Positions 1 to 53,608 of a stretch of DNA of 53,608 nt are shown here, piece by piece (the stretch's first letter is position 1; every line of letters starts with the position of its first letter). Under the pieces are notes generated by a model that saw nothing but the letters and a program-made list of their open reading frames with translations, was not told where the DNA came from and did not search any database. The stretch comes from a virus: positions 1 through 53,608 of the IMG/VR virus record IMGVR_UViG_3300044984_000739; one strand, 5' to 3'. The translations under genes were made by a program, and so were the position numbers.

Positions 1-486
1 AAGCCATTTGTCATAAGCTCATCACAGGAGGACCACAAATCTACAAATAGGTTTGCTGAGGTAATATGCACACCAATGTACTACACTGGACCAATAATGC
101 CAGGGGACATAGTGGTTGTTCATCACAACACATTTAAGTTTTACTACGACATGAAGGGTAGACAAAAGAGTAGTTGGAACTACTTGTTTGACGACTTCTT
201 TATTGTTCAGGACGATCAACTGTACCTTTACAAGTCAGGTGAATCTGATTGGATGGCACCGTCACCATTTTGTTTTGTGAAGCCAATCCCATCAGAGGAT
301 AAGGTGTTCTCGTCTTTGGGTAGTCTTGAGGAATTATGGGGTGAACTAATCTTTACCAATAATGAATTAGAGGGCGTATCGGTTGGTGATGTAGTTTCAT
401 TTACTCCAGACAGCGAGTATGAGTTTAAGATAAACGGTGATTTAGTTTACAGAATGTACAACAGGAACATATGTCTAAAAAAATAG
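1..486 (+). CDS. GroES-fold-like phage protein, 5' truncated by the window edge
   Basis: The frame is open from base 1, so the start lies outside the window; the first internal ATG (76) is unlikely to be the true start because the upstream in-frame residues look protein-like. Visible motifs are MPGDIVVVHH early and GVSVGDVV followed by YRMYNRNICL at the end, a spacing of GD turns and closing strand like that of Cpn10/GroES barrels. Proteins of this type occur just upstream of terminase genes in flavophages. The last 16 bases overlap the next gene. The fold is inferred from pattern only; it could be an unrelated beta-barrel. Its presence alongside the clear groEL-groES pair at 50385-52194 is notable. 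Confidence 0.75.
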   Translation, partial: KPFVISSSQEDHKSTNRFAEVICTPMYYTGPIMPGDIVVVHHNTFKFYYDMKGRQKSSWNYLFDDFFIVQDDQLYLYKSGESDWMAPSPFCFVKPIPSEDKVFSSLGSLEELWGELIFTNNELEGVSVGDVVSFTPDSEYEFKINGDLVYRMYNRNICLKK

Positions 487-746
487 AGATACTTGAGGCT
501 GGTAAGAAGGCTATTGACGAGCTTATTAAGGTTCTGATGGAGCCAATTATTACTCATGCTGAGGATGACCTTACAGCTGATAAATTAAAAAATGCAGCAT
601 CTGCTAAAAAGTTAGCCTTTGACGATGCACTATCTATGCTACATAAGATTGAGGAGGAGGAGAACAAAGATAAAAATGTAGACATCGTTAAGATTGATCA
701 TGGAAGGCAAGGATTTGCCGAAGGAAGAGCTAAGAATGGAAAATAA
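471..746 (+). CDS. Small TerL-adjacent protein, possible small terminase subunit
   Basis: Encodes 91 residues, mostly helical, with an acidic stretch EEEENKDK (about residues 60-67) and a basic tail. It overlaps the preceding gene by 16 bases and the terminase large subunit gene by about 11 bases, which indicates translational coupling. The position directly before TerL is where a small terminase subunit usually sits, and the ADKLKNAASAKKLAF region resembles small proteins seen in that position in flavophages. There is no visible HTH motif to prove DNA recognition, so the terminase role is inferred from context only. Confidence 0.75.
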   Translation: MSKKIEILEAGKKAIDELIKVLMEPIITHAEDDLTADKLKNAASAKKLAFDDALSMLHKIEEEENKDKNVDIVKIDHGRQGFAEGRAKNGK

Positions 747-2955
747 CTTATACAGGGTTGTTTTAGATCAAGTTCCTAAGAGTGTTGTAACTAATAGGAA
801 TAAAAAGAAAGCATGGGCTTACGGATACAGCAGTGACTATGACTTTGTTGTAGTATCTAAGGACGGCACTATAGGTGAGATATACGAAATAGGGGGTCTA
901 AAGGTTGCACTCCCAAGCACTCCAATCAAGGTAGACAACTTTAACAATGTTTGGACTCCAAAAGAATACCCTGAAGAGCTACAAAAAATAAAAACTATTT
1001 TTGATTGGAATAGGAGAGACAATGTTTTTAAGTCACGGTATATAGACTTAGTCGAGGGCGAGTTTGACAAGAGGGAGTATGGCTATTGGTTTATGAATAA
1101 TAACACCCCTACCTACGTAACTGGTAGTCATTACATGTACTTACAGTGGACAAAGATAGACGTAGGACTTCCTGATTTTCGTGAGTCAAACAGGATATTT
1201 TATATTTTCTGGGAGGCTTGTAAGGCTGATGCCAGATCTTTTGGTATGTGTTACCTAAAGAACAGACGTTCTGGATTTTCTTTTATGAGCTCGTCTGAGT
1301 CTTGTAGCACTGGAACAATAGTGCGTGACTCTAGAATTGGTATACTATCTAAAACAGGTTCTGACGCAAAAAAAATGTTTACCGATAAGGTTGTTCCAAT
1401 AATACGTAACTACCCATTCTTCTTCAAGCCTATTCAAGACGGTATGGACAATCCAAAGACCGAGCTTGCGTTTAGAGTTCCAGCCTCAAAGATTACAAGA
1501 AGGAACATGGACGATGAAAAGACTGAAGAGATTGATGGTCTTGATACTACGATTGACTGGAAGAACACAGCTGACAATAGTTATGACGGTGAAAAATTAC
1601 TATTGCTAGTTCATGATGAATCTGGAAAGTGGGAGAAGCCTGAAAACATTTTAAACAATTGGCGTGTAACAAAGACCTGTCTTAGGTTGGGATCAAAGAT
1701 TGTTGGTAAGTGCATGATGGGCTCAACGTCAAATGCATTGTCTAAGGGTGGTGATAATTTTAAGAAACTATTTAACGATAGTAACCCTGCATCACGATCT
1801 GCCAATGGTCAAACCAAGCAGGGATTGTATTCTTTATTTATACCAATGGAATGGAATATTGAGGGGTACATTGATAGGTACGGATGGCCAGTCTTTGAAG
1901 ATCCCAAAACACCAGTTATTGGAATGGACGGAGAAAAAATAACTAACGGTGTTATTACTTGGTGGACAAACGAGGTTACTGCATTGAAGTCTGATGCTGA
2001 CGCACTAAATGAATTTTATCGTCAGTTTCCAAGGACTGAGTCTCATGCATTTAGGGATGAGTCAAAGCAGTCATTATTTAACTTGACAAAGATCTACCAG
2101 CAGATCGACTATAACGACTCACTAATAAAGGATAGAGTCTTAACTAGGGGTTACTTCCACTGGAAGGACGGTAAGCCAGACACGACTGTTGTATGGACCC
2201 CAGATCAGAAGGGTAGATTTCTTGTGTCATGGATACCAGAGCAGAACAAAAGAAACAACGTAATAGATAGGAAGGGATTAAAGTATCCTGGAAATGAAAA
2301 CATTGGATCGTTTGGGTGTGACCCGTATGACATATCTGGAGTTGTAGGTGGTGGTGGATCGAATGGTGCTCTTCATGGAATGACTAAGTTTCACATGGAA
2401 AACGCACCAACAAATGAATTTTTTTTAGAGTATATAGCACGGCCTCAGACAGCGGAGATATTCTTTGAGGATGTTCTTATGGCGTGTGTATTTTATGGTA
2501 TGCCAATACTAATTGAGAACAATAAGCAAAGGCTACTGTATCACTTTAAAAATAGAGGCTACAGACCATTCTCAATTAATCGTCCAGATAAACACTACAG
2601 CAAGCTCTCTAAGACAGAGATAGAGCTCGGTGGTATACCTAACTCATCTGAGGACGTAAAACAAGCCCATGCGGCAGCTATTGGCTCTTACATTGAAGAG
2701 TACGTGGGCATGGATACTGAGGGTACGTACCGTGACCAAGATTCTATGGGGTCGATGTATTTTACAAAGACTCTTGAAGACTGGGCTAGGTTTGATATAA
2801 ACAACAGAACAAAGCACGATGCCTCAATTAGTTCTGGTCTTGCAATTATGTCTACAAAAAAGTACATCGTTAATCAAGAGAAAACAAATACAAAAATAAG
2901 TATTAAATTTGCAAGATACGATAATACAGGCAACCGAAGCGAAATAAAAAAATAA
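736..2955 (+). CDS. terL: Terminase large subunit (DNA-packaging ATPase/nuclease)
   Basis: Packages DNA into the prohead through the portal. With the ATG at 736 the protein has 739 residues; TTG 694 and ATG 700 are in-frame alternatives with longer overlap of the previous gene. The ATPase domain shows a deviant Walker A, KNRRSGFSFMSS (about residue 175), and Walker B LLLLVHDE with the DE pair at about 294-295. The C-terminal RNase H-like nuclease shows candidate metal ligands: the Asp in GCDPYD (about 529), IENN, and the Asp in KHDASISSG (about 695). The size and the RRSGFS-type P-loop fit crAss-like and flavophage TerL. The stop codon overlaps the portal start (TAATG). Confidence 0.93.
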   Translation: MENNLYRVVLDQVPKSVVTNRNKKKAWAYGYSSDYDFVVVSKDGTIGEIYEIGGLKVALPSTPIKVDNFNNVWTPKEYPEELQKIKTIFDWNRRDNVFKSRYIDLVEGEFDKREYGYWFMNNNTPTYVTGSHYMYLQWTKIDVGLPDFRESNRIFYIFWEACKADARSFGMCYLKNRRSGFSFMSSSESCSTGTIVRDSRIGILSKTGSDAKKMFTDKVVPIIRNYPFFFKPIQDGMDNPKTELAFRVPASKITRRNMDDEKTEEIDGLDTTIDWKNTADNSYDGEKLLLLVHDESGKWEKPENILNNWRVTKTCLRLGSKIVGKCMMGSTSNALSKGGDNFKKLFNDSNPASRSANGQTKQGLYSLFIPMEWNIEGYIDRYGWPVFEDPKTPVIGMDGEKITNGVITWWTNEVTALKSDADALNEFYRQFPRTESHAFRDESKQSLFNLTKIYQQIDYNDSLIKDRVLTRGYFHWKDGKPDTTVVWTPDQKGRFLVSWIPEQNKRNNVIDRKGLKYPGNENIGSFGCDPYDISGVVGGGGSNGALHGMTKFHMENAPTNEFFLEYIARPQTAEIFFEDVLMACVFYGMPILIENNKQRLLYHFKNRGYRPFSINRPDKHYSKLSKTEIELGGIPNSSEDVKQAHAAAIGSYIEEYVGMDTEGTYRDQDSMGSMYFTKTLEDWARFDINNRTKHDASISSGLAIMSTKKYIVNQEKTNTKISIKFARYDNTGNRSEIKK

Positions 2956-5384
2956 TGGATAAACCATCAGTTTTAATACAACAACGATCATTCCCAAATC
3001 AGAACGCAACCGATGAAGAAAAAGCAACAATTGAATATGGCTTAAAGGTAGCAAAGGCGATTGAGGGAGAGTGGTTTAAAAAAAATACAAATAGTTGTAG
3101 GTTCTACAATCAATGGGGTAATTATCATTCACTTAGATTATACGCTAGGGGTGAACAACCAATTCAAAAATATAAAAACGAGCTATCTATAGATGGAGAC
3201 CTGTCTCACTTAAATCTTGACTGGTCGCCAATACCTATTATTCCGAAGTTTGTTGATATTGTTGTTAACGGAATGTCTGACAGACTGTTTACAATTAAGG
3301 CTGAGGCTCAAGATGTTATGTCTGCTGAACACAAGAACATGTTTCAGGACATGATCGAGTCAGACATGATCGCAAAAGACTTCCTTAATCTAACTAAGTC
3401 TGAATTTGGAGTTGATGCATTTAATGTTGATCCAAATGAATTACCAGAAAACGATGAGGAATTATCGTTGTACATGCAACTTAAGTATAAGCCTAGCATT
3501 GAAATTGCGGAAGAAATGGCGATAGATACTATACTTAAGATGAATGAGTATTCAGAAACAAGAAGCCTTATTGACTATGACATGACTACTATTGGTCTTG
3601 GCGTAGTAAAGCATTCATTTTTGATTAATGATGGCGTAAACGTTGAGTATGTAGACCCTGCTAATTGGATACATAGCTACACTGAAAGACCTGATTTTTC
3701 TGACTGTTATTATTTCGGAGAGGTAAAGATGGTTCACTATACCGAACTAAGAAAGATCAATCCAAACTTAACAGATGAAGAATTAACTGAGATAAGAAAC
3801 GCTAGTTCTGCTTGGTATGATTATTTTCCAATAATAAAAACGTATCAGGACGATGCTTTTTTAAATGAAGTCGTAACACTTCTTTATGTTAACTACAAGA
3901 CAGACATGAAGTTTGTTTGGAAGAAAAAAATATTAGAGAACGGTGGCGAAAAGGTAATAAGAAAAGATTCATCATTTAATCCTCCAGTTGAGGAAGGGAT
4001 GATGTACGAGAAGATAGAGTCTGTTAAGGATGTGTGGTACGATGGTATATTAGTTGGTGGGTCTAACAAGATGATAAAGTGGGAGATGATGAAAAACATG
4101 GTCCGACCAAAGTCAGCTTCACAGAACGCAATGCCTAATTATATTGCATACGCACCTAGAATGTATAAGGGTAATGTTGAGTCTCTTGTTAAGAGAATGA
4201 TACCATTTGCAGATCAGATACAACTAACACACCTTAAGCTACAACAGGTAATGGCTAGAATTGTTCCAGATGGAGTCTTTATTGACGCTGACGGAATAAA
4301 TGAAGTTGACTTGGGTACAGGTGCAGCATACAATCCAGAAGATGCATTAAAGATGTACTTCCAGACTGGTAGTGTTATAGGTAGAAGCTACACACAAGAT
4401 GGTGACTTTAATAATGCTAGGATCCCTATTCAGGAGTTAAATACAAATAGTGGTCAGTCTAAGATAGCTGCACTTATTGGTAACTACAATCATAACTTAA
4501 GCATGATTCGTGACGTTACTGGAATAAATGAGGCTAGGGATGGGTCAACACCTAATCCAGATGCACTAGTTGGAATACAGAAGATGGCAGCACTAAGTTC
4601 CAATACAGCAACAAGGCACATACTAGAGGCTGGTCTATCTATAACAAAAAGATTGGCAACGTGTATATCATTAAGAATTGGAGACATACTTGAGTACTCT
4701 GACTTTGTTGAGGAGTTCTCTATGCAGATAGGAAAGTATAACGTTGGTATTCTTGATGAGATAAAGGAATTATATCTACATGACTTTGGAATATTTATAG
4801 AGATATCTCCAGACGAAGAACAAAAACTAAACCTAGAGAAGAACATACAGATTGCACTACAACAGCAAACAATTGACTTAGAAGATGCTATTGACATTAG
4901 AATGATCAATAACATGAAGCTAGCAAATGAGATGCTTAAGGTTAAGCGTAGAAAAAGAATGGAGGCACAGCAGAAGCAGAAACAAGAAGAGATGCAGATG
5001 CAAAGCCAGATGAACATGCAGTCACAACAAATGGCTGCTGAACAGAAGGCACAGCTATTCCAGATTGAGGCACAAGCTAAGATGCAGTTAAAGGAAGCTG
5101 AGGCAAACTACGCTATAAAAACAATGCAGGCTGAGGTTGAAGCTAAGAGAAGCTTGATGGAGTTAGAATTTCAGTATAACATGCAACTAAAAGGAATTGA
5201 GGTTGATGGTATGTTGAATAGAGACAAAGATAAAGAGAAGGCTAAGGATAAAAGAGTTGATCTTCAAGCTACTAGACAGTCTGAATTGATTAACCAAAGA
5301 AAAAATAACTTACCTCCAATTGATTTTGAGAGTACTGAAGATTCGTTGGATGGATTTGATTTAGAATCTTTTAATCCTAGATAA
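2955..5384 (+). CDS. Portal protein with long Gln/Met-rich C-terminal coiled coil
   Basis: Forms the dodecameric DNA gateway at the capsid vertex and docks TerL and the scaffold. The 809-residue protein carries LYARGEQPIQKYK and LNLDWSPIPIIPKFVDIVV near residues 60-105, reminiscent of portals of crAss-like phages. The central part (about 170-560) is the mixed alpha/beta body. Residues about 650-760 are a charged Gln/Met-rich helical coiled coil (e.g. KQKQEEMQMQSQMNMQSQ), typical of a portal barrel. Position immediately after TerL and before scaffold and MCP supports the call. Its ATG overlaps the terL stop codon. Confidence 0.9.
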   Translation: MDKPSVLIQQRSFPNQNATDEEKATIEYGLKVAKAIEGEWFKKNTNSCRFYNQWGNYHSLRLYARGEQPIQKYKNELSIDGDLSHLNLDWSPIPIIPKFVDIVVNGMSDRLFTIKAEAQDVMSAEHKNMFQDMIESDMIAKDFLNLTKSEFGVDAFNVDPNELPENDEELSLYMQLKYKPSIEIAEEMAIDTILKMNEYSETRSLIDYDMTTIGLGVVKHSFLINDGVNVEYVDPANWIHSYTERPDFSDCYYFGEVKMVHYTELRKINPNLTDEELTEIRNASSAWYDYFPIIKTYQDDAFLNEVVTLLYVNYKTDMKFVWKKKILENGGEKVIRKDSSFNPPVEEGMMYEKIESVKDVWYDGILVGGSNKMIKWEMMKNMVRPKSASQNAMPNYIAYAPRMYKGNVESLVKRMIPFADQIQLTHLKLQQVMARIVPDGVFIDADGINEVDLGTGAAYNPEDALKMYFQTGSVIGRSYTQDGDFNNARIPIQELNTNSGQSKIAALIGNYNHNLSMIRDVTGINEARDGSTPNPDALVGIQKMAALSSNTATRHILEAGLSITKRLATCISLRIGDILEYSDFVEEFSMQIGKYNVGILDEIKELYLHDFGIFIEISPDEEQKLNLEKNIQIALQQQTIDLEDAIDIRMINNMKLANEMLKVKRRKRMEAQQKQKQEEMQMQSQMNMQSQQMAAEQKAQLFQIEAQAKMQLKEAEANYAIKTMQAEVEAKRSLMELEFQYNMQLKGIEVDGMLNRDKDKEKAKDKRVDLQATRQSELINQRKNNLPPIDFESTEDSLDGFDLESFNPR

Positions 5385-5427
5385 ATTTAGGTTGTGTACC
5401 ATTAAAAAGTACATATAAAATAAATTG

Positions 5428-5435
5428 TAACTTTG
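5428..5435 (+). promoter_or_regulatory. TAnnTTTG -7 element upstream of the scaffold gene
   Basis: TAACTTTG lies 21 bases upstream of the ATG at 5457, in the 72-bp gap after the portal gene. It matches the Bacteroidota sigma-ABfA -7 consensus TAnnTTTG. No clear TTG -33 box was found at the expected distance. It would separate scaffold and capsid transcription from the terminase-portal operon. Confidence 0.6.
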
Positions 5436-5456
5436 TAAAATATTAAATTAAATAAA

Positions 5457-6536
5457 ATGGAAGGTGAATTTAAAGTAAGAGCTGTTGAGTTTGAAGAAAA
5501 GTCAGCAGTTGAGATTGAAGAAAAATTGCTCAAGGAACACGAAGAGAAATTAAACCCTAAAAGTGAACCGCAAGAGCAAGTGAATATTGCAGAAGTTCCT
5601 GAGGCAGATATTGATGAAAATAAAATCATATCTTACTTAGGAAAAAGATACAACAAGGAGATATCATCTCTTGATGATATATGGGAACAGAGACAGGTAA
5701 ATGAAGAACTACCTGAAGACGTTTCAGCATTCTTGAAGTATAAAAAAGAAACAGGTCGAGGGATAAATGATTTTATGAATCTTAGTAAAGATTATGATTC
5801 AATGGACCAAGACACTTTGCTTTTTGATTTTTATAAAGAACAAAACAAGGAGCTAGACTCTGATGATGTTCGTTGGGAGATTCAAAACAAGTTCTCTTTT
5901 GATGAGGATTTTGATGATGAAAAAGACGTAAAAAGAAAACAAGTAGCAAAGAAAAAAGAGCTTGCCAAAGCTAAAGAGTATTTTAACAACTTAAAAGAAC
6001 AGTACAAAGTGCCACTTGAGTCAGGTGATTCTTTTGTTCCACAAGAAGAAAAAGATGCTTATAAAGCTTACAAGGAATATAGAGAAACCACAACTGCAAG
6101 CGAGCAGGATCAGGAGCGTAGATCTAAGTATTTTGCTGATAAAACAAATGAATTGTTTTCTGACAAATTTGAAGGTTTCAAGTTTAGTATAGACGAAGAT
6201 AAGAAGTTAGTTTACAAGCCAGCTGAATCGCAAGAACTATTGAAGGAGCAGTCTACATTAAAGAACTTTATAAACAAGTTTTTAAATGATGATGGCTACC
6301 TACAAGACGCTGAGATGTTCCATCGTTCTATAGCTGTTGCCTCTAACCCAGAGAAGTTTGCCAAATTCTTTTATGAAAAAGGCAAGTCTGAAGCGGTAGA
6401 AGGTGTTGCAAGAGAGTCTAAAAATATAGATATGACTCGTAATGCAACGTCTATAACACCACCTCAAGGGTTTCAGGTAAGATCGGTAGAAGCGGATCGT
6501 GGAAATAGATTAGTAATTAGAAACAATAAAACTTAG
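5457..6536 (+). CDS. Scaffold-like protein between portal and MCP
   Basis: Encodes 359 residues, strongly acidic and lysine-rich and predicted mostly helical, without a catalytic motif. The N-terminal 60 residues are Glu-rich (KSAVEIEEKLLKEHEEKL) and the middle contains DEDFDDEKDVKRKQVAKKK, typical of a coiled-coil assembly scaffold. The last residues (SVEADRGNRLVIRNNKT) are more ordered and could bind the capsid protein, as C-terminal scaffold segments do. Function is inferred from position between portal and MCP and from composition; no protease motif was seen. A TAnnTTTG element precedes it and the MCP gene follows after 5 bases. Confidence 0.85.
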   Translation: MEGEFKVRAVEFEEKSAVEIEEKLLKEHEEKLNPKSEPQEQVNIAEVPEADIDENKIISYLGKRYNKEISSLDDIWEQRQVNEELPEDVSAFLKYKKETGRGINDFMNLSKDYDSMDQDTLLFDFYKEQNKELDSDDVRWEIQNKFSFDEDFDDEKDVKRKQVAKKKELAKAKEYFNNLKEQYKVPLESGDSFVPQEEKDAYKAYKEYRETTTASEQDQERRSKYFADKTNELFSDKFEGFKFSIDEDKKLVYKPAESQELLKEQSTLKNFINKFLNDDGYLQDAEMFHRSIAVASNPEKFAKFFYEKGKSEAVEGVARESKNIDMTRNATSITPPQGFQVRSVEADRGNRLVIRNNKT

Positions 6537-6541
6537 AAATT

Positions 6542-7957
6542 ATGGCTGGATCAATAGCAGCAAGCCCAGGTGTACAAATTACACCTAGCTCAGTAAAGGC
6601 AACATTGCCTACAAATTATATTACAAACTTTCAATTCTTGAATCAGTATCTACCTGATACATATGAGCAAGAATTTGAGCGTTATGGTAATAGATCAATC
6701 GCATCATTCTTACGTATGGTTGGTGCAGAACTTCCTTCTAACTCTGACATGATCAAGTGGGCAGAACAAGGTCGTTTACATACAAAATATACTGGTGTAT
6801 CTGTAACAGGAGCTGTTGCAACAGGATTGCAAACATTTGACATTGGTACTGGTACACATGTATTCCGTCTTGGTCAAACAGTTATATTATCTTCAGCTTC
6901 TAATAATAAGTTAGAAAAAGGTATTATTACTGCAATACCTAACGCAGATCAGTTTACTGTTGCTTATTACTCAGCAACAAGTCCTGGATTTGCTAACCCT
7001 ACCACTGATGTTATTGCTTTTGTATATGGTTCAGAATTTAGAAAAGGTGATGGTGGAATGGCAGGAAGCAACGAATCACAAGATTTATTCTTTGACAATA
7101 AGCCAATTATCATTAAAGATAAGTATGCTGTTTCAGGTTCTGATATGGCACAAGTTGGATGGGTTGAAGTAACTACGGAAAATGGAGCAACTGGATACTT
7201 ATGGTACATCAAGTCAGAGCATGAGACTCGTCTACGTTTTGAAGATTATCTAGAGATGGCAATGGTTGAAGGAGTTCCTGCTGAATCAGGGTCTGGAGCT
7301 GCTACTGCACTTAATGGTGCTGCTTACCCAGGTGGATCTACTTTAGCTGTAGCTGCTGGTACTCAAGGTATGTTCAGTGCTATTGAAAGTCGTGGTAATG
7401 TATGGTCTGGAGGTAATCCAACTGCATTGTCTGATTTTGATTCAATTGTACAACGTCTTGACAAGCAAGGAGCTATTGCTGAAAACGCATTGTTCTTAAA
7501 TCGTCAATTCTCATTCGACATCGATGATATGTTAGCTGCTCAAAATTCTTACGGATCTGGTGGAACTTCTTTCGGTTTGTTTGATAATTCTGAGGAGATG
7601 GCGTTAAACTTAGGTTTCTCTGGATTTAAGAGAGGATATGAGTTTTACAAGACTGACTGGAAATACTTAAACGATGCTACACTTCGTGGTGGTCTTGTTG
7701 CTGGTAACATCAATGGTGTTTTAGTTCCAGCTGGTACGATGAATGTATACGATCAAGTTCTAGGTAAAAATGCAAGACGACCGTTCTTACACGTGCGTTA
7801 CCGTGCATCTGAAACTGAAGACAGACGTTACAAGACTTGGATGACAGGTTCAGCAGGTGGTGCTGCAACAAGCGATTTAGATGCAATGGAGGTTCACTTC
7901 TTGTCTGAAAGAGCTTTGTGTACACTAGGTGCAAACAACTTCTTCTTATTCAAGTAA
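6542..7957 (+). CDS. Major capsid protein (HK97-fold expected)
   Basis: Encodes 471 residues that build the icosahedral shell. The N-terminus carries YEQEFERYGNRSIASFLRMV and ELPSNSDMIKWAEQGRLH (about residues 38-78), a pattern remembered from MCPs of crAss-like and flavophage podoviruses. The middle contains a Gly/Ala-rich loop (AESGSGAATALNGAAYPGG). Codon choice differs from neighbours, with more CGT (Arg) and GGT (Gly) where others use AGA and GGA, consistent with very high expression. It sits directly after the scaffold and ends in a strong terminator, as expected for the most abundant virion protein. Confidence 0.9.
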   Translation: MAGSIAASPGVQITPSSVKATLPTNYITNFQFLNQYLPDTYEQEFERYGNRSIASFLRMVGAELPSNSDMIKWAEQGRLHTKYTGVSVTGAVATGLQTFDIGTGTHVFRLGQTVILSSASNNKLEKGIITAIPNADQFTVAYYSATSPGFANPTTDVIAFVYGSEFRKGDGGMAGSNESQDLFFDNKPIIIKDKYAVSGSDMAQVGWVEVTTENGATGYLWYIKSEHETRLRFEDYLEMAMVEGVPAESGSGAATALNGAAYPGGSTLAVAAGTQGMFSAIESRGNVWSGGNPTALSDFDSIVQRLDKQGAIAENALFLNRQFSFDIDDMLAAQNSYGSGGTSFGLFDNSEEMALNLGFSGFKRGYEFYKTDWKYLNDATLRGGLVAGNINGVLVPAGTMNVYDQVLGKNARRPFLHVRYRASETEDRRYKTWMTGSAGGAATSDLDAMEVHFLSERALCTLGANNFFLFK

Positions 7958-7970
7958 TAGGATTAAATCA

Positions 7971-8005
7971 AGAGAGGGACATCAGTGTCCCTCTCTATTT
8001 TTTTT
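7971..8005 (+). terminator. Rho-independent terminator after the major capsid gene
   Basis: A perfect 11-bp stem AGAGAGGGACA/TGTCCCTCTCT with a TCAG loop (7971-7996) is followed by A and a run of eight T. It starts 14 bases after the MCP stop codon. Stem quality and the T tract make this the clearest terminator in the window; it would stop or attenuate transcripts leaving the scaffold-MCP unit. Confidence 0.9.
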
Positions 8006-8027
8006 AAAATAAATTAAATTATATAAA

Positions 8028-8792
8028 ATGGAAACAATTAAAAGAGTAAAATTAGAGTCTAAGGACAGAATCTATTTATTAAAGAGTGATACAACTCCCT
8101 TAAGTTATTACATAGCATCAAAAGACAGCCCAAGAAAGAGGCTCCTTTATTTTGATGAAGAGACAAACATAAACTATCCGCTTAGATACGCAAGAAATTC
8201 AAAGACTCCTTTTCAGGATGATCAAGATCAAAACGTTATATTAGAGCCAGTTGTATTTGAGGACGGTGTTTTAAATGTACCAAAGACAAATCCTGTATTA
8301 CAGGAATTCTTATATTATCATCCAGGAAATGGAACTGAATTCTATGAGTTTGACAATGAAAAAGACGCACAGGAAGACGTTACTATGCTATACGATCAGC
8401 TTGACGCACAGATAGCAGCTAGAGACTTAGATATATCAGTACTAGAGTCTGTTGCTCGTTTGTTAATGGGATCAAATGTTGAGTCAATGAAGACTACTGA
8501 ATTAAAGAGAGACGTAATGTTATTTGCAAAGCGTAATCCTCAAGAATTTATGGAGGCTGTTAATGACCCATCACTAAGAATCAACAATATAGCTGCAAGA
8601 GCAATATCTGATGGTTATTTGATTTACAAGAACAACAAAAAAGAGATATACTTTAATTTCAAGGACAATAAAAAGAAGTTGCTTACCGTTCCATTTGGAG
8701 AGGATGCACTTTATGTGCTGTCTTCATACTTTCAGTCAGATGAAGGTTTAGAGTTGTACAAACACCTTGAAGATAAGTTGTCAGAAAATTAG
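8028..8792 (+). CDS. Conserved-type structural-region protein, unknown function
   Basis: Encodes 254 residues with no recognised catalytic motif. The N-terminal part (LYYIASKDSP-like segment, LLYFDEETNINYPLRYA, NSKTPFQDDQDQNVILEP) resembles hypothetical proteins near capsid genes of other large phages. The C-terminal half is helical and charged. It lies between the MCP terminator and the 97-aa protein gene, so a head-assembly or capsid-associated role is plausible but not shown. No TAnnTTTG element was found before it, so it may depend on readthrough of the MCP terminator. Confidence 0.8.
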   Translation: METIKRVKLESKDRIYLLKSDTTPLSYYIASKDSPRKRLLYFDEETNINYPLRYARNSKTPFQDDQDQNVILEPVVFEDGVLNVPKTNPVLQEFLYYHPGNGTEFYEFDNEKDAQEDVTMLYDQLDAQIAARDLDISVLESVARLLMGSNVESMKTTELKRDVMLFAKRNPQEFMEAVNDPSLRINNIAARAISDGYLIYKNNKKEIYFNFKDNKKKLLTVPFGEDALYVLSSYFQSDEGLELYKHLEDKLSEN

Positions 8793-8800
8793 TATATTTG
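8793..8800 (+). promoter_or_regulatory. TAnnTTTG -7 element for the 97-aa protein gene
   Basis: TATATTTG begins on the base after the stop codon of the 254-aa gene and lies 32 bases before the ATG at 8833. It matches the Bacteroidota -7 consensus. With the terminator at 9150 it defines a single-gene transcription unit. Confidence 0.7.
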
Positions 8801-8832
8801 TACTTTACTAACCCATTTAAACTTTTTAAACA

Positions 8833-9126
8833 ATGGAAAAATTTTTAAGTATCCCCGTAACAGCGGAACAAAATCAATTATTATCTGCAACAGGTATTGT
8901 ATTAATTGAGCAATTATCAACAACAACTGTTGGAGTTTATTACAAATCAGGATCTACAAGTACAGATGTTGTAACAATTACACATGCTACAGCACCAGCA
9001 GACAATGAAACTATGCGTGATGCAATTCAAGATGCAGTTATTGGTGCATTGCAAACACCTTGGACTCATGTAGCTTATCCTGTTGCAAACTTACCGTTTG
9101 CAGTTTCAGGAATTGCTATAGCTTAA
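8833..9126 (+). CDS. Small 97-aa protein, candidate capsid decoration or minor head protein
   Basis: Encodes 97 residues rich in Thr, Ala and Val, with STTTVGVYYKSGSTSTDVVTI suggesting beta strands, followed by a helix (NETMRDAIQDAVIGALQ). It has its own TAnnTTTG promoter and its own terminator, and its codons resemble the highly expressed MCP. That isolation and location among capsid genes suggest an abundant virion component such as a cement or decoration protein. No family was recognised and the role is inferred. Confidence 0.8.
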   Translation: MEKFLSIPVTAEQNQLLSATGIVLIEQLSTTTVGVYYKSGSTSTDVVTITHATAPADNETMRDAIQDAVIGALQTPWTHVAYPVANLPFAVSGIAIA

Positions 9127-9149
9127 TAGCAATCAATCTAAAACCTAAG

Positions 9150-9179
9150 AGGCACTTTTTAATTAGAGTGCCTTTTTTT
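9150..9179 (+). terminator. Rho-independent terminator after the 97-aa protein gene
   Basis: Stem AGGCACT (9150-9156) pairs with AGTGCCT (9167-9173) across a 10-base AT-rich loop and is followed by a T tract. The next promoter (9183) begins directly behind it, so one unit is terminated and a new one started within about 40 bases. Confidence 0.85.
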
Positions 9180-9182
9180 GTT

Positions 9183-9190
9183 TATCTTTG
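9183..9190 (+). promoter_or_regulatory. TAnnTTTG -7 element for the connector/tail operon
   Basis: TATCTTTG lies 14 bases before the ATG at 9205, directly behind the terminator T tract. Its position shows that the upstream in-frame TTG (9178) is not the start of the next gene. It probably drives genes from 9205 through the tail cluster. Confidence 0.7.
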
Positions 9191-9204
9191 TAAAAATACT
9201 TGCA

Positions 9205-9909
9205 ATGATAAATGATGTTAGAAATACTGTTCTGTCAATAATAAGTAAAGACAATCGGGGTTACATTACTCCAGAGGAATTCAACTTATTTGCAAAACAG
9301 GCACAGCTTGAAATATTTGAACAATACATTTACTCTTACTCCAACTCAATTGTTAAGCAGAACGCTAGAATGTTTGGAGAGGGATACACAGATGTTCCAA
9401 AAAATATAGGTGAGGTTCTTGACTCATTTTCTGTTCCTGCGGCATTATTTTATTCTAACCCATATTTTCTTTTACCTTTTGATTTTTATTATTTAGAGAA
9501 GGTAATGTATAATAATATTGAGGTAGAAAAAGTTAGCCAAAGAAAGATATCCGCACTATTAAATTCAAACTTAACGGCTCCAGATGTATACAATCCAGTA
9601 TACACAATGACTAGTACTAGTAGTGGCGGTTCTCTTCTAATTGTATATCCTACAACAATTTCAACAAATGTTACAACTCAGTACCTAAGATATCCAAAAG
9701 ATCCAGTGTGGACTTACAACTCAATCACGGCTGGTCAACCAGTCTTTAATCCTAGTAACGCATTTTATCAAGACTTTGAGCTACCATTGAGTGATTTTTC
9801 AAGTTTAGTAATTAAGATATTACAGTACGCTGGAGTTTCAATTAGAGAGATGGAAGTTGTACAGGCGGCTAAGTCAGAAGAGATACAAGACTCACAACAA
9901 AAACAATAG
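9205..9909 (+). CDS. Head-tail ring/connector-like structural protein
   Basis: Encodes 234 residues from the ATG at 9205, chosen because the promoter overlaps the upstream extension. The opening MINDVRNTVLSIISKDNRGY followed by TPEEFNLFAKQAQLEIFEQY resembles a structural protein found downstream of the capsid gene in crAss-like and flavophage podoviruses, where such proteins act as ring or connector components. The C-terminus (KSEEIQDSQQKQ) is Gln-rich. The stop is 3 bases before the next ATG. Assignment to a specific ring position is inferred. Confidence 0.82.
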   Translation: MINDVRNTVLSIISKDNRGYITPEEFNLFAKQAQLEIFEQYIYSYSNSIVKQNARMFGEGYTDVPKNIGEVLDSFSVPAALFYSNPYFLLPFDFYYLEKVMYNNIEVEKVSQRKISALLNSNLTAPDVYNPVYTMTSTSSGGSLLIVYPTTISTNVTTQYLRYPKDPVWTYNSITAGQPVFNPSNAFYQDFELPLSDFSSLVIKILQYAGVSIREMEVVQAAKSEEIQDSQQKQ

Positions 9910-9912
9910 TAG

Positions 9913-10821
9913 ATGTCATATATAACTAATTACCAGTACTACAAAAATAACGGAACTATCCCTGAAGATGAAAATTGGGGATCATATCAGTACGTTACTC
10001 TATCTGACATAGTAAATAACTTCATACTAATGTATGTGGGGAACGATAAGCTAGTCAATAATGTTGATCGATATACAATTATTTTTCATGCAAAGAGAGC
10101 GATACAGGAGCTTAACTATGACGCACTAAGAAACATAAAGGTTTTAGAACTACAGCTTGGGACTGAGCTAAAGATGATCATGCCTCCAGACTATGTCAGC
10201 TACGTTAGAATGTCAATGTTAAATAATGGTGTTCTTGTTCCACTGGTTGAGAACAGAACCGTTATGTCAGCTACTGCTTACTTGCAGGACAATAACCTAG
10301 ACATTGTGTTTGACTCTAATGGAGAGGTTGTAACGGGCACATCAAAGCTTGACATCCTTAGAGGTGAAAACATGTTGTACACTGGTGGAGGAATATACAA
10401 TAATCAGATGGGATACTGCTGTGATGGTCAATGGTACTTTAATTATAGCATTGGATCAAGGTATGGCATGAACACTGAAGACGCAAACATGAACCCTAAG
10501 TTCACAATCAACAAGGAGTCTGGGGTTATTGATTTTTCATCTGGAGTTGAGAATGCATTTATTGTTCTTGAGTATATTTCAGACGGCATGGAGAATGGTG
10601 ACTCAACAAAAATATCTATAAACAAGTTAGCAGAGGAGTACGTGTACAACTACTTAAAGTGGGCCGTATTAAACAATAAGTATGGCGTTCAGGAATATAT
10701 AGTGGCAAGAGCTAAAAAAGAAAAGACGGCAACACTAAGGAATACAAGAATTAGATTAAGTAACATGCACCCATCAAGAATATTAATGAGCTTGAGAGGT
10801 AAAGATAAATGGATTAAGTAA
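9913..10821 (+). CDS. Second ring/collar-like structural protein
   Basis: Encodes 302 residues. The segment HAKRAIQELNYDALRNIKVL (about residues 57-76), followed by a PPDYVSYVRMSMLNNG strand, is a pattern remembered from conserved structural proteins of Bacteroidota podoviruses lying between capsid and tail-hub genes. The C-terminal half contains the helical KLAEEYVYNYLKWAVLNNKYG segment. Flanking genes are the 234-aa connector-like protein and the 1339-aa hub protein, with gaps of 3 and 2 bases, so all three are co-transcribed. No enzymatic motif was seen. Confidence 0.82.
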   Translation: MSYITNYQYYKNNGTIPEDENWGSYQYVTLSDIVNNFILMYVGNDKLVNNVDRYTIIFHAKRAIQELNYDALRNIKVLELQLGTELKMIMPPDYVSYVRMSMLNNGVLVPLVENRTVMSATAYLQDNNLDIVFDSNGEVVTGTSKLDILRGENMLYTGGGIYNNQMGYCCDGQWYFNYSIGSRYGMNTEDANMNPKFTINKESGVIDFSSGVENAFIVLEYISDGMENGDSTKISINKLAEEYVYNYLKWAVLNNKYGVQEYIVARAKKEKTATLRNTRIRLSNMHPSRILMSLRGKDKWIK

Positions 10822-10823
10822 TC

Positions 10824-13800
10824 ATGGCAGAAAGTAAGAGAACATTTATTGCTGGTAAGATGAACCAGGATATTGACGAAAGGATGCTTCCTGATGGTCA
10901 ATACCGTTCTGCCAGTAACATAACAATAGAGGCAACTGGCGGATCTAATATGGGTGCCGCTCAAAATGCACTTGGAAATGAAAAGTTATTTGACGTATCA
11001 GCTTTTTTACTTAACTATAGGGGACTTGTAGTGACAGGGGCAAAGACAATCGGTGCAGTAAAATACGAGCCACTTAGCTTGTTGTATTGGTTTGTAACAT
11101 CTGATCAATTTGACGGCATATTTGAATACAATCAAAACAGCAATACAACGTATCTTATTTTAGGTAGCACTACTAATCAGTTGAATTTTGACTCACTATC
11201 ACTTATAACAGGAGTAAATTATATATATTCAGAAAGTGGCAGTTATTTGTTTTGGACAGATAACCTAAACCCACCAAGAAGGATAAACATCTCTAGGGTT
11301 AGGGGATATTCAATTGATGACTCAAGAATAAATATAGACATTAATGTGGTGTTAAGACCACCACTAAATAGTCCATCAATATTTTTAGGTAATGATACTG
11401 TTGTTTTATCAAACAACTTAGAAGAAAAATTTCTTTATTTTAGTTATAGGTATAAATATATTGACAATGAGTTTAGCTCAATGTCACCATTTTCATCTGT
11501 TGCTTTTAATGCAAAGACGCTTTCATTTGATCCAACTACTGGTGACAATATTGGAATGTTAAATGAAAATAATATAGTTCAGATTGGATTTGAAACTGGA
11601 AATCAGTTTGTAAAAGAAATACAAATTTTAGCTAGAGATACAAGATCATTAAATGTAGTGATAATCGAGAATTTAAACAAGAGTGAATTAAATATTCCAG
11701 ATAATTCAAGTGATACATTTGTTTTTAGAAATAATAAAATATATGCCACACTAACATCTGATCAGGTAACTAGGATGTTTGACAATGTGCCACTAAAAGC
11801 ACTAGCACAAGACATTGTTGGTAATAGATTGATATATGGAAACTATACTCAATTTAGAGACGTGAGTGATTTAAAATATGAGGTTGATTATATTAATCTA
11901 AATGGTTCTGTAGCGACCATAGCTAATCCTAAAAGAACCTTTAGGAGTGACCGTGACTACGAGGTAGGTATTGTTTATAGTGATGAATACGGAAGGCTAA
12001 CAACCGTGCTGACCTCTAACTCAGGGAATTTAAATAACAATGGTTCAAACTCAGTTTTTATACCCCCAACAAAATCAAGTACAGCAAACTCATTAATAAC
12101 AACAATAAAAAGTTTGCCTCCAAGCTGGGCTACAAACTATAGGTTGTATATAAAACAATCAAAAAAGGATTATTATAACTTGTTTCCTATATCTTTTCAA
12201 GTAAAAGGTGAGTACAGGTATATACAGATATCAGAGTCTGACAGAGACAAAGTTTCTGTTGGTGAGTACATTATATTTAAAACAGCTAACGCAGTACCAA
12301 CTCATACAAACAAGAAGTTTAAGGTTCTTGAAATTGAACTTAAGGCAGCTAATGATATTAATACTCCGTCACCTGCTGGTCTATATTTAAAAATAAAGCC
12401 AGACGCTATAAGTGCATCATCTTTTTTAGCTGAACCAGCATTAATTACTACTACTAGTCCATTATTTACATCGATTAACAATGTATATTGGATAAGTCAA
12501 ATACCTTATTGCTTTCCAGCCAATCCAATTAATGTTCATTACGATACTGTTTTTTATAGAGGTGGGTCTAATGTATATACATCATCAGGAAATTCGGCCC
12601 CAAGTGTTACATTAACGAAAAGTAATCCTGCTGGCAGGAATAATAATGACGTAAGATTAAAGGTAAAAATTGTTCCCAATCCATTATCTCCCAATAGTCC
12701 TTCTGCAACACATTATATAATAAATACAAATATAGATAATCAAAATGATTGGTTGCCTGCATTGCCTATTCCTAATACCCCTATTAATATAAATACATTG
12801 GTGCCAATATCAATTGGCAATATATTTTTAAATTTTGCGGTTGGAAATTACCAAGTGGGAGACGTGTATGTTTTTAATGTTCGTGGAATGTTAGCACAAC
12901 CTGTAAGAGATATTAAATCTCCACGTGGTAATGATGGTCTCCCGACAGCAAGTTATAATACGTATGCCGTACCTGCTGCTATGCCAGCTCCATCTCCAAA
13001 TAATGTAGCTTCTCCTGTGCCAACAGATACATTTGCTATTTATAATTATGGAACACTTGCATTAGGATTTTCTGGTAAAATATATGCTGGTGCAATAATA
13101 AAAATAACAGTCGAAGAAGGTGTGGGGTGTAGTGGTAATATAGCAGATACTTTTACTACTACACTTCCAACAGCATCTAAGGAATACCCATCATTTGAAG
13201 AATTTTTTTGGGAGGAATGCGGAGGTGTAACTATTGATGTAGTTAACACAAATGGTACAGACCCTAATAAAAATAGGTATTCTTTTAGATATACTGGATC
13301 ACAGATTACCCTAAATGGTGGTCCATCTGGTCGAAATACTTGGATTAATAATCCAAATACTACTCAAGATGGAGTATCAACTTATAAATCAGTTTTATTT
13401 TTTCCTGCTAATATACAAGATCCTGGTTGTGATGATGATAATTCTAGCATGTATCGATGTTCCGCTACACTAGAACAAGCTGAGTCCCCAACATATATAG
13501 TTGAGACAGTACCACTTGATGTTGAGACCCCTATATTCCATGAGACAATGAAGACATACCCTATAATTGGAGGTTTTCATAAGGTTGGATGGCAATACTC
13601 ATCAAACACTGCTATTGGTACACTTGGATTGGACGTTCAAATTCAACTTAATTCAAGTTATTTTCACTATTTTTATGTCACTCAACCGATAATCATTGGT
13701 GGATTAACTGGAACTGTATATAGTATAATAGATGGTAAGACTATAACTATTCGTTTCCCGTCTACACTTCCTGTTGGTTCAGGTTCAGTTTTAACGCCAG

Positions 13801-14843
13801 GAGAGTCAGACCAGTCTAGCTCATCAGATGCAAGGGTAATATTAAATAACCTATCTGAAAATACTGACTGTAATGCGTTCTGTTATGGCAATGGATTAGA
13901 GTCATATAGAATTAGAGATTCATTTAATAACTCAACAATGAAGTACAGCATAAGAGCGAGTACTGTTATTGAAGATTATGAAGAAGAAGATAAGTTTGCA
14001 TCATTATGCTATAGTGGAATATTTCGTGGAGATTCATCTATTAATAGATTAAATGAATTTAATTTATCTATAGCTAATTTTAAGAATCTTGATAAGGACT
14101 ATGGATCTATACAAAAAATATACGCAAGAGACTCTGACTTATTAGTTTTGCATGAAGACAAGATAACATCTGTTTTATTTGGAAAAAATTTATTGGTCGA
14201 TGCGGTTGGTGGGGGACAGGTTGCTTCAATTCCTGAGGTTCTTGGTAATCAGGTTCCATATCAACTAGACAATGGAATCAGTAATGACCCATCAAGTTTT
14301 GCAGTCAATTCTGATAACATATACTTTACTGATGCTAAGAGGGGTGTTGTAATAGAGATGATAGGGAATCAAGGTATCATGGAGATATCATCAAAAGGAA
14401 TGAAAAATTATTTTAGAGATATTTTAACTTCAAACCTTAATACTCAAAAAATAGGTGCCTATGATCCATATTATAATATGTACTCTCTAACTACTAATGA
14501 TACAAGTAATCGTAAATGTTATTTATCAATAAGCAAGCCATTAACAATTTTTTCAAATAATGGAACTCTAATTAGTATTCCCTTATTTAATATAAATTCA
14601 AACGCTGAATGGAATATACAATTAATTGACGCTGGATCAGGAACTAATTGGTTGGAATTAAACTTTGAGCAAGGAAACAATAATTCCAATATAACTGTAA
14701 ATCCAGAAATAAATTCATCTTCAATATATCCAAGAGAAATGACAATTAGAGTTCATTATTGTGGAAGTTATGTTGACCATTTAATTAGAGAAATAAGATA
14801 TACATCGATTGTAGACTCAATAGTAGTTATAAAACCAGCATAA
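10824..14843 (+). CDS. Large tail hub/stabilisation-type protein
   Basis: Encodes 1339 residues. The N-terminus FIAGKMNQDIDERMLPDGQY resembles the signature of podovirus tail hub or DNA-stabilisation proteins of the P22 gp10 and crAss-like type. The rest is predominantly beta-rich, with many Asn/Ser/Thr and few charges, and a Cys-containing segment near residues 865-890 (CDDDNSSMYRCS). This probably builds the short tail tube or its collar. Base composition in the middle (about 12400-13400) is more AT-rich, suggesting a variable insert. Two bases separate it from the upstream gene and one from the fibre gene. Confidence 0.85.
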   Translation: MAESKRTFIAGKMNQDIDERMLPDGQYRSASNITIEATGGSNMGAAQNALGNEKLFDVSAFLLNYRGLVVTGAKTIGAVKYEPLSLLYWFVTSDQFDGIFEYNQNSNTTYLILGSTTNQLNFDSLSLITGVNYIYSESGSYLFWTDNLNPPRRINISRVRGYSIDDSRINIDINVVLRPPLNSPSIFLGNDTVVLSNNLEEKFLYFSYRYKYIDNEFSSMSPFSSVAFNAKTLSFDPTTGDNIGMLNENNIVQIGFETGNQFVKEIQILARDTRSLNVVIIENLNKSELNIPDNSSDTFVFRNNKIYATLTSDQVTRMFDNVPLKALAQDIVGNRLIYGNYTQFRDVSDLKYEVDYINLNGSVATIANPKRTFRSDRDYEVGIVYSDEYGRLTTVLTSNSGNLNNNGSNSVFIPPTKSSTANSLITTIKSLPPSWATNYRLYIKQSKKDYYNLFPISFQVKGEYRYIQISESDRDKVSVGEYIIFKTANAVPTHTNKKFKVLEIELKAANDINTPSPAGLYLKIKPDAISASSFLAEPALITTTSPLFTSINNVYWISQIPYCFPANPINVHYDTVFYRGGSNVYTSSGNSAPSVTLTKSNPAGRNNNDVRLKVKIVPNPLSPNSPSATHYIINTNIDNQNDWLPALPIPNTPININTLVPISIGNIFLNFAVGNYQVGDVYVFNVRGMLAQPVRDIKSPRGNDGLPTASYNTYAVPAAMPAPSPNNVASPVPTDTFAIYNYGTLALGFSGKIYAGAIIKITVEEGVGCSGNIADTFTTTLPTASKEYPSFEEFFWEECGGVTIDVVNTNGTDPNKNRYSFRYTGSQITLNGGPSGRNTWINNPNTTQDGVSTYKSVLFFPANIQDPGCDDDNSSMYRCSATLEQAESPTYIVETVPLDVETPIFHETMKTYPIIGGFHKVGWQYSSNTAIGTLGLDVQIQLNSSYFHYFYVTQPIIIGGLTGTVYSIIDGKTITIRFPSTLPVGSGSVLTPGESDQSSSSDARVILNNLSENTDCNAFCYGNGLESYRIRDSFNNSTMKYSIRASTVIEDYEEEDKFASLCYSGIFRGDSSINRLNEFNLSIANFKNLDKDYGSIQKIYARDSDLLVLHEDKITSVLFGKNLLVDAVGGGQVASIPEVLGNQVPYQLDNGISNDPSSFAVNSDNIYFTDAKRGVVIEMIGNQGIMEISSKGMKNYFRDILTSNLNTQKIGAYDPYYNMYSLTTNDTSNRKCYLSISKPLTIFSNNGTLISIPLFNINSNAEWNIQLIDAGSGTNWLELNFEQGNNNSNITVNPEINSSSIYPREMTIRVHYCGSYVDHLIREIRYTSIVDSIVVIKPA

Positions 14844-14844
14844 A

Positions 14845-17466
14845 ATGAATACATTAAATCAGTCAATTGAACTTTCTGGGCAACCAATAAAAGAAATAAA
14901 TAATGTAATCTCTACAGATTCAAGTATTGCATTATTCGATTCTTACACTGGCCAGAAAATTGTTAATCTAGCACCGTCTCATGGGCAGTTAGTTACAATT
15001 AAAAGTGGAGGAACTGGAACCACAAAAGAGTTGGCTCCTTCATTAAACAATAAGCTTTACTATCTTGTATCAAATGTATCCTATAATGAATCACAGACAG
15101 ATGAAATAATATCTTTAGCTACAGAGATACCTGTCGTTTTAACTAGTGGGATATTTATTGGTGAGTTTACATTTTTAAATCCAAATAACTATGAAAATGC
15201 ATATTTTTTGTGGGACTATTCAGATAAAATACTAAACTCTGCGTCATACATTGGAGCGACTAGTAATAGGTCTATGTCAATCAGTTTTAATAATAATGCT
15301 GGAAGGTGTGGTATTGATTATAATGTAACTTCTAAACCAACTAGATTTCAATTTATAGTAAATGGAGACATTCAAAAAGATACTGGTTATGTAGGACTAA
15401 ATACACAACAAAATTATGATGACTTAATTGCTGCTGGAGTATTACCTAGTGAGATTTCTCTTTCTTCACCATATAATGGATTGGTAAATAATGGAAAAGG
15501 AAAGATAATTACCGTAAAAAATACAGGAATTTTAGATGGCTCTGTAGTTGTGTCATCACCATTTAGTACGTCATCATGGTCAATAAAAAAAATAAACCCA
15601 TACACAACGTCTTTTAGTATAAATCCAACAAAAGATAATACACCTTGTGGTAAGTCTACAACTAATACTTATTTTCATAATGGATCAAATCTAACACCAG
15701 TCGTTGGAGATGTTATTTATTCTGCAAGTAATGTAGTATTTATTGGAGAGAACTTAAACTATTACATTGGAAACAATATATTTATAAACATTGATAATGA
15801 TGGCTTAATTACAAATATAGACGATTGTTTTTCAAATGGACCATTTGCAGTACCTTACATATATGAAGGTGATCTTGTATATCCTACTGAAGGGGGTATT
15901 AAAAGACCAGTTAACGCAATAGGAGATCCAACCTCTTGGACTTTAGTTTCAAGTAGTCCAGTTTCACAATCAATATATTCTAATGGTAACTGGAATATAG
16001 ATTCAACTACAGCAAAGGGAGAATATGTAATAACAATAAATGCAACTAATTCTTTTGGTACGAGTCCAAACAAGACAATTAAGGTAAGTGTTCTTGATTT
16101 AGCGGTTACTAGACCAGTAGAGATAGATATAAAAGATATTCATTACGATACTACTGGAATATGCAGTTCTTCTGGAAAAGTTATTACTACCATGTTTTTT
16201 ATAGGTCCAGATAAATTTCAACAATTACCAAGTAAGGGGAGCTTTATTTATTACGATAGTGAAGGGTTAAGACCTTTTAATGGTGGAGGTTTTTGGTACC
16301 ATCAAGCAGAGGTGGGGTTAAGGATAAGTGCTATTGGATCGGTAATAGATACGCATACATGTGGTGGAACAACGACTACAACGACTACAACTACTACTGT
16401 ACCAGCAGGTACGTATTACAATGCTAGGTCATGTATTGACCCATCTGTAGAGATAACTCTATTAGACACATTAAGTCAGGGTATAGTTGTTGGAAATATA
16501 ATTAAGACAGCTGGTGACTTAAATTGTTGGACCATACTTTCTGTTGTCTCTGCTAGATATCCATATAAATTAATCGTAAGTGCTGCTGTAAATTATGCTA
16601 GCTGTAGTGCGTGTACTACTATTAGCACTACTACAACTACTACTACTACAACAACTGCACCGACATTTACATCTTTTTCATTAGCCACAAATGCACTGTC
16701 AAATAGTGCTTATAGTAGCTGTGTCTTTGCGTCTCCAAGCTATACCGCCCATTATCATAACGGAACGGCAACGCTACCAGTAGTTGGAGATTTTGTGTAC
16801 ACAAATAACACTGGAACGACACCATTTAATGGGCAGTTTAAGTGGTACATAATGTTGAATGTTGTAAAGTTTGCTGTAAACATATCAAACACTGGTCAGG
16901 TAATAAATGTCATTGCATGTTCTACTGCGACAACTACTACTACAACTACAACTATACCTGTAAGAAAGTGTATTGCGACTAGGTGTGACAATAATGCAAT
17001 TACTCAAATAGTATCATACACTGCTATAAACATTTTACCTGTAGGTACAGTATTGAATGATCAGTATGGATTGTGCTACACAATAACAACTGCGACTACT
17101 ACTGGAACAGTGTTTTCTAATGTTAAGTTTTTGTATAATAAGTGCTCTGATTGCTTGTCTCAAACTACAACTACAACTACAAGTACTACTACTAGCACTA
17201 CATCTACAACCACAACTACAAGTACCACAACAATACCGCCACCTAAACAAGATATACTTGATTTTCTAGAGTTAAAGGATCCTAAGTGTGACATAGGAGT
17301 GATAGCTGAATACTTTACGGATGGTGATCTTTTTGTTGATGTGTTGTACACTGATATAGGAATGACTACAATAGCTCCTGCTGGTCGTTATAAGTTAGTA
17401 GTTAATAAGCAGGGTGCAGAATGGGACGGTGTTTCAGTTTGGTCTAATCCATTTAGTTGTGTATGA
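14845..17466 (+). CDS. Modular tail fibre/appendage with polythreonine linkers
   Basis: Encodes 873 residues. After a beta-rich N-terminal part comes an Ig-like strand pattern (YVITINATNSFGTSPNK). Small Cys-bounded domains follow, separated by Thr tracts of 10, 10, 8 and about 23 Thr/Ser. One domain type occurs three times (about 15643-15828, 16160-16362, 16720-16920) with the pattern C...HNG..P.VGD.iY...F.G..wY......G.v....C. A second type occurs twice (about 16417-16614, 16969-17154) and ends in CSxC. This looks like a bead-on-string adhesin that probably contacts the host surface. The stop overlaps the next start as ATGA. Confidence 0.85.
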   Translation: MNTLNQSIELSGQPIKEINNVISTDSSIALFDSYTGQKIVNLAPSHGQLVTIKSGGTGTTKELAPSLNNKLYYLVSNVSYNESQTDEIISLATEIPVVLTSGIFIGEFTFLNPNNYENAYFLWDYSDKILNSASYIGATSNRSMSISFNNNAGRCGIDYNVTSKPTRFQFIVNGDIQKDTGYVGLNTQQNYDDLIAAGVLPSEISLSSPYNGLVNNGKGKIITVKNTGILDGSVVVSSPFSTSSWSIKKINPYTTSFSINPTKDNTPCGKSTTNTYFHNGSNLTPVVGDVIYSASNVVFIGENLNYYIGNNIFINIDNDGLITNIDDCFSNGPFAVPYIYEGDLVYPTEGGIKRPVNAIGDPTSWTLVSSSPVSQSIYSNGNWNIDSTTAKGEYVITINATNSFGTSPNKTIKVSVLDLAVTRPVEIDIKDIHYDTTGICSSSGKVITTMFFIGPDKFQQLPSKGSFIYYDSEGLRPFNGGGFWYHQAEVGLRISAIGSVIDTHTCGGTTTTTTTTTTVPAGTYYNARSCIDPSVEITLLDTLSQGIVVGNIIKTAGDLNCWTILSVVSARYPYKLIVSAAVNYASCSACTTISTTTTTTTTTTAPTFTSFSLATNALSNSAYSSCVFASPSYTAHYHNGTATLPVVGDFVYTNNTGTTPFNGQFKWYIMLNVVKFAVNISNTGQVINVIACSTATTTTTTTTIPVRKCIATRCDNNAITQIVSYTAINILPVGTVLNDQYGLCYTITTATTTGTVFSNVKFLYNKCSDCLSQTTTTTTSTTTSTTSTTTTTSTTTIPPPKQDILDFLELKDPKCDIGVIAEYFTDGDLFVDVLYTDIGMTTIAPAGRYKLVVNKQGAEWDGVSVWSNPFSCV
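16369..16398 (+). repeat. Polythreonine codon tract 1
   Basis: Ten consecutive ACN Thr codons (aca, acg, act mixed) inside the fibre gene. Mixed codons show selection at protein level rather than simple DNA slippage. Confidence 0.9.
16627..16656 (+). repeat. Polythreonine codon tract 2
   Basis: Ten consecutive Thr codons preceded by the sequence for TTIS; separates a CSxC-ending domain from the third VGD-type domain. Confidence 0.9.
16930..16953 (+). repeat. Polythreonine codon tract 3
   Basis: Eight consecutive Thr codons between the third VGD-type domain and the second CSxC-ending domain. Confidence 0.9.
17164..17232 (+). repeat. Threonine/serine codon tract 4
   Basis: Twenty-three codons, only Thr with four Ser, forming the longest linker before the C-terminal domain of the fibre. 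Confidence 0.9.
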
Positions 17467-18383
17467 TGAACCTAAGGATGATGTCTGCACAACCTGCAAT
17501 AGACTATTACGCATGGCAGGTTGAGGTATACCTTACAAATTTTATTGGTCTAGGTTACAACGGAAATAATATCGATGTTGTAGCAGGATATCAAGAATCT
17601 GTTCCTGAATCTTGGAGGAAGATACAGCAAAAATTCCCATACGTAAGGTTCTTCTTTTACGAAGACACAATGGGTGTGTGTAAGTACTTACCAGCAATCC
17701 AGGCACACATATTAAAAAAACATTTTAAGGAGCACCCATACCTAAAGGATGATGCTATATTCTTTCATGATGCTGACTTTATTTTTACAAGGTACATGGA
17801 CTTCTCAAAATTTTTAAACGATGACAATTGGTACTTCTCAGACACTGTTTCATACCTAGGCTACGATTATATAATGAGCAAGGGTGAAGAGGTCTTAGAC
17901 GCAATGTGTGACGTTATAGGGATAGACAAGTCGGTAGTTAGGTCCAACCAATTAAACAGTGGTGGAGCACAAAAGTTATTTAAAAATATTGACCACGAAT
18001 ACTGGACCATGGTTGAAGACTATTCAACTAAGCTATACGACAAGCTATTGAGCTTGCAGCACGTAAAGACAGACGGTGATCCATACGGAATACAAGCCTG
18101 GACGGCAAGCATGTGGGCAGAGCTATGGACTGGATGGAAGTTAGGTCATCACGTTGTTGTGCCACCAGAGTTTGATTTCTGCTGGGCTACATGTTCAATG
18201 TCAAGGTGGGAAGAGGTTTATTTCTTCCACAATGCTGGAGTTCCATCTTCTGATCAGGGCATGTTTTACAAGGCCAACTACATGGAAAAATATCCGTTTA
18301 ATGAAAAATTAGAGTTGTCTGATTCTAGGTGCTCATATAATTACTATAAACTTATTGAGTCTGTCGATAGTTGTTTGATTTAA
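17463..18383 (+). CDS. Glycosyltransferase-like protein in the tail cluster
   Basis: Encodes 306 residues from the ATG at 17463, which overlaps the fibre stop as ATGA; a TTG at 17457 would add two residues. The motif FFHDADFIF (Asp 103 and 105) has the form of the DxD metal/nucleotide-sugar site of GT-A glycosyltransferases, and NSGGAQKLF followed by a Trp-rich C-terminal half fits that fold. Location directly after the Thr-rich fibre suggests the fibre or another virion protein as acceptor, but a cell-surface or other role cannot be excluded. Donor sugar cannot be read from the sequence. Confidence 0.82.
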   Translation: MMNLRMMSAQPAIDYYAWQVEVYLTNFIGLGYNGNNIDVVAGYQESVPESWRKIQQKFPYVRFFFYEDTMGVCKYLPAIQAHILKKHFKEHPYLKDDAIFFHDADFIFTRYMDFSKFLNDDNWYFSDTVSYLGYDYIMSKGEEVLDAMCDVIGIDKSVVRSNQLNSGGAQKLFKNIDHEYWTMVEDYSTKLYDKLLSLQHVKTDGDPYGIQAWTASMWAELWTGWKLGHHVVVPPEFDFCWATCSMSRWEEVYFFHNAGVPSSDQGMFYKANYMEKYPFNEKLELSDSRCSYNYYKLIESVDSCLI

Positions 18384-18389
18384 TTTTCG

Positions 18390-18397
18390 TAAATTTG
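18390..18397 (+). promoter_or_regulatory. TAnnTTTG -7 element 4 bases before a start codon
   Basis: TAAATTTG ends 4 bases before the ATG at 18402. A TTG at 18371-18373 lies upstream, but closer than a typical -33 box. With so short a distance the transcript would be leaderless or nearly so. Confidence 0.6.
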
Positions 18398-18401
18398 CTG
18401 T

Positions 18402-19154
18402 ATGGCTTTACAAACAATAACGTATTCAGACAACGCTGACGGATGGACTTCTTTTTGGGATTACTATCCAGATTGGATGATTGGTCTGAGTAATGTATTT
18501 TATAGCTGGAAGGATGGAGACTTATGGAAGCAAAACTGTAAGTTCACCATTGCAGATCCTTTGGTACCTGTAAATAGAAATTATTTTTATGATACTCCTT
18601 TTGCAGCTAAAATTAAAACAATATTTAATGAAGATTCAGGTAGCGTTAAGATGTTTAAAACATTAAGCTTAGACTCAACAAGTGCATGGACTGCTACTAT
18701 TAGTACTGACTTAGATCTTGGAAGCATAAATGGATATACTGAATATGTAGAAAAAGAGGCTGGATGGTTTGGATTTATTAGGGCAAATAGCCCAACTTCA
18801 AATAGCAATAGTCTACTATCAACTCAAGGCGTTGGCTACACTAGCCCTACCAGTTTAGCTGGAGGAACCGCAACATTTACTTTCGATATAACAACAAGAT
18901 TTGGCAGTAACGATAGGGTATATTTTAATAATGTTTTTGTTGGTCTTTTACAGACATCAACTGCAAACACTATAAGCATATCTGGAGGAATTGGATTTCC
19001 AGCAGGTGTTGGATATGTTTATATTGTAAAAAATTCAATTGCTGAGTCGTTTGGTTTGCGTGGATACTACATGGAGGTTGAATTACAATTATTTTCACCT
19101 TATGAACAAGAGCTATATTCAATGTCTACCTCTCTGTTTAAAAGTTACTTCTAA
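18402..19154 (+). CDS. Tail structural protein, conserved podovirus type
   Basis: Encodes 250 residues. The stretch WTSFWDYYPDWMIGLSNVFY followed by SWKDGDLWKQNCKF (about residues 15-50), and the later KTLSLDSTSAW and EKEAGWFGFIR, match a pattern remembered from tail proteins of crAss-like and related phages. A Gly/Thr/Ser-rich middle (about 135-190) looks like an exposed beta domain. It has its own near-leaderless promoter and its TAA overlaps the ATG of the acetyltransferase gene. The exact place in the tail is not known. Confidence 0.8.
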   Translation: MALQTITYSDNADGWTSFWDYYPDWMIGLSNVFYSWKDGDLWKQNCKFTIADPLVPVNRNYFYDTPFAAKIKTIFNEDSGSVKMFKTLSLDSTSAWTATISTDLDLGSINGYTEYVEKEAGWFGFIRANSPTSNSNSLLSTQGVGYTSPTSLAGGTATFTFDITTRFGSNDRVYFNNVFVGLLQTSTANTISISGGIGFPAGVGYVYIVKNSIAESFGLRGYYMEVELQLFSPYEQELYSMSTSLFKSYF

Positions 19155-19555
19155 TGGAATTTAGAATGTTAAATGAATCAGACTATGACACATTTTGTTC
19201 ATGGTGGAAGGCCTGGAGGTGGACACCTCCTAGTGTAGACTCTTTGCCTCAAAATGGTTTGGGTGGGGTAATGGTGTCAAGCAATGGCGTTGAAGTTTGT
19301 GGGGGATTTGTTTACCTAACAAACTCAAAAACAGCTTGGATTGAATTTATAGTGTCAGACTTTAACTACAGAGAGAAAGACAGACAGGAGGCTATACTAT
19401 ACCTGATAAACATATTGATAGAATTGGTTAAAGATTCTGGAGACTACAAGTACATATACACATCATTAAAGAATGAAAGCCTTATAAACACATACGCAAG
19501 TTGTGGATTTGTAAAGGGTAGTGCTAGGTGCACAGAAATGATTAAGACATTATAG
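19154..19555 (+). CDS. GNAT-family N-acetyltransferase
   Basis: Encodes 133 residues with the compact layout of GNAT enzymes, which transfer acetyl from acetyl-CoA to an amine. Visible features are the N-terminal FRMLNESDYDTF, the central strand AWIEFIVSDFNYREKDRQEA in the place of the acetyl-CoA loop, and the C-terminal YASCGFVKGS. The pyrophosphate-loop signature is weak (no full RxxGxG/A), so the substrate and even activity are uncertain. Small GNAT genes next to tail genes occur in marine and flavophage genomes; modification of a virion or host protein is the likely job. Start overlaps the upstream stop (TAATG). Confidence 0.75.
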   Translation: MEFRMLNESDYDTFCSWWKAWRWTPPSVDSLPQNGLGGVMVSSNGVEVCGGFVYLTNSKTAWIEFIVSDFNYREKDRQEAILYLINILIELVKDSGDYKYIYTSLKNESLINTYASCGFVKGSARCTEMIKTL

Positions 19556-19567
19556 GATTTTTTTTAG

Positions 19568-19575
19568 TAACTTTG
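19568..19575 (+). promoter_or_regulatory. TAnnTTTG -7 element before the internal virion genes
   Basis: TAACTTTG lies 11 bases upstream of the ATG at 19587. It probably drives the three-gene unit 19587-32260, which has no other promoter-like element at its gene junctions. Confidence 0.65.
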
Positions 19576-19586
19576 AATAAAAAAAA

Positions 19587-20273
19587 ATGGCAGCAGTAAC
19601 AGGAGCAGCGATAGCAGTAGCAGGACTTGGAATGAGTGCAGCACAGGCTATTAAGGCCAGTAAAGATATGAAGACGGCAGATAATGCCGCTAAAGCAGCT
19701 AAGAATGAGCTATCTAAAATAAGTGAAACAAACGCATTCAAGCAGGTTCAAGTTCCAACGCTTGGATTTAATTTAGCACAACAATCTCAAGCACAAAGAA
19801 GTGCGTCAGCATTATCAGCAGTACAAAGTGCTGGTGCTGAAGGAGTTATTGGTGGAGTTGGACAGATTATGCAAGCAGGAAATGAGCAAGACCTACAACT
19901 AGCAGCACAGGCAGACGAGGCAAAATTCAAAAGAGATGCCATGCAGGCAGAGGCTGAGATGGGAATAAGTGCTAGAAAGCAAGAGAGAGATTTTATGATT
20001 GGAACTAACGAAGTCGCTTCTCAAGAAGCTAGAAGGAGTCAGGCAGAGAGTAATAGAAATGCAGCGATAGAGGGAATGTTTGCATCAGCTGGTGCAGCTG
20101 TTACAGCTGGAAGTAAATTTAAAGGGAAATTAAAGACTACAACTACAGGGACTCCAGATATTTATGCAAATACTACAGCTCTTGCAAATCTGAAAGAAGT
20201 TCCAATTAAATCATACCAAAATAATATACAATGGAATACTACAGGATTAGGTATGCCTAAAATAACTGATTAA
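19587..20273 (+). CDS. Internal virion protein-like (gp14-type), Ala/Gln-rich
   Basis: Encodes 228 residues. The N-terminus MAAVTGAAIAVAGLGMSAAQAI is a hydrophobic Ala/Gly helix, followed by a long Ala/Gln/Glu-rich helical region (AQADEAKFKRDAMQAEAEMG) and a second Ala/Gly patch near residue 165. This composition is typical of podovirus internal core proteins that are ejected and insert in the cell envelope, such as T7 gp14. Its position just before two further large internal proteins supports that view. There is no enzymatic motif. Confidence 0.8.
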   Translation: MAAVTGAAIAVAGLGMSAAQAIKASKDMKTADNAAKAAKNELSKISETNAFKQVQVPTLGFNLAQQSQAQRSASALSAVQSAGAEGVIGGVGQIMQAGNEQDLQLAAQADEAKFKRDAMQAEAEMGISARKQERDFMIGTNEVASQEARRSQAESNRNAAIEGMFASAGAAVTAGSKFKGKLKTTTTGTPDIYANTTALANLKEVPIKSYQNNIQWNTTGLGMPKITD

Positions 20274-20276
20274 ACT

Positions 20277-21683
20277 ATGAGAAGAAATAACCCCTACTTT
20301 GGATATGTTCCACCTGATAACACCCTAGACTGGGCTAAGTTGACGGGTGGTCTTGTCAACACAATAACTGGAATTTCAGAAGAAAGAGCGAAACAAAAAG
20401 AAGAGCTCGACCAAATAAATATTAACAATCAGAGAATAGTTTCAACTGTCGATAGTTATTCTGACCAGACCCTTAATGGATTTGTTGGATCTGCTGCTGT
20501 GGAAGCTAGATCAGTATTGAGCGAATGGACAAGGCAACTTAAAAACAGAGAGATTACAGCTGCTGAATATAAAAGTAGAAACAATAATCTAATGACAAAC
20601 TGGTCTGCTGTTGGTACGACAGCAAAAACATTTAACGCAACAATACAGGAAGCATTAAAAAGACAACAGCCAGATGAGAATGGAAATGTTGTAGCAAGTG
20701 GTGAGGAATTATATAAGATAGGTAAGCTTGCAGAATTTGGAGACCTAAAAAATAAAAAAGTATTTATAGATCCACAAACTGGCAACCTAATGACTGGTGT
20801 ACTTGACCCCGCAACAGGGCAGGTGGATCCTACTACCCTTGTAACTGGTGTTGCTATGAATAACATTGAAAACATACAGTCAAATAAAGTAAACCTTAAT
20901 CAACTTGTTCAAAATAAAGTAAGAAATTGGGGTGATTTTTTAGATGACCAAGGACAGATAGCCATTAGTGGAAAGGGGTTAAATCCTAAACTTGCAAAAG
21001 CAAAGGCTTCTCTTATTGGAGCCATTATGAATAATCCATCTAGTATTGCAAGCGTTCTTGATGATAATACAGATTATGAAATTGGTTACTATAGTGGAAA
21101 TAGTGAAAGAAATGGATTAATAAATAACATGCTTAAACTAGAAAACGAAACTCGTAGAGATATGGGTCAAGATCCAATGACAGATGAAGAATCACAAAAG
21201 TATGTTGATGAAAATAGTTGGATGATGATTCAGATGGCAAGAGATGGAAATGGTATAATGCGTCCTGTATTAACTCCAGAGCAGATAGAAAAAGCTAGAG
21301 AGGCAATTGTGGATGAAATAGACATACAACTAGGCCAAAAGATAACTAAAGACCCACCAACAAAAGATTCAGGTTCTACGGGAGATAAACTTACTGACGC
21401 TCAAATTAATGCAAAGACAAAGGGTGCTGAAGTAAAAAAAATAATGTCATCTGGTGAAGATGGTAAGGTTATAGCAAAAAAATTACGAATTGCTTCTGGT
21501 GGTGATTATTATTTTAAATATGAAAAGGGTGGATGGAATGTATATGATGAAGAGCCAGATGAGCTGGGACTTGTTGTTCCAAAATATTCAGGAATAAACT
21601 CTTCAGCTGATATGTATAAAATATTCAGCACTAAAGAACAAGAACAATACTACAAGCAAGGAACAAAAACAAAATTTAACTAA
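20277..21683 (+). CDS. Putative internal virion/ejection protein, unknown fold
   Basis: Encodes 468 residues, hydrophilic and helical in the first third (SEERAKQKEELDQINI), with a central LDPATGQVDPTTLVTG segment and an acidic C-terminal region containing a disordered Lys/Ser/Gly patch (KDPPTKDSGSTGDKL). No catalytic motif is recognised. It sits between the gp14-like gene and the giant polyvalent gene, with a 3-base gap upstream and a stop overlapping the next ATG (TAATG), so it is probably part of the same ejected internal core complex. This is inference from context. Confidence 0.78.
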   Translation: MRRNNPYFGYVPPDNTLDWAKLTGGLVNTITGISEERAKQKEELDQININNQRIVSTVDSYSDQTLNGFVGSAAVEARSVLSEWTRQLKNREITAAEYKSRNNNLMTNWSAVGTTAKTFNATIQEALKRQQPDENGNVVASGEELYKIGKLAEFGDLKNKKVFIDPQTGNLMTGVLDPATGQVDPTTLVTGVAMNNIENIQSNKVNLNQLVQNKVRNWGDFLDDQGQIAISGKGLNPKLAKAKASLIGAIMNNPSSIASVLDDNTDYEIGYYSGNSERNGLINNMLKLENETRRDMGQDPMTDEESQKYVDENSWMMIQMARDGNGIMRPVLTPEQIEKAREAIVDEIDIQLGQKITKDPPTKDSGSTGDKLTDAQINAKTKGAEVKKIMSSGEDGKVIAKKLRIASGGDYYFKYEKGGWNVYDEEPDELGLVVPKYSGINSSADMYKIFSTKEQEQYYKQGTKTKFN

Positions 21684-24600
21684 TGAATAATAAATATAAA
21701 GAACTATATGCTTATTTGTCTGACAATAACATGACAGACCTTGACGAGAATTCTTTTTATAATGAATACTCTCAGAATGATGAGAAATTTTCAAAGCTTT
21801 ATTCTAATTTAAAAGGTAGTAAGATGACTGATCTTGATCCAGAGACTTTTAAGTTAGAGTATTTTGGAACGCCAATCATTAAAAAAAAAAGCCAAGTCGA
21901 AAGTACGGAATCAGGTTTGGAAGATGGTTCATTGGAGCCGTCATCCACAACGACTACAGGGCAGTTGGAGCCTTCTATATACATTCTTCCAAATAATCCT
22001 GGGGCACTATACAGAAAAAAGGGTGACTCTTGGCTAAAAAAAATTGGAGAGAATTATATTCCACTATCAAAGGGTGACGTTAGAGCAAGAGAAAGGATAC
22101 TAGACAAGCAGGCCGTATTGGCAAGCGATTTTCAATCTGATTGGTATTCAAATCAAGCTAAAGAAATTCCTGAATCACAATATGCAACTCAAGAACAAGT
22201 AAACAAGGCGTATCCAGATTTACCAAAAGAACGCTGGAAAGGTGCTACTGTTACACCAATTGACCAAACAATACCTACAGAAAAAACACGAGCATTTGAG
22301 CAAGAAGAAGCTAAAGATTCTATACTTCCTGAAGAAAAAATAGAGCCTGCAACTTATAAAGAAAAGCTTTACATGCTACAAGAGGGAAAGGACAATGAGA
22401 ATTTCTATAAAAATCCCGTAACAGAGGAAACATATTTATATTGGTTAGATAATAATGGAAAACCAAGAGAGGGATTAGACCCAATAAAATCACAAGAAGC
22501 TGTAGACTTGGCCGCTAATATTATTGGTGAGTCTCAAATGAACCAACTATCAAAAATAAATAAGATAGACAAGATCGACCTTAATAAAAGGGACGTAGAT
22601 AAATTTCTAAAAAAAGAATTATATGGTTCAAACTTTGGTTTTAATCAAGAGGGAAACGAGCTAACCATTAACTCGTATTTTCCAGGAATGAATGGTGATG
22701 ATGAAGGACTTGAAAACTCAATAACAATTGATCTATCTAAATCAAACTCATCAAGCATAGCAAAAGAATTTCTTCGTTATAATTTATTTACAAAAAAAGA
22801 AAACGAAAGCCTTGAAAATATAAAGGATACTGAAAGTTATATTGATGCAATGATTAACTCTAATGGTAAAATTAAAATGACCAGCGATAGGGTAGACGTA
22901 ATTTCAGAATGGGCCAGAACAGAGGCAATGGCTGTTGAAAATGATATTAAACGAAATGAAGTAGATGTTATTGATAAAGACATTAAGTCATACGAAGAAA
23001 AAACAAAGCTATTTAAAAAAAGAGTAGCTAGTGGCAATATGACCCAAGAAGAATTTGATAAAGAGAACGATGATTTATCAAAACTATATAAAGACATTAG
23101 CATAAAACAAAAAAGAGCACAAGAACTATCTAAAAGAGCTCAAAAACTTATCTCTGCTGAAGAGTTGATTCAAACAAAGGGTACCCCAGAAGAAAAGGGA
23201 AGTACTGTAGGGGCACTTGTAAAGTCTTTCACAGCTGGCATGTCTAATTTAGCATTAACTGGATTAGATTATAGTTTAGCTGCTGGAAATCTTATAATGG
23301 GAGATGAAAAGTTTTCAAAATTAATAGATGGGAATTACGGTGCAAAAAAAGCAAAAGGATTAACTGATGCTCAAATTGCTAATGCTGCACAAGCTACAGT
23401 AAAAGATTTTGCTAAAGAAAAATATGATTTAGGCTGGGAAAATATAACTGAAACAAATAAAGAATACATAAGATCAGAAAACAGAGGTATGATTCCTCAA
23501 GCCTTAAACGCTGTAGCAGAAAGCTTTGGTACCGCTGCAACAGGTGGTGCACTGGGAAAGGTTGGCAGTACAGCTGCATTCTTCTCTATGTCATACAATG
23601 CAATGGAGGATCAAATGAGAGGCCCAGATTTTGATCATTTAAACGAAAACGAAAAGAAATTAATATCAGTTCCATATGGTCTTGTTATAGGTCAAATGGA
23701 AAAATGGGGTTTTGATGTTGCCGTTGGAGCTGGAAAAAATCCATTGTTCAATAAGTTTGCTAACTATATAGTAACAAAAACATTTAAGAACTTACCTAAG
23801 AATGCTGGTTTAATTGAATTAAATTCAGCAATACAAAAAAACATAGGTGCATCAATAGCAAAGGGTTTAATTAAAATTACAGGTGCTGGTGTTTCTGAGG
23901 GAAATGTTGAATTTATGCAACAAGAATTTGAGGGTATTCAAAAGTTTGCTGTTAACGAAATATTAAAGAACGATAACTTCAACGAGGAGTACTTTAAAGA
24001 CGCACCAGACCTATCAAAAGCTGGTGGATGGTCTGAATTATTGGGCCAAGGAGTTGATGCATTTAAGCTAGGTTTCTTGGCTGGTGGAATGACATCTGCT
24101 GGTGCTTCAGTAAAAAATAATATTACAGATATATCATCAAACAATAAGTTTGATATATATAAAAGTTTTGTTTTAAATACTGAATCAAGGAATGGATGGA
24201 TAGCTAGTATAAAGGAGGATGAAAAGAATGGAAAAATTTCGCCTGAAGAAATGAACAAGAAGATAGACGAATTGAATAAATCATATTCTGTCTTAACAAA
24301 AATACCAGCTTCATTAACTACACAGTCTCAAAGAGAAGCTTTTTCTTTACTACAAGAAAGAGAAATAATACAAAACGAAATAAAAGATAAAGATCCTAAT
24401 CTAGTAGTAAAGGAAACAAATAGAATAAAAGAAATAAACGAATCACTAAAAACAACATCAGAAAATGCCACTAAAGAAGACAACATCAAGCAACAAGAAG
24501 GTACAGCAGAAGGCGGTATCAGCGAATATCAGGGAACTGGTGAAGGACAACAAGAAGTCGGGGTCAGCGAAGGGGGACAACGGGAAGCCACGGTCAATGA

Positions 24601-27600
24601 AGCAGATAGTGGCGATAGCACTGTCGCAAGCAAAATACAGCAAGAAGAGCAAGTAGCAGCCTACAGAGAACAAGAACAGGCTGAACTTCTTAAGGCCATA
24701 CCTAAAATAGAAAAATACAAAGTAAATGGTGAGATAGATAAAACTCTCATGCCAAAAACTGTATTGGCTAAGTATAATAGTATATACAATAAGTATGACA
24801 ATTTAATAAGTCCTCTATTAGAGACAACAGGTGAAGTAGTAATCGATAAGCCTGTTATAACAACAAACACAACAGCTGAGGTAGAGAGAGTTAAATCTCT
24901 TACACCTGATTCAGAAGACGGTGCTACATTCAATATTGACGGAACTAAGTACGAGGGTGTTGGTTTAGTCGTTGCAGTTGATAGTATGAACACTACAACA
25001 GAAGAATTGACTCCAGAAATGGTTGCAGACTTTGTTGCAGAACGTCAAAAAATGATAGGTGATGCTGGTGTCGTTAAGGCTGGAATATATAAGTTTCCTA
25101 ATAGCAATCAAGTATCAATTGACCTTAGCGTTGTGGTTCCTGAAACATCAAGAGAACAAGCACTTGAGTTTGCAAGACTTGCTGGTCAGGAGTCATTATT
25201 TGATCTAGAAACATTTGAAAATATTAAGACTGGAGCAACTGGTGAGAACCCAATGAAGTTTACTCCAGAGCAGCACAGAGAAATCTCTAAGGCGTTAAAG
25301 GAAGGAAGAATGCCTAACGTATTCGGTCCAACCGTAGAGCAAGAGGTTGAGGCTATCGGACAGTTGTTATCTGGAACAGATGCACAGATCGACCAGAAGG
25401 CTAGTATGATTGTGAATAAGAAATTATCTAAGGCTGTATCTAGAGCTGCTAAGGCTCTATCTAAAATTATTCCAGGGACTAAGTTTATTGTTCATGATAC
25501 AGATGAGTCATATAGAGCTGCCACAAAAGAAGAAGGACTTAAGCAATCATCAAATGGTGAGTTCAATGCAAAGACTAATACTATACACATAAACGGAACG
25601 TCAGCTAACGCTAGAACTGTAGCTCACGAGGTGTTCCATGCTATCTTAATAAATAAAGTTAAGACAGATGCAAATGCTGCTGCTGTAACTAAGCGTATGG
25701 TTCAAGCTATCGCATCTAAGATTAATAATAACCCAGAGCTTAAGAAGAAGCTAGAAAACTTTATATCTAACTACGAAGAGAACATTCAGGACGAAGAGAA
25801 GCTAGCTGAACTAGTTGGTATGCTATCTGAGAACTATAACTCATTCTCTACGTCTATAAAGGATATCATTGCTAGATGGATTGATAAGTTAGCAAACATA
25901 TTTGGTTTAGATCCATTCAATAGAAACGAGACCTATGACATGCTTAACACTATCGCTAGAAAGGTAGCTAAGGGTGAGGTAATTAGTGAGGCTGATGTTA
26001 AAACAATATCATACAAAAAAGACGTAGAATTAAATGCTGAAGTAAGAAAATCTCTTTCTGAGCAAGATTCTATTAAAATAGCTAAAGAAGTAGTAGATAA
26101 AACTATTAAAGGAAAGTCTATACCTACATGGGTACAAAAAAAGACTTCCAATAAAGTTAAATTTGTTTCATTTTCAGGAGAAATTAATCAAAAAAATGTA
26201 AAGGAAAATGCTCCTTCAAGTTATAATAGTATAGCTGCTAAACTTTCAAATTATAATACTTTTAATATTAATGTAAAAGAAGAATTAAATAATTCTTTAG
26301 CTGGAGCTAGTAAAGAAAGTATAAATAAAGCTCTAGAACATAATAAAAAGAAATTATTACCTAAAATAAATTCATTATTAAAAGAAATTGTAAAAATTAA
26401 AAGTAATAAAAAATTAACTAAAGAAGAGAAATTAAGTAAGATAAGTATAAGAAATGAAGCTATTGTTAATATTAAAAAAATAGCAAAAATGAAAGATCTT
26501 AATGATCAATTAGATGCTGTTTTAAATATTGAACATAAATCAACTAAAGATTCATTGTATAATAGTATGTTTTATGATTTATCAACTAATTTAAAAAGAT
26601 TAAAAGGACTAGAACTTGCAAATAAATCTGAAGATATTTATAAAAAAGCAAAAGATATTGTTAAGTCAAATCTTTTATCTGTATATAATTCTGTTTCACC
26701 TAGAATTAGACAAATAAGTAAATTATGGTATGATGGAGCTAATTTAATAGCTCAAGACATGGCTAATAGCTATCAGTTAACTAATGAGCAGGCAGCAGCA
26801 ATAATAGCAACTCAATCCCCACAGATGCCATGGTTTGACAACTTACATCTTGCTGATGTAATTATGAATTTAATGCATTCAGAAAGTAATAATATATTTA
26901 CTAAAGAATTATTTGATTATTATGTGTCTAAATCTGAAGGGTACGCAGAACAGAAAAAATATATTCCTACTCTTTCAAAAGCTATAGGAACTCCTTTGTC
27001 TAAATTATCAGATTTAGATGCTGCTATTTTTATTAGAGCTTATTATGACACTAAATTAAGTAGAAAGGCACCTATTAGAATACCAACTGGAACAGCTATA
27101 TCTGAGGATCAAAAAGGAGATTCATCATTTAGTGGTTATAGTGTAATAGCTAAGGGTATATCTATATTTAGAGATGGGAGTATTGAAAATATATCTAATC
27201 AATTAGGAGAAGCAAACAAGGTTAGAAACTTTTACATGAATATTGCAGATCCATCTGACAAGAGAGCTGTAACTATAGATACTCATGCTATGGCAATTGC
27301 ATTGTTTAAGCCATTAGCATCAAATGATTATGAAGTAAATTTTGATGCTGCTACATTTGCTTTTTATGCTGATGCATATAGAGAGTTAGCTGATGAATTA
27401 GGAATTGAAGCTAGAGCATTACAATCTATAACATGGGAAGCAGCAAGAGCTATTTTTCCTGCTAAAGAAAAAGCTAAATCTGGATACAAAGAAAAGATCT
27501 CTAACATATGGGATGAATTAGTTAGTGGAAATAAATCATTATATAAAGTTCAAGAAGAAATATTTAACCAAGCACAAGACCCTAATATAACAGAGTGGTC

Positions 27601-30600
27601 TGAATACATAAATATATTAAAAGATGAAAAAGCAAGAACAAATGTCAGTGGAAGAATTGTTGGACTGGAAGGGGCTAGAGCCACCGATAACATGGGAGCA
27701 GTACCAGGAACTAGTATCGGAAAATCCAAACCTTCAGGAAGAACTGGAGTATCTAGCAGAGGAGCCAAAGTAACTCCACGCAAGCAACTAATTGGTGAAA
27801 ATGCCAATCTATCTCAAAACGTAAGGGATAACTTGCAGGTAGCTAGAGGTATGGAGAATGCAAATAAAGATACAAAGACCATTAGAATAGCTACTGGATG
27901 GGAAAGAGGTGCTGGTGGTAAGTGGAGATATGAAATATTAGATGGAGAATTAAAAGTAAAAGTAGGCAGTTTTAAAGGAAATCTTTCAGATGTTTTAGAA
28001 AATCAAGAGTTATTTAATGCATATCCACAACTATCAAAATTAGAAGTAGATTTAAGTTTGAATGGATTAGATGAAGGTTATTATGATAACTTTAACGGAA
28101 GAATAAAAGTTAATGGAAGTAAAGCAACAATGTTATCTATATTATTACATGAAGTTCAACATGCTATTCAATACATAGAAGGATTTGAAAGAGGTAGCAA
28201 TATGGATAGTGTTCTAGATTTATTATTTGATAATTATAAAAAATATAATAAAATTAAAGAACAAAAGATCGAAGAATATAAAGGTAGATTTTACCCAATA
28301 GATGAATACGGATGGTTTCTTGGAGAAGGTTTTGACACAAAAAGAGAAGCTGAAAAAGAATTTAAAAATAAAAAAGAATATCTAGGTAAATTAGCAAGTA
28401 TTTATGATAAATTAATAGGTAATAAATTAACTAAGTACCAAGCATTTAATTTATATGAAAAAGTTTCTGGCGAAGTAGAGGCACGTAACGTTCAATCAAG
28501 AATTAAGATGACTCCAGAAGAAAGGAGACAAACTACATTACAAGAAACTGAAGATGTATCAAGAGAAGATCAGATTATATTTTTTGAAGAAGACCAAGCA
28601 GCTCCACGCAAGCAACTATCACCAGAGGTATCAAGCAAGCTAACTGAAGATAAGAGCGGTAACTTCGTGTTCCATCACTACTCCAACGAGAAGAGAGACG
28701 TTATCAAGCCTGGAACTGGGGAAAATATAATAACTGGTAAAGAAGAGGGTGGTGCACTTTCAGCTGTTGGTGGGCTAGCTATGTACTACACGATGGATAA
28801 CCAGGTTGAGCCAGGTGTAGGTAACGTCCTAAATACAGTACTTGTTCCTAACGGTAAGGTATACGACTTTAATAGTGATCCAGATAACTTCTATGACGAG
28901 GCTAAGAAAAGATTCGAGGCTACACGTCCTTCACAATCATTCAGTCCTAACTACCAGCTTGCGTTTATAACTCAAATAGCTAACGAGAACGGGTACGACA
29001 TGGTAGTTGCTAAATGGAGAAATAACGAACTCAGAGCACAGACTACAATGTCACTTGAAGCTTCTAAGGACAATGTCTCTATGAAGCCTATAGCTGAAGA
29101 GATTTACAGGGTGGGCGATAATGTAGAGGTGTACGGATCGAAGGGTAGGATCACGTCTATAGATGGTGACATTATCACGTTCAAAGGCGAAGGAGTAGGC
29201 GGACAGATTAACTTCAAGAGGTTCCCTAAGAGCATATCCAAGCAGATCACCCCACGTAAGCAGATAGTTGAAGAGGTTACTGGTATCGAAGAGAGTATAT
29301 CTCCACGTAAGCAGCAACCTATGAATATCAATGACATAGTTAAGTTGACGAAGGCCCAAGGGTTCTCTGACGCTGCTATCCGTCAGTACTTGAAGGACCA
29401 GGGCTACTCTGATAAGAATATCAACGATGCAATGGATCCAGATACTGGTGACGTAACTGTGAGTAAGATAAGAGAAGCTAGTAAAAAAGAACTGCTGTCT
29501 AGAAAAAAGAAGATGACTATAATAGATAGAATTAGGTTCATAAGAAATAAAATTATTGATAGACAGTCTGACATTAAGAGATTAATTAAAGGCATTGGAA
29601 GCAAGGAGTCAATAAGAGCTTATAACTTATTAGTTAGCAAGGCTGGAGCTAGCGGTTTTGCTAACTACAGATTTAAAAATGCTGAAGCAGATATATATAA
29701 GGGACTAAGTAAGAACGACCTAGATACACTTGAGGATATCATATACGCAAGACGTATGGTAGCTATTAATGAGAGCAGAGCTAAAAAAGGATTAGAGCCA
29801 TACACTGGTATGGACGGGTACTCTGAGGTGAAGGCTTTAAAGGATTTAGATGCTATAAAAAACAAGATAGGTGAAAAGAAGTTCAACGACTTGAGCAAAC
29901 GAGCTACTATATATTTTGGTGTGTTCTCAGAAAACTTAAAGAAGTTGTACGAGTCAGGTAGAATAAACGAGGAGACGTACATAAACCTAAGAGACATAGA
30001 GTACTCCCCCATTAAAACTATTAAGTACATAATTGGATATAACTTAGACGCAGAGACTATAGATAAAGAAGCTAGTAAGTTAGGGGTTAGTAAAAAAGAT
30101 ATACTGGCACTTACTGATAGTAACGAGAACGCTATAATATTTGACTCTAAGTGGCTGCTTTTGTTGAACGTTATGTCTGTCGAAGGACGAGCGTTCGAGA
30201 ATAAGATGCTAAATGAATTTAGTGACGCTATTGATGGAGCAACTCAAGAACAGAGAGACGCTATCTCTGAATTCATTATAGATAACCCTATAGTAAAGCA
30301 GACATCTACTGGATCTATTCAGTATAAGTACAACCAAAATAATGTGCCTGTAGGGTACAGCATAGTGTCGTTCTTTAAGAATGGAGTGAAGAAGGACCTA
30401 GTAGTAAAAGAAGCATATGCTACACAGCTACTAGATATTAAGTCTTCAAACCAGGGACTTAATTTGATTGGAACATTAACTGGAGCTAAGATACTAAGGT
30501 TCTTTGCGACTGGAGGAAACCCATTATTTATAATTGGTAACACAGCGGTAGATTTTCAGAACATATTATTCTTCTCGGATGTGTACTCAAAGTTCAAGTT

Positions 30601-32260
30601 ATTTGGAGGTGCTCAGTTAAGCTATGACTTTGTTAGAAAGTTCTTGAAGGGAGTATCAACTAGCAACAGAAAGAATAAGATATACAATGAATACGTTGAG
30701 CATGGAGGAGCTATGGACTTTCTGTCTAACGATGGTCTCAGGGCTTTGAAGTCATTGTCTCCTAAAAACAAGATACTAAATATTAGTCAGAAGGTATTAA
30801 TTGGGTACGGAAACATCATGTCTTACCTAGGAGAAAAATCTGAACTTGCATTTAGACTTGCTGTTTATGACAAAGTAAAAGGTGACGAGATATCTAAATT
30901 CAAAAAAGAAAACGGAAGGGATCCTGATGCGAAGGAGCTAGATGATATAATGTACGAGGCAACAAGAAATGCTAGAGAGACAATGGACTTCAATCAGGGA
31001 GGGACATGGGTTAAAGCGGCTGATAATATGATGCCATACTTAAATGCATCGATGCAAGGATTTAGAAGACCTCTTGAGTACGCTAAGAATAACCCACTAG
31101 GTTTTGCAAATAGTTTAGTTCAAGCGTCAGTAATGGCTGGATCAGTAGCGGCAATGTCTTTAGCAGCTCTTATGAGATCAGTTGCAGATGACGATGATGA
31201 AGAGAAAAAGAAAGTATTAGATGTGCTAGATTCATTATCTGATTACGAGAAGGCAACGTACCATATAATATTTACTGGTAAGAAAGATAAGGATGGGGAG
31301 TACGAGTACTACAGAATAAAAAAACTACCAGTTCTATCTGTAATGTCTACTATTACTGAGCAGTTCACGTATAAGTACTTACTATCAGAGGTAGGAATTA
31401 AATATGATGTAGACCAAGAGGTTATAAATAGATCTATAGAGGCATCAACTCCATTATCACCATCTGATATTAAATCTAGAAATCCATTAATCTCTGCACT
31501 TATAACGTATGGTTGGAATGAGGATACATTTACTGGGGAAAAAATATTTAGAGAACCTAGAGATAAGAAGATAGCAGCTACTGCGGAGGGATTATACGAT
31601 GATAAGGTAGATCAGATATATAAAGAGATAGCACCTAGCTTAGGGTTGTCTCCTATTAGAACTAAGGCAGCCATAGAGAAGATAGTTACTAGTGAGAACA
31701 CTAACCCTATGATATCTATATTTTATGCATCTGCAAATGGATTCTTTAATAAAGATGGATACGGAGCTGAATTTTCAGATGCCTTTAGTAATGTATTTGA
31801 TGCGTCAGCTAGGAAGTTAAAGAGATTTACTAATAAAGATAACATCAGGTATAAGGAAGAGGACAATATAGAAAATCGAGAGATGATTATCGAGACAGAT
31901 ATATACAACAAAGAACAGAAGGTATACAATACCATCAAGAATACATATAAGGATGGAAAGGAGTTGTCAAATGGTGAGTTAGTAGATTTGATAAAAACTA
32001 ACTTTGAGAAAAAAGACTATAAGAAGTACGCTAAAAAATATTATGCATATATAAAGAACATGAATATTGATAGGTCTGTACTTGATATACTTTATGAAGA
32101 TACCCCAGAAGTTCAAGCCTTAAGACTTTATAACAGATACGGATCTGAACTTGATAGTGAAGAAAAAAAGGTACTGTCTGGGGTTATGAGAAAAGCTAAT
32201 ATGAGGTTATCAAAGCAGGCTATATATATATACAATAAGAAGTATTTAAATAGGAAATAA
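21683..32260 (+). CDS. Giant polyvalent internal virion protein (3525 aa)
   Basis: Residues 1-62 hold two copies of an MTDLD...F..EY helical repeat. A helical region and a disordered Gly/Glu/Gln linker (about 925-990) follow. A zinc-protease motif HEVFH is at 1315-1319. About 1600-1980 resembles a DUF7178-type domain (WYDGANLIAQDMA, IDTHAMAIAL, ITWEAARAIFP). About 2036-2306 has the second motif HEVQH (2156-2160) and GEVEARNVQSR, like LPD23. About 2312-2470 (FHHYSNEKRDVIKPG) resembles polyvalent ADP-ribosyltransferases. The large C-terminal region resembles LPD38, with a hydrophobic stretch near 3140-3172. The motif [TAS]PRKQ occurs at 2031, 2307, 2523 and 2540. It is probably packaged and ejected with DNA; domain names are from memory. 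Confidence 0.85.
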   Translation: MNNKYKELYAYLSDNNMTDLDENSFYNEYSQNDEKFSKLYSNLKGSKMTDLDPETFKLEYFGTPIIKKKSQVESTESGLEDGSLEPSSTTTTGQLEPSIYILPNNPGALYRKKGDSWLKKIGENYIPLSKGDVRARERILDKQAVLASDFQSDWYSNQAKEIPESQYATQEQVNKAYPDLPKERWKGATVTPIDQTIPTEKTRAFEQEEAKDSILPEEKIEPATYKEKLYMLQEGKDNENFYKNPVTEETYLYWLDNNGKPREGLDPIKSQEAVDLAANIIGESQMNQLSKINKIDKIDLNKRDVDKFLKKELYGSNFGFNQEGNELTINSYFPGMNGDDEGLENSITIDLSKSNSSSIAKEFLRYNLFTKKENESLENIKDTESYIDAMINSNGKIKMTSDRVDVISEWARTEAMAVENDIKRNEVDVIDKDIKSYEEKTKLFKKRVASGNMTQEEFDKENDDLSKLYKDISIKQKRAQELSKRAQKLISAEELIQTKGTPEEKGSTVGALVKSFTAGMSNLALTGLDYSLAAGNLIMGDEKFSKLIDGNYGAKKAKGLTDAQIANAAQATVKDFAKEKYDLGWENITETNKEYIRSENRGMIPQALNAVAESFGTAATGGALGKVGSTAAFFSMSYNAMEDQMRGPDFDHLNENEKKLISVPYGLVIGQMEKWGFDVAVGAGKNPLFNKFANYIVTKTFKNLPKNAGLIELNSAIQKNIGASIAKGLIKITGAGVSEGNVEFMQQEFEGIQKFAVNEILKNDNFNEEYFKDAPDLSKAGGWSELLGQGVDAFKLGFLAGGMTSAGASVKNNITDISSNNKFDIYKSFVLNTESRNGWIASIKEDEKNGKISPEEMNKKIDELNKSYSVLTKIPASLTTQSQREAFSLLQEREIIQNEIKDKDPNLVVKETNRIKEINESLKTTSENATKEDNIKQQEGTAEGGISEYQGTGEGQQEVGVSEGGQREATVNEADSGDSTVASKIQQEEQVAAYREQEQAELLKAIPKIEKYKVNGEIDKTLMPKTVLAKYNSIYNKYDNLISPLLETTGEVVIDKPVITTNTTAEVERVKSLTPDSEDGATFNIDGTKYEGVGLVVAVDSMNTTTEELTPEMVADFVAERQKMIGDAGVVKAGIYKFPNSNQVSIDLSVVVPETSREQALEFARLAGQESLFDLETFENIKTGATGENPMKFTPEQHREISKALKEGRMPNVFGPTVEQEVEAIGQLLSGTDAQIDQKASMIVNKKLSKAVSRAAKALSKIIPGTKFIVHDTDESYRAATKEEGLKQSSNGEFNAKTNTIHINGTSANARTVAHEVFHAILINKVKTDANAAAVTKRMVQAIASKINNNPELKKKLENFISNYEENIQDEEKLAELVGMLSENYNSFSTSIKDIIARWIDKLANIFGLDPFNRNETYDMLNTIARKVAKGEVISEADVKTISYKKDVELNAEVRKSLSEQDSIKIAKEVVDKTIKGKSIPTWVQKKTSNKVKFVSFSGEINQKNVKENAPSSYNSIAAKLSNYNTFNINVKEELNNSLAGASKESINKALEHNKKKLLPKINSLLKEIVKIKSNKKLTKEEKLSKISIRNEAIVNIKKIAKMKDLNDQLDAVLNIEHKSTKDSLYNSMFYDLSTNLKRLKGLELANKSEDIYKKAKDIVKSNLLSVYNSVSPRIRQISKLWYDGANLIAQDMANSYQLTNEQAAAIIATQSPQMPWFDNLHLADVIMNLMHSESNNIFTKELFDYYVSKSEGYAEQKKYIPTLSKAIGTPLSKLSDLDAAIFIRAYYDTKLSRKAPIRIPTGTAISEDQKGDSSFSGYSVIAKGISIFRDGSIENISNQLGEANKVRNFYMNIADPSDKRAVTIDTHAMAIALFKPLASNDYEVNFDAATFAFYADAYRELADELGIEARALQSITWEAARAIFPAKEKAKSGYKEKISNIWDELVSGNKSLYKVQEEIFNQAQDPNITEWSEYINILKDEKARTNVSGRIVGLEGARATDNMGAVPGTSIGKSKPSGRTGVSSRGAKVTPRKQLIGENANLSQNVRDNLQVARGMENANKDTKTIRIATGWERGAGGKWRYEILDGELKVKVGSFKGNLSDVLENQELFNAYPQLSKLEVDLSLNGLDEGYYDNFNGRIKVNGSKATMLSILLHEVQHAIQYIEGFERGSNMDSVLDLLFDNYKKYNKIKEQKIEEYKGRFYPIDEYGWFLGEGFDTKREAEKEFKNKKEYLGKLASIYDKLIGNKLTKYQAFNLYEKVSGEVEARNVQSRIKMTPEERRQTTLQETEDVSREDQIIFFEEDQAAPRKQLSPEVSSKLTEDKSGNFVFHHYSNEKRDVIKPGTGENIITGKEEGGALSAVGGLAMYYTMDNQVEPGVGNVLNTVLVPNGKVYDFNSDPDNFYDEAKKRFEATRPSQSFSPNYQLAFITQIANENGYDMVVAKWRNNELRAQTTMSLEASKDNVSMKPIAEEIYRVGDNVEVYGSKGRITSIDGDIITFKGEGVGGQINFKRFPKSISKQITPRKQIVEEVTGIEESISPRKQQPMNINDIVKLTKAQGFSDAAIRQYLKDQGYSDKNINDAMDPDTGDVTVSKIREASKKELLSRKKKMTIIDRIRFIRNKIIDRQSDIKRLIKGIGSKESIRAYNLLVSKAGASGFANYRFKNAEADIYKGLSKNDLDTLEDIIYARRMVAINESRAKKGLEPYTGMDGYSEVKALKDLDAIKNKIGEKKFNDLSKRATIYFGVFSENLKKLYESGRINEETYINLRDIEYSPIKTIKYIIGYNLDAETIDKEASKLGVSKKDILALTDSNENAIIFDSKWLLLLNVMSVEGRAFENKMLNEFSDAIDGATQEQRDAISEFIIDNPIVKQTSTGSIQYKYNQNNVPVGYSIVSFFKNGVKKDLVVKEAYATQLLDIKSSNQGLNLIGTLTGAKILRFFATGGNPLFIIGNTAVDFQNILFFSDVYSKFKLFGGAQLSYDFVRKFLKGVSTSNRKNKIYNEYVEHGGAMDFLSNDGLRALKSLSPKNKILNISQKVLIGYGNIMSYLGEKSELAFRLAVYDKVKGDEISKFKKENGRDPDAKELDDIMYEATRNARETMDFNQGGTWVKAADNMMPYLNASMQGFRRPLEYAKNNPLGFANSLVQASVMAGSVAAMSLAALMRSVADDDDEEKKKVLDVLDSLSDYEKATYHIIFTGKKDKDGEYEYYRIKKLPVLSVMSTITEQFTYKYLLSEVGIKYDVDQEVINRSIEASTPLSPSDIKSRNPLISALITYGWNEDTFTGEKIFREPRDKKIAATAEGLYDDKVDQIYKEIAPSLGLSPIRTKAAIEKIVTSENTNPMISIFYASANGFFNKDGYGAEFSDAFSNVFDASARKLKRFTNKDNIRYKEEDNIENREMIIETDIYNKEQKVYNTIKNTYKDGKELSNGELVDLIKTNFEKKDYKKYAKKYYAYIKNMNIDRSVLDILYEDTPEVQALRLYNRYGSELDSEEKKVLSGVMRKANMRLSKQAIYIYNKKYLNRK
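27774..27790 (+). repeat. 17-bp direct repeat, copy 1, at a domain boundary
   Basis: CTCCACGCAAGCAACTA encodes the first PRKQL motif. The identical 17-mer recurs at 28602-28618, on the other side of the LPD23-like module. Confidence 0.85.
28602..28618 (+). repeat. 17-bp direct repeat, copy 2, at a domain boundary
   Basis: Second identical copy of CTCCACGCAAGCAACTA, encoding the second PRKQL motif. The two copies flank about 811 bases of AT-rich coding sequence. Confidence 0.85.
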
Positions 32261-32261
32261 A

Positions 32262-33413
32262 TTAGAAAAAGTAAGGCTTAATATTTTTTCTATCTGAAAA
32301 CTTACTGATGTTTTGAACGACAAAGCCAGACCTACCCTTCTTGAAGTTTGTCTGTACCCACTCTGAGCTAGGTGAGAATGCTGGATAATTAAAGTAGTCA
32401 AACTCATCAGAGGTACACATGTCAAACAGACACTGGTGTGAGTCTCCCTTGCTGAACTCAATGTACTTACAAGACCTCAACTCATTGTTGTGTCTGATAT
32501 ACTGAGATATTTTTTCAGAAGACCTTGGGTCCAGCTGTGGCTTAAATCCAAACTTTAAATTTCTAGAATCTTTTCCATGACTTATGATAAATCCATGGTC
32601 TCCTATGATATAAAAATTTATGAACTTCTGGTGGTTGATAACTTCAACGTTTGAATGTTTAAAGTCAACGATTTGTTTAAATGCTGAGTTAACTATGTAC
32701 CCAAATGCTCCAGCGTGATTGTCCTCACAGATGTTGTTACAGGTTATGTGCTTGTAGTGTTTAGATAGTTCGTCTATTAGTCTAACCTTTGCCTTTAGAC
32801 CAGCCTCAAATGACTCTTCGTTGGTCATGTTCTGGGGCAGTTTGTGACCCTTACGTGTCGTTTCTCCGTCCCAACCATCCATGTAGTCACCGAGCTCATC
32901 TAAGATCAGTATATCGCTAGTTTTATTCTCTAGTATGAAGTCGATCATCTCGTCAATTCTATTGTTTAACACAACAGGATTCCAGTCTGCTGGATATAAC
33001 GCTAGACCCTTACGGCTTGCGTCCATTCCAACGTGCACATCGGTCCATATTACTCTGTCAAAGTCATAAGACTTAGGTGGCTTAATTTTTTTAACTGCAA
33101 CATGATCTGCCATGCACTCAGATATAATCTTATCAAAGTTTATCTCAGTAACATTAAAGTTAGGGTTTCTAATAAACAGTGACGCCTCCTTAGACTTCAA
33201 CCACATGTACGGAACGGTTGATTGATCAATGTTTAAAGATTCACAAGCATCACGAAGACCTTTCTTTTTAATAAGCCTAGAGATTTGCATTCTTAATGCT
33301 TCTGGTTCTAGGTCGTTTAGTGGGAATTCTTTTTTTATTATTCGAGATATCTCGGTAATGTTTTGAGTTGTATTATCATACAGCTCAAGTGCTCTGTTAT
33401 GGAATGTATTCAT
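32262..33413 (-). CDS. Calcineurin-like metallophosphoesterase with N-terminal helical/HTH-like region
   Basis: Encodes 383 residues. Metal-binding motifs in order: TDVHVG (D125, H127), ELGDYMDG (D176, D179), EDNHAG (N232, H233), ISHGKD (H279) and GDSHQ (H326). This is the calcineurin/Mre11-type phosphoesterase layout, with LGDYMD in place of GDxxDR. The first 80 residues are helical (TEISRIIKKEFP, MQISRLIKKKG) and may be an HTH-like DNA- or protein-binding part. A nuclease or phosphodiesterase role in phage DNA metabolism is likely; the substrate is unknown. It ends one base from the giant virion gene, tail to tail. Confidence 0.85.
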   Translation of the reverse strand: MNTFHNRALELYDNTTQNITEISRIIKKEFPLNDLEPEALRMQISRLIKKKGLRDACESLNIDQSTVPYMWLKSKEASLFIRNPNFNVTEINFDKIISECMADHVAVKKIKPPKSYDFDRVIWTDVHVGMDASRKGLALYPADWNPVVLNNRIDEMIDFILENKTSDILILDELGDYMDGWDGETTRKGHKLPQNMTNEESFEAGLKAKVRLIDELSKHYKHITCNNICEDNHAGAFGYIVNSAFKQIVDFKHSNVEVINHQKFINFYIIGDHGFIISHGKDSRNLKFGFKPQLDPRSSEKISQYIRHNNELRSCKYIEFSKGDSHQCLFDMCTSDEFDYFNYPAFSPSSEWVQTNFKKGRSGFVVQNISKFSDRKNIKPYFF

Positions 33414-33564
33414 GAGTTTTTTGGAGGTCCTTTAGGACTTTAATTAAATTTAAAATATTAGATTTTAATTCTTCATTTTCATCGTCCATTAACGCTTCGT
33501 AAATGCAACAACTTAGGTCGTTGATTTCATCCATTACCCCGTTAACGTAATTAACATTACTCAT
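33397..33564 (-). CDS. Small acidic 55-aa protein
   Basis: Encodes 55 residues beginning MSNVNYVNGVMDEINDLSCC, with a C-terminal Leu-rich helix (LNLIKVLKDLQKTHEYIP). The ATG lies 5 bases behind a TAnnTTTG element, so translation from a nearly leaderless message fits. The 3' end overlaps the phosphoesterase start by 17 bases, suggesting coupling. No family is recognised; the promoter placement and overlap are the main evidence that it is real. Confidence 0.65.
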   Translation of the reverse strand: MSNVNYVNGVMDEINDLSCCIYEALMDDENEELKSNILNLIKVLKDLQKTHEYIP

Positions 33565-33569
33565 ATATG

Positions 33570-33577
33570 CAAAGTTA
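33570..33577 (-). promoter_or_regulatory. Leftward TAnnTTTG promoter with TTTG -33 box
   Basis: Reading leftward, TAACTTTG (33577-33570) is preceded at a 22-base spacing by TTTG (33603-33600), close to the Bacteroidota -33/-7 layout. It lies 5 bases before the ATG at 33564 and would drive the 55-aa protein and the phosphoesterase independently of the replication operon. Confidence 0.7.
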
Positions 33578-33608
33578 TGTATTTTTTCTATTCAAAACAC
33601 AAAAAAAA

Positions 33609-33890
33609 TTATAATTCTGTAAGCCAAGATCTAAATGTGTTGCCCATATGGACAACCTCCTGATAGAAATCTTCTACCTCTTTATCATTTTCTTGCTCGA
33701 TTTTTAAATAAATAGTGTTGCCAAGCTTCTCTACCTCTGCAATAAATTCATTACCAGATTTTTTGATAAGTCGCTTGTATAGCTGGGGGTACGTGTCCCT
33801 GATGTCCTCCATGAAGTCCATCATCACTGGCAAAATACCTACCAAGGCAGCCAGTTTTTTTTCGCTCGTTATAGATTTTTTTTTCGTCAT
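33609..33890 (-). CDS. Hypothetical 93-aa protein, possibly the continuation of the upstream frame
   Basis: Encodes 93 residues, helical and charged (EKLGNTIYLKIEQENDKEVEDFYQ), with a basic start MTKKKSITSEKK. It overlaps the preceding HTH-containing frame by about 140 bases, an unusually long overlap, and the overlap contains runs of nine and eight A on the coding strand. Either it starts at its own ATG (33890) or at an internal Met (for example MMDFMEDIRDTYP), or it is joined to the upstream frame by slippage. No function is recognised. Confidence 0.65.
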   Translation of the reverse strand: MTKKKSITSEKKLAALVGILPVMMDFMEDIRDTYPQLYKRLIKKSGNEFIAEVEKLGNTIYLKIEQENDKEVEDFYQEVVHMGNTFRSWLTEL

Positions 33891-34137
33891 CGCTTAAGTT
33901 ATTAAAAGTATATTTTATTGGTTTTAACATTTCTTCTTCACTATGAAAGTCTTCCTCTTTCTTGTATCCAAACTCACCCCTGCTAACACTTAGTTTTATT
34001 ATATCATAAAGGTTTAGGTGTACCGTGACCTCTGGGATATTATATTTTTTTCCAATCTGTTTTAAGGTCCATCCATCCTCTACAAGTTTTCTAATGTTCT
34101 CACTCTCCCTCGTTAACGTCAAAGTATGCCTCACCAT
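33751..34137 (-). CDS. HTH-containing protein with long 3' overlap
   Basis: Encodes 128 residues from the ATG at 34137 (an upstream ATG at 34176 would overlap the VRR-NUC gene more deeply). DGWTLKQIGKKYNIPEVTVH is a good helix-turn-helix. After NNLSDDEKKIYNERKK the sequence (CLGRYFASDDGLHGGHQGH) looks unlike a natural protein and coincides with the next reading frame. The natural product may therefore end or change frame near the A tracts at 33855-33884. It is probably a DNA-binding regulator of the early operon. Confidence 0.6.
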   Translation of the reverse strand: MVRHTLTLTRESENIRKLVEDGWTLKQIGKKYNIPEVTVHLNLYDIIKLSVSRGEFGYKKEEDFHSEEEMLKPIKYTFNNLSDDEKKIYNERKKTGCLGRYFASDDGLHGGHQGHVPPAIQATYQKIW

Positions 34138-34369
34138 TATACCAACAGGCCTTGGCTCCGTGTTTTTTGATTTCATTCATCCTATATATTTGTAGTGGTC
34201 TTGGCTTCTGCCCTTTCTTTTTAACCTCAATGAATTCAACGTTAGAATCTTTAGGTATCGCTAAGAGATCGGGTATCCCTGGCTTATTTGTTACAGATAG
34301 TTTTATGACATAGTAACCCTCGGTCTCAAGTTTCTTTATTAGTTTCGACTGGATCTGTTGCTCGGTCAT
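34100..34369 (-). CDS. VRR-NUC domain nuclease
   Basis: Encodes 89 residues. The small stand-alone VRR-NUC fold is visible: EQQIQSKLIKKLETEGYYVIK (helix with conserved Glu), KPGIPDLLAI (catalytic Asp) and FIEVKKKGQKPRPLQ (E-x-K and the downstream Gln). Such proteins act as structure-specific endonucleases, for example in junction resolution, and are frequent in phage replication modules. It overlaps both neighbours by 38-44 bases and lies beside a helicase gene, consistent with a recombination/replication role. Confidence 0.88.
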   Translation of the reverse strand: MTEQQIQSKLIKKLETEGYYVIKLSVTNKPGIPDLLAIPKDSNVEFIEVKKKGQKPRPLQIYRMNEIKKHGAKACWYNGEAYFDVNEGE

Positions 34370-34586
34370 TAAATACTGTATAATAGCTACTTAAATATGG
34401 TAGAACTTTATTAATGTTTGCAAATCTAACAAAGTTCATGTCAATATCCAAAACTTTTATCTCTTTTATTTTTATACAGTCTCCATCAAGTTCATACTTT
34501 GATATCTCCAATACATTTATTGGAGGAGTTTCTAGGTCAAACTTATCTATTAAAAGCTTGACCATTGGGTCGTTAAGTAATTTCAT
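34326..34586 (-). CDS. Hypothetical 86-aa protein
   Basis: Encodes 86 residues, MKLLNDPMVKLLIDKF at the start and a beta-rich middle (IKIKEIKVLDIDMNFVRF). It overlaps the helicase gene by 14 bases upstream and the VRR-NUC gene by 44 bases downstream, so it belongs to the same operon. A leftward TAGATTTG sequence inside it (34421-34428) could be an internal promoter for the nuclease. No family is recognised. Confidence 0.65.
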   Translation of the reverse strand: MKLLNDPMVKLLIDKFDLETPPINVLEISKYELDGDCIKIKEIKVLDIDMNFVRFANINKVLPYLSSYYTVFNDRATDPVETNKET

Positions 34587-35805
34587 AGTCCTTTTTAAAA
34601 ATGTTTACGGTGTATTTTTTCTTTGCCTTCACGGCCTTATATATCTTATCTTCAATCCCACCCTCAGCAAATATCCAGTATATCTTATTGAATAAACGAT
34701 CCATGGTGGTCATACGGTCTCTCGCCTGCCAGAATGATGTTGCAGAAAAGTCGATGTTGTAAAAGACCAAGTACTCTGCGTTCTTTAAAGATATACCCTC
34801 CCTACCACTAACGATCTGTAGGGCTATAGACTTGTTGCTAGAGTTGAACTCCTCGATGTCTGATGTCAAGTTCTCTGCACCATAAACTTGAATTAGTGCA
34901 TTCAGTTCTTCTTTAAACTTGTAGAATATACCAATCTTTGCGGTCGCAAATTGCGACTTGATAAACTCAGCCTTAGTCAGATCAAGTACCATAGAGTTGC
35001 CAGTCTCAAACTTACAGGTTCCACTGTATAGTTGGTGTAGCTTCTGCATTAACTTTGCAGGAGTGTCTCCCAGTATGACCTCGTTGTTACCCTCGACAAC
35101 CAAGTCTGACTTCAGCTTTTTACATATGCTGTACGTCACGGGCTTCATCTTTAGGTGTATGACCTCCTCCTCTATCTCTGAAGAAAATCCAGCATCAGCC
35201 TGAGTGAATGTTATCATGTACTGAGAAACAACAGACATAATCTTTGACTCTATTCCCTTTGAATAGTCATTGACGAGCATGCTGTTTATCTTTCTTTGAT
35301 ACTTCATCACGTAGTCATCTGCCCACCTATAGAAGTTTGCATAGCCCCTAAATGGTGAGTATATGCTTATCCAAAACTGATGGTACATCTGAGAGAAGCT
35401 CTCTGGTGTTGGTGTACCTGACAATAAAATAAGTGGTATGCTTGAGTACCTATACTTAAATTGTTTGGCACCAAGTGATGGCTTAGGAAATGATCCAAAC
35501 CTGTGTGACTCATCGTGTACCACTAAGTCAAAGCTACCGTCAACCTTATGTATTGACTCATTGTTTATAACTACTAGTTCAAAGTACTTAGAGTATCCAA
35601 AGTTATCGTAGTCGTCTTGGATACTCTTTATAGCTTTTTTCTTTGTCATAAAGAGGACTCTCAACGCACCATATAACTTTGCTGTTTCAAATGAGGTCAA
35701 AGTCTTTCCAGTTCTAACCTCCATGCTTAGGTAGACTATTTTCTTTAGTCTCAGTATCTCTACTGCCCTATTTGCTATGTCTACTTGATATTCACGAAGC
35801 ATCAT
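34573..35805 (-). CDS. SNF2/DEAD-like superfamily 2 helicase
   Basis: Encodes 410 residues from the ATG at 35805; a TTG at 35838 would extend into the upstream gene. Superfamily 2 motifs in order: LREYQVDIA (Q motif-like), VRTGKT (Walker A, about 30-35), VVHDESH (motif II, DESH), LLSGTPTPES (motif III), then VSGREGISLKNAEYLVFYN (motif V) and QARDRM (motif VI, with one Arg finger position visible). This is the compact SNF2-type helicase common in phages, an ATP-driven DNA translocase acting in replication or recombination. Overlaps of 14 bases at both ends. Confidence 0.9.
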   Translation of the reverse strand: MMLREYQVDIANRAVEILRLKKIVYLSMEVRTGKTLTSFETAKLYGALRVLFMTKKKAIKSIQDDYDNFGYSKYFELVVINNESIHKVDGSFDLVVHDESHRFGSFPKPSLGAKQFKYRYSSIPLILLSGTPTPESFSQMYHQFWISIYSPFRGYANFYRWADDYVMKYQRKINSMLVNDYSKGIESKIMSVVSQYMITFTQADAGFSSEIEEEVIHLKMKPVTYSICKKLKSDLVVEGNNEVILGDTPAKLMQKLHQLYSGTCKFETGNSMVLDLTKAEFIKSQFATAKIGIFYKFKEELNALIQVYGAENLTSDIEEFNSSNKSIALQIVSGREGISLKNAEYLVFYNIDFSATSFWQARDRMTTMDRLFNKIYWIFAEGGIEDKIYKAVKAKKKYTVNIFKKDYEIT

Positions 35806-36079
35806 CCTGTAGTTTTTGAATCCAATACTTAACCTCAACTACTGTGTCTGCGTTGATCTTTTCGTCTAGCTTTAACAAGCTCCTTCTAAGAACTCTAAGG
35901 CTGTCTAATGGAACGTATGGCAATACACCAGACGCTCCAGTTATGTAGTCGTAAGCGACACGATAATCGTCACAGCTACTTGACAATTCATTACTGCGTC
36001 TAGAATCTTTTCTAGATAACTGAAATAACTTCTTTGTTATCTCCCATCTTTCCTTGATAATAAAACTTGAGTATTCCAT
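35792..36079 (-). CDS. Hypothetical 95-aa protein between primase and helicase
   Basis: Encodes 95 residues, helical and charged (RWEITKKLFQLSRKD, SLRVLRRSLLKLDEKI). It lies 2 bases after the primase-helicase stop and overlaps the SNF2 helicase start by 14 bases, so it is co-translated with replication proteins and may be an accessory factor. No motif is recognised. Confidence 0.7.
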   Translation of the reverse strand: MEYSSFIIKERWEITKKLFQLSRKDSRRSNELSSSCDDYRVAYDYITGASGVLPYVPLDSLRVLRRSLLKLDEKINADTVVEVKYWIQKLQDDAS

Positions 36080-36081
36080 AG

Positions 36082-38406
36082 TTAAAAGTTTAAGAGTAAA
36101 TTTTCATCTTTCTTTAATATAAATTCTATCGTCTTACCAAGTGCGTTTCTTGATATGTTAGGCTTGGTTCCAAACGCAAAATCTCCGTAGCAGTCTATCC
36201 ACCTATAAAATTTATTGTGGGATATCTTGTACTTGCCGTACTGACCCCAGTCTGGATACTGCATGCAGAAGTCATTGTACAGCTCCTGACCTAAAGACAC
36301 AGCGTTTAGTCTTGTCATGTAGTTGTCAGCACCAGTACACCATTCCCAAAAATCACCAGACGTTTCAGCGATAAACTTTCGTGTAGCAAGATTCTTAAAC
36401 TCGCTTCTCGATAGTCCACTAGACAAATAGAACTGTAGGTTTTGGATCATGTAGTTGTCAAAATTGTTCCACTCCTCGTCAGACCATCCAGTAAATAGCA
36501 TGTGGCCAAACTCACTCTCAGGAGTAAAGGACTTGGTGTAGTACTGCTTAAACTCAAGGTCCCACTTCCTTCTCTCAAATGAATTTCCTGCACCCTTGAT
36601 TGCATAGTTTGTTGTTATAACAATCTTTGGAGAATATTCAAATGGAATGTGTATCTCGTCCTTGTTCTTCTTCTCAAGTGTTATTCCCTCAGTAATGATA
36701 GAGAACAACTTCTCAAAGTCAAAGTTCCGTGCAACGTCATCAAATACAAGTGTCTGCGTGTCTACCTGAACCCTTTGGTATGGGAAGGACTTCTGAAAAC
36801 TGAATCCCTTACCATCTATTATCACCATCTTCTTCATGTGGCTTATAGACTTTACAAAGATACCCTTACCAGTACCACCCTCTGGATTATCGCTAATCAC
36901 CTCGTCATTTAATATAACCGCTGGTGAATAGCTGGCTGGCTTGTGGCTGTGCATAAGGTAACCAAGTGTTGACTCCATAGACTTTAAACGTTCAGTGTTG
37001 TCTCCAGAAATATTTTTAATAAACACCCTAAACTCACAATCAACAACGCTTGACTTACTGAAGTCCCTGTTTATCTTTTGCTTCTCCCAAACATGGCCCG
37101 TCAATTCTTTGTAGTCGATACTAAATATCTCATCCCGTGTAACCTTGACAGCACAGTTCTGGTAGTACAGGTAAGCCTCGTCTGGAGTGTCAACCATAAA
37201 CTCAGGCTCAATCTTTGCAACATAATTTAAGAATGTCTCTTGAAAGAACTTAGTGTTCATAGCGAAGAAATTATATATAGACATGTCGTCTATAGCCAAC
37301 AACTTCTCTAGCACAAAGTCCTTTATCATGTCCTCGTTGACATCGCTGATGGTGTTGTTGACAACTCTAACAAAGACAAAGTTGTTTGATCCAACTGGGT
37401 AGTACTTATAGAATCCATTGTTTTGTAAGTACATCCTAAATAAATGTGGGACCAAGTCAACCTTGCCCTTGCTAGATTTTGTCCAAAATTCATCTTCATC
37501 AATGGTAACGAACTCCGATCCATCTACCTCAGATGCTGGGGTACCATTTAGTATCTTATTCTTTATGGTGGCAATCTTTTCAGAATCCTCAAAGAACTTA
37601 GTATTGAATGATGCCTTGTTTCGATATGCACTAGATACTATTTGTGGTATCTCTCTAGCCATATCACCAGCCGTGTCATAAGACATAAGGACTAATGTTG
37701 ATAACGACTCTGAAATTCCATACTCGTTGTGTGCAGAGGCTAGTATGTATAGGTTATTATTTCTCGACCCACTGACCATGCCATAGTTCTTCTCCCACCA
37801 GATAGACAGCCTCTTTGTGATGTCGTCCTCGTTTACGATAGTTATTGTTTTTACTAATGGCTTTTTATATTCTGGGTCCTTCTCCATCTCATACCACACC
37901 AAAGACAATTCATTAACATAGATGTCAGGGTCATAGGACTCATAACACACCCTGCTTATGTTCTTGCAAGACACGTCAAACTCCTTGCAAAAGAAATGCT
38001 TCTGTAACGACAGAAAATATTTCTTATGATTCATCGGGTCTTTTGGTATGCGGACCAACGCCTTTAAACCATCACCAGATGGAGAAGTAAACACAGAGTA
38101 TACATACTTATCGTTTATCAATTCTAATCTTTTGTCCTCTATGTTTCCATCAAAGCCATCGAAGTCTAAACAAATAAATCCACTGTGATCAACGATAGAG
38201 TTGTCTGCCCTCTTAGAGAAGGTGCCAGAAAAACAGATCGCTGGCAACAACTTCTTCTTCTCGTTACGCATGTCTTTGTTTGTCTCAGACCTGACTAACT
38301 CAACGATGTCCTTTGACTTGCCAGATCTTATCCTGTCTAATGCAACATTGATGTCACGGTAGAATGGAGAAGATGTATCACTGATTGATTTAAAGTATGT
38401 TATCAT
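36082..38406 (-). CDS. Primase-helicase (BT4734-like N-terminus, D5-type helicase C-terminus)
   Basis: Encodes 774 residues. The N-terminal archaeo-eukaryotic primase-like domain shows the catalytic pair in ICLDFDGFD (D81, D83) and SPSGDGLKALVRI (about 109-120), then RVCYESYDPDIYVN; this matches BT4734-type proteins of Bacteroidota elements. The C-terminal superfamily 3 helicase shows Walker A PEGGTGKG (about 505), Walker B TLVFDDV (about 550) and the motif C-like IVITTNYAI with the following GNSFERRKW. It would unwind and prime phage DNA. No DNA polymerase gene is in the window, so it must work with an outside or host polymerase. Confidence 0.9.
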   Translation of the reverse strand: MITYFKSISDTSSPFYRDINVALDRIRSGKSKDIVELVRSETNKDMRNEKKKLLPAICFSGTFSKRADNSIVDHSGFICLDFDGFDGNIEDKRLELINDKYVYSVFTSPSGDGLKALVRIPKDPMNHKKYFLSLQKHFFCKEFDVSCKNISRVCYESYDPDIYVNELSLVWYEMEKDPEYKKPLVKTITIVNEDDITKRLSIWWEKNYGMVSGSRNNNLYILASAHNEYGISESLSTLVLMSYDTAGDMAREIPQIVSSAYRNKASFNTKFFEDSEKIATIKNKILNGTPASEVDGSEFVTIDEDEFWTKSSKGKVDLVPHLFRMYLQNNGFYKYYPVGSNNFVFVRVVNNTISDVNEDMIKDFVLEKLLAIDDMSIYNFFAMNTKFFQETFLNYVAKIEPEFMVDTPDEAYLYYQNCAVKVTRDEIFSIDYKELTGHVWEKQKINRDFSKSSVVDCEFRVFIKNISGDNTERLKSMESTLGYLMHSHKPASYSPAVILNDEVISDNPEGGTGKGIFVKSISHMKKMVIIDGKGFSFQKSFPYQRVQVDTQTLVFDDVARNFDFEKLFSIITEGITLEKKNKDEIHIPFEYSPKIVITTNYAIKGAGNSFERRKWDLEFKQYYTKSFTPESEFGHMLFTGWSDEEWNNFDNYMIQNLQFYLSSGLSRSEFKNLATRKFIAETSGDFWEWCTGADNYMTRLNAVSLGQELYNDFCMQYPDWGQYGKYKISHNKFYRWIDCYGDFAFGTKPNISRNALGKTIEFILKKDENLLLNF

Positions 38407-38419
38407 TTATTACATTTTA

Positions 38420-38671
38420 TTAATTAGATAATTCTTCACTATATTCTACATTACCAATCGATATTAAATCCAAATCGGCAAATCGGCTTGAGGAGTATCC
38501 ATGCCAAATTAAACCATTTTTAGTAGTTCCTTTGTTCCTTATTCCAGATATAATAAACACCCTCTGTTCATAAGAATTTATAAATTCATTCATGACACGG
38601 TACTCCCTACCATTCACAACTTCTGCCCCCTCTGGCAATTTTTTATCATTAATACAAACTACTTTCTTCAT
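38420..38671 (-). CDS. Hypothetical 83-aa protein
   Basis: Encodes 83 residues, MKKVVCINDKKLPEGAEVVN at the start with a strand-rich SH3-like pattern (EYRVMNEFINSYEQRVFIISG). It sits one base from the next upstream gene and 13 bases before the primase-helicase. Function unknown. Confidence 0.75.
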   Translation of the reverse strand: MKKVVCINDKKLPEGAEVVNGREYRVMNEFINSYEQRVFIISGIRNKGTTKNGLIWHGYSSSRFADLDLISIGNVEYSEELSN

Positions 38672-38672
38672 G

Positions 38673-38903
38673 TTAGTCTAAGTTTAAGTTATGTTCATTT
38701 AGTATATCTCTTATAGCATCTCTTATCTTATCAGCCATGTCCATCTCTTCAGATGTAGCTTCTCTTCTTTCAAAGGAACCATGCTTTGTTGCACTTCTAA
38801 GAAGTTGGTCTAGTTCAAACATGGCCATTTTCCACTTGTATCCATCTAAGGCCGTCCTTGCATCGTCTTGCTCTTCAAATTCATACTCAATTATTACTTT
38901 CAT
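38673..38903 (-). CDS. Conserved-type 76-aa phage protein (EARTALDGYKWK family look)
   Basis: Encodes 76 residues. The pattern FEEQDDARTALDGYKWKMAM followed by a LDQLLRS helix and IRDAIRDILNEHNLNLD is one remembered from small proteins in many phages. An acidic N-terminal strand and helical C-terminus are visible. Function is unknown. It overlaps the upstream gene by 4 bases (ATGA-type coupling). Confidence 0.8.
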   Translation of the reverse strand: MKVIIEYEFEEQDDARTALDGYKWKMAMFELDQLLRSATKHGSFERREATSEEMDMADKIRDAIRDILNEHNLNLD

Positions 38904-39295
38904 TTGTCCAGTTTTTTAGTTAATAAACTATCCCTATATGCTATCTCTTTATCAATTAGTTCAAGGTGCCAATCATCTCCACCATAGTCAAGTACTGCAT
39001 GTAGGTAGTCGTCATCCATGTCAGCTATAGCTATCCAAGTTAATGGTGTTTCACCATACTTACCTCTGCTACCTCTTACTGCATATTTTCTAACAATTTC
39101 AAAGTCATCATCTGCATAGACATAATGAGTTTCAATCTTATCCATGTCCATTGCACCATACCTTTCATACTCGTTACCACCATCTGCCATAGCATCATTG
39201 GGGCAACCACAGGTTACATAGTCATGTCTGTGTCTACTTACTAATACCTTGTTACACTCAAGGCATTTTACTGAGTTATATACTATCTGTCTCAT
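38900..39295 (-). CDS. DUF7695-like zinc-binding protein
   Basis: Encodes 131 residues from the ATG at 39295; the longer open frame (to 39370) overlaps the upstream gene and is unlikely. The N-terminus has KCLECNKVLVSRHRHDYVTC followed by GC, a CxxC...CxC zinc-ribbon-like arrangement, then DGGNEYERYGAMD. This combination is typical of a small uncharacterised family in phages and bacteria. The second half is acidic (DMDDDYLHAVLDYGGDDW). Role unknown, possibly DNA or protein binding. Confidence 0.82.
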   Translation of the reverse strand: MRQIVYNSVKCLECNKVLVSRHRHDYVTCGCPNDAMADGGNEYERYGAMDMDKIETHYVYADDDFEIVRKYAVRGSRGKYGETPLTWIAIADMDDDYLHAVLDYGGDDWHLELIDKEIAYRDSLLTKKLDK

Positions 39296-39296
39296 C

Positions 39297-39482
39297 TTAT
39301 TCTGATTTAAAGGTTTCGTTGTAGTATCTATCACCATCTCCATCACAATGTGGCTCACCATTAAAAGCATCCATTATCTGCTCCTTCTCCATTTCTTTTG
39401 CTTGTTCAATAAAATAATCTGCATTAAATAATTCATCTAATTTCATTTGCTCAACCAACCATTCTACTGCTGTTTGTTTCAT
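39297..39482 (-). CDS. Small 61-aa phage protein (AVEWLVEQM type)
   Basis: Encodes 61 residues starting MKQTAVEWLVEQMKLDELFN with EQAKEMEKEQIMDAF, a pattern recurring in small early proteins of flavophages. It ends YYNETFKSE. Only one base separates it from the DUF7695-like gene. A 77-base gap upstream (39483-39559) holds no convincing promoter. Confidence 0.8.
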   Translation of the reverse strand: MKQTAVEWLVEQMKLDELFNADYFIEQAKEMEKEQIMDAFNGEPHCDGDGDRYYNETFKSE

Positions 39483-39559
39483 ATCTTTTTTATTTAATTA
39501 AACTGTCCCATATATTAGCTAAATTTGTGACAAATAGGTATTAATAGCTAACATATTAG

Positions 39560-39937
39560 TTACATTCCATTTTTTATCATGTTTAATACTTCTTGTCTTT
39601 CTTCATCTGTTAGTTTAACAGGTAGCTCATACTCATCATTGTTCTCCAACCTGCACTGCTCAACCTCTTCCCATAATGACTTAACATCATAACATATTGG
39701 TTCTCCGTCATTAGTAGTTGCTTGGTCAATTGTTCCAAGAGGGTCTCTCTCCCATAGATACCAAGCAATCCAATCTGCTCCCTCTTTACCATAGTAAATC
39801 TCTAATAAAATATTTATTACTGTGGTGTAATCATCTGAGTAATTAATAAGGTCTACATCTAATACATACAATGCATGTTCTTTGTCTGATTGTTTCCTAA
39901 GTCTATTTAGGATTTCTGTAAATACTTCTAGTTTCAT
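39560..39937 (-). CDS. Hypothetical 125-aa acidic protein
   Basis: Encodes 125 residues, acidic and helical, with YYGKEGADWIAWYLWERD in the centre, a segment remembered from small proteins of Bacteroidota phages. No enzymatic motif. It overlaps the upstream gene by 4 bases. Confidence 0.78.
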   Translation of the reverse strand: MKLEVFTEILNRLRKQSDKEHALYVLDVDLINYSDDYTTVINILLEIYYGKEGADWIAWYLWERDPLGTIDQATTNDGEPICYDVKSLWEEVEQCRLENNDEYELPVKLTDEERQEVLNMIKNGM

Positions 39938-40140
39938 AGTTTCTCTATTTCTTGTTTAACTTCATTCCAATACTGTTTAAATGGATTAGGCAACATAACA
40001 TTATCCATTTCTAAAATAATCTCATCAACTGCTATTAATGCACATTGTTTGCTCCAATAATTTCTTTTTTCAATATTAGATTGGAATAAACAATACCAAT
40101 AACTATCGTATAAATCTTTTGCTTTTTCTTTTGGTGTCAT
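39934..40140 (-). CDS. Small 68-aa phage protein (MTPKEKAKDL type)
   Basis: Encodes 68 residues from the ATG at 40140, chosen because MTPKEKAKDLYDSYW is the usual opening of this small-protein type and the upstream extension is low-complexity. CALIAVDEII and the C-terminal YWNEVKQEIEKL complete the pattern. Function unknown; probably an early protein. Confidence 0.75.
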   Translation of the reverse strand: MTPKEKAKDLYDSYWYCLFQSNIEKRNYWSKQCALIAVDEIILEMDNVMLPNPFKQYWNEVKQEIEKL

Positions 40141-40224
40141 AGTTTTGTTTAAATTGTTATAGTTAATTGGTTTAATTCCGTTTATGTAAAATATATGTGA
40201 CAAAAATGATGGTTTTTGTAAACT

Positions 40225-40446
40225 TTATTTAGCGTTATCCCTGTAGTCTATTACAAATCCAATAGCCACAATAATGTTCATGCCACAGGACATTAGTATC
40301 TCATGGATGTCAGCATATACATTTAAAGATAGGTGTACATGACCTACCATCCAAAAAGGTATGGACAAGTTTTGGCTTATCCATACCAATAAGAATTTAC
40401 CAAGGTTGTACACCTTCAACGCAGAAGTTACTACCAACGTATGCAC
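40225..40446 (-). CDS. Putative small membrane protein, start uncertain
   Basis: The open frame gives 73 residues, but its first third overlaps the end of the lipoprotein gene, so the true start may be the internal ATG at 40350 (41 residues). The C-terminus has a hydrophobic segment (MNIIVAIGFVIDYRDNAK) that could be one membrane helix followed by a charged tail. It sits directly behind the lipoprotein gene and may act with it. Confidence 0.45.
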   Translation of the reverse strand: MHTLVVTSALKVYNLGKFLLVWISQNLSIPFWMVGHVHLSLNVYADIHEILMSCGMNIIVAIGFVIDYRDNAK

Positions 40447-40645
40447 TCATCCACACACTTTGATCGAAGCAGAACTTCTTCTTGTTGCCTGAGCAATCGT
40501 TCTCTATCTCTAGCCAATAACAACCATCTGTTATTCCATCGTTAACAATAGCACCACAAGTTGTAGGGTTACACGTAATGTCCTCCTTAGTGCAAGAACT
40601 TAAGGTAGCAATTATTACTACCACAATCATCATTATTTTTTTCAT
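40397..40645 (-). CDS. Small phage lipoprotein
   Basis: Encodes 82 residues. The N-terminus MKKIMMIVVVIIATLSSCTK is a textbook type II signal peptide with lipobox LSSC, so the mature protein would be lipid-anchored outside the inner membrane. The mature part has six further Cys (CNPTTCG, GCYW, DCSG, FCFD, FCVEG), suggesting disulphides. Small phage lipoproteins often block superinfection or receptor use, but no family is recognised here; that role is inference. Confidence 0.8.
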   Translation of the reverse strand: MKKIMMIVVVIIATLSSCTKEDITCNPTTCGAIVNDGITDGCYWLEIENDCSGNKKKFCFDQSVWMSAYVGSNFCVEGVQPW

Positions 40646-40656
40646 TTTGTTTTATT

Positions 40657-40860
40657 TTAATTGTTATACAATAATTCTTTTAAAATCCTATTTTCTTCTA
40701 GCAATTCATGGCACGACTCAGCGTCTTTGTACATGAAAATACTGGCAAGTAGACCCAATGATAATCCTATTATTATTCCCATAAAAGCGAAAATATATTC
40801 AGGCCTTTTGTCTTTTTCTTCTTCCAATTTAATGATTCTTCCCTTAATTATATCTTTCAT
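40657..40860 (-). CDS. Small membrane protein with coiled-coil tail
   Basis: Encodes 67 residues: basic/acidic N-terminus (KLEEEKDKRPEY), one hydrophobic helix (IFAFMGIIIGLSLGLLASIF), and a Glu/Leu-rich C-terminal helix (CHELLEENRILKELLYNN). The stop is 11 bases from the lipoprotein ATG and it overlaps the upstream gene by 4 bases. The layout resembles small phage envelope proteins (spanin- or exclusion-like), but no lysis family is recognised. Confidence 0.7.
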   Translation of the reverse strand: MKDIIKGRIIKLEEEKDKRPEYIFAFMGIIIGLSLGLLASIFMYKDAESCHELLEENRILKELLYNN

Positions 40861-41078
40861 TTGATTTCTTTTTTTAATCGTTCAACGTATAAAACTGCAT
40901 CCATCAGCTCCTCCTGTAGATGTTTAATCCAATCTAATGTACTTAAATCTGTTCTGTCAAGTGTGGTGTTGTATTTTTTGATTCCAGATGTCGATCTTTC
41001 TTTGAATGATTCTATTACTGAATCTACAATACTATCTTGACCCATGTTCCCATGGCTTAAGTTTGATTCCCATTTCAT
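40857..41078 (-). CDS. MazG-like/NTP-pyrophosphatase-related small protein
   Basis: Encodes 73 residues. The segment SGIKKYNTTLDR followed by WIKHLQEELMDAVLYVERL resembles the EExxD helix of all-alpha NTP pyrophosphohydrolases (MazG/dUTPase-2 type), in which Glu and Asp bind Mg. It is much shorter than full MazG (about 100 or more residues), so it may be a partial or obligately dimeric form. It overlaps the next gene by 4 bases. Nucleotide-pool or ppGpp modulation is possible but unproven. Confidence 0.7.
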   Translation of the reverse strand: MKWESNLSHGNMGQDSIVDSVIESFKERSTSGIKKYNTTLDRTDLSTLDWIKHLQEELMDAVLYVERLKKEIK

Positions 41079-41099
41079 TTAATTAAATTTTAGATTTTT

Positions 41100-41133
41100 A
41101 AAAAAGGGTAGGCTACCCCATAAATACCTACCC
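41100..41133 (-). terminator. Leftward terminator hairpin
   Basis: GGGTAGG (41106-41112) pairs with CCTACCC (41127-41133). Read leftward the stem is followed by six T (A run at 41100-41105). It lies in the 104-base gap between the membrane-protein gene and the MazG-like gene and would attenuate the SSB-exonuclease transcript. Confidence 0.75.
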
Positions 41134-41182
41134 AGAGCTTTTTCCAATTATGGTTGGTTAACCTCAGAAACTCTAACTGAAC

Positions 41183-41368
41183 CTATGACTTATCAGATTG
41201 GTCGTTCACATCTAGCCACATACCAATGTAAAATGGCATAACAACCCAACCCGAAATAATTGATAAGATTAAAAGCATGAAGAACTCATATGCTGTCGCT
41301 TGGTTTTTAAACGACACACCAAATGTAAACGTCCCCGAAAACAAAAGGTAAAATAATAGCCACTCCAT
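41183..41368 (-). CDS. Small membrane protein (two predicted helices)
   Basis: Encodes 61 residues. Two hydrophobic stretches (WLLFYLLFSGTFTFGV and FFMLLILSIISGWVVMPFY) are joined by a short polar loop, and the tail is DVNDQSDKS. The ATG overlaps the SSB gene stop by one base. Function unknown; a holin-like role cannot be excluded but there is no adjacent endolysin. Confidence 0.7.
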   Translation of the reverse strand: MEWLLFYLLFSGTFTFGVSFKNQATAYEFFMLLILSIISGWVVMPFYIGMWLDVNDQSDKS

Positions 41369-41703
41369 TAGAATGGTAGGTCCTCCTCGACCTTCTCTTC
41401 AGGTGTTGATGCTTCTGCCGTCTCTTGTGTGGTCTCAATTCTCCAAGCCTCAAGTGTGTTGAAGTACTTCACATCACCTGTTGGACTCGTCCACTCTCTA
41501 CCACGCAAATTGAATGACACCTCTACAGACATACCCTCCTTCAAATTGGTTAGCTCGTCACACTTGTCTTGCATCACTTGAAATGAAATTTGTTGTGGGT
41601 ACATGTCATCAATAGATGTTAGTACAAAATCACGCTTGCGAAACTTGTCATTGATAACATTCGTCTCGCCAATCATCTTAATTGTTCCTTTAATTTTAAA
41701 CAT
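41368..41703 (-). CDS. DUF3127-type single-stranded DNA-binding protein
   Basis: Encodes 111 residues. The OB-fold-like pattern (KGTIKMIGETNVINDKFRKR, DFVLTSIDDMYPQQISFQVM, SFNLRGREWTSPTGDVKYFN) is characteristic of the DUF3127 family of phage and Bacteroidota SSB-like proteins. The C-terminus is acidic and ends EEDLPF, the typical SSB tail that recruits partner enzymes. It overlaps the exonuclease gene by 8 bases, a usual recombination pairing. Confidence 0.9.
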   Translation of the reverse strand: MFKIKGTIKMIGETNVINDKFRKRDFVLTSIDDMYPQQISFQVMQDKCDELTNLKEGMSVEVSFNLRGREWTSPTGDVKYFNTLEAWRIETTQETAEASTPEEKVEEDLPF

Positions 41704-42460
41704 TTTTGTTTTTTAATAAATTAGAATAAAAAATTGCATACTTCTCGGCAGTAGCTAACCGTTTGTCCATCTTGACAATATCTTTATCTGTAAGTTCAAC
41801 GCTAAACACAGTGGCTCTCAAGTTGTCGTCTAGGTGCTCCATGTAGTGTAAGCTATCGTCCTCATAATCAGGTTTTAACTCTTCTGGAGTCGTGGTGAGA
41901 ATAAATGCTACCTCGCCATGTCTCCAATCGTCTCCCGTCATCTTACTCATAATGTATAGGTAATGTTTTACCTGCCACTCATAGTTTGGGTCGTATGCCT
42001 GCTCAACCGTCTTGGGAAAAGTCTTTTTCGACCAAGAGGACTTTATGTCGATTATCTTTTTATTGTCACAATCAACAATGTCAGGATGACCAACCGATAT
42101 ACCATGCGATATGTGGTAGTACTTGTCAAACTCAGCTTGTTTGTGGTAGTCGGTGAAGAAAATCCTATTGTATATGTCAATAGATTCTTGCTCAACGTCC
42201 CATCCCTTCTGAGTCTTGGGGTTTGAAAATGATTCAGTGTACCCGTAGAACTCTCTGTTTATGTACTCCTCGATAAGGGTCTTAGCACCCTTACTTAGCT
42301 CGACAGTGTTAGACTTTTGCTGTAAGTGGTCACGTCTAATTGCTTGAGCATCAGTAAGTTTAATCTTTGATAGCAGTTCGTCAAGTTGGGCTTGCTGTAT
42401 GTCAGTCAACCCATCGTCCCCCATAAATAACGGGGAGCACGATGATGACCTAATCTTCAT
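41696..42460 (-). CDS. PD-(D/E)XK exonuclease (YqaJ/RecB-like)
   Basis: Encodes 254 residues. The nuclease motifs are visible: helix with Glu in WDVEQESIDIYNR (E90), GHPDIVD (D127), IIDIKSS (D138, K140) and WQVKHYLYIM (Q163). This is the RecB/YqaJ-type fold used by phage 5'-3' exonucleases to prepare ends for annealing. It lies between the SSB and a conserved partner gene and overlaps both. Length is normal for the family. Confidence 0.9.
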   Translation of the reverse strand: MKIRSSSCSPLFMGDDGLTDIQQAQLDELLSKIKLTDAQAIRRDHLQQKSNTVELSKGAKTLIEEYINREFYGYTESFSNPKTQKGWDVEQESIDIYNRIFFTDYHKQAEFDKYYHISHGISVGHPDIVDCDNKKIIDIKSSWSKKTFPKTVEQAYDPNYEWQVKHYLYIMSKMTGDDWRHGEVAFILTTTPEELKPDYEDDSLHYMEHLDDNLRATVFSVELTDKDIVKMDKRLATAEKYAIFYSNLLKNKNV

Positions 42461-42932
42461 TTGTAAACATTTTAATTTGATCAGCCGTCAGTGTGTACTG
42501 CTTCTGAATCTTCTCGATGGTAGTACGCCCCGACTTCACAGACTCAACGGCTACGGGTAGCTTATCGTCAGGTAGTGATGGTAGCTCCTTCTTTGGCAAA
42601 GGTCGTGTGCTGAATCTCAGTGCGTCAACCATGCCTTGAGGACTCTTTACCTTCTCGACAGACAATACTATCTGCTTGGAGGTGTAGTCGTCAGGGTTGA
42701 AGGAATTGAAGAATGTCTCCAATCTCTTGAAATTTGTTCTGTTAGAGACCATGCTCTTCTCAAATTCCTTGAGCTTGATGAACACCTTGTCCTCCTTGCC
42801 CATCTCACCAAACATTACGTCTTGGTATATCTTCTCAATTGTTACGATGGTGGGCTCGTACTTCCCGTTGACCTCCAAGTCCCAACTTCCTAGGTACTTA
42901 TTGTCTTTCATTAAATTTCTCCAGTGTGACAT
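42450..42932 (-). CDS. Conserved-type phage protein next to the exonuclease
   Basis: Encodes 160 residues. The opening MSHWRNLMKDNKYLGSWDLE and the central MVSNRTNFKRLETFF resemble a protein found beside SSB/exonuclease genes in Bacteroidota phages. The C-terminal third is low complexity followed by an HTH-like TIEKIQKQYTLTADQIKMF. It overlaps the exonuclease by 11 bases. A role in recombination or as an exonuclease partner is plausible from position only. Confidence 0.78.
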   Translation of the reverse strand: MSHWRNLMKDNKYLGSWDLEVNGKYEPTIVTIEKIYQDVMFGEMGKEDKVFIKLKEFEKSMVSNRTNFKRLETFFNSFNPDDYTSKQIVLSVEKVKSPQGMVDALRFSTRPLPKKELPSLPDDKLPVAVESVKSGRTTIEKIQKQYTLTADQIKMFTNED

Positions 42933-42945
42933 ATTTGATTTTTTT

Positions 42946-43338
42946 TTACAAAGTTGATAATAATTTATTGAATTCTAAGCGAAAATCTACATTTTTTTTC
43001 AACAATTCCTCTCTCTTCCTTAGGATAATGTCTATCTGAGTAGTGTTGTTGTCTATTATTGCATGTCTCATTAAGCCGTTGTAGTACTCAATCCTCTTGT
43101 CGTTAGTTTCGATGTTTACCATGACAATCCCTGCGTCCCATCCCATATTCGTAAATATGTGTAGCTGTTCAGGGGTTATGTCATCGTAACTATCCGTGTA
43201 TGTCATCGTGTTCTTGATAACAACACTTTCGTCCTTGGTGAATCTCTCTATCTTCACCCCTCGGTCGATGTACCACTCGCTGTATGCCGTGCGATACAAA
43301 GACCGAATTTGCCTGTTTACGTCTTCCCAAGCTTTCAT
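42946..43338 (-). CDS. Hypothetical 130-aa protein
   Basis: Encodes 130 residues, helical and charged, with no recognised motif (MKAWEDVNRQIRSLYRTAYS at the start, IILRKREELLKKNVDFRLEF at the end). It overlaps the secreted protein gene upstream by 4 bases, and the gap to the next gene downstream is 13 bases. Function unknown. Confidence 0.72.
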   Translation of the reverse strand: MKAWEDVNRQIRSLYRTAYSEWYIDRGVKIERFTKDESVVIKNTMTYTDSYDDITPEQLHIFTNMGWDAGIVMVNIETNDKRIEYYNGLMRHAIIDNNTTQIDIILRKREELLKKNVDFRLEFNKLLSTL

Positions 43339-43730
43339 TGTTTTGGGTAAAAGGAATAAGTAAAGTACTCTCCGTTAGTTCTTTTGCTGTCCCTCACATC
43401 GACAGCCTTGTCGTTTGGTATGGTGTACACCTCCAAGATATAACCTCCCGTGGGACGGATTGCAATAAAAAACATGCACGCATCGTTCTTGTTTAGCATT
43501 GTGTATGCTAACACAACCTCCTCGTCACTATTTAACTCCGCTTCAACGTCACCAACATAGAATCCATTGTCAACGATGATTGACTTGTAAACATTTATAG
43601 CATCCTCTAGTTTATCAAACAAGATGTACTTCATGTTGCCCTCCGACCTCTTGAATCTTTCTAGTCCAAGCATCTGAGAGTTTGCGTTAAGAGATAGCAT
43701 CACAGCTATCGTAAAGATTATTTTTTTCAT
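43335..43730 (-). CDS. Secreted/periplasmic protein with Sec signal peptide
   Basis: Encodes 131 residues. MKKIIFTIAVMLSLNANSQ is a typical type I signal peptide with cleavage likely after NANSQ. The mature part is a small alpha/beta domain of unknown family. Export of an early phage product suggests action in the periplasm or at the envelope, possibly modifying host surface functions. Its ATG overlaps the upstream stop codon (ATGA). Confidence 0.75.
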   Translation of the reverse strand: MKKIIFTIAVMLSLNANSQMLGLERFKRSEGNMKYILFDKLEDAINVYKSIIVDNGFYVGDVEAELNSDEEVVLAYTMLNKNDACMFFIAIRPTGGYILEVYTIPNDKAVDVRDSKRTNGEYFTYSFYPKQ

Positions 43731-43876
43731 TCGTATAAAAGTTTTAGTAAGTTAAAAAAAGCCCAAGCACAGCAAAATAATGTTATCGGAAATACTATTA
43801 TCGCACTAAGTGTTGAGTAAATTAAATCTGCTCTGAGTAATAAAATTATTACTGCCAGAATTACTATTGGTATCAT
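43727..43876 (-). CDS. Small two-helix membrane protein (49 aa)
   Basis: Encodes 49 residues, almost entirely hydrophobic: MIPIVILAVIILLLRADLIY followed by a second helix (SAIIVFPITLFCCAWAFF) and the tail NLLKLLYE. It is coupled to the next gene through an ATGA overlap, which is the main evidence that it is a gene. Function unknown; holin-like topology is possible. Confidence 0.6.
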   Translation of the reverse strand: MIPIVILAVIILLLRADLIYSTLSAIIVFPITLFCCAWAFFNLLKLLYE

Positions 43877-43885
43877 AGGCGTTAG

Positions 43886-44149
43886 TTATCTCACACCATT
43901 TGCATAGATAGACTTGAATTCATTGAATGACTTTATTCCGCCACCCTTCGACTTGATTATGTCGTCAGGTGTCACGTCATCAATGTATAGGTGAGGTAGC
44001 CTCATTAATACGTTATGAAGTCTTCTGCTTACTGCATTCTTGCACAGCCATTCGTTTACTAGCATACGCTTCTTGATTTGTCTGTGGTATCTTTCAACAA
44101 CGTCTAACGATTGGATGTACTCATCCCTCGAAACTTTGGTCTTTAGCAT
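43886..44149 (-). CDS. RNA polymerase alpha-CTD-like protein
   Basis: Encodes 87 residues. The C-terminal half, SRRLHNVLMRLPHLYIDDVT followed by PDDIIKSKGGGIKSFNEFKS, follows the helix-hairpin-helix layout of bacterial RNA polymerase alpha C-terminal domains (RxxN, IxxLxxL..., G-x-KSLxE). The Asn/Arg positions that bind UP elements and activators are only partly conserved. A helical N-terminal extension precedes it. It might bind DNA or mimic the host alpha-CTD to redirect transcription; this is inference. Confidence 0.75.
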   Translation of the reverse strand: MLKTKVSRDEYIQSLDVVERYHRQIKKRMLVNEWLCKNAVSRRLHNVLMRLPHLYIDDVTPDDIIKSKGGGIKSFNEFKSIYANGVR

Positions 44150-44276
44150 GTATGTAAATTATGTTATTAATACTCGTTCCGACCTTCCGTAATGCGTCAC
44201 GGATACTTGACGCTTCAATTGTTATGCCCGTACATAAGATATCGCTTATGTAGTAGCACACGTGGTATTGCTTCAT
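44121..44276 (-). CDS. Small 51-aa protein
   Basis: Encodes 51 residues (MKQYHVCYYISDILCTGITI at the start, then EASSIRDALRKVGTSINNII). The stop lies inside the alpha-CTD-like gene (29-base overlap) and the start overlaps the next upstream stop as ATGA. The pattern of a beta hairpin plus helix is common in small early phage proteins. No family recognised. Confidence 0.6.
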   Translation of the reverse strand: MKQYHVCYYISDILCTGITIEASSIRDALRKVGTSINNIIYIHAKDQSFEG

Positions 44277-44533
44277 ACTTCTACTTCTGTTTTAGTTATT
44301 AATTGTTTTGTGTACTCCGAGTCTGACGAGCTGTAGGCTTGGATAATGTGGCTCAGCCACTCTAACTTTGTGCCGAAATTCGACCTCAACTCATAGTCGA
44401 AGTGTAGGTCGATTTCTTGGCCGTCAATTGTTACTGACGACCACTCGTCCAATTGGTCGAAATAAATTGTCTGCGTTTCAACCCCGTGCGTGATGTCTAC
44501 GCACCGCAAGGTCGGATAGATTGTTGCTTTCAT
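44273..44533 (-). CDS. Hypothetical 86-aa protein
   Basis: Encodes 86 residues, beta-rich in the first half (TLRCVDITHGVETQTIYFDQ) and helical at the end. Its start marks the left border of the 388-base repeat region, so it would be the first gene read from any promoter there. Function unknown. Confidence 0.7.
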   Translation of the reverse strand: MKATIYPTLRCVDITHGVETQTIYFDQLDEWSSVTIDGQEIDLHFDYELRSNFGTKLEWLSHIIQAYSSSDSEYTKQLITKTEVEV

Positions 44534-44921
44534 AATGTTAAGAATGTTAGAAATGAATAAAAAATGTTAAGTTGAAATGAAATCAACATAGTTGAATCCC
44601 TTATGGTAGCTAGGTTAATGTTAGAATGTTAATTTTTACTCTATAGAATGAAAAAAAATATATATATATATATAATAGTACATACACTATGGTTATTTTT
44701 TCTACGCTAGTTTTGAGTGAAAAATCAACATTCCAACATAACATATTGATAGATAGTATTTTAAGTGAAAAAAATCAACATTAAATCAACATAAACCAAC
44801 ATTTGTTAGCATTCGGTAAGTTTTCGAATTAAGAAATAAGAAACATACCTATACTAGGGGGGGATGTATGAATATAGAAACACCCCCCTTATAAACAATA
44901 CTATGTTGATTCTTAATTCGG
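44534..44921. other. Repeat-rich non-coding region, candidate replication origin or operator
   Basis: This 388-base gap within the leftward operon has no credible gene. It contains at least 13 copies of a 6-7-mer ATGTTRA or its complement TYAACAT, an AT alternation of about 17 bases (44659-44675), and a G7 tract (44867-44873) and C6 tract (44882-44888) that can pair around a short spacer. Left-side copies read mostly ATGTTA and right-side copies mostly TCAACAT. Iteron-like arrays next to an AT-rich tract are typical of replication origins or multi-site operators. No TAnnTTTG element was found in it. Confidence 0.6.
44535..44909. repeat. ATGTTRA/TYAACAT iteron-like repeat array
   Basis: Copies begin at 44535, 44544, 44564, 44583, 44618, 44626, 44725, 44734, 44739, 44775, 44786, 44797 and 44903. 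Two to three pairs are spaced 8-11 bases apart, about one helical turn, which favours cooperative protein binding on one face of the DNA. Confidence 0.75.
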
Positions 44922-45059
44922 TTAAACGTTACAAAAAAAATCTTCCTCAACAAATAGTGTCGAGCTAAATTGTTCTTTTAATTGGTTGATTGTGATACCC
45001 TCTCTGTCGGATAATTCAAGCAACTCGTCTTCGGTCAATTGGTCTATTGTTCTGTACAT
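44922..45059 (-). CDS. Small acidic 45-aa protein
   Basis: Encodes 45 residues: MYRTIDQLTEDELLELSDRE then GITINQLKEQFSSTLFVEED. Acidic and helical, with no known motif. It overlaps the next upstream gene by 16 bases and forms the right border of the repeat region. Confidence 0.6.
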   Translation of the reverse strand: MYRTIDQLTEDELLELSDREGITINQLKEQFSSTLFVEEDFFCNV

Positions 45060-45220
45060 TGTTTTAGGTTTTTAAATGTGGTTTGTATTTCTTGTAAATC
45101 TTTGTCTTCAATCAACGAGGTCATCGTTTCTATTATTAAGTATAGTTGGAATGTCGACCTATCGTCTAAGTCCCTCTGCCTTTCTAAAAAGTCTAGGGTC
45201 AGTTGTCTAGTTGTTCTCAT
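45044..45220 (-). CDS. Small 58-aa helical protein
   Basis: Encodes 58 residues from the ATG at 45220, chosen because this ATG overlaps the upstream stop (ATGA); the open frame could extend 10 residues further. The protein is helical and charged (LTLDFLERQRDLDDRS, EDKDLQEIQTTFKNLKQ). Function unknown. Confidence 0.65.
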   Translation of the reverse strand: MRTTRQLTLDFLERQRDLDDRSTFQLYLIIETMTSLIEDKDLQEIQTTFKNLKQCTEQ

Positions 45221-45438
45221 AGTGGGTAGATGTCCTCCCATCCATCGCACGCATTCTCATTGTAATAGCGTTCTTCTTGTTGTGGTTCAGAATTATCATC
45301 CTCTATAATCCAATCTGAGTCGGGGAAATCCTTTACGTGTTCTTCACGCATTGATATAGCCTCTTCCCAAGTTAGTTGTTCTGTGTGAGTATTGAAATAT
45401 CCCATTCCATCACTCTCCATTAGTTTATACATTTCCAT
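45217..45438 (-). CDS. Acidic 73-aa early protein
   Basis: Encodes 73 residues, very acidic (SDWIIEDDNSEPQQEERYYN), ending CDGWEDIYPL. Acidic small proteins are common among early phage products that imitate DNA or bind host factors, but no family is recognised. Its start is 3 bases after the TAGAA leader box. Confidence 0.7.
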   Translation of the reverse strand: MEMYKLMESDGMGYFNTHTEQLTWEEAISMREEHVKDFPDSDWIIEDDNSEPQQEERYYNENACDGWEDIYPL

Positions 45439-45443
45439 AAGTT

Positions 45444-45671
45444 CTAAAATGTTAGCTTATCAAATTCAGTGTACATGTCTGCATACTCCAAAGGGAATCT
45501 ATTCTTTAGTGCTTGGAGTAGCATGTCATTGTCGTAGTCGTCATCCTCTCCATCTCGTTCTGCGTTTACGATTGGTTGGATTACCTCAGCGATTTGGTCA
45601 TCGTCTAAGGTTGTCACTAGGTAGAAGTCCTCTTCTGACCATGCTGATGTGTTGATTCTAATTACTCTCAT
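45444..45671 (-). CDS. Acidic 75-aa early protein
   Basis: Encodes 75 residues: MRVIRINTSAWSEEDFYLVT at the start and a very acidic centre (ERDGEDDDYDNDM). It follows the CTAGAA leader. The pattern resembles small proteins of other Bacteroidota phages; no function known. Confidence 0.72.
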   Translation of the reverse strand: MRVIRINTSAWSEEDFYLVTTLDDDQIAEVIQPIVNAERDGEDDDYDNDMLLQALKNRFPLEYADMYTEFDKLTF

Positions 45672-45692
45672 AGTTTCTAGGTTTTAAATTAA

Positions 45693-45911
45693 TTAATACT
45701 CTATTTCTTCAAGCTCTTCGTCTTCAGCTAAATCTCTTATAGTAGAAAATATTTGCTCTGTAATCCACCCATTAGTAAGAGCTCCATTCAATATATCTTG
45801 AGCCGTATCGTCATCACATTTATATGTGCCCTTTACATCTTCTACTCTCCATAAATTGTCTACATAATACCCTGCATTACGTAATACTTCTTTTGCTTGT
45901 TCTGTTGTCAT
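45693..45911 (-). CDS. Acidic 72-aa early protein
   Basis: Encodes 72 residues (MTTEQAKEVLRNAGYYVDNL at the start, ending LAEDEELEEIEY). The first part (EVLRNAGYYVDNLWRVEDV) resembles a small phage protein type seen before, function unknown. It follows the CTAGAA leader. Confidence 0.72.
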   Translation of the reverse strand: MTTEQAKEVLRNAGYYVDNLWRVEDVKGTYKCDDDTAQDILNGALTNGWITEQIFSTIRDLAEDEELEEIEY

Positions 45912-45923
45912 AATTTCTAGGTT

Positions 45924-46130
45924 TTATAGGTTAAAATAATCTGTTGTTAATCCAATGTTGTTAGACACGCCATCCTTTTTCAATCTTAAAAATTCATTGT
46001 TGTTAGGACTGATTGATATTACTTCTAGCTTGTCGCCCTTGTTAATTTTTTCAGACTTTACAGAATGGTCGTAAGCTATTATTACATCTCTGTTTAATGT
46101 TAGGAAATCTCCTATTTTTATTGTTCTCAT
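45924..46130 (-). CDS. Small beta-rich 68-aa protein (SH3-like pattern)
   Basis: Encodes 68 residues with alternating strands (IKIGDFLTLNRDVIIAYDHS, INKGDKLEVISISPNNNEFL), an SH3/KOW-like pattern with GD turns that could bind nucleic acid. No family is certain. It follows the CTAGAA leader. Confidence 0.7.
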   Translation of the reverse strand: MRTIKIGDFLTLNRDVIIAYDHSVKSEKINKGDKLEVISISPNNNEFLRLKKDGVSNNIGLTTDYFNL

Positions 46131-46142
46131 AAGTTCTAGGTT

Positions 46143-46424
46143 TTAAAGTTCATACTCGTTTCCATCCTCGTCATAATATACGTCATCGTCAATCTCTTCC
46201 CACTCCGTGTAGTAGTAAAACTCCTCGTTGTAGAAGTAATCCATCAAGTCATCATCTGTTTTCATGTCGCTTGAACTAACGCCATTGCTATCTTCCCATT
46301 CTACACCTCGTAAGTATTCTAATAAGTGTTGCTTCTCAGAGAAGTGTAGGTCACCCGCTCCAACAACATATCCCTCGTTCATACCACATCCCGTAGCATC
46401 ACATTTTCTTGCATATCTTTCCAT
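46143..46424 (-). CDS. Acidic early phage protein (MERYARKCDATGCGMNEGY type)
   Basis: Encodes 93 residues from the ATG at 46424, which lies directly behind the leader box; the longer frame to 46460 would overlap the upstream gene. MERYARKCDATGCGMNEGYV followed by an acidic Tyr-rich C-terminus (YYYTEWEEIDDDVYYDEDGN) is a type found in many Bacteroidota phages. Function unknown. Confidence 0.8.
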   Translation of the reverse strand: MERYARKCDATGCGMNEGYVVGAGDLHFSEKQHLLEYLRGVEWEDSNGVSSSDMKTDDDLMDYFYNEEFYYYTEWEEIDDDVYYDEDGNEYEL

Positions 46425-46438
46425 AAGTTCTAAAGTTT

Positions 46439-46705
46439 TTATTGAGCACACAATTCCCATGTGCTCATTGTTAATAATTTTTTCTTGGTCAATCCTAATG
46501 ACTTCAAAATAAATTTTGCAAGCCTCATGTTTACCTTTGGGTCTTCAAGTTCACCGCTTCCTATTTGTTGTACGACATAGGATGGAGACATACCCAATAC
46601 CCTTGAGCAAAACTTTACGTCTTGGCCAAGGTAGAATTCTTTTTCGTCAACACACAACGTCCAGTTGTGGTCGAAGCCGTAGCTACTTGTGATTTGTACT
46701 TTCAT
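46439..46705 (-). CDS. Conserved-type 88-aa early protein
   Basis: Encodes 88 residues. SSYGFDHNWTLCVDEKEFYL followed by GQDVKFCSRVLGMSPSYVVQ is a pattern remembered from small proteins of Bacteroidota phages; the central part may form an HTH (RVLGMSPSYVVQQIGSGEL). Its ATG overlaps the upstream stop (ATGA). Confidence 0.78.
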   Translation of the reverse strand: MKVQITSSYGFDHNWTLCVDEKEFYLGQDVKFCSRVLGMSPSYVVQQIGSGELEDPKVNMRLAKFILKSLGLTKKKLLTMSTWELCAQ

Positions 46706-46815
46706 ATTGATAGACTTGGGAATCCGTCAATAACAAGAATTACTATCGTAGATAGCAAGGTAATTGCAAGGCCACCTCCTAAGAAAATAGCCAAGCCAAA
46801 CATTAATTTTTCCAT
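46702..46815 (-). CDS. Small single-helix membrane protein (37 aa)
   Basis: Encodes 37 residues: MEKLMFGLAIFLGGGLAITL then LSTIVILVIDGFPSLSI. Almost wholly hydrophobic, and coupled by ATGA overlap to the next gene. Function unknown. Confidence 0.6.
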   Translation of the reverse strand: MEKLMFGLAIFLGGGLAITLLSTIVILVIDGFPSLSI

Positions 46816-46898
46816 TTTGTAAGGTTTTAATTGGTTAAGACAGCACCTCGTGAGTGCTGTTTCGACTATTGAAGTCATCTTCAGTTAACCTTTTGTTT

Positions 46899-47321
46899 TT
46901 ATAATGAATCTAAGCAATGAGGACAGAATGCATTGTCTATTTCTGTATCGTCTACGAGCTCATTACATTTGTGACAAGGAAATATATTTAATGGTTTTAA
47001 TTCATACGCTCCTGCAAATCTGTACATACTATTTTTATTAGGAATAACTACTCCAAATTCTATGTCTGTGTCGTGCGTGAACGCTCCATTCTCGTCATAT
47101 CTTCTTAATAGTGTTACTTTCATAAGTTCTAGTTTATTACTAAACATTTCTTTCTTGAATCGAATCAAGTGACCCTCCTCGTACTTTAGGAGGTCTGCTA
47201 GCTTACTTCTATCTACATCGATTATCCCGTGTATAGGATGCTTGATATCGTTGATGCCGACAAAGTTTTGATTGCGTTTTAATTGCTCAGTGATTGTTGT
47301 TGTTCTGATTGTTCCGTTCAT
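46899..47321 (-). CDS. Probable fusion of two early genes, with C-terminal zinc ribbon
   Basis: The frame encodes 140 residues. Residues 1-66 form one segment (MNGTIRTTTITEQLKRNQNF, YEEGHLIRFKKEM). At residue 67 a second ATG (47123) follows the same CTAGAA-CTT leader seen at eight other starts; the leader itself is read through in frame as KLEL. The second half (MKVTLLRRYDENGAFTHDTD) ends in a zinc ribbon CHKC...CPHC. The frame can thus give a full-length protein, an internally started 74-residue protein, or both. Confidence 0.72.
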   Translation of the reverse strand: MNGTIRTTTITEQLKRNQNFVGINDIKHPIHGIIDVDRSKLADLLKYEEGHLIRFKKEMFSNKLELMKVTLLRRYDENGAFTHDTDIEFGVVIPNKNSMYRFAGAYELKPLNIFPCHKCNELVDDTEIDNAFCPHCLDSL

Positions 47322-47347
47322 AAGTTCTAGGGTTTAGTTTAGTTAAT

Positions 47348-47515
47348 TTATTTACTTTCTTCTTTCAGCCATTCAAAAGCATTTTTTCTATCAACAGAAT
47401 AGTCCACGTTTCCAATTTGATTTTCTTGACTATCTAAATCTTGAAGAGTCCAAAGTCTTAAACGTGTATCATACCAAATGCGTTTTGTTTTGTTTTTGTT
47501 TTCGTGAGTTTTCAT
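47348..47515 (-). CDS. Small 55-aa early protein
   Basis: Encodes 55 residues: MKTHENKNKTKRIWYDTRLR, LWTLQDLDSQENQIGNVDYS, and VDRKNAFEWLKEESK. Basic N-terminus and acidic tail, with no motif. It follows the CTAGAA leader, which supports it as a real gene. Confidence 0.65.
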   Translation of the reverse strand: MKTHENKNKTKRIWYDTRLRLWTLQDLDSQENQIGNVDYSVDRKNAFEWLKEESK

Positions 47516-47539
47516 AATTTCTAGGGTTTAGGTTGTTAG

Positions 47540-47683
47540 TTAATACCACACCTCGTCTAAGGTGTAGCTGTACTTCTTACTTACATAACTGATGAAATTG
47601 TTCATGTGATTTTCATCGTTAAAATTACGGCTCATAACAACATACTTCCCGTATGCTGTAGTGAATTGGATTGTTGCATTCAT
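47540..47683 (-). CDS. Small 47-aa early protein
   Basis: Encodes 47 residues: MNATIQFTTAYGKYVVMSRN then FNDENHMNNFISYVSKKYSY and TLDEVWY. The pattern is remembered from small flavophage proteins. The leader box is absent here; the ATG is only 12 bases from the next stop. Function unknown. Confidence 0.68.
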   Translation of the reverse strand: MNATIQFTTAYGKYVVMSRNFNDENHMNNFISYVSKKYSYTLDEVWY

Positions 47684-47694
47684 ATTGTTACTTT

Positions 47695-47805
47695 TTATTT
47701 CCATCCCCTTACTTTCATTCGGGATGTTTTGATTAATACTTTGTTAAGAAAATAGCCTATAATCTCATAGCCGTTCTCAATTCTGATGATTTTACTTTCA
47801 ATCAT
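47695..47805 (-). CDS. Small 36-aa early protein
   Basis: Encodes 36 residues: MIESKIIRIENGYEIIGYFL then NKVLIKTSRMKVRGWK. Basic, beta-strand-like. It follows a CTAGAA-CCC leader, which is the chief evidence that it is translated. Confidence 0.55.
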   Translation of the reverse strand: MIESKIIRIENGYEIIGYFLNKVLIKTSRMKVRGWK

Positions 47806-47830
47806 GGGTTCTAGGTTTTATTTGGTTAGT

Positions 47831-47876
47831 GGTGCAGTATGTATCGCTCATATTAATTAGTCACTCTAACTGCACC
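47831..47876. repeat. Inverted repeat downstream of the candidate ncRNA
   Basis: GGTGCAGT (47831-47838) pairs with ACTGCACC (47869-47876) across a 30-base AT-rich loop. It lies between the candidate RNA and the first small gene; it lacks a clean T tract on the leftward side, so its role as a terminator is doubtful. Confidence 0.55.
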
Positions 47877-47899
47877 TTATTTTTGTTACTTGCACCACG

Positions 47900-48134
47900 C
47901 TTATATAGAGGGAATCGAACCCTCACAAGTAGGTTATTTTTTTACATTTATCACCTCCGACCTTTGGTTATGTCTTTTAGCGGTAGTTTTGTATCCTATA
48001 CTACTGATTAGTGCCGATATTAATACCCTCGGTTCGGGGAGTGGTCTGTTTCTCGGGACTTACTGAACTTCAGTGCGGAGATGGATTACCGATTCCATTT
48101 TAATCAAGGCCCGTTGGCCTCTCGAATACTATAA
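47900..48134 (-). ncRNA. Candidate structured RNA ending in a tRNA-like T-arm
   Basis: Read leftward, the segment begins 3 bases behind a TAnnTTTG element and contains an AGGCC-AACG-GGCCT hairpin, the palindrome ACTGAAGTTCAGT, and near its 3' end a perfect T-arm GAGGG-TTCGATT-CCCTC (47924-47908). The 3' segment TATATAA can pair with TTATA at the presumed 5' end, but two of seven positions mismatch. No credible protein is encoded. The 5' ATTCGAGAGG and 3' T-arm recall tmRNA, yet at about 235 bases it is short and no clear tag peptide is seen. Identity is unproven. Confidence 0.5.
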
Positions 48135-48136
48135 CG

Positions 48137-48144
48137 CAAATATA
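48137..48144 (-). promoter_or_regulatory. Leftward TAnnTTTG -7 element for the ncRNA and early operon
   Basis: TATATTTG read leftward (48144-48137) lies directly before the candidate RNA. It is the only convincing -7 element found upstream of the early gene cluster on this strand, so the small early genes may be read from it through the RNA. Confidence 0.6.
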
Positions 48145-48342
48145 TATATAATGTTACAATAAAGTTGCATTTTTTTTCATTTTTTTTCATTTTCTTTAGA
48201 TAAACCCACCAATATATGCTCGTAAAGTATTGATTGGTTGATAGTTAAGTATTTTATTTTTTTTTCATTAAATTATTAATATTTGTTGTTTTTTATTTTG
48301 GATAGGGGCTATTGCTCTCTTCAGTAAGTCTATCTAGTAATT

Positions 48343-48363
48343 TTTCCGTGCAGATTTCCGTGC
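48343..48363 (+). repeat. Tandem TTTCCGTGC, two copies
   Basis: TTTCCGTGC occurs at 48343-48351 and again at 48355-48363, a 12-base period. Confidence 0.8.
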
Positions 48364-48386
48364 TTCCTTTCAAGTCAGATGATCAA

Positions 48387-48402
48387 CCGACCGACCGACC
48401 GA
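48387..48402 (+). repeat. CCGA tetranucleotide repeat, four copies
   Basis: CCGA occurs four times in a row, a GC-rich island in an otherwise AT-rich gap. Confidence 0.9.
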
Positions 48403-48496
48403 TTTGCTATTCTATTTAACATAATGTAAATTATACTACACGCATATTTGGTGTCTGATTAATATGTCGTGCTATCGGCTGAGGTGACGTGTAGCT

Positions 48497-48520
48497 GACC
48501 TATCGACCTATCGACCTATA
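48497..48520 (+). repeat. GACCTATC tandem repeat, three copies
   Basis: Two exact GACCTATC units are followed by GACCTATA; together with the next bases the last forms the palindrome CCTATAGG. Confidence 0.85.
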
Positions 48521-48674
48521 GGTAGCAAGGTTGAGAGGGGGTTGCCTATAAAAAGCTAGAATATCCCAACCAAAAGTTCAAAATGCAGACCCCCCCCATC
48601 GATTTTTAAATCGTTTTCCTTTTGGCCAGCTCATCGTCAAACCTATATATTACCCACAAGTTCTAAATATTTAG

Positions 48675-48682
48675 TATATTTG
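48675..48682 (+). promoter_or_regulatory. Rightward TAnnTTTG -7 element
   Basis: TATATTTG lies 21 bases upstream of the ATG at 48704 and opens the rightward cluster. No clear -33 box was seen. Confidence 0.7.
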
Positions 48683-48703
48683 CAGAAACATAAACCTTAA
48701 CAA

Positions 48704-49288
48704 ATGTTTGAAAATAAAAACAAAAGTTCAAGTTGCCCATCTGGTTATGTATGGGATGGAAAGACGTGCGTTAAAAATTGGACGGCAAGAGAAAAGACAA
48801 ACAAACCTTCTGTAGTTAAATCAGATGTTGAGGATCTAATGTCTTACGGCAAAAAAACTTTATCTAATAAAAAGCCAATTGGCAAGCCAATTAAAAATAT
48901 AGTAGTTGATCGCAAAGATTTTATTAAAAAAGATAATTTAACAGAAAACGTAGTAGAGTTTTTTGATCCTACGGGAATAGCTTCTTGGGATGATGCATCA
49001 AGAGCAAAGAAGGCCTGGGATAAATCAGGGTCTGCATTACCTTCCTTTACTCAATCTATGGATATGTTTGGTGCTGTACCAGCATTAGGTAAGTTAGGAA
49101 AATTAAAGTACTTATCAAGTGCCGCAAGTGGTCTAAAAAAATCAGCTTATGGTTTTTTTCCTTGGCAAAAGGTTGTTAATGCGTCTGATTCAGGTCAAGA
49201 TATTAACCAAGATAACTTTAAAAACTCACTTAATAATGCCACAAACCGAAACACAATGAAATCTAAAACATTAAAAGTCAAAAAATAA
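48704..49288 (+). CDS. Putative virion-associated or structural protein (194 aa)
   Basis: Encodes 194 residues. The N-terminus MFENKNKSSSCPSGYVWDGK then TCVKNW gives a small Cys pair; EFFDPTGIASWDDASRAKKA (about residues 85-105), followed by PSFTQSMDMFGAVPALGKLG, is a pattern remembered from structural-type phage proteins. The C-terminus NNATNRNTMKSKTLKVKK closely parallels that of the protein at 49433. Own promoter upstream. Role inferred only. Confidence 0.75.
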   Translation: MFENKNKSSSCPSGYVWDGKTCVKNWTAREKTNKPSVVKSDVEDLMSYGKKTLSNKKPIGKPIKNIVVDRKDFIKKDNLTENVVEFFDPTGIASWDDASRAKKAWDKSGSALPSFTQSMDMFGAVPALGKLGKLKYLSSAASGLKKSAYGFFPWQKVVNASDSGQDINQDNFKNSLNNATNRNTMKSKTLKVKK

Positions 49289-49292
49289 TTAG

Positions 49293-49300
49293 TATATTTG
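49293..49300 (+). promoter_or_regulatory. TAnnTTTG -7 element 4 bases before a start
   Basis: TATATTTG ends 4 bases before the ATG at 49305, another near-leaderless arrangement. Confidence 0.65.
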
Positions 49301-49304
49301 CATC

Positions 49305-49445
49305 ATGAGTATACTATTTGAAAACAGATTTTGGTACGGCATTAATTTAGGGTTTGAGTTATTCTGCCCAGACGAATTCTTTGACGAGTACCAGTTAGAG
49401 ATAAACATATTAATATTAAAAATAACAGTCTTATGGCAAAGATGA
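49305..49445 (+). CDS. Small 46-aa protein
   Basis: Encodes 46 residues: MSILFENRFWYGINLGFELF then CPDEFFDEYQLEINILILKI and TVLWQR. Aromatic-rich and strand-like. Its end overlaps the next gene by 13 bases and it lies right behind a promoter, supporting translation. Function unknown. Confidence 0.65.
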   Translation: MSILFENRFWYGINLGFELFCPDEFFDEYQLEINILILKITVLWQR

Positions 49446-50344
49446 AAATAGGTAGAACGACCTCTCAAACAACACCCCCTGACAATTATAAAAAGTATCA
49501 GTCTGACTCCACTAACTATGTAGATCAGTCTAAATTTTATAAGACCAATAACTTTGACCTTAAGACATTTAGTAATCCTGGAATGGGTAAGCCAAAAAAG
49601 GCTTTACCAGCTACAGTTGAAATGTACAACAAGTCATTTAGATCAAAGGGTGAGCCAGTAGCAAAGGACATATACCTTTCTCAATACGGTTCAGATGAAA
49701 TGTTTATTGAAAAAACAAAAAACAAAGAGTCTCATTCTTTCCCAGGCATTGTATATGACAAGCCAGTAAGACCAACCCCAGTAGTAAAGTCTAAGCCTAA
49801 GGATGTAAAGCCGAGCATAACTAAAAATGCAGTGGAGGCTAGTTCTTTGGTTTACGCATCACCTGATTTAACTTTCAAGGCTCAAAAAAAAGAAGACACA
49901 TCACTTCCTTCATCTATGCCAATTAGAAGGTCAACAGTTACGCCAAATATAAAGCAGAGCCTTCAGGGTTCTTATGAAGGTCCAGCAGCTCCAGAGTATA
50001 TTCAACCAGGATATAAGCGTGAGAACAGAAAAGGCGGAATGTCTCCTACACTAGCGGCAAAGGTTGTACAAAAGTTGACTGGTTACAACAAAGACTACAT
50101 GGAGGGCACGAATGGTAACTTTGGAGAGATAGACAAGTCTAAGGGTTGGGATATTTCAACATCTACTAAAACGGGAATGCCTACAGAAGCTCCTAGGAGA
50201 ACAGAATTTCAAGGTGCAAGTAGCTTAAGAGACCTTAAGGCACAAAAAAAGTACAATAAGGCCTATGATACTTACTCAAGTATGATGAATAATCCAGTGA
50301 ATCGTAACACAATTGACTCTCAACTAGAGAAACTTAAAAAATAG
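49433..50344 (+). CDS. Putative virion-associated protein sharing a tail motif with the 194-aa protein
   Basis: Encodes 303 residues, basic and low in hydrophobic residues, probably largely disordered (repeated Lys, Pro, Ser, Thr). Segments such as KPVRPTPVVKSKPKDVKPS and SMPIRRSTVTPN are linker-like. The C-terminal NNPVNRNTIDSQLEKLKK parallels that of the gene at 48704. Such a shared tail could be a packaging or assembly signal. No enzyme motif. A promoter for groEL follows directly. Confidence 0.75.
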   Translation: MAKMKIGRTTSQTTPPDNYKKYQSDSTNYVDQSKFYKTNNFDLKTFSNPGMGKPKKALPATVEMYNKSFRSKGEPVAKDIYLSQYGSDEMFIEKTKNKESHSFPGIVYDKPVRPTPVVKSKPKDVKPSITKNAVEASSLVYASPDLTFKAQKKEDTSLPSSMPIRRSTVTPNIKQSLQGSYEGPAAPEYIQPGYKRENRKGGMSPTLAAKVVQKLTGYNKDYMEGTNGNFGEIDKSKGWDISTSTKTGMPTEAPRRTEFQGASSLRDLKAQKKYNKAYDTYSSMMNNPVNRNTIDSQLEKLKK

Positions 50345-50359
50345 TAGCACGATTATTGC

Positions 50360-50367
50360 TATATTTG
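50360..50367 (+). promoter_or_regulatory. TAnnTTTG -7 element for groEL
   Basis: TATATTTG lies 17 bases before the groEL ATG at 50385, so the chaperonin pair has its own promoter. No CIRCE-type inverted repeat was seen in the 40-base gap. Confidence 0.7.
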
Positions 50368-50384
50368 TATTAAAATTAAATTAA

Positions 50385-51953
50385 ATGATAGTAAAAGAGA
50401 TTCACTTTGGCGATGACGGCCAAAAAAAACTAAAGTCTGGCATCAAGAAGATTGCTGGAGCGGTCAAGAGCACCATGGGTGCAAGAGGCAGGACGGTACT
50501 AATAGAGTCCGAGAATCACATTGGCGGTATAACTGTCACAAAGGACGGTGTAACTGTCGCTAGGTCTATCAATCTGTACGATCCAACTGAAAATTTAGCT
50601 GTAATGATGATGCGACAGGCAGCTGATCGCACTGCTGTTGTTGCTGGAGACGGAACCACAACGGCAATTGTGTTGGCAGAGTCTATTATTGACAACGCTG
50701 ACAATATTATCGACAGTGCCGACAATATTACAGAGGTGATACGTGAGATATCTGAGATAACGACTAAAATTTGCTCAAGGTTGAGCAAGATGTCCAAGAA
50801 ATTAAGTGGAAAGAAGCTACTTGACGTTGCCACCATCTCTGCGAATAACGACAGGGAGGTTGGCAAGATGATCGCTGACACATTTGGAAAGGTTAACGTT
50901 GTTACAGTCGAGAACAGTCAGACTCCAAGCACACATGTAGAGATAATCAGTGGAATGAAGATAGATCGGGGGTTCTCTTCTAAGTACTTCATTACTGATC
51001 AAAAAAAGCAGGAGTGTGTACTTGACAATCCGTATGTATTAATTACGGACCACGAGATATCCAACATACTAAACATAGAGAAGGTTATCGCTCACGTGAT
51101 ATCATCAAATAAGTCGTTACTAATCATCGGTCAGCTGAGTGCATCTGCACTAAACACGTTAAACTTGAACGTTGCACAGGGCAAGATAAAGGCCTGTAAC
51201 ATAATCCCACCATCATTTGGATACAGGAGCAAGGACCTGTTGTTTGACTTGTCTGTTTCGTTGGGCGGAACATACTTCTCTGAGGACACTGGTGACGATT
51301 TATCTGTTATTGAGGTTGAGGATCTTGGTCGTGCTTCTAGGGTTATTGTCAACAAGGACATGACGCTATTTATGCCGTTACCAGCCATGACTGATGCGAT
51401 AGACAAGAACATTCAGGTGTTAAAGGAATCAATTGCTGAGACTACAGACGTTAACGAGGTAAACTTTATAAACGAGAGAATCGCAAACATGTCTGGTGGA
51501 ATTGGTATCATATATGTTGGTGCACTTAGCGACATTGAGCAAAAAGAAAAGAAGGACCGTATTGACGATGCTGTGTGTGCTGTTAAGGCTGCACTAGAGG
51601 ACGGGATACTTCCTGGAGGAGGTGTTGCATTGATAGATGCGTTTGACCTTGAGTTTCCAGATGTAAGTACTACGGCTGAAAAGATAATGCTAAACGCTGT
51701 TGCGTCTCCATTTAAGCAGATTGTATTAAACTCTGGCAAGAATCCTGACTTAATTTTGGAAGACATGCCAATCGGTAGGAACTTTGGGTATGACGTGAAG
51801 AACGAGTGCTACGGTGACATGATCGGTATGGGAATTATTGATCCAACTAAGGTTACAAGAAATGCATTGATGAATGCGGTATCTGTTGCAACCACAATAA
51901 TGAGTACAGACGCAATAATAACAAACATAAGAGACTATGAAGGTTCTAAATAG
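50385..51953 (+). CDS. groEL: Phage-encoded chaperonin GroEL
   Basis: Encodes 522 residues and shows the complete group I chaperonin plan. ATP-site motifs: VKSTMGARGRTVLIE (about 28-41), TVTKDGVTVARS with D54 (equivalent of E. coli D52), AGDGTTTAIVLA with D89 (D87), and the catalytic Asp in KDRIDDAVCAVKAALEDG (about 394, equivalent to D398), then ILPGGGVAL. The apical domain is present. The Gly-Gly-Met C-terminal repeat of bacterial GroEL is absent, and sequence is divergent. It would refold large phage virion proteins with the adjacent co-chaperonin. groEL precedes groES, the reverse of the bacterial order. Confidence 0.95.
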   Translation: MIVKEIHFGDDGQKKLKSGIKKIAGAVKSTMGARGRTVLIESENHIGGITVTKDGVTVARSINLYDPTENLAVMMMRQAADRTAVVAGDGTTTAIVLAESIIDNADNIIDSADNITEVIREISEITTKICSRLSKMSKKLSGKKLLDVATISANNDREVGKMIADTFGKVNVVTVENSQTPSTHVEIISGMKIDRGFSSKYFITDQKKQECVLDNPYVLITDHEISNILNIEKVIAHVISSNKSLLIIGQLSASALNTLNLNVAQGKIKACNIIPPSFGYRSKDLLFDLSVSLGGTYFSEDTGDDLSVIEVEDLGRASRVIVNKDMTLFMPLPAMTDAIDKNIQVLKESIAETTDVNEVNFINERIANMSGGIGIIYVGALSDIEQKEKKDRIDDAVCAVKAALEDGILPGGGVALIDAFDLEFPDVSTTAEKIMLNAVASPFKQIVLNSGKNPDLILEDMPIGRNFGYDVKNECYGDMIGMGIIDPTKVTRNALMNAVSVATTIMSTDAIITNIRDYEGSK

Positions 51954-52194
51954 ATTTATATTAATAGAGAGGGTATTTGAGCAGAGAGAATCCAAGAGTG
52001 GATTAATACTCAGCGGTGACGACTCAAAGGACATGCGTTACCACAAGGCAACAGTCATAGAGACTGGTGTTAATATAGATGGAATATCTAGTGGTGACGT
52101 TATACTATTTGACAAGGTATCTGGTCACGATGTGCTTATAGGCGACCAAAGGATGTCGGTGATTCAGGAGAAGGACGTTGTTTGCGTTCTTTAA
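51937..52194 (+). CDS. groES: Co-chaperonin GroES-like (Cpn10)
   Basis: Encodes 85 residues, shorter than bacterial GroES (about 97). MKVLNRFILIERVFEQRESK opens the barrel, and the mobile-loop equivalent that docks to GroEL lies at about residues 15-32 (SKSGLILSGDD). SSGDVILFDKVSGHDV (GD turn) and a terminal strand follow. It overlaps groEL by 17 bases, implying coupled translation. The 3' end overlaps the opposite-strand gene by 59 bases. Confidence 0.88.
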   Translation: MKVLNRFILIERVFEQRESKSGLILSGDDSKDMRYHKATVIETGVNIDGISSGDVILFDKVSGHDVLIGDQRMSVIQEKDVVCVL

Positions 52195-52651
52195 GTTTAT
52201 TGTTGAATCTTTTGACGGCTATAGCCACTGTTTTTTGTGAAAAGGTGGCTGTCTGATTATAGATCCGTAGGTTTGTCTCAGGGAACATGTCTATACCGAG
52301 CAGCTTTTTATGCATCCCAGACACCATCTTTTTAGCCATTGGTGACAGCTCGAATAGTTCAGCCTCACCAAATCCCTTTGTCCTCCACTTTGATATGAAT
52401 CCATATCTATACAGCCTGTTGAATCTATCCTTGTCCCATGGCATGAAGTTGGCGTACTCTCTAAATGTTGTCCTGTTGAATAGGTGCTCACCATATAGGT
52501 AGAGTATCATCTCAAGGTCGTTGACCTTTTTTATGTCGTACTCGTACATTGTAAACTTTCGTACCAGTCCCCAATTCTTAAGGAAGTCATGCTTGACCTC
52601 TGACCTAACTACGATTTCTTTTTTTTGTTTTCTTATTCTTCTTTGAATCAT
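52136..52651 (-). CDS. Leftward DNA-binding-type protein (winged-helix-like)
   Basis: Encodes 171 residues; basic N-terminus (MIQRRIRKQKKEIVVRSEVK). The middle (EHLFNRTTFREYANFMPWDK followed by DRFNRLYRYGFISKWRTKGF) resembles a winged helix, with a wing-like FGEAELFELS. The C-terminus is basic. It is the only leftward gene in this part, with its own TAnnTTTG element (52684-52677). It probably regulates or binds DNA; no family is certain. Confidence 0.72.
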   Translation of the reverse strand: MIQRRIRKQKKEIVVRSEVKHDFLKNWGLVRKFTMYEYDIKKVNDLEMILYLYGEHLFNRTTFREYANFMPWDKDRFNRLYRYGFISKWRTKGFGEAELFELSPMAKKMVSGMHKKLLGIDMFPETNLRIYNQTATFSQKTVAIAVKRFNNKLKERKQRPSPESPTSFGRL

Positions 52652-52657
52652 TTTGAT

Positions 52658-52665
52658 TATATTTG
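52658..52665 (+). promoter_or_regulatory. Rightward TAnnTTTG -7 element, overlapping divergent promoter
   Basis: TATATTTG lies 47 bases upstream of the ATG at 52713. It sits only 12 bases from the leftward element at 52677, so the two promoters occupy the same DNA. Confidence 0.65.
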
Positions 52666-52676
52666 CATTATAGTAT

Positions 52677-52684
52677 CAAAGATA
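52677..52684 (-). promoter_or_regulatory. Leftward TAnnTTTG -7 element for the putative DNA-binding gene
   Basis: TATCTTTG read leftward lies 25 bases before the ATG at 52651. Together with 52658 it forms an overlapping divergent pair; the gene product might regulate both. Confidence 0.6.
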
Positions 52685-52712
52685 TAAAATAAACCTTTAA
52701 AAAACAAAAGAT

Positions 52713-53120
52713 ATGCCATTTGATGACAAAAAAAAAATCAGTAGATTAAAAGAGAAAGAAGCTAAACTTGTAAGCAAGGGTTACAAGGCTGTAGACGAAG
52801 GTAGAGACAAGAAGGCTGATAGAATATTAGGAAGAGCAGCGAACCTTGAGAATCGTATAATTACTTTAGAAGAAAAAGACAATATGCCAATGAAGAATTC
52901 GGCTATTGATATATTTAACAAGAAACGTTACGATATCTCTAGAGAATTTGACGGACAAGAGGTACCTGGTACACTAACTGTTAGACCTACTATTTTTGGT
53001 GGCACTGTTGAGACTGAGAGGTTTAATATGCCTGGAGGCGGAACAAGTATGTCAAGAACTAGAATGAACGATAAGGGACAACCTGTTAGAAGAGTTGTAA
53101 AAGATAAAAAAATAAATTAA
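52713..53120 (+). CDS. Hypothetical 135-aa basic protein
   Basis: Encodes 135 residues. The N-terminal half is a charged helix (KKISRLKEKEAKLVSKGYKA), and the second half has strands around VPGTLTVRPTIFGGTVETER and a Gly-rich loop (MPGGGTSMSR). Such helical Lys-rich proteins occur near structural genes of flavophages. Function unknown. Confidence 0.72.
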   Translation: MPFDDKKKISRLKEKEAKLVSKGYKAVDEGRDKKADRILGRAANLENRIITLEEKDNMPMKNSAIDIFNKKRYDISREFDGQEVPGTLTVRPTIFGGTVETERFNMPGGGTSMSRTRMNDKGQPVRRVVKDKKIN

Positions 53121-53130
53121 TAAATAAAAC

Positions 53131-53280
53131 ATGAAAGCAAAAGCAAAAATGGTTGAAAAGAAGACTGGCGAGAAGTATCCTTCTAAAATGGCTAAGGCTA
53201 AACACGAGAAGAAAGAAGGTAAAAAAGAGATGATCATGGAGTACGGAATGAAGGCTGCCATGAAGAAAATGAAAAAGTGA
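53131..53280 (+). CDS. Small highly basic 49-aa protein
   Basis: Encodes 49 residues, almost half Lys: MKAKAKMVEKKTGEKYPSKM then AKAKHEKKEGKKEMIMEYGM and KAAMKKMKK. Strongly basic, so nucleic-acid binding is plausible. Its TGA overlaps the GTG start of the next gene, indicating coupled translation. Confidence 0.7.
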   Translation: MKAKAKMVEKKTGEKYPSKMAKAKHEKKEGKKEMIMEYGMKAAMKKMKK

Positions 53281-53576
53281 AAGACCCTCGATTAGAGCGA
53301 GCTGGAGTCGAAGGTTTTAATAAGCCTAAGAAAACGCCAAGTCATCCGACTAAGAGCCATATCGTGGTTGCTAAGTCGGGTGATCAGGTAAAGCTCATTC
53401 GTTTTGGTCAGCAGGGAGTAAAGACCAATCAGACGGCTGGTCAGCGTGAGGCGTTTAAGAGCCGTCATGCAAAGAACATATCTAAGGGCAATATGAGTGC
53501 TGCATATTGGGCAGACAAGGTTAAGTGGTCACCAAGTGACACAAAGAGCCCTAGCAAAAAATGGATTAAGGGATGA
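53277..53576 (+). CDS. DUF6321-type phage protein
   Basis: Encodes 99 residues from a GTG start (GTGA overlap with the preceding stop). KDPRLERAGVEGFNKPKKTP, HPTKSHIVVAKSGDQVKLIR, FGQQGVKTNQTAGQREAFKS and RHAKNISKGNMSAAYWADKV are the signature blocks of the DUF6321 family, frequent in phages near structural genes. Very basic; function unknown, possibly nucleic-acid binding. Confidence 0.85.
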   Translation: MKDPRLERAGVEGFNKPKKTPSHPTKSHIVVAKSGDQVKLIRFGQQGVKTNQTAGQREAFKSRHAKNISKGNMSAAYWADKVKWSPSDTKSPSKKWIKG

Positions 53577-53608
53577 TAAACATAGTTGATAATTTCTTAG
53601 ATGATTTA
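53573..53608 (+). CDS. Start of a gene cut by the right window edge (12 codons)
   Basis: ATG at 53573 overlaps the preceding stop as ATGA and the frame stays open to the last base, giving MINIVDNFLDDL. Such an opening is common in phage 2-oxoglutarate/Fe(II) oxygenases, but 12 residues cannot prove it. Confidence 0.5.
   Translation, partial: MINIVDNFLDDL

Follow-up and report, generated by a model that had tools for sequence, protein, structure and literature searches.

In bacteria, boxA is bound by NusB/NusE and antitermination in rrn operons is established (PMC4807359, PMC10250234). The put leader of phage HK022 is an established case of a phage leader that achieves antitermination without a protein (PMC9378689). 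For prophage hammerhead ribozymes, in positions like those described below, a role in cleaving long phage transcripts into mRNAs has been proposed (PMC3088659). How Bacteroidota phages keep the polymerase going over long early operons seems little known; literature searches turned up nothing on the subject, and no description of the leader reported here or of its elements.

The window analysed is a stretch of 53,608 nucleotides (IMG/VR record IMGVR_UViG_3300044984_000739) from a Flavobacterium-type podophage, the terminase of which has 69% identity to that of MW202828 and 44% to that of Flavobacterium elemo phages. The phage encodes its own GroEL (50385-51953, plus strand, phrog_5725), and GroES is also present in related phages. 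An intergenic region separates divergent gene blocks, and on its minus strand lies the stretch flagged in an earlier note (47900-48144). The early operon runs leftward for ~15 kb, with a leader RNA of ~330 nt at its head (minus strand, about 48130 to 47806). In order, the promoter is followed by a 5' hairpin (AAACGA loop in the family form), one exchangeable module or two, the T-arm hairpin, a three-way junction referred to here as element A, ACUAACCA, and the first ORF. The earlier note had ended the segment at the T-arm, but the conserved unit goes on through element A (47823-47878) to the ORF at 47805, and the flagged interval holds only the front two thirds of the leader. A discrete 235-nt RNA, as had been envisaged, is unlikely because the conserved structure continues into the 5' UTR of the operon. 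The broader suggestion of a new phage ncRNA is supported in that the structured leader is new, and neither it nor its elements are described by any Rfam family.

Relatives of the leader were found in about 30 IMG/VR phage contigs, in which its length is roughly 300-700 nt. Through a 140-aa protein encoded nearby, 20 phage contigs were found, most of which contain parts of the leader RNA, and DNA pattern scans supplied more. The middle modules are swapped while the 5' hairpin and the 3' elements stay the same. Covariation in relatives, which had been proposed as a check, is strong in three separate domains: changes on both sides were found for seven of the 12 pairs of the T-arm hairpin (21 distinct sequences, 94.8% of cells paired), eight of the 15 pairs of middle module M1 (nine distinct sequences, 93.3%), and 13 of the 15 pairs of element A (12 distinct sequences, 99.4%). 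Slid controls reached at most 52% paired for the T-arm hairpin and did not exceed 46% for M1. The folding energy of the whole segment is unremarkable and uninformative (z -0.83). ARAGORN and Rfam 15 identified no known RNA in the stretch, and BLASTn against known phages returned tRNA T-arms as the sole matches, or nothing. Matches to a group II intron and a plastid UTR at a permissive threshold were on the opposite strand and far below threshold, and were discarded. The segment had been described as having no ORF; this holds for ORFs of at least 60 aa on the minus strand, but a 60-aa GTG ORF (47829-48011) overlaps it on the plus strand. At about 47940-47960, an ATG-TAA stands behind a perfect Shine-Dalgarno-like GGAGGTGAT; this arrangement is not kept in L006 or L037 and was also set aside.

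The start of the segment had been assigned to a strong leftward TAnnTTTG element. A motif of this -7-like form, TATATTTG, is present at 48137-48144 (minus strand), but its frequency in the AT-rich window is not above chance (81 against 66.5 expected, with 6 of 100 shuffles as high) and its position is unconserved in the closest relatives, the site being changed to TAGTCTTG in L004-L006 and without a match in L011, L014, and L021. A canonical TTG-N19-TAnnTTTG lies just 5' of the 5' hairpin in sister leaders L045, L048, L059, L067, L084, and L099. The leader promoter is probably near 48137-48144, with the exact motif uncertain. L099 and L100 have promoters in tandem, two in each leader; behind the second lies a separate AAACGA-loop hairpin, the stem of which differs but is compensated. 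The AGGCC hairpin of the earlier note was confirmed at 48107-48120 (minus strand) as AGGCC-AACG-GGCCT, the 5'-end hairpin, the family form of which is a stem with an AAACGA loop; relatives have AGC-AAACGA-GCU, GGC-AAACGA-GCC, UGC-AAACGA-GCA, or UUAAUC-AAACGA-GAUUAA. The 5' motif TAAGCAAACGAGCT alone matches many coding regions by chance, and only matches behind a promoter were used. In a short upstream module lies the D-arm-like hairpin UGGA-AUCGGUAA-UCCA (48082-48097, minus strand), which occurs only in close relatives of the window.

The middle module M1 (47958-48048, minus strand) consists of a pseudoknot, CUCCC/GAGGG, and the hairpins CCGA..UCGG, CUA..UAG, and GAC-AUAACCAAAG-GUC, with covariation in four helices including the pseudoknot. 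In other leaders, different modules occupy its slot. Alternative modules with GTTCTTTGACATATTGGTA are found in L029, L031, L036, and L230, extended to ...GTAAGACAATAAACA in the first three, where the module starts with GTTCTTTGACATATTGGTAAGACAATAAACA. By sequence, this last motif is the boxA of Bacteroidota rRNA operons, and boxA is present in the sister leaders L029, L031, L036, L048, and L230. The best match of the module motif to a Bacteroidota rrn spacer is 92% over 36 nt (E 1.5e-6), and of 120 genomic loci with the core motif, 55 have rRNA marker sequences in the geometry of a 16S-23S spacer; the 120 bacterial loci were gathered by the boxA core pattern, and the independent evidence is the rRNA context together with the extension past the pattern. 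No boxA was found in the leader of the window itself or in the M3 leaders. L232 holds both boxA and M1, and the two therefore need not be alternatives.

The T-arm GAGGG-TTCGATT-CCCTC that first drew attention to the locus is real and lies at 47908-47924 (minus strand); GGTTCGANTCC has a single occurrence in the window, compared with an expectation of 0.02 from shuffles. It belongs to a 52-nt hairpin (47883-47934, minus strand) in which an outer helix, UACUUG/CAAGUA, encloses the T-arm and the invariant UAUAUAAGYGNGGUG. The outer helix covaries, with GUUUG/CAAAC, CCUUG/CAAGG, and GCCUUG/CAAGGC elsewhere, and so does the T-stem, which is GAGGG, GATGG, GGTGG, GTAGG, or GGTAG with matching partners. 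Near-invariance marks the UUCRAUU loop, the G-C pair that closes it, and UAUAUAAGYGNGGUG, the 3' strand; it was partly imposed by the search patterns, but is seen independently in the loci from the protein search. In L012 the T-arm is lost and the outer hairpin CCUUG-UUACG-CAAGG is left alone, which marks the T-arm as an optional insertion into a helix. A partly matching 5' end (GCGTTATA with TATATAAGC), also reported in the earlier note, proved to be a chance match, as the pairing is not conserved in relatives: TATATAAG does not vary, yet the 5' side fails to complement it in L015, L025, and L036, and UAUAUAAG too is invariant although acceptor pairing fails in the same three. The covariance model of the hairpin (R1) scores 76.3 bits in the window and finds one copy per phage record. 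With phage records as positive controls, neither R1 nor the model of element A (R2) had a match in 299 bacterial genomes from the family to which L147 (Gelidibacter) belongs. A 23-bit R1 match in MW202828 lies within a structural gene and was taken as chance.

Element A (47823-47878, minus strand) is followed by ACUAACCA and scores 80.8 bits with R2 in the window. A 7-bp acceptor-like stem leads into a 4-bp D-like hairpin (5-nt loop), which a UUAA linker joins to a second 4-bp hairpin, this one with a 7-nt loop (AGCGAUA in the window, AGCGAWA in the family); the outline resembles that of a tRNA minus the anticodon arm. Of 32 records, 23 have element A, always as a single copy. The first ORF 3' of the leader (47695-47805, minus strand) encodes 36 aa, MIESKIIRIENGYEIIGYF..., with no Pfam match. 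A 36-aa microprotein (MIESKIIRIENGYEIIGYF.. or MEARVIRIEGIFEVWGFF..) is conserved right behind the leader in the window, L031, L036, L059, L078, and L230. Between 45667 and 47824 (minus strand) the motif AACCTAGAA is repeated directly 5' of the start codons of successive small leftward ORFs.

Across phages, the first ORFs behind the same leader are unrelated, and the leader therefore serves the operon rather than one gene. A single copy at the operon head, terminator-like hairpins within the operon, and boxA in sister leaders make antitermination the best reading, namely that this is a cis-acting processive-antitermination (anti-pausing) leader of the nut/rrn/put type, a proposal held with middling confidence. 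Transcription would start at about 48130 and proceed leftward through the early operon, with the flagged segment as the main leader body. The first few hundred nt of the nascent RNA would form the 5' hairpin together with one exchangeable module or two. In sister leaders the modules would load host elongation factors, NusB/NusE through boxA, while M1 in the window would act directly on RNA polymerase, as put RNA does. This would enable the polymerase to read past terminator-like sites and through the ~15-kb operon. The leader ends, directly ahead of the first ORF, in the T-arm hairpin and element A, which perhaps act as a tRNA-like handle or cut site. Terminator-like hairpins followed by TTTTT are located within the operon at 40358-40387 (12 bp) and 41105-41119 (both minus strand), but sites of this kind on both strands are only in modest excess (12 against 7.0 expected, sd 2.5). 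As expected for a nut/rrn-type leader, the RNA stands ahead of a long operon; however, neither the window leader nor the M3 leaders have a boxA, and L232 carries boxA and M1 at once. Nor does antitermination account for why the T-loop and UAUAUAAG are so strictly conserved.

The strongest competitor, possible but well behind antitermination in probability, is that the T-arm hairpin and/or element A mimic the acceptor/T half of a tRNA. RNase P, RNase Z, or TruB/TrmA would then cut or modify the leader before the first ORF, releasing the leader and setting the mRNA 5' end as hammerheads do at other ORFs. The invariance of the T-loop UUCRAUU and the G53-C61 pair over a covarying stem is consistent with such mimicry, as is the stacking of the 7-bp acceptor-like stem of element A on a 4-bp arm that has seven nucleotides in its loop. 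However, the AGCGAWA loop of element A is no T-loop and ACUAACCA behind it provides no CCA, in L067 element A takes the form of a plain 11-bp hairpin, and the T-arm hairpin is missing from L012, L022, L059, and L078, which keep element A. What keeps the tRNA-mimic idea of the earlier note alive is the pattern of replacement at the junction of leader and ORF, which suggests that the tRNA-like elements may also be processing or enzyme-recruiting sites. In L025, L028, and L231, a minihelix with a true UUCGAUU T-loop stands in the place of element A. In L049, L232, and elemo NC_055854, all without the T-arm hairpin and element A, there is a hammerhead ribozyme at the junction; that of L049 is canonical, although at 29.2 bits (E 2e-5) it scores below the threshold of 34. 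At other ORFs, too, hammerheads extend into the same UAACCA-AUG region. As a further possibility, about as probable, tRNA-like hairpins (the T-loop hairpin and the three-way junction, which has no anticodon arm) and self-cleaving hammerheads could be interchangeable cut sites that part an antitermination leader from the operon mRNA, in a new class of leader; if so, host tRNA-processing enzymes would serve some phages as a ribozyme serves others.

Ahead of early ORFs, 36 distinct hammerheads were found in the loci examined and none in shuffled sequence. The window has one hammerhead-like copy of type I (46833-46890, minus strand), between leftward genes, with the CUGANGA, GAAA, and UH core and three stems but with an additional U ahead of stem II; in relatives that do not have this base, the form is canonical. 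A single additional base at this point is shared by several hammerheads of small type I arrays, in which stem I (GGTTAA/TTAACC) is continuous with the sequence that precedes the start codon; these arrays occur in the window, L004, L005, L007, L008, L011-L015, L021, L022, L029, L031, L048, L067, and L235. In elemo (L053, NC_055854), a type III hammerhead is located on the minus strand at about 18.1 kb, right before the first leftward ORF, with an M1-like GGTCACTC stretch upstream of it.

Release of a discrete trans-acting ncRNA from the leader, as a decoy or regulator, is improbable. The compact conserved structure would suit such an RNA, as would a processing element at its 3' end (the hammerhead in some phages), but the leader is always in cis at the operon head with one copy per record, its modules exchange freely, its boundary tracks the operon start, and no independent terminator was seen between leader and first ORF. 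More improbable still is a riboswitch or attenuator specific to the first ORF: while a complex folded 5' UTR directly before an ORF is what either would look like, no expression-platform terminator was found in the leader, and the unrelated first ORFs argue against a gene-specific device. That the segment is a tmRNA relative (as the earlier note had considered), a degenerate tRNA, or an attP copy of a tRNA 3' end is scarcely credible, because the acceptor-like 5'/3' match is not conserved and ARAGORN is negative, the T-stem changes as compensated pairs, the leader does not form a tRNA cloverleaf with acceptor, anticodon, and CCA/discriminator, GGTTCRATTCCNNCTATATAAGYGNGG is in none of 84,980 bacterial and archaeal species genomes, and, apart from the T-arm sequence itself, the favorable evidence is a match to the Rfam tmRNA model (RF00023) of 14.5 bits against a gathering score of 47, seen at a permissive threshold and limited to the 17-nt T-arm (model positions 347-363). 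Loose ARAGORN settings call tmRNA everywhere, and such calls are meaningless.

The leader family offers defined parts: M1, as a putative boxA-free counterpart to the module with rrn boxA, and two tRNA-like elements that covary strongly and fall outside any Rfam family. It would also join antitermination, tRNA mimicry, and ribozyme processing in one transcript. The leader hairpin shares the 5-bp stem and UUCRAUU loop of the tRNA/tmRNA T-arm, but it has no acceptor pairing, CCA, anticodon, or tag and is enclosed by its own helix, UACUUG/CAAGUA. Like the hammerheads that flank phage genes (PMC3088659), those of this family are located at the leader-ORF junction in some phages and at other ORF starts of the same operons, whereas the window has element A at the junction and its one hammerhead-like copy further downstream. 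Lambda nut is also an early-operon leader RNA, and boxA occurs in part of the leader family; however, no boxB/N pair was identified and the conserved structure of the leader is much larger. HK022 put RNA (PMC9378689) is likewise a structured early-operon phage leader, and a comparable cis action on the elongating polymerase is proposed for the present family; the hosts differ and no sequence relation was found. While M1 is without boxA and the remainder of the leader is unmatched to rrn, the sister leaders share boxA and the bases after it with the Bacteroidota rrn leader/spacer, which is also a promoter-proximal RNA before a long transcript.
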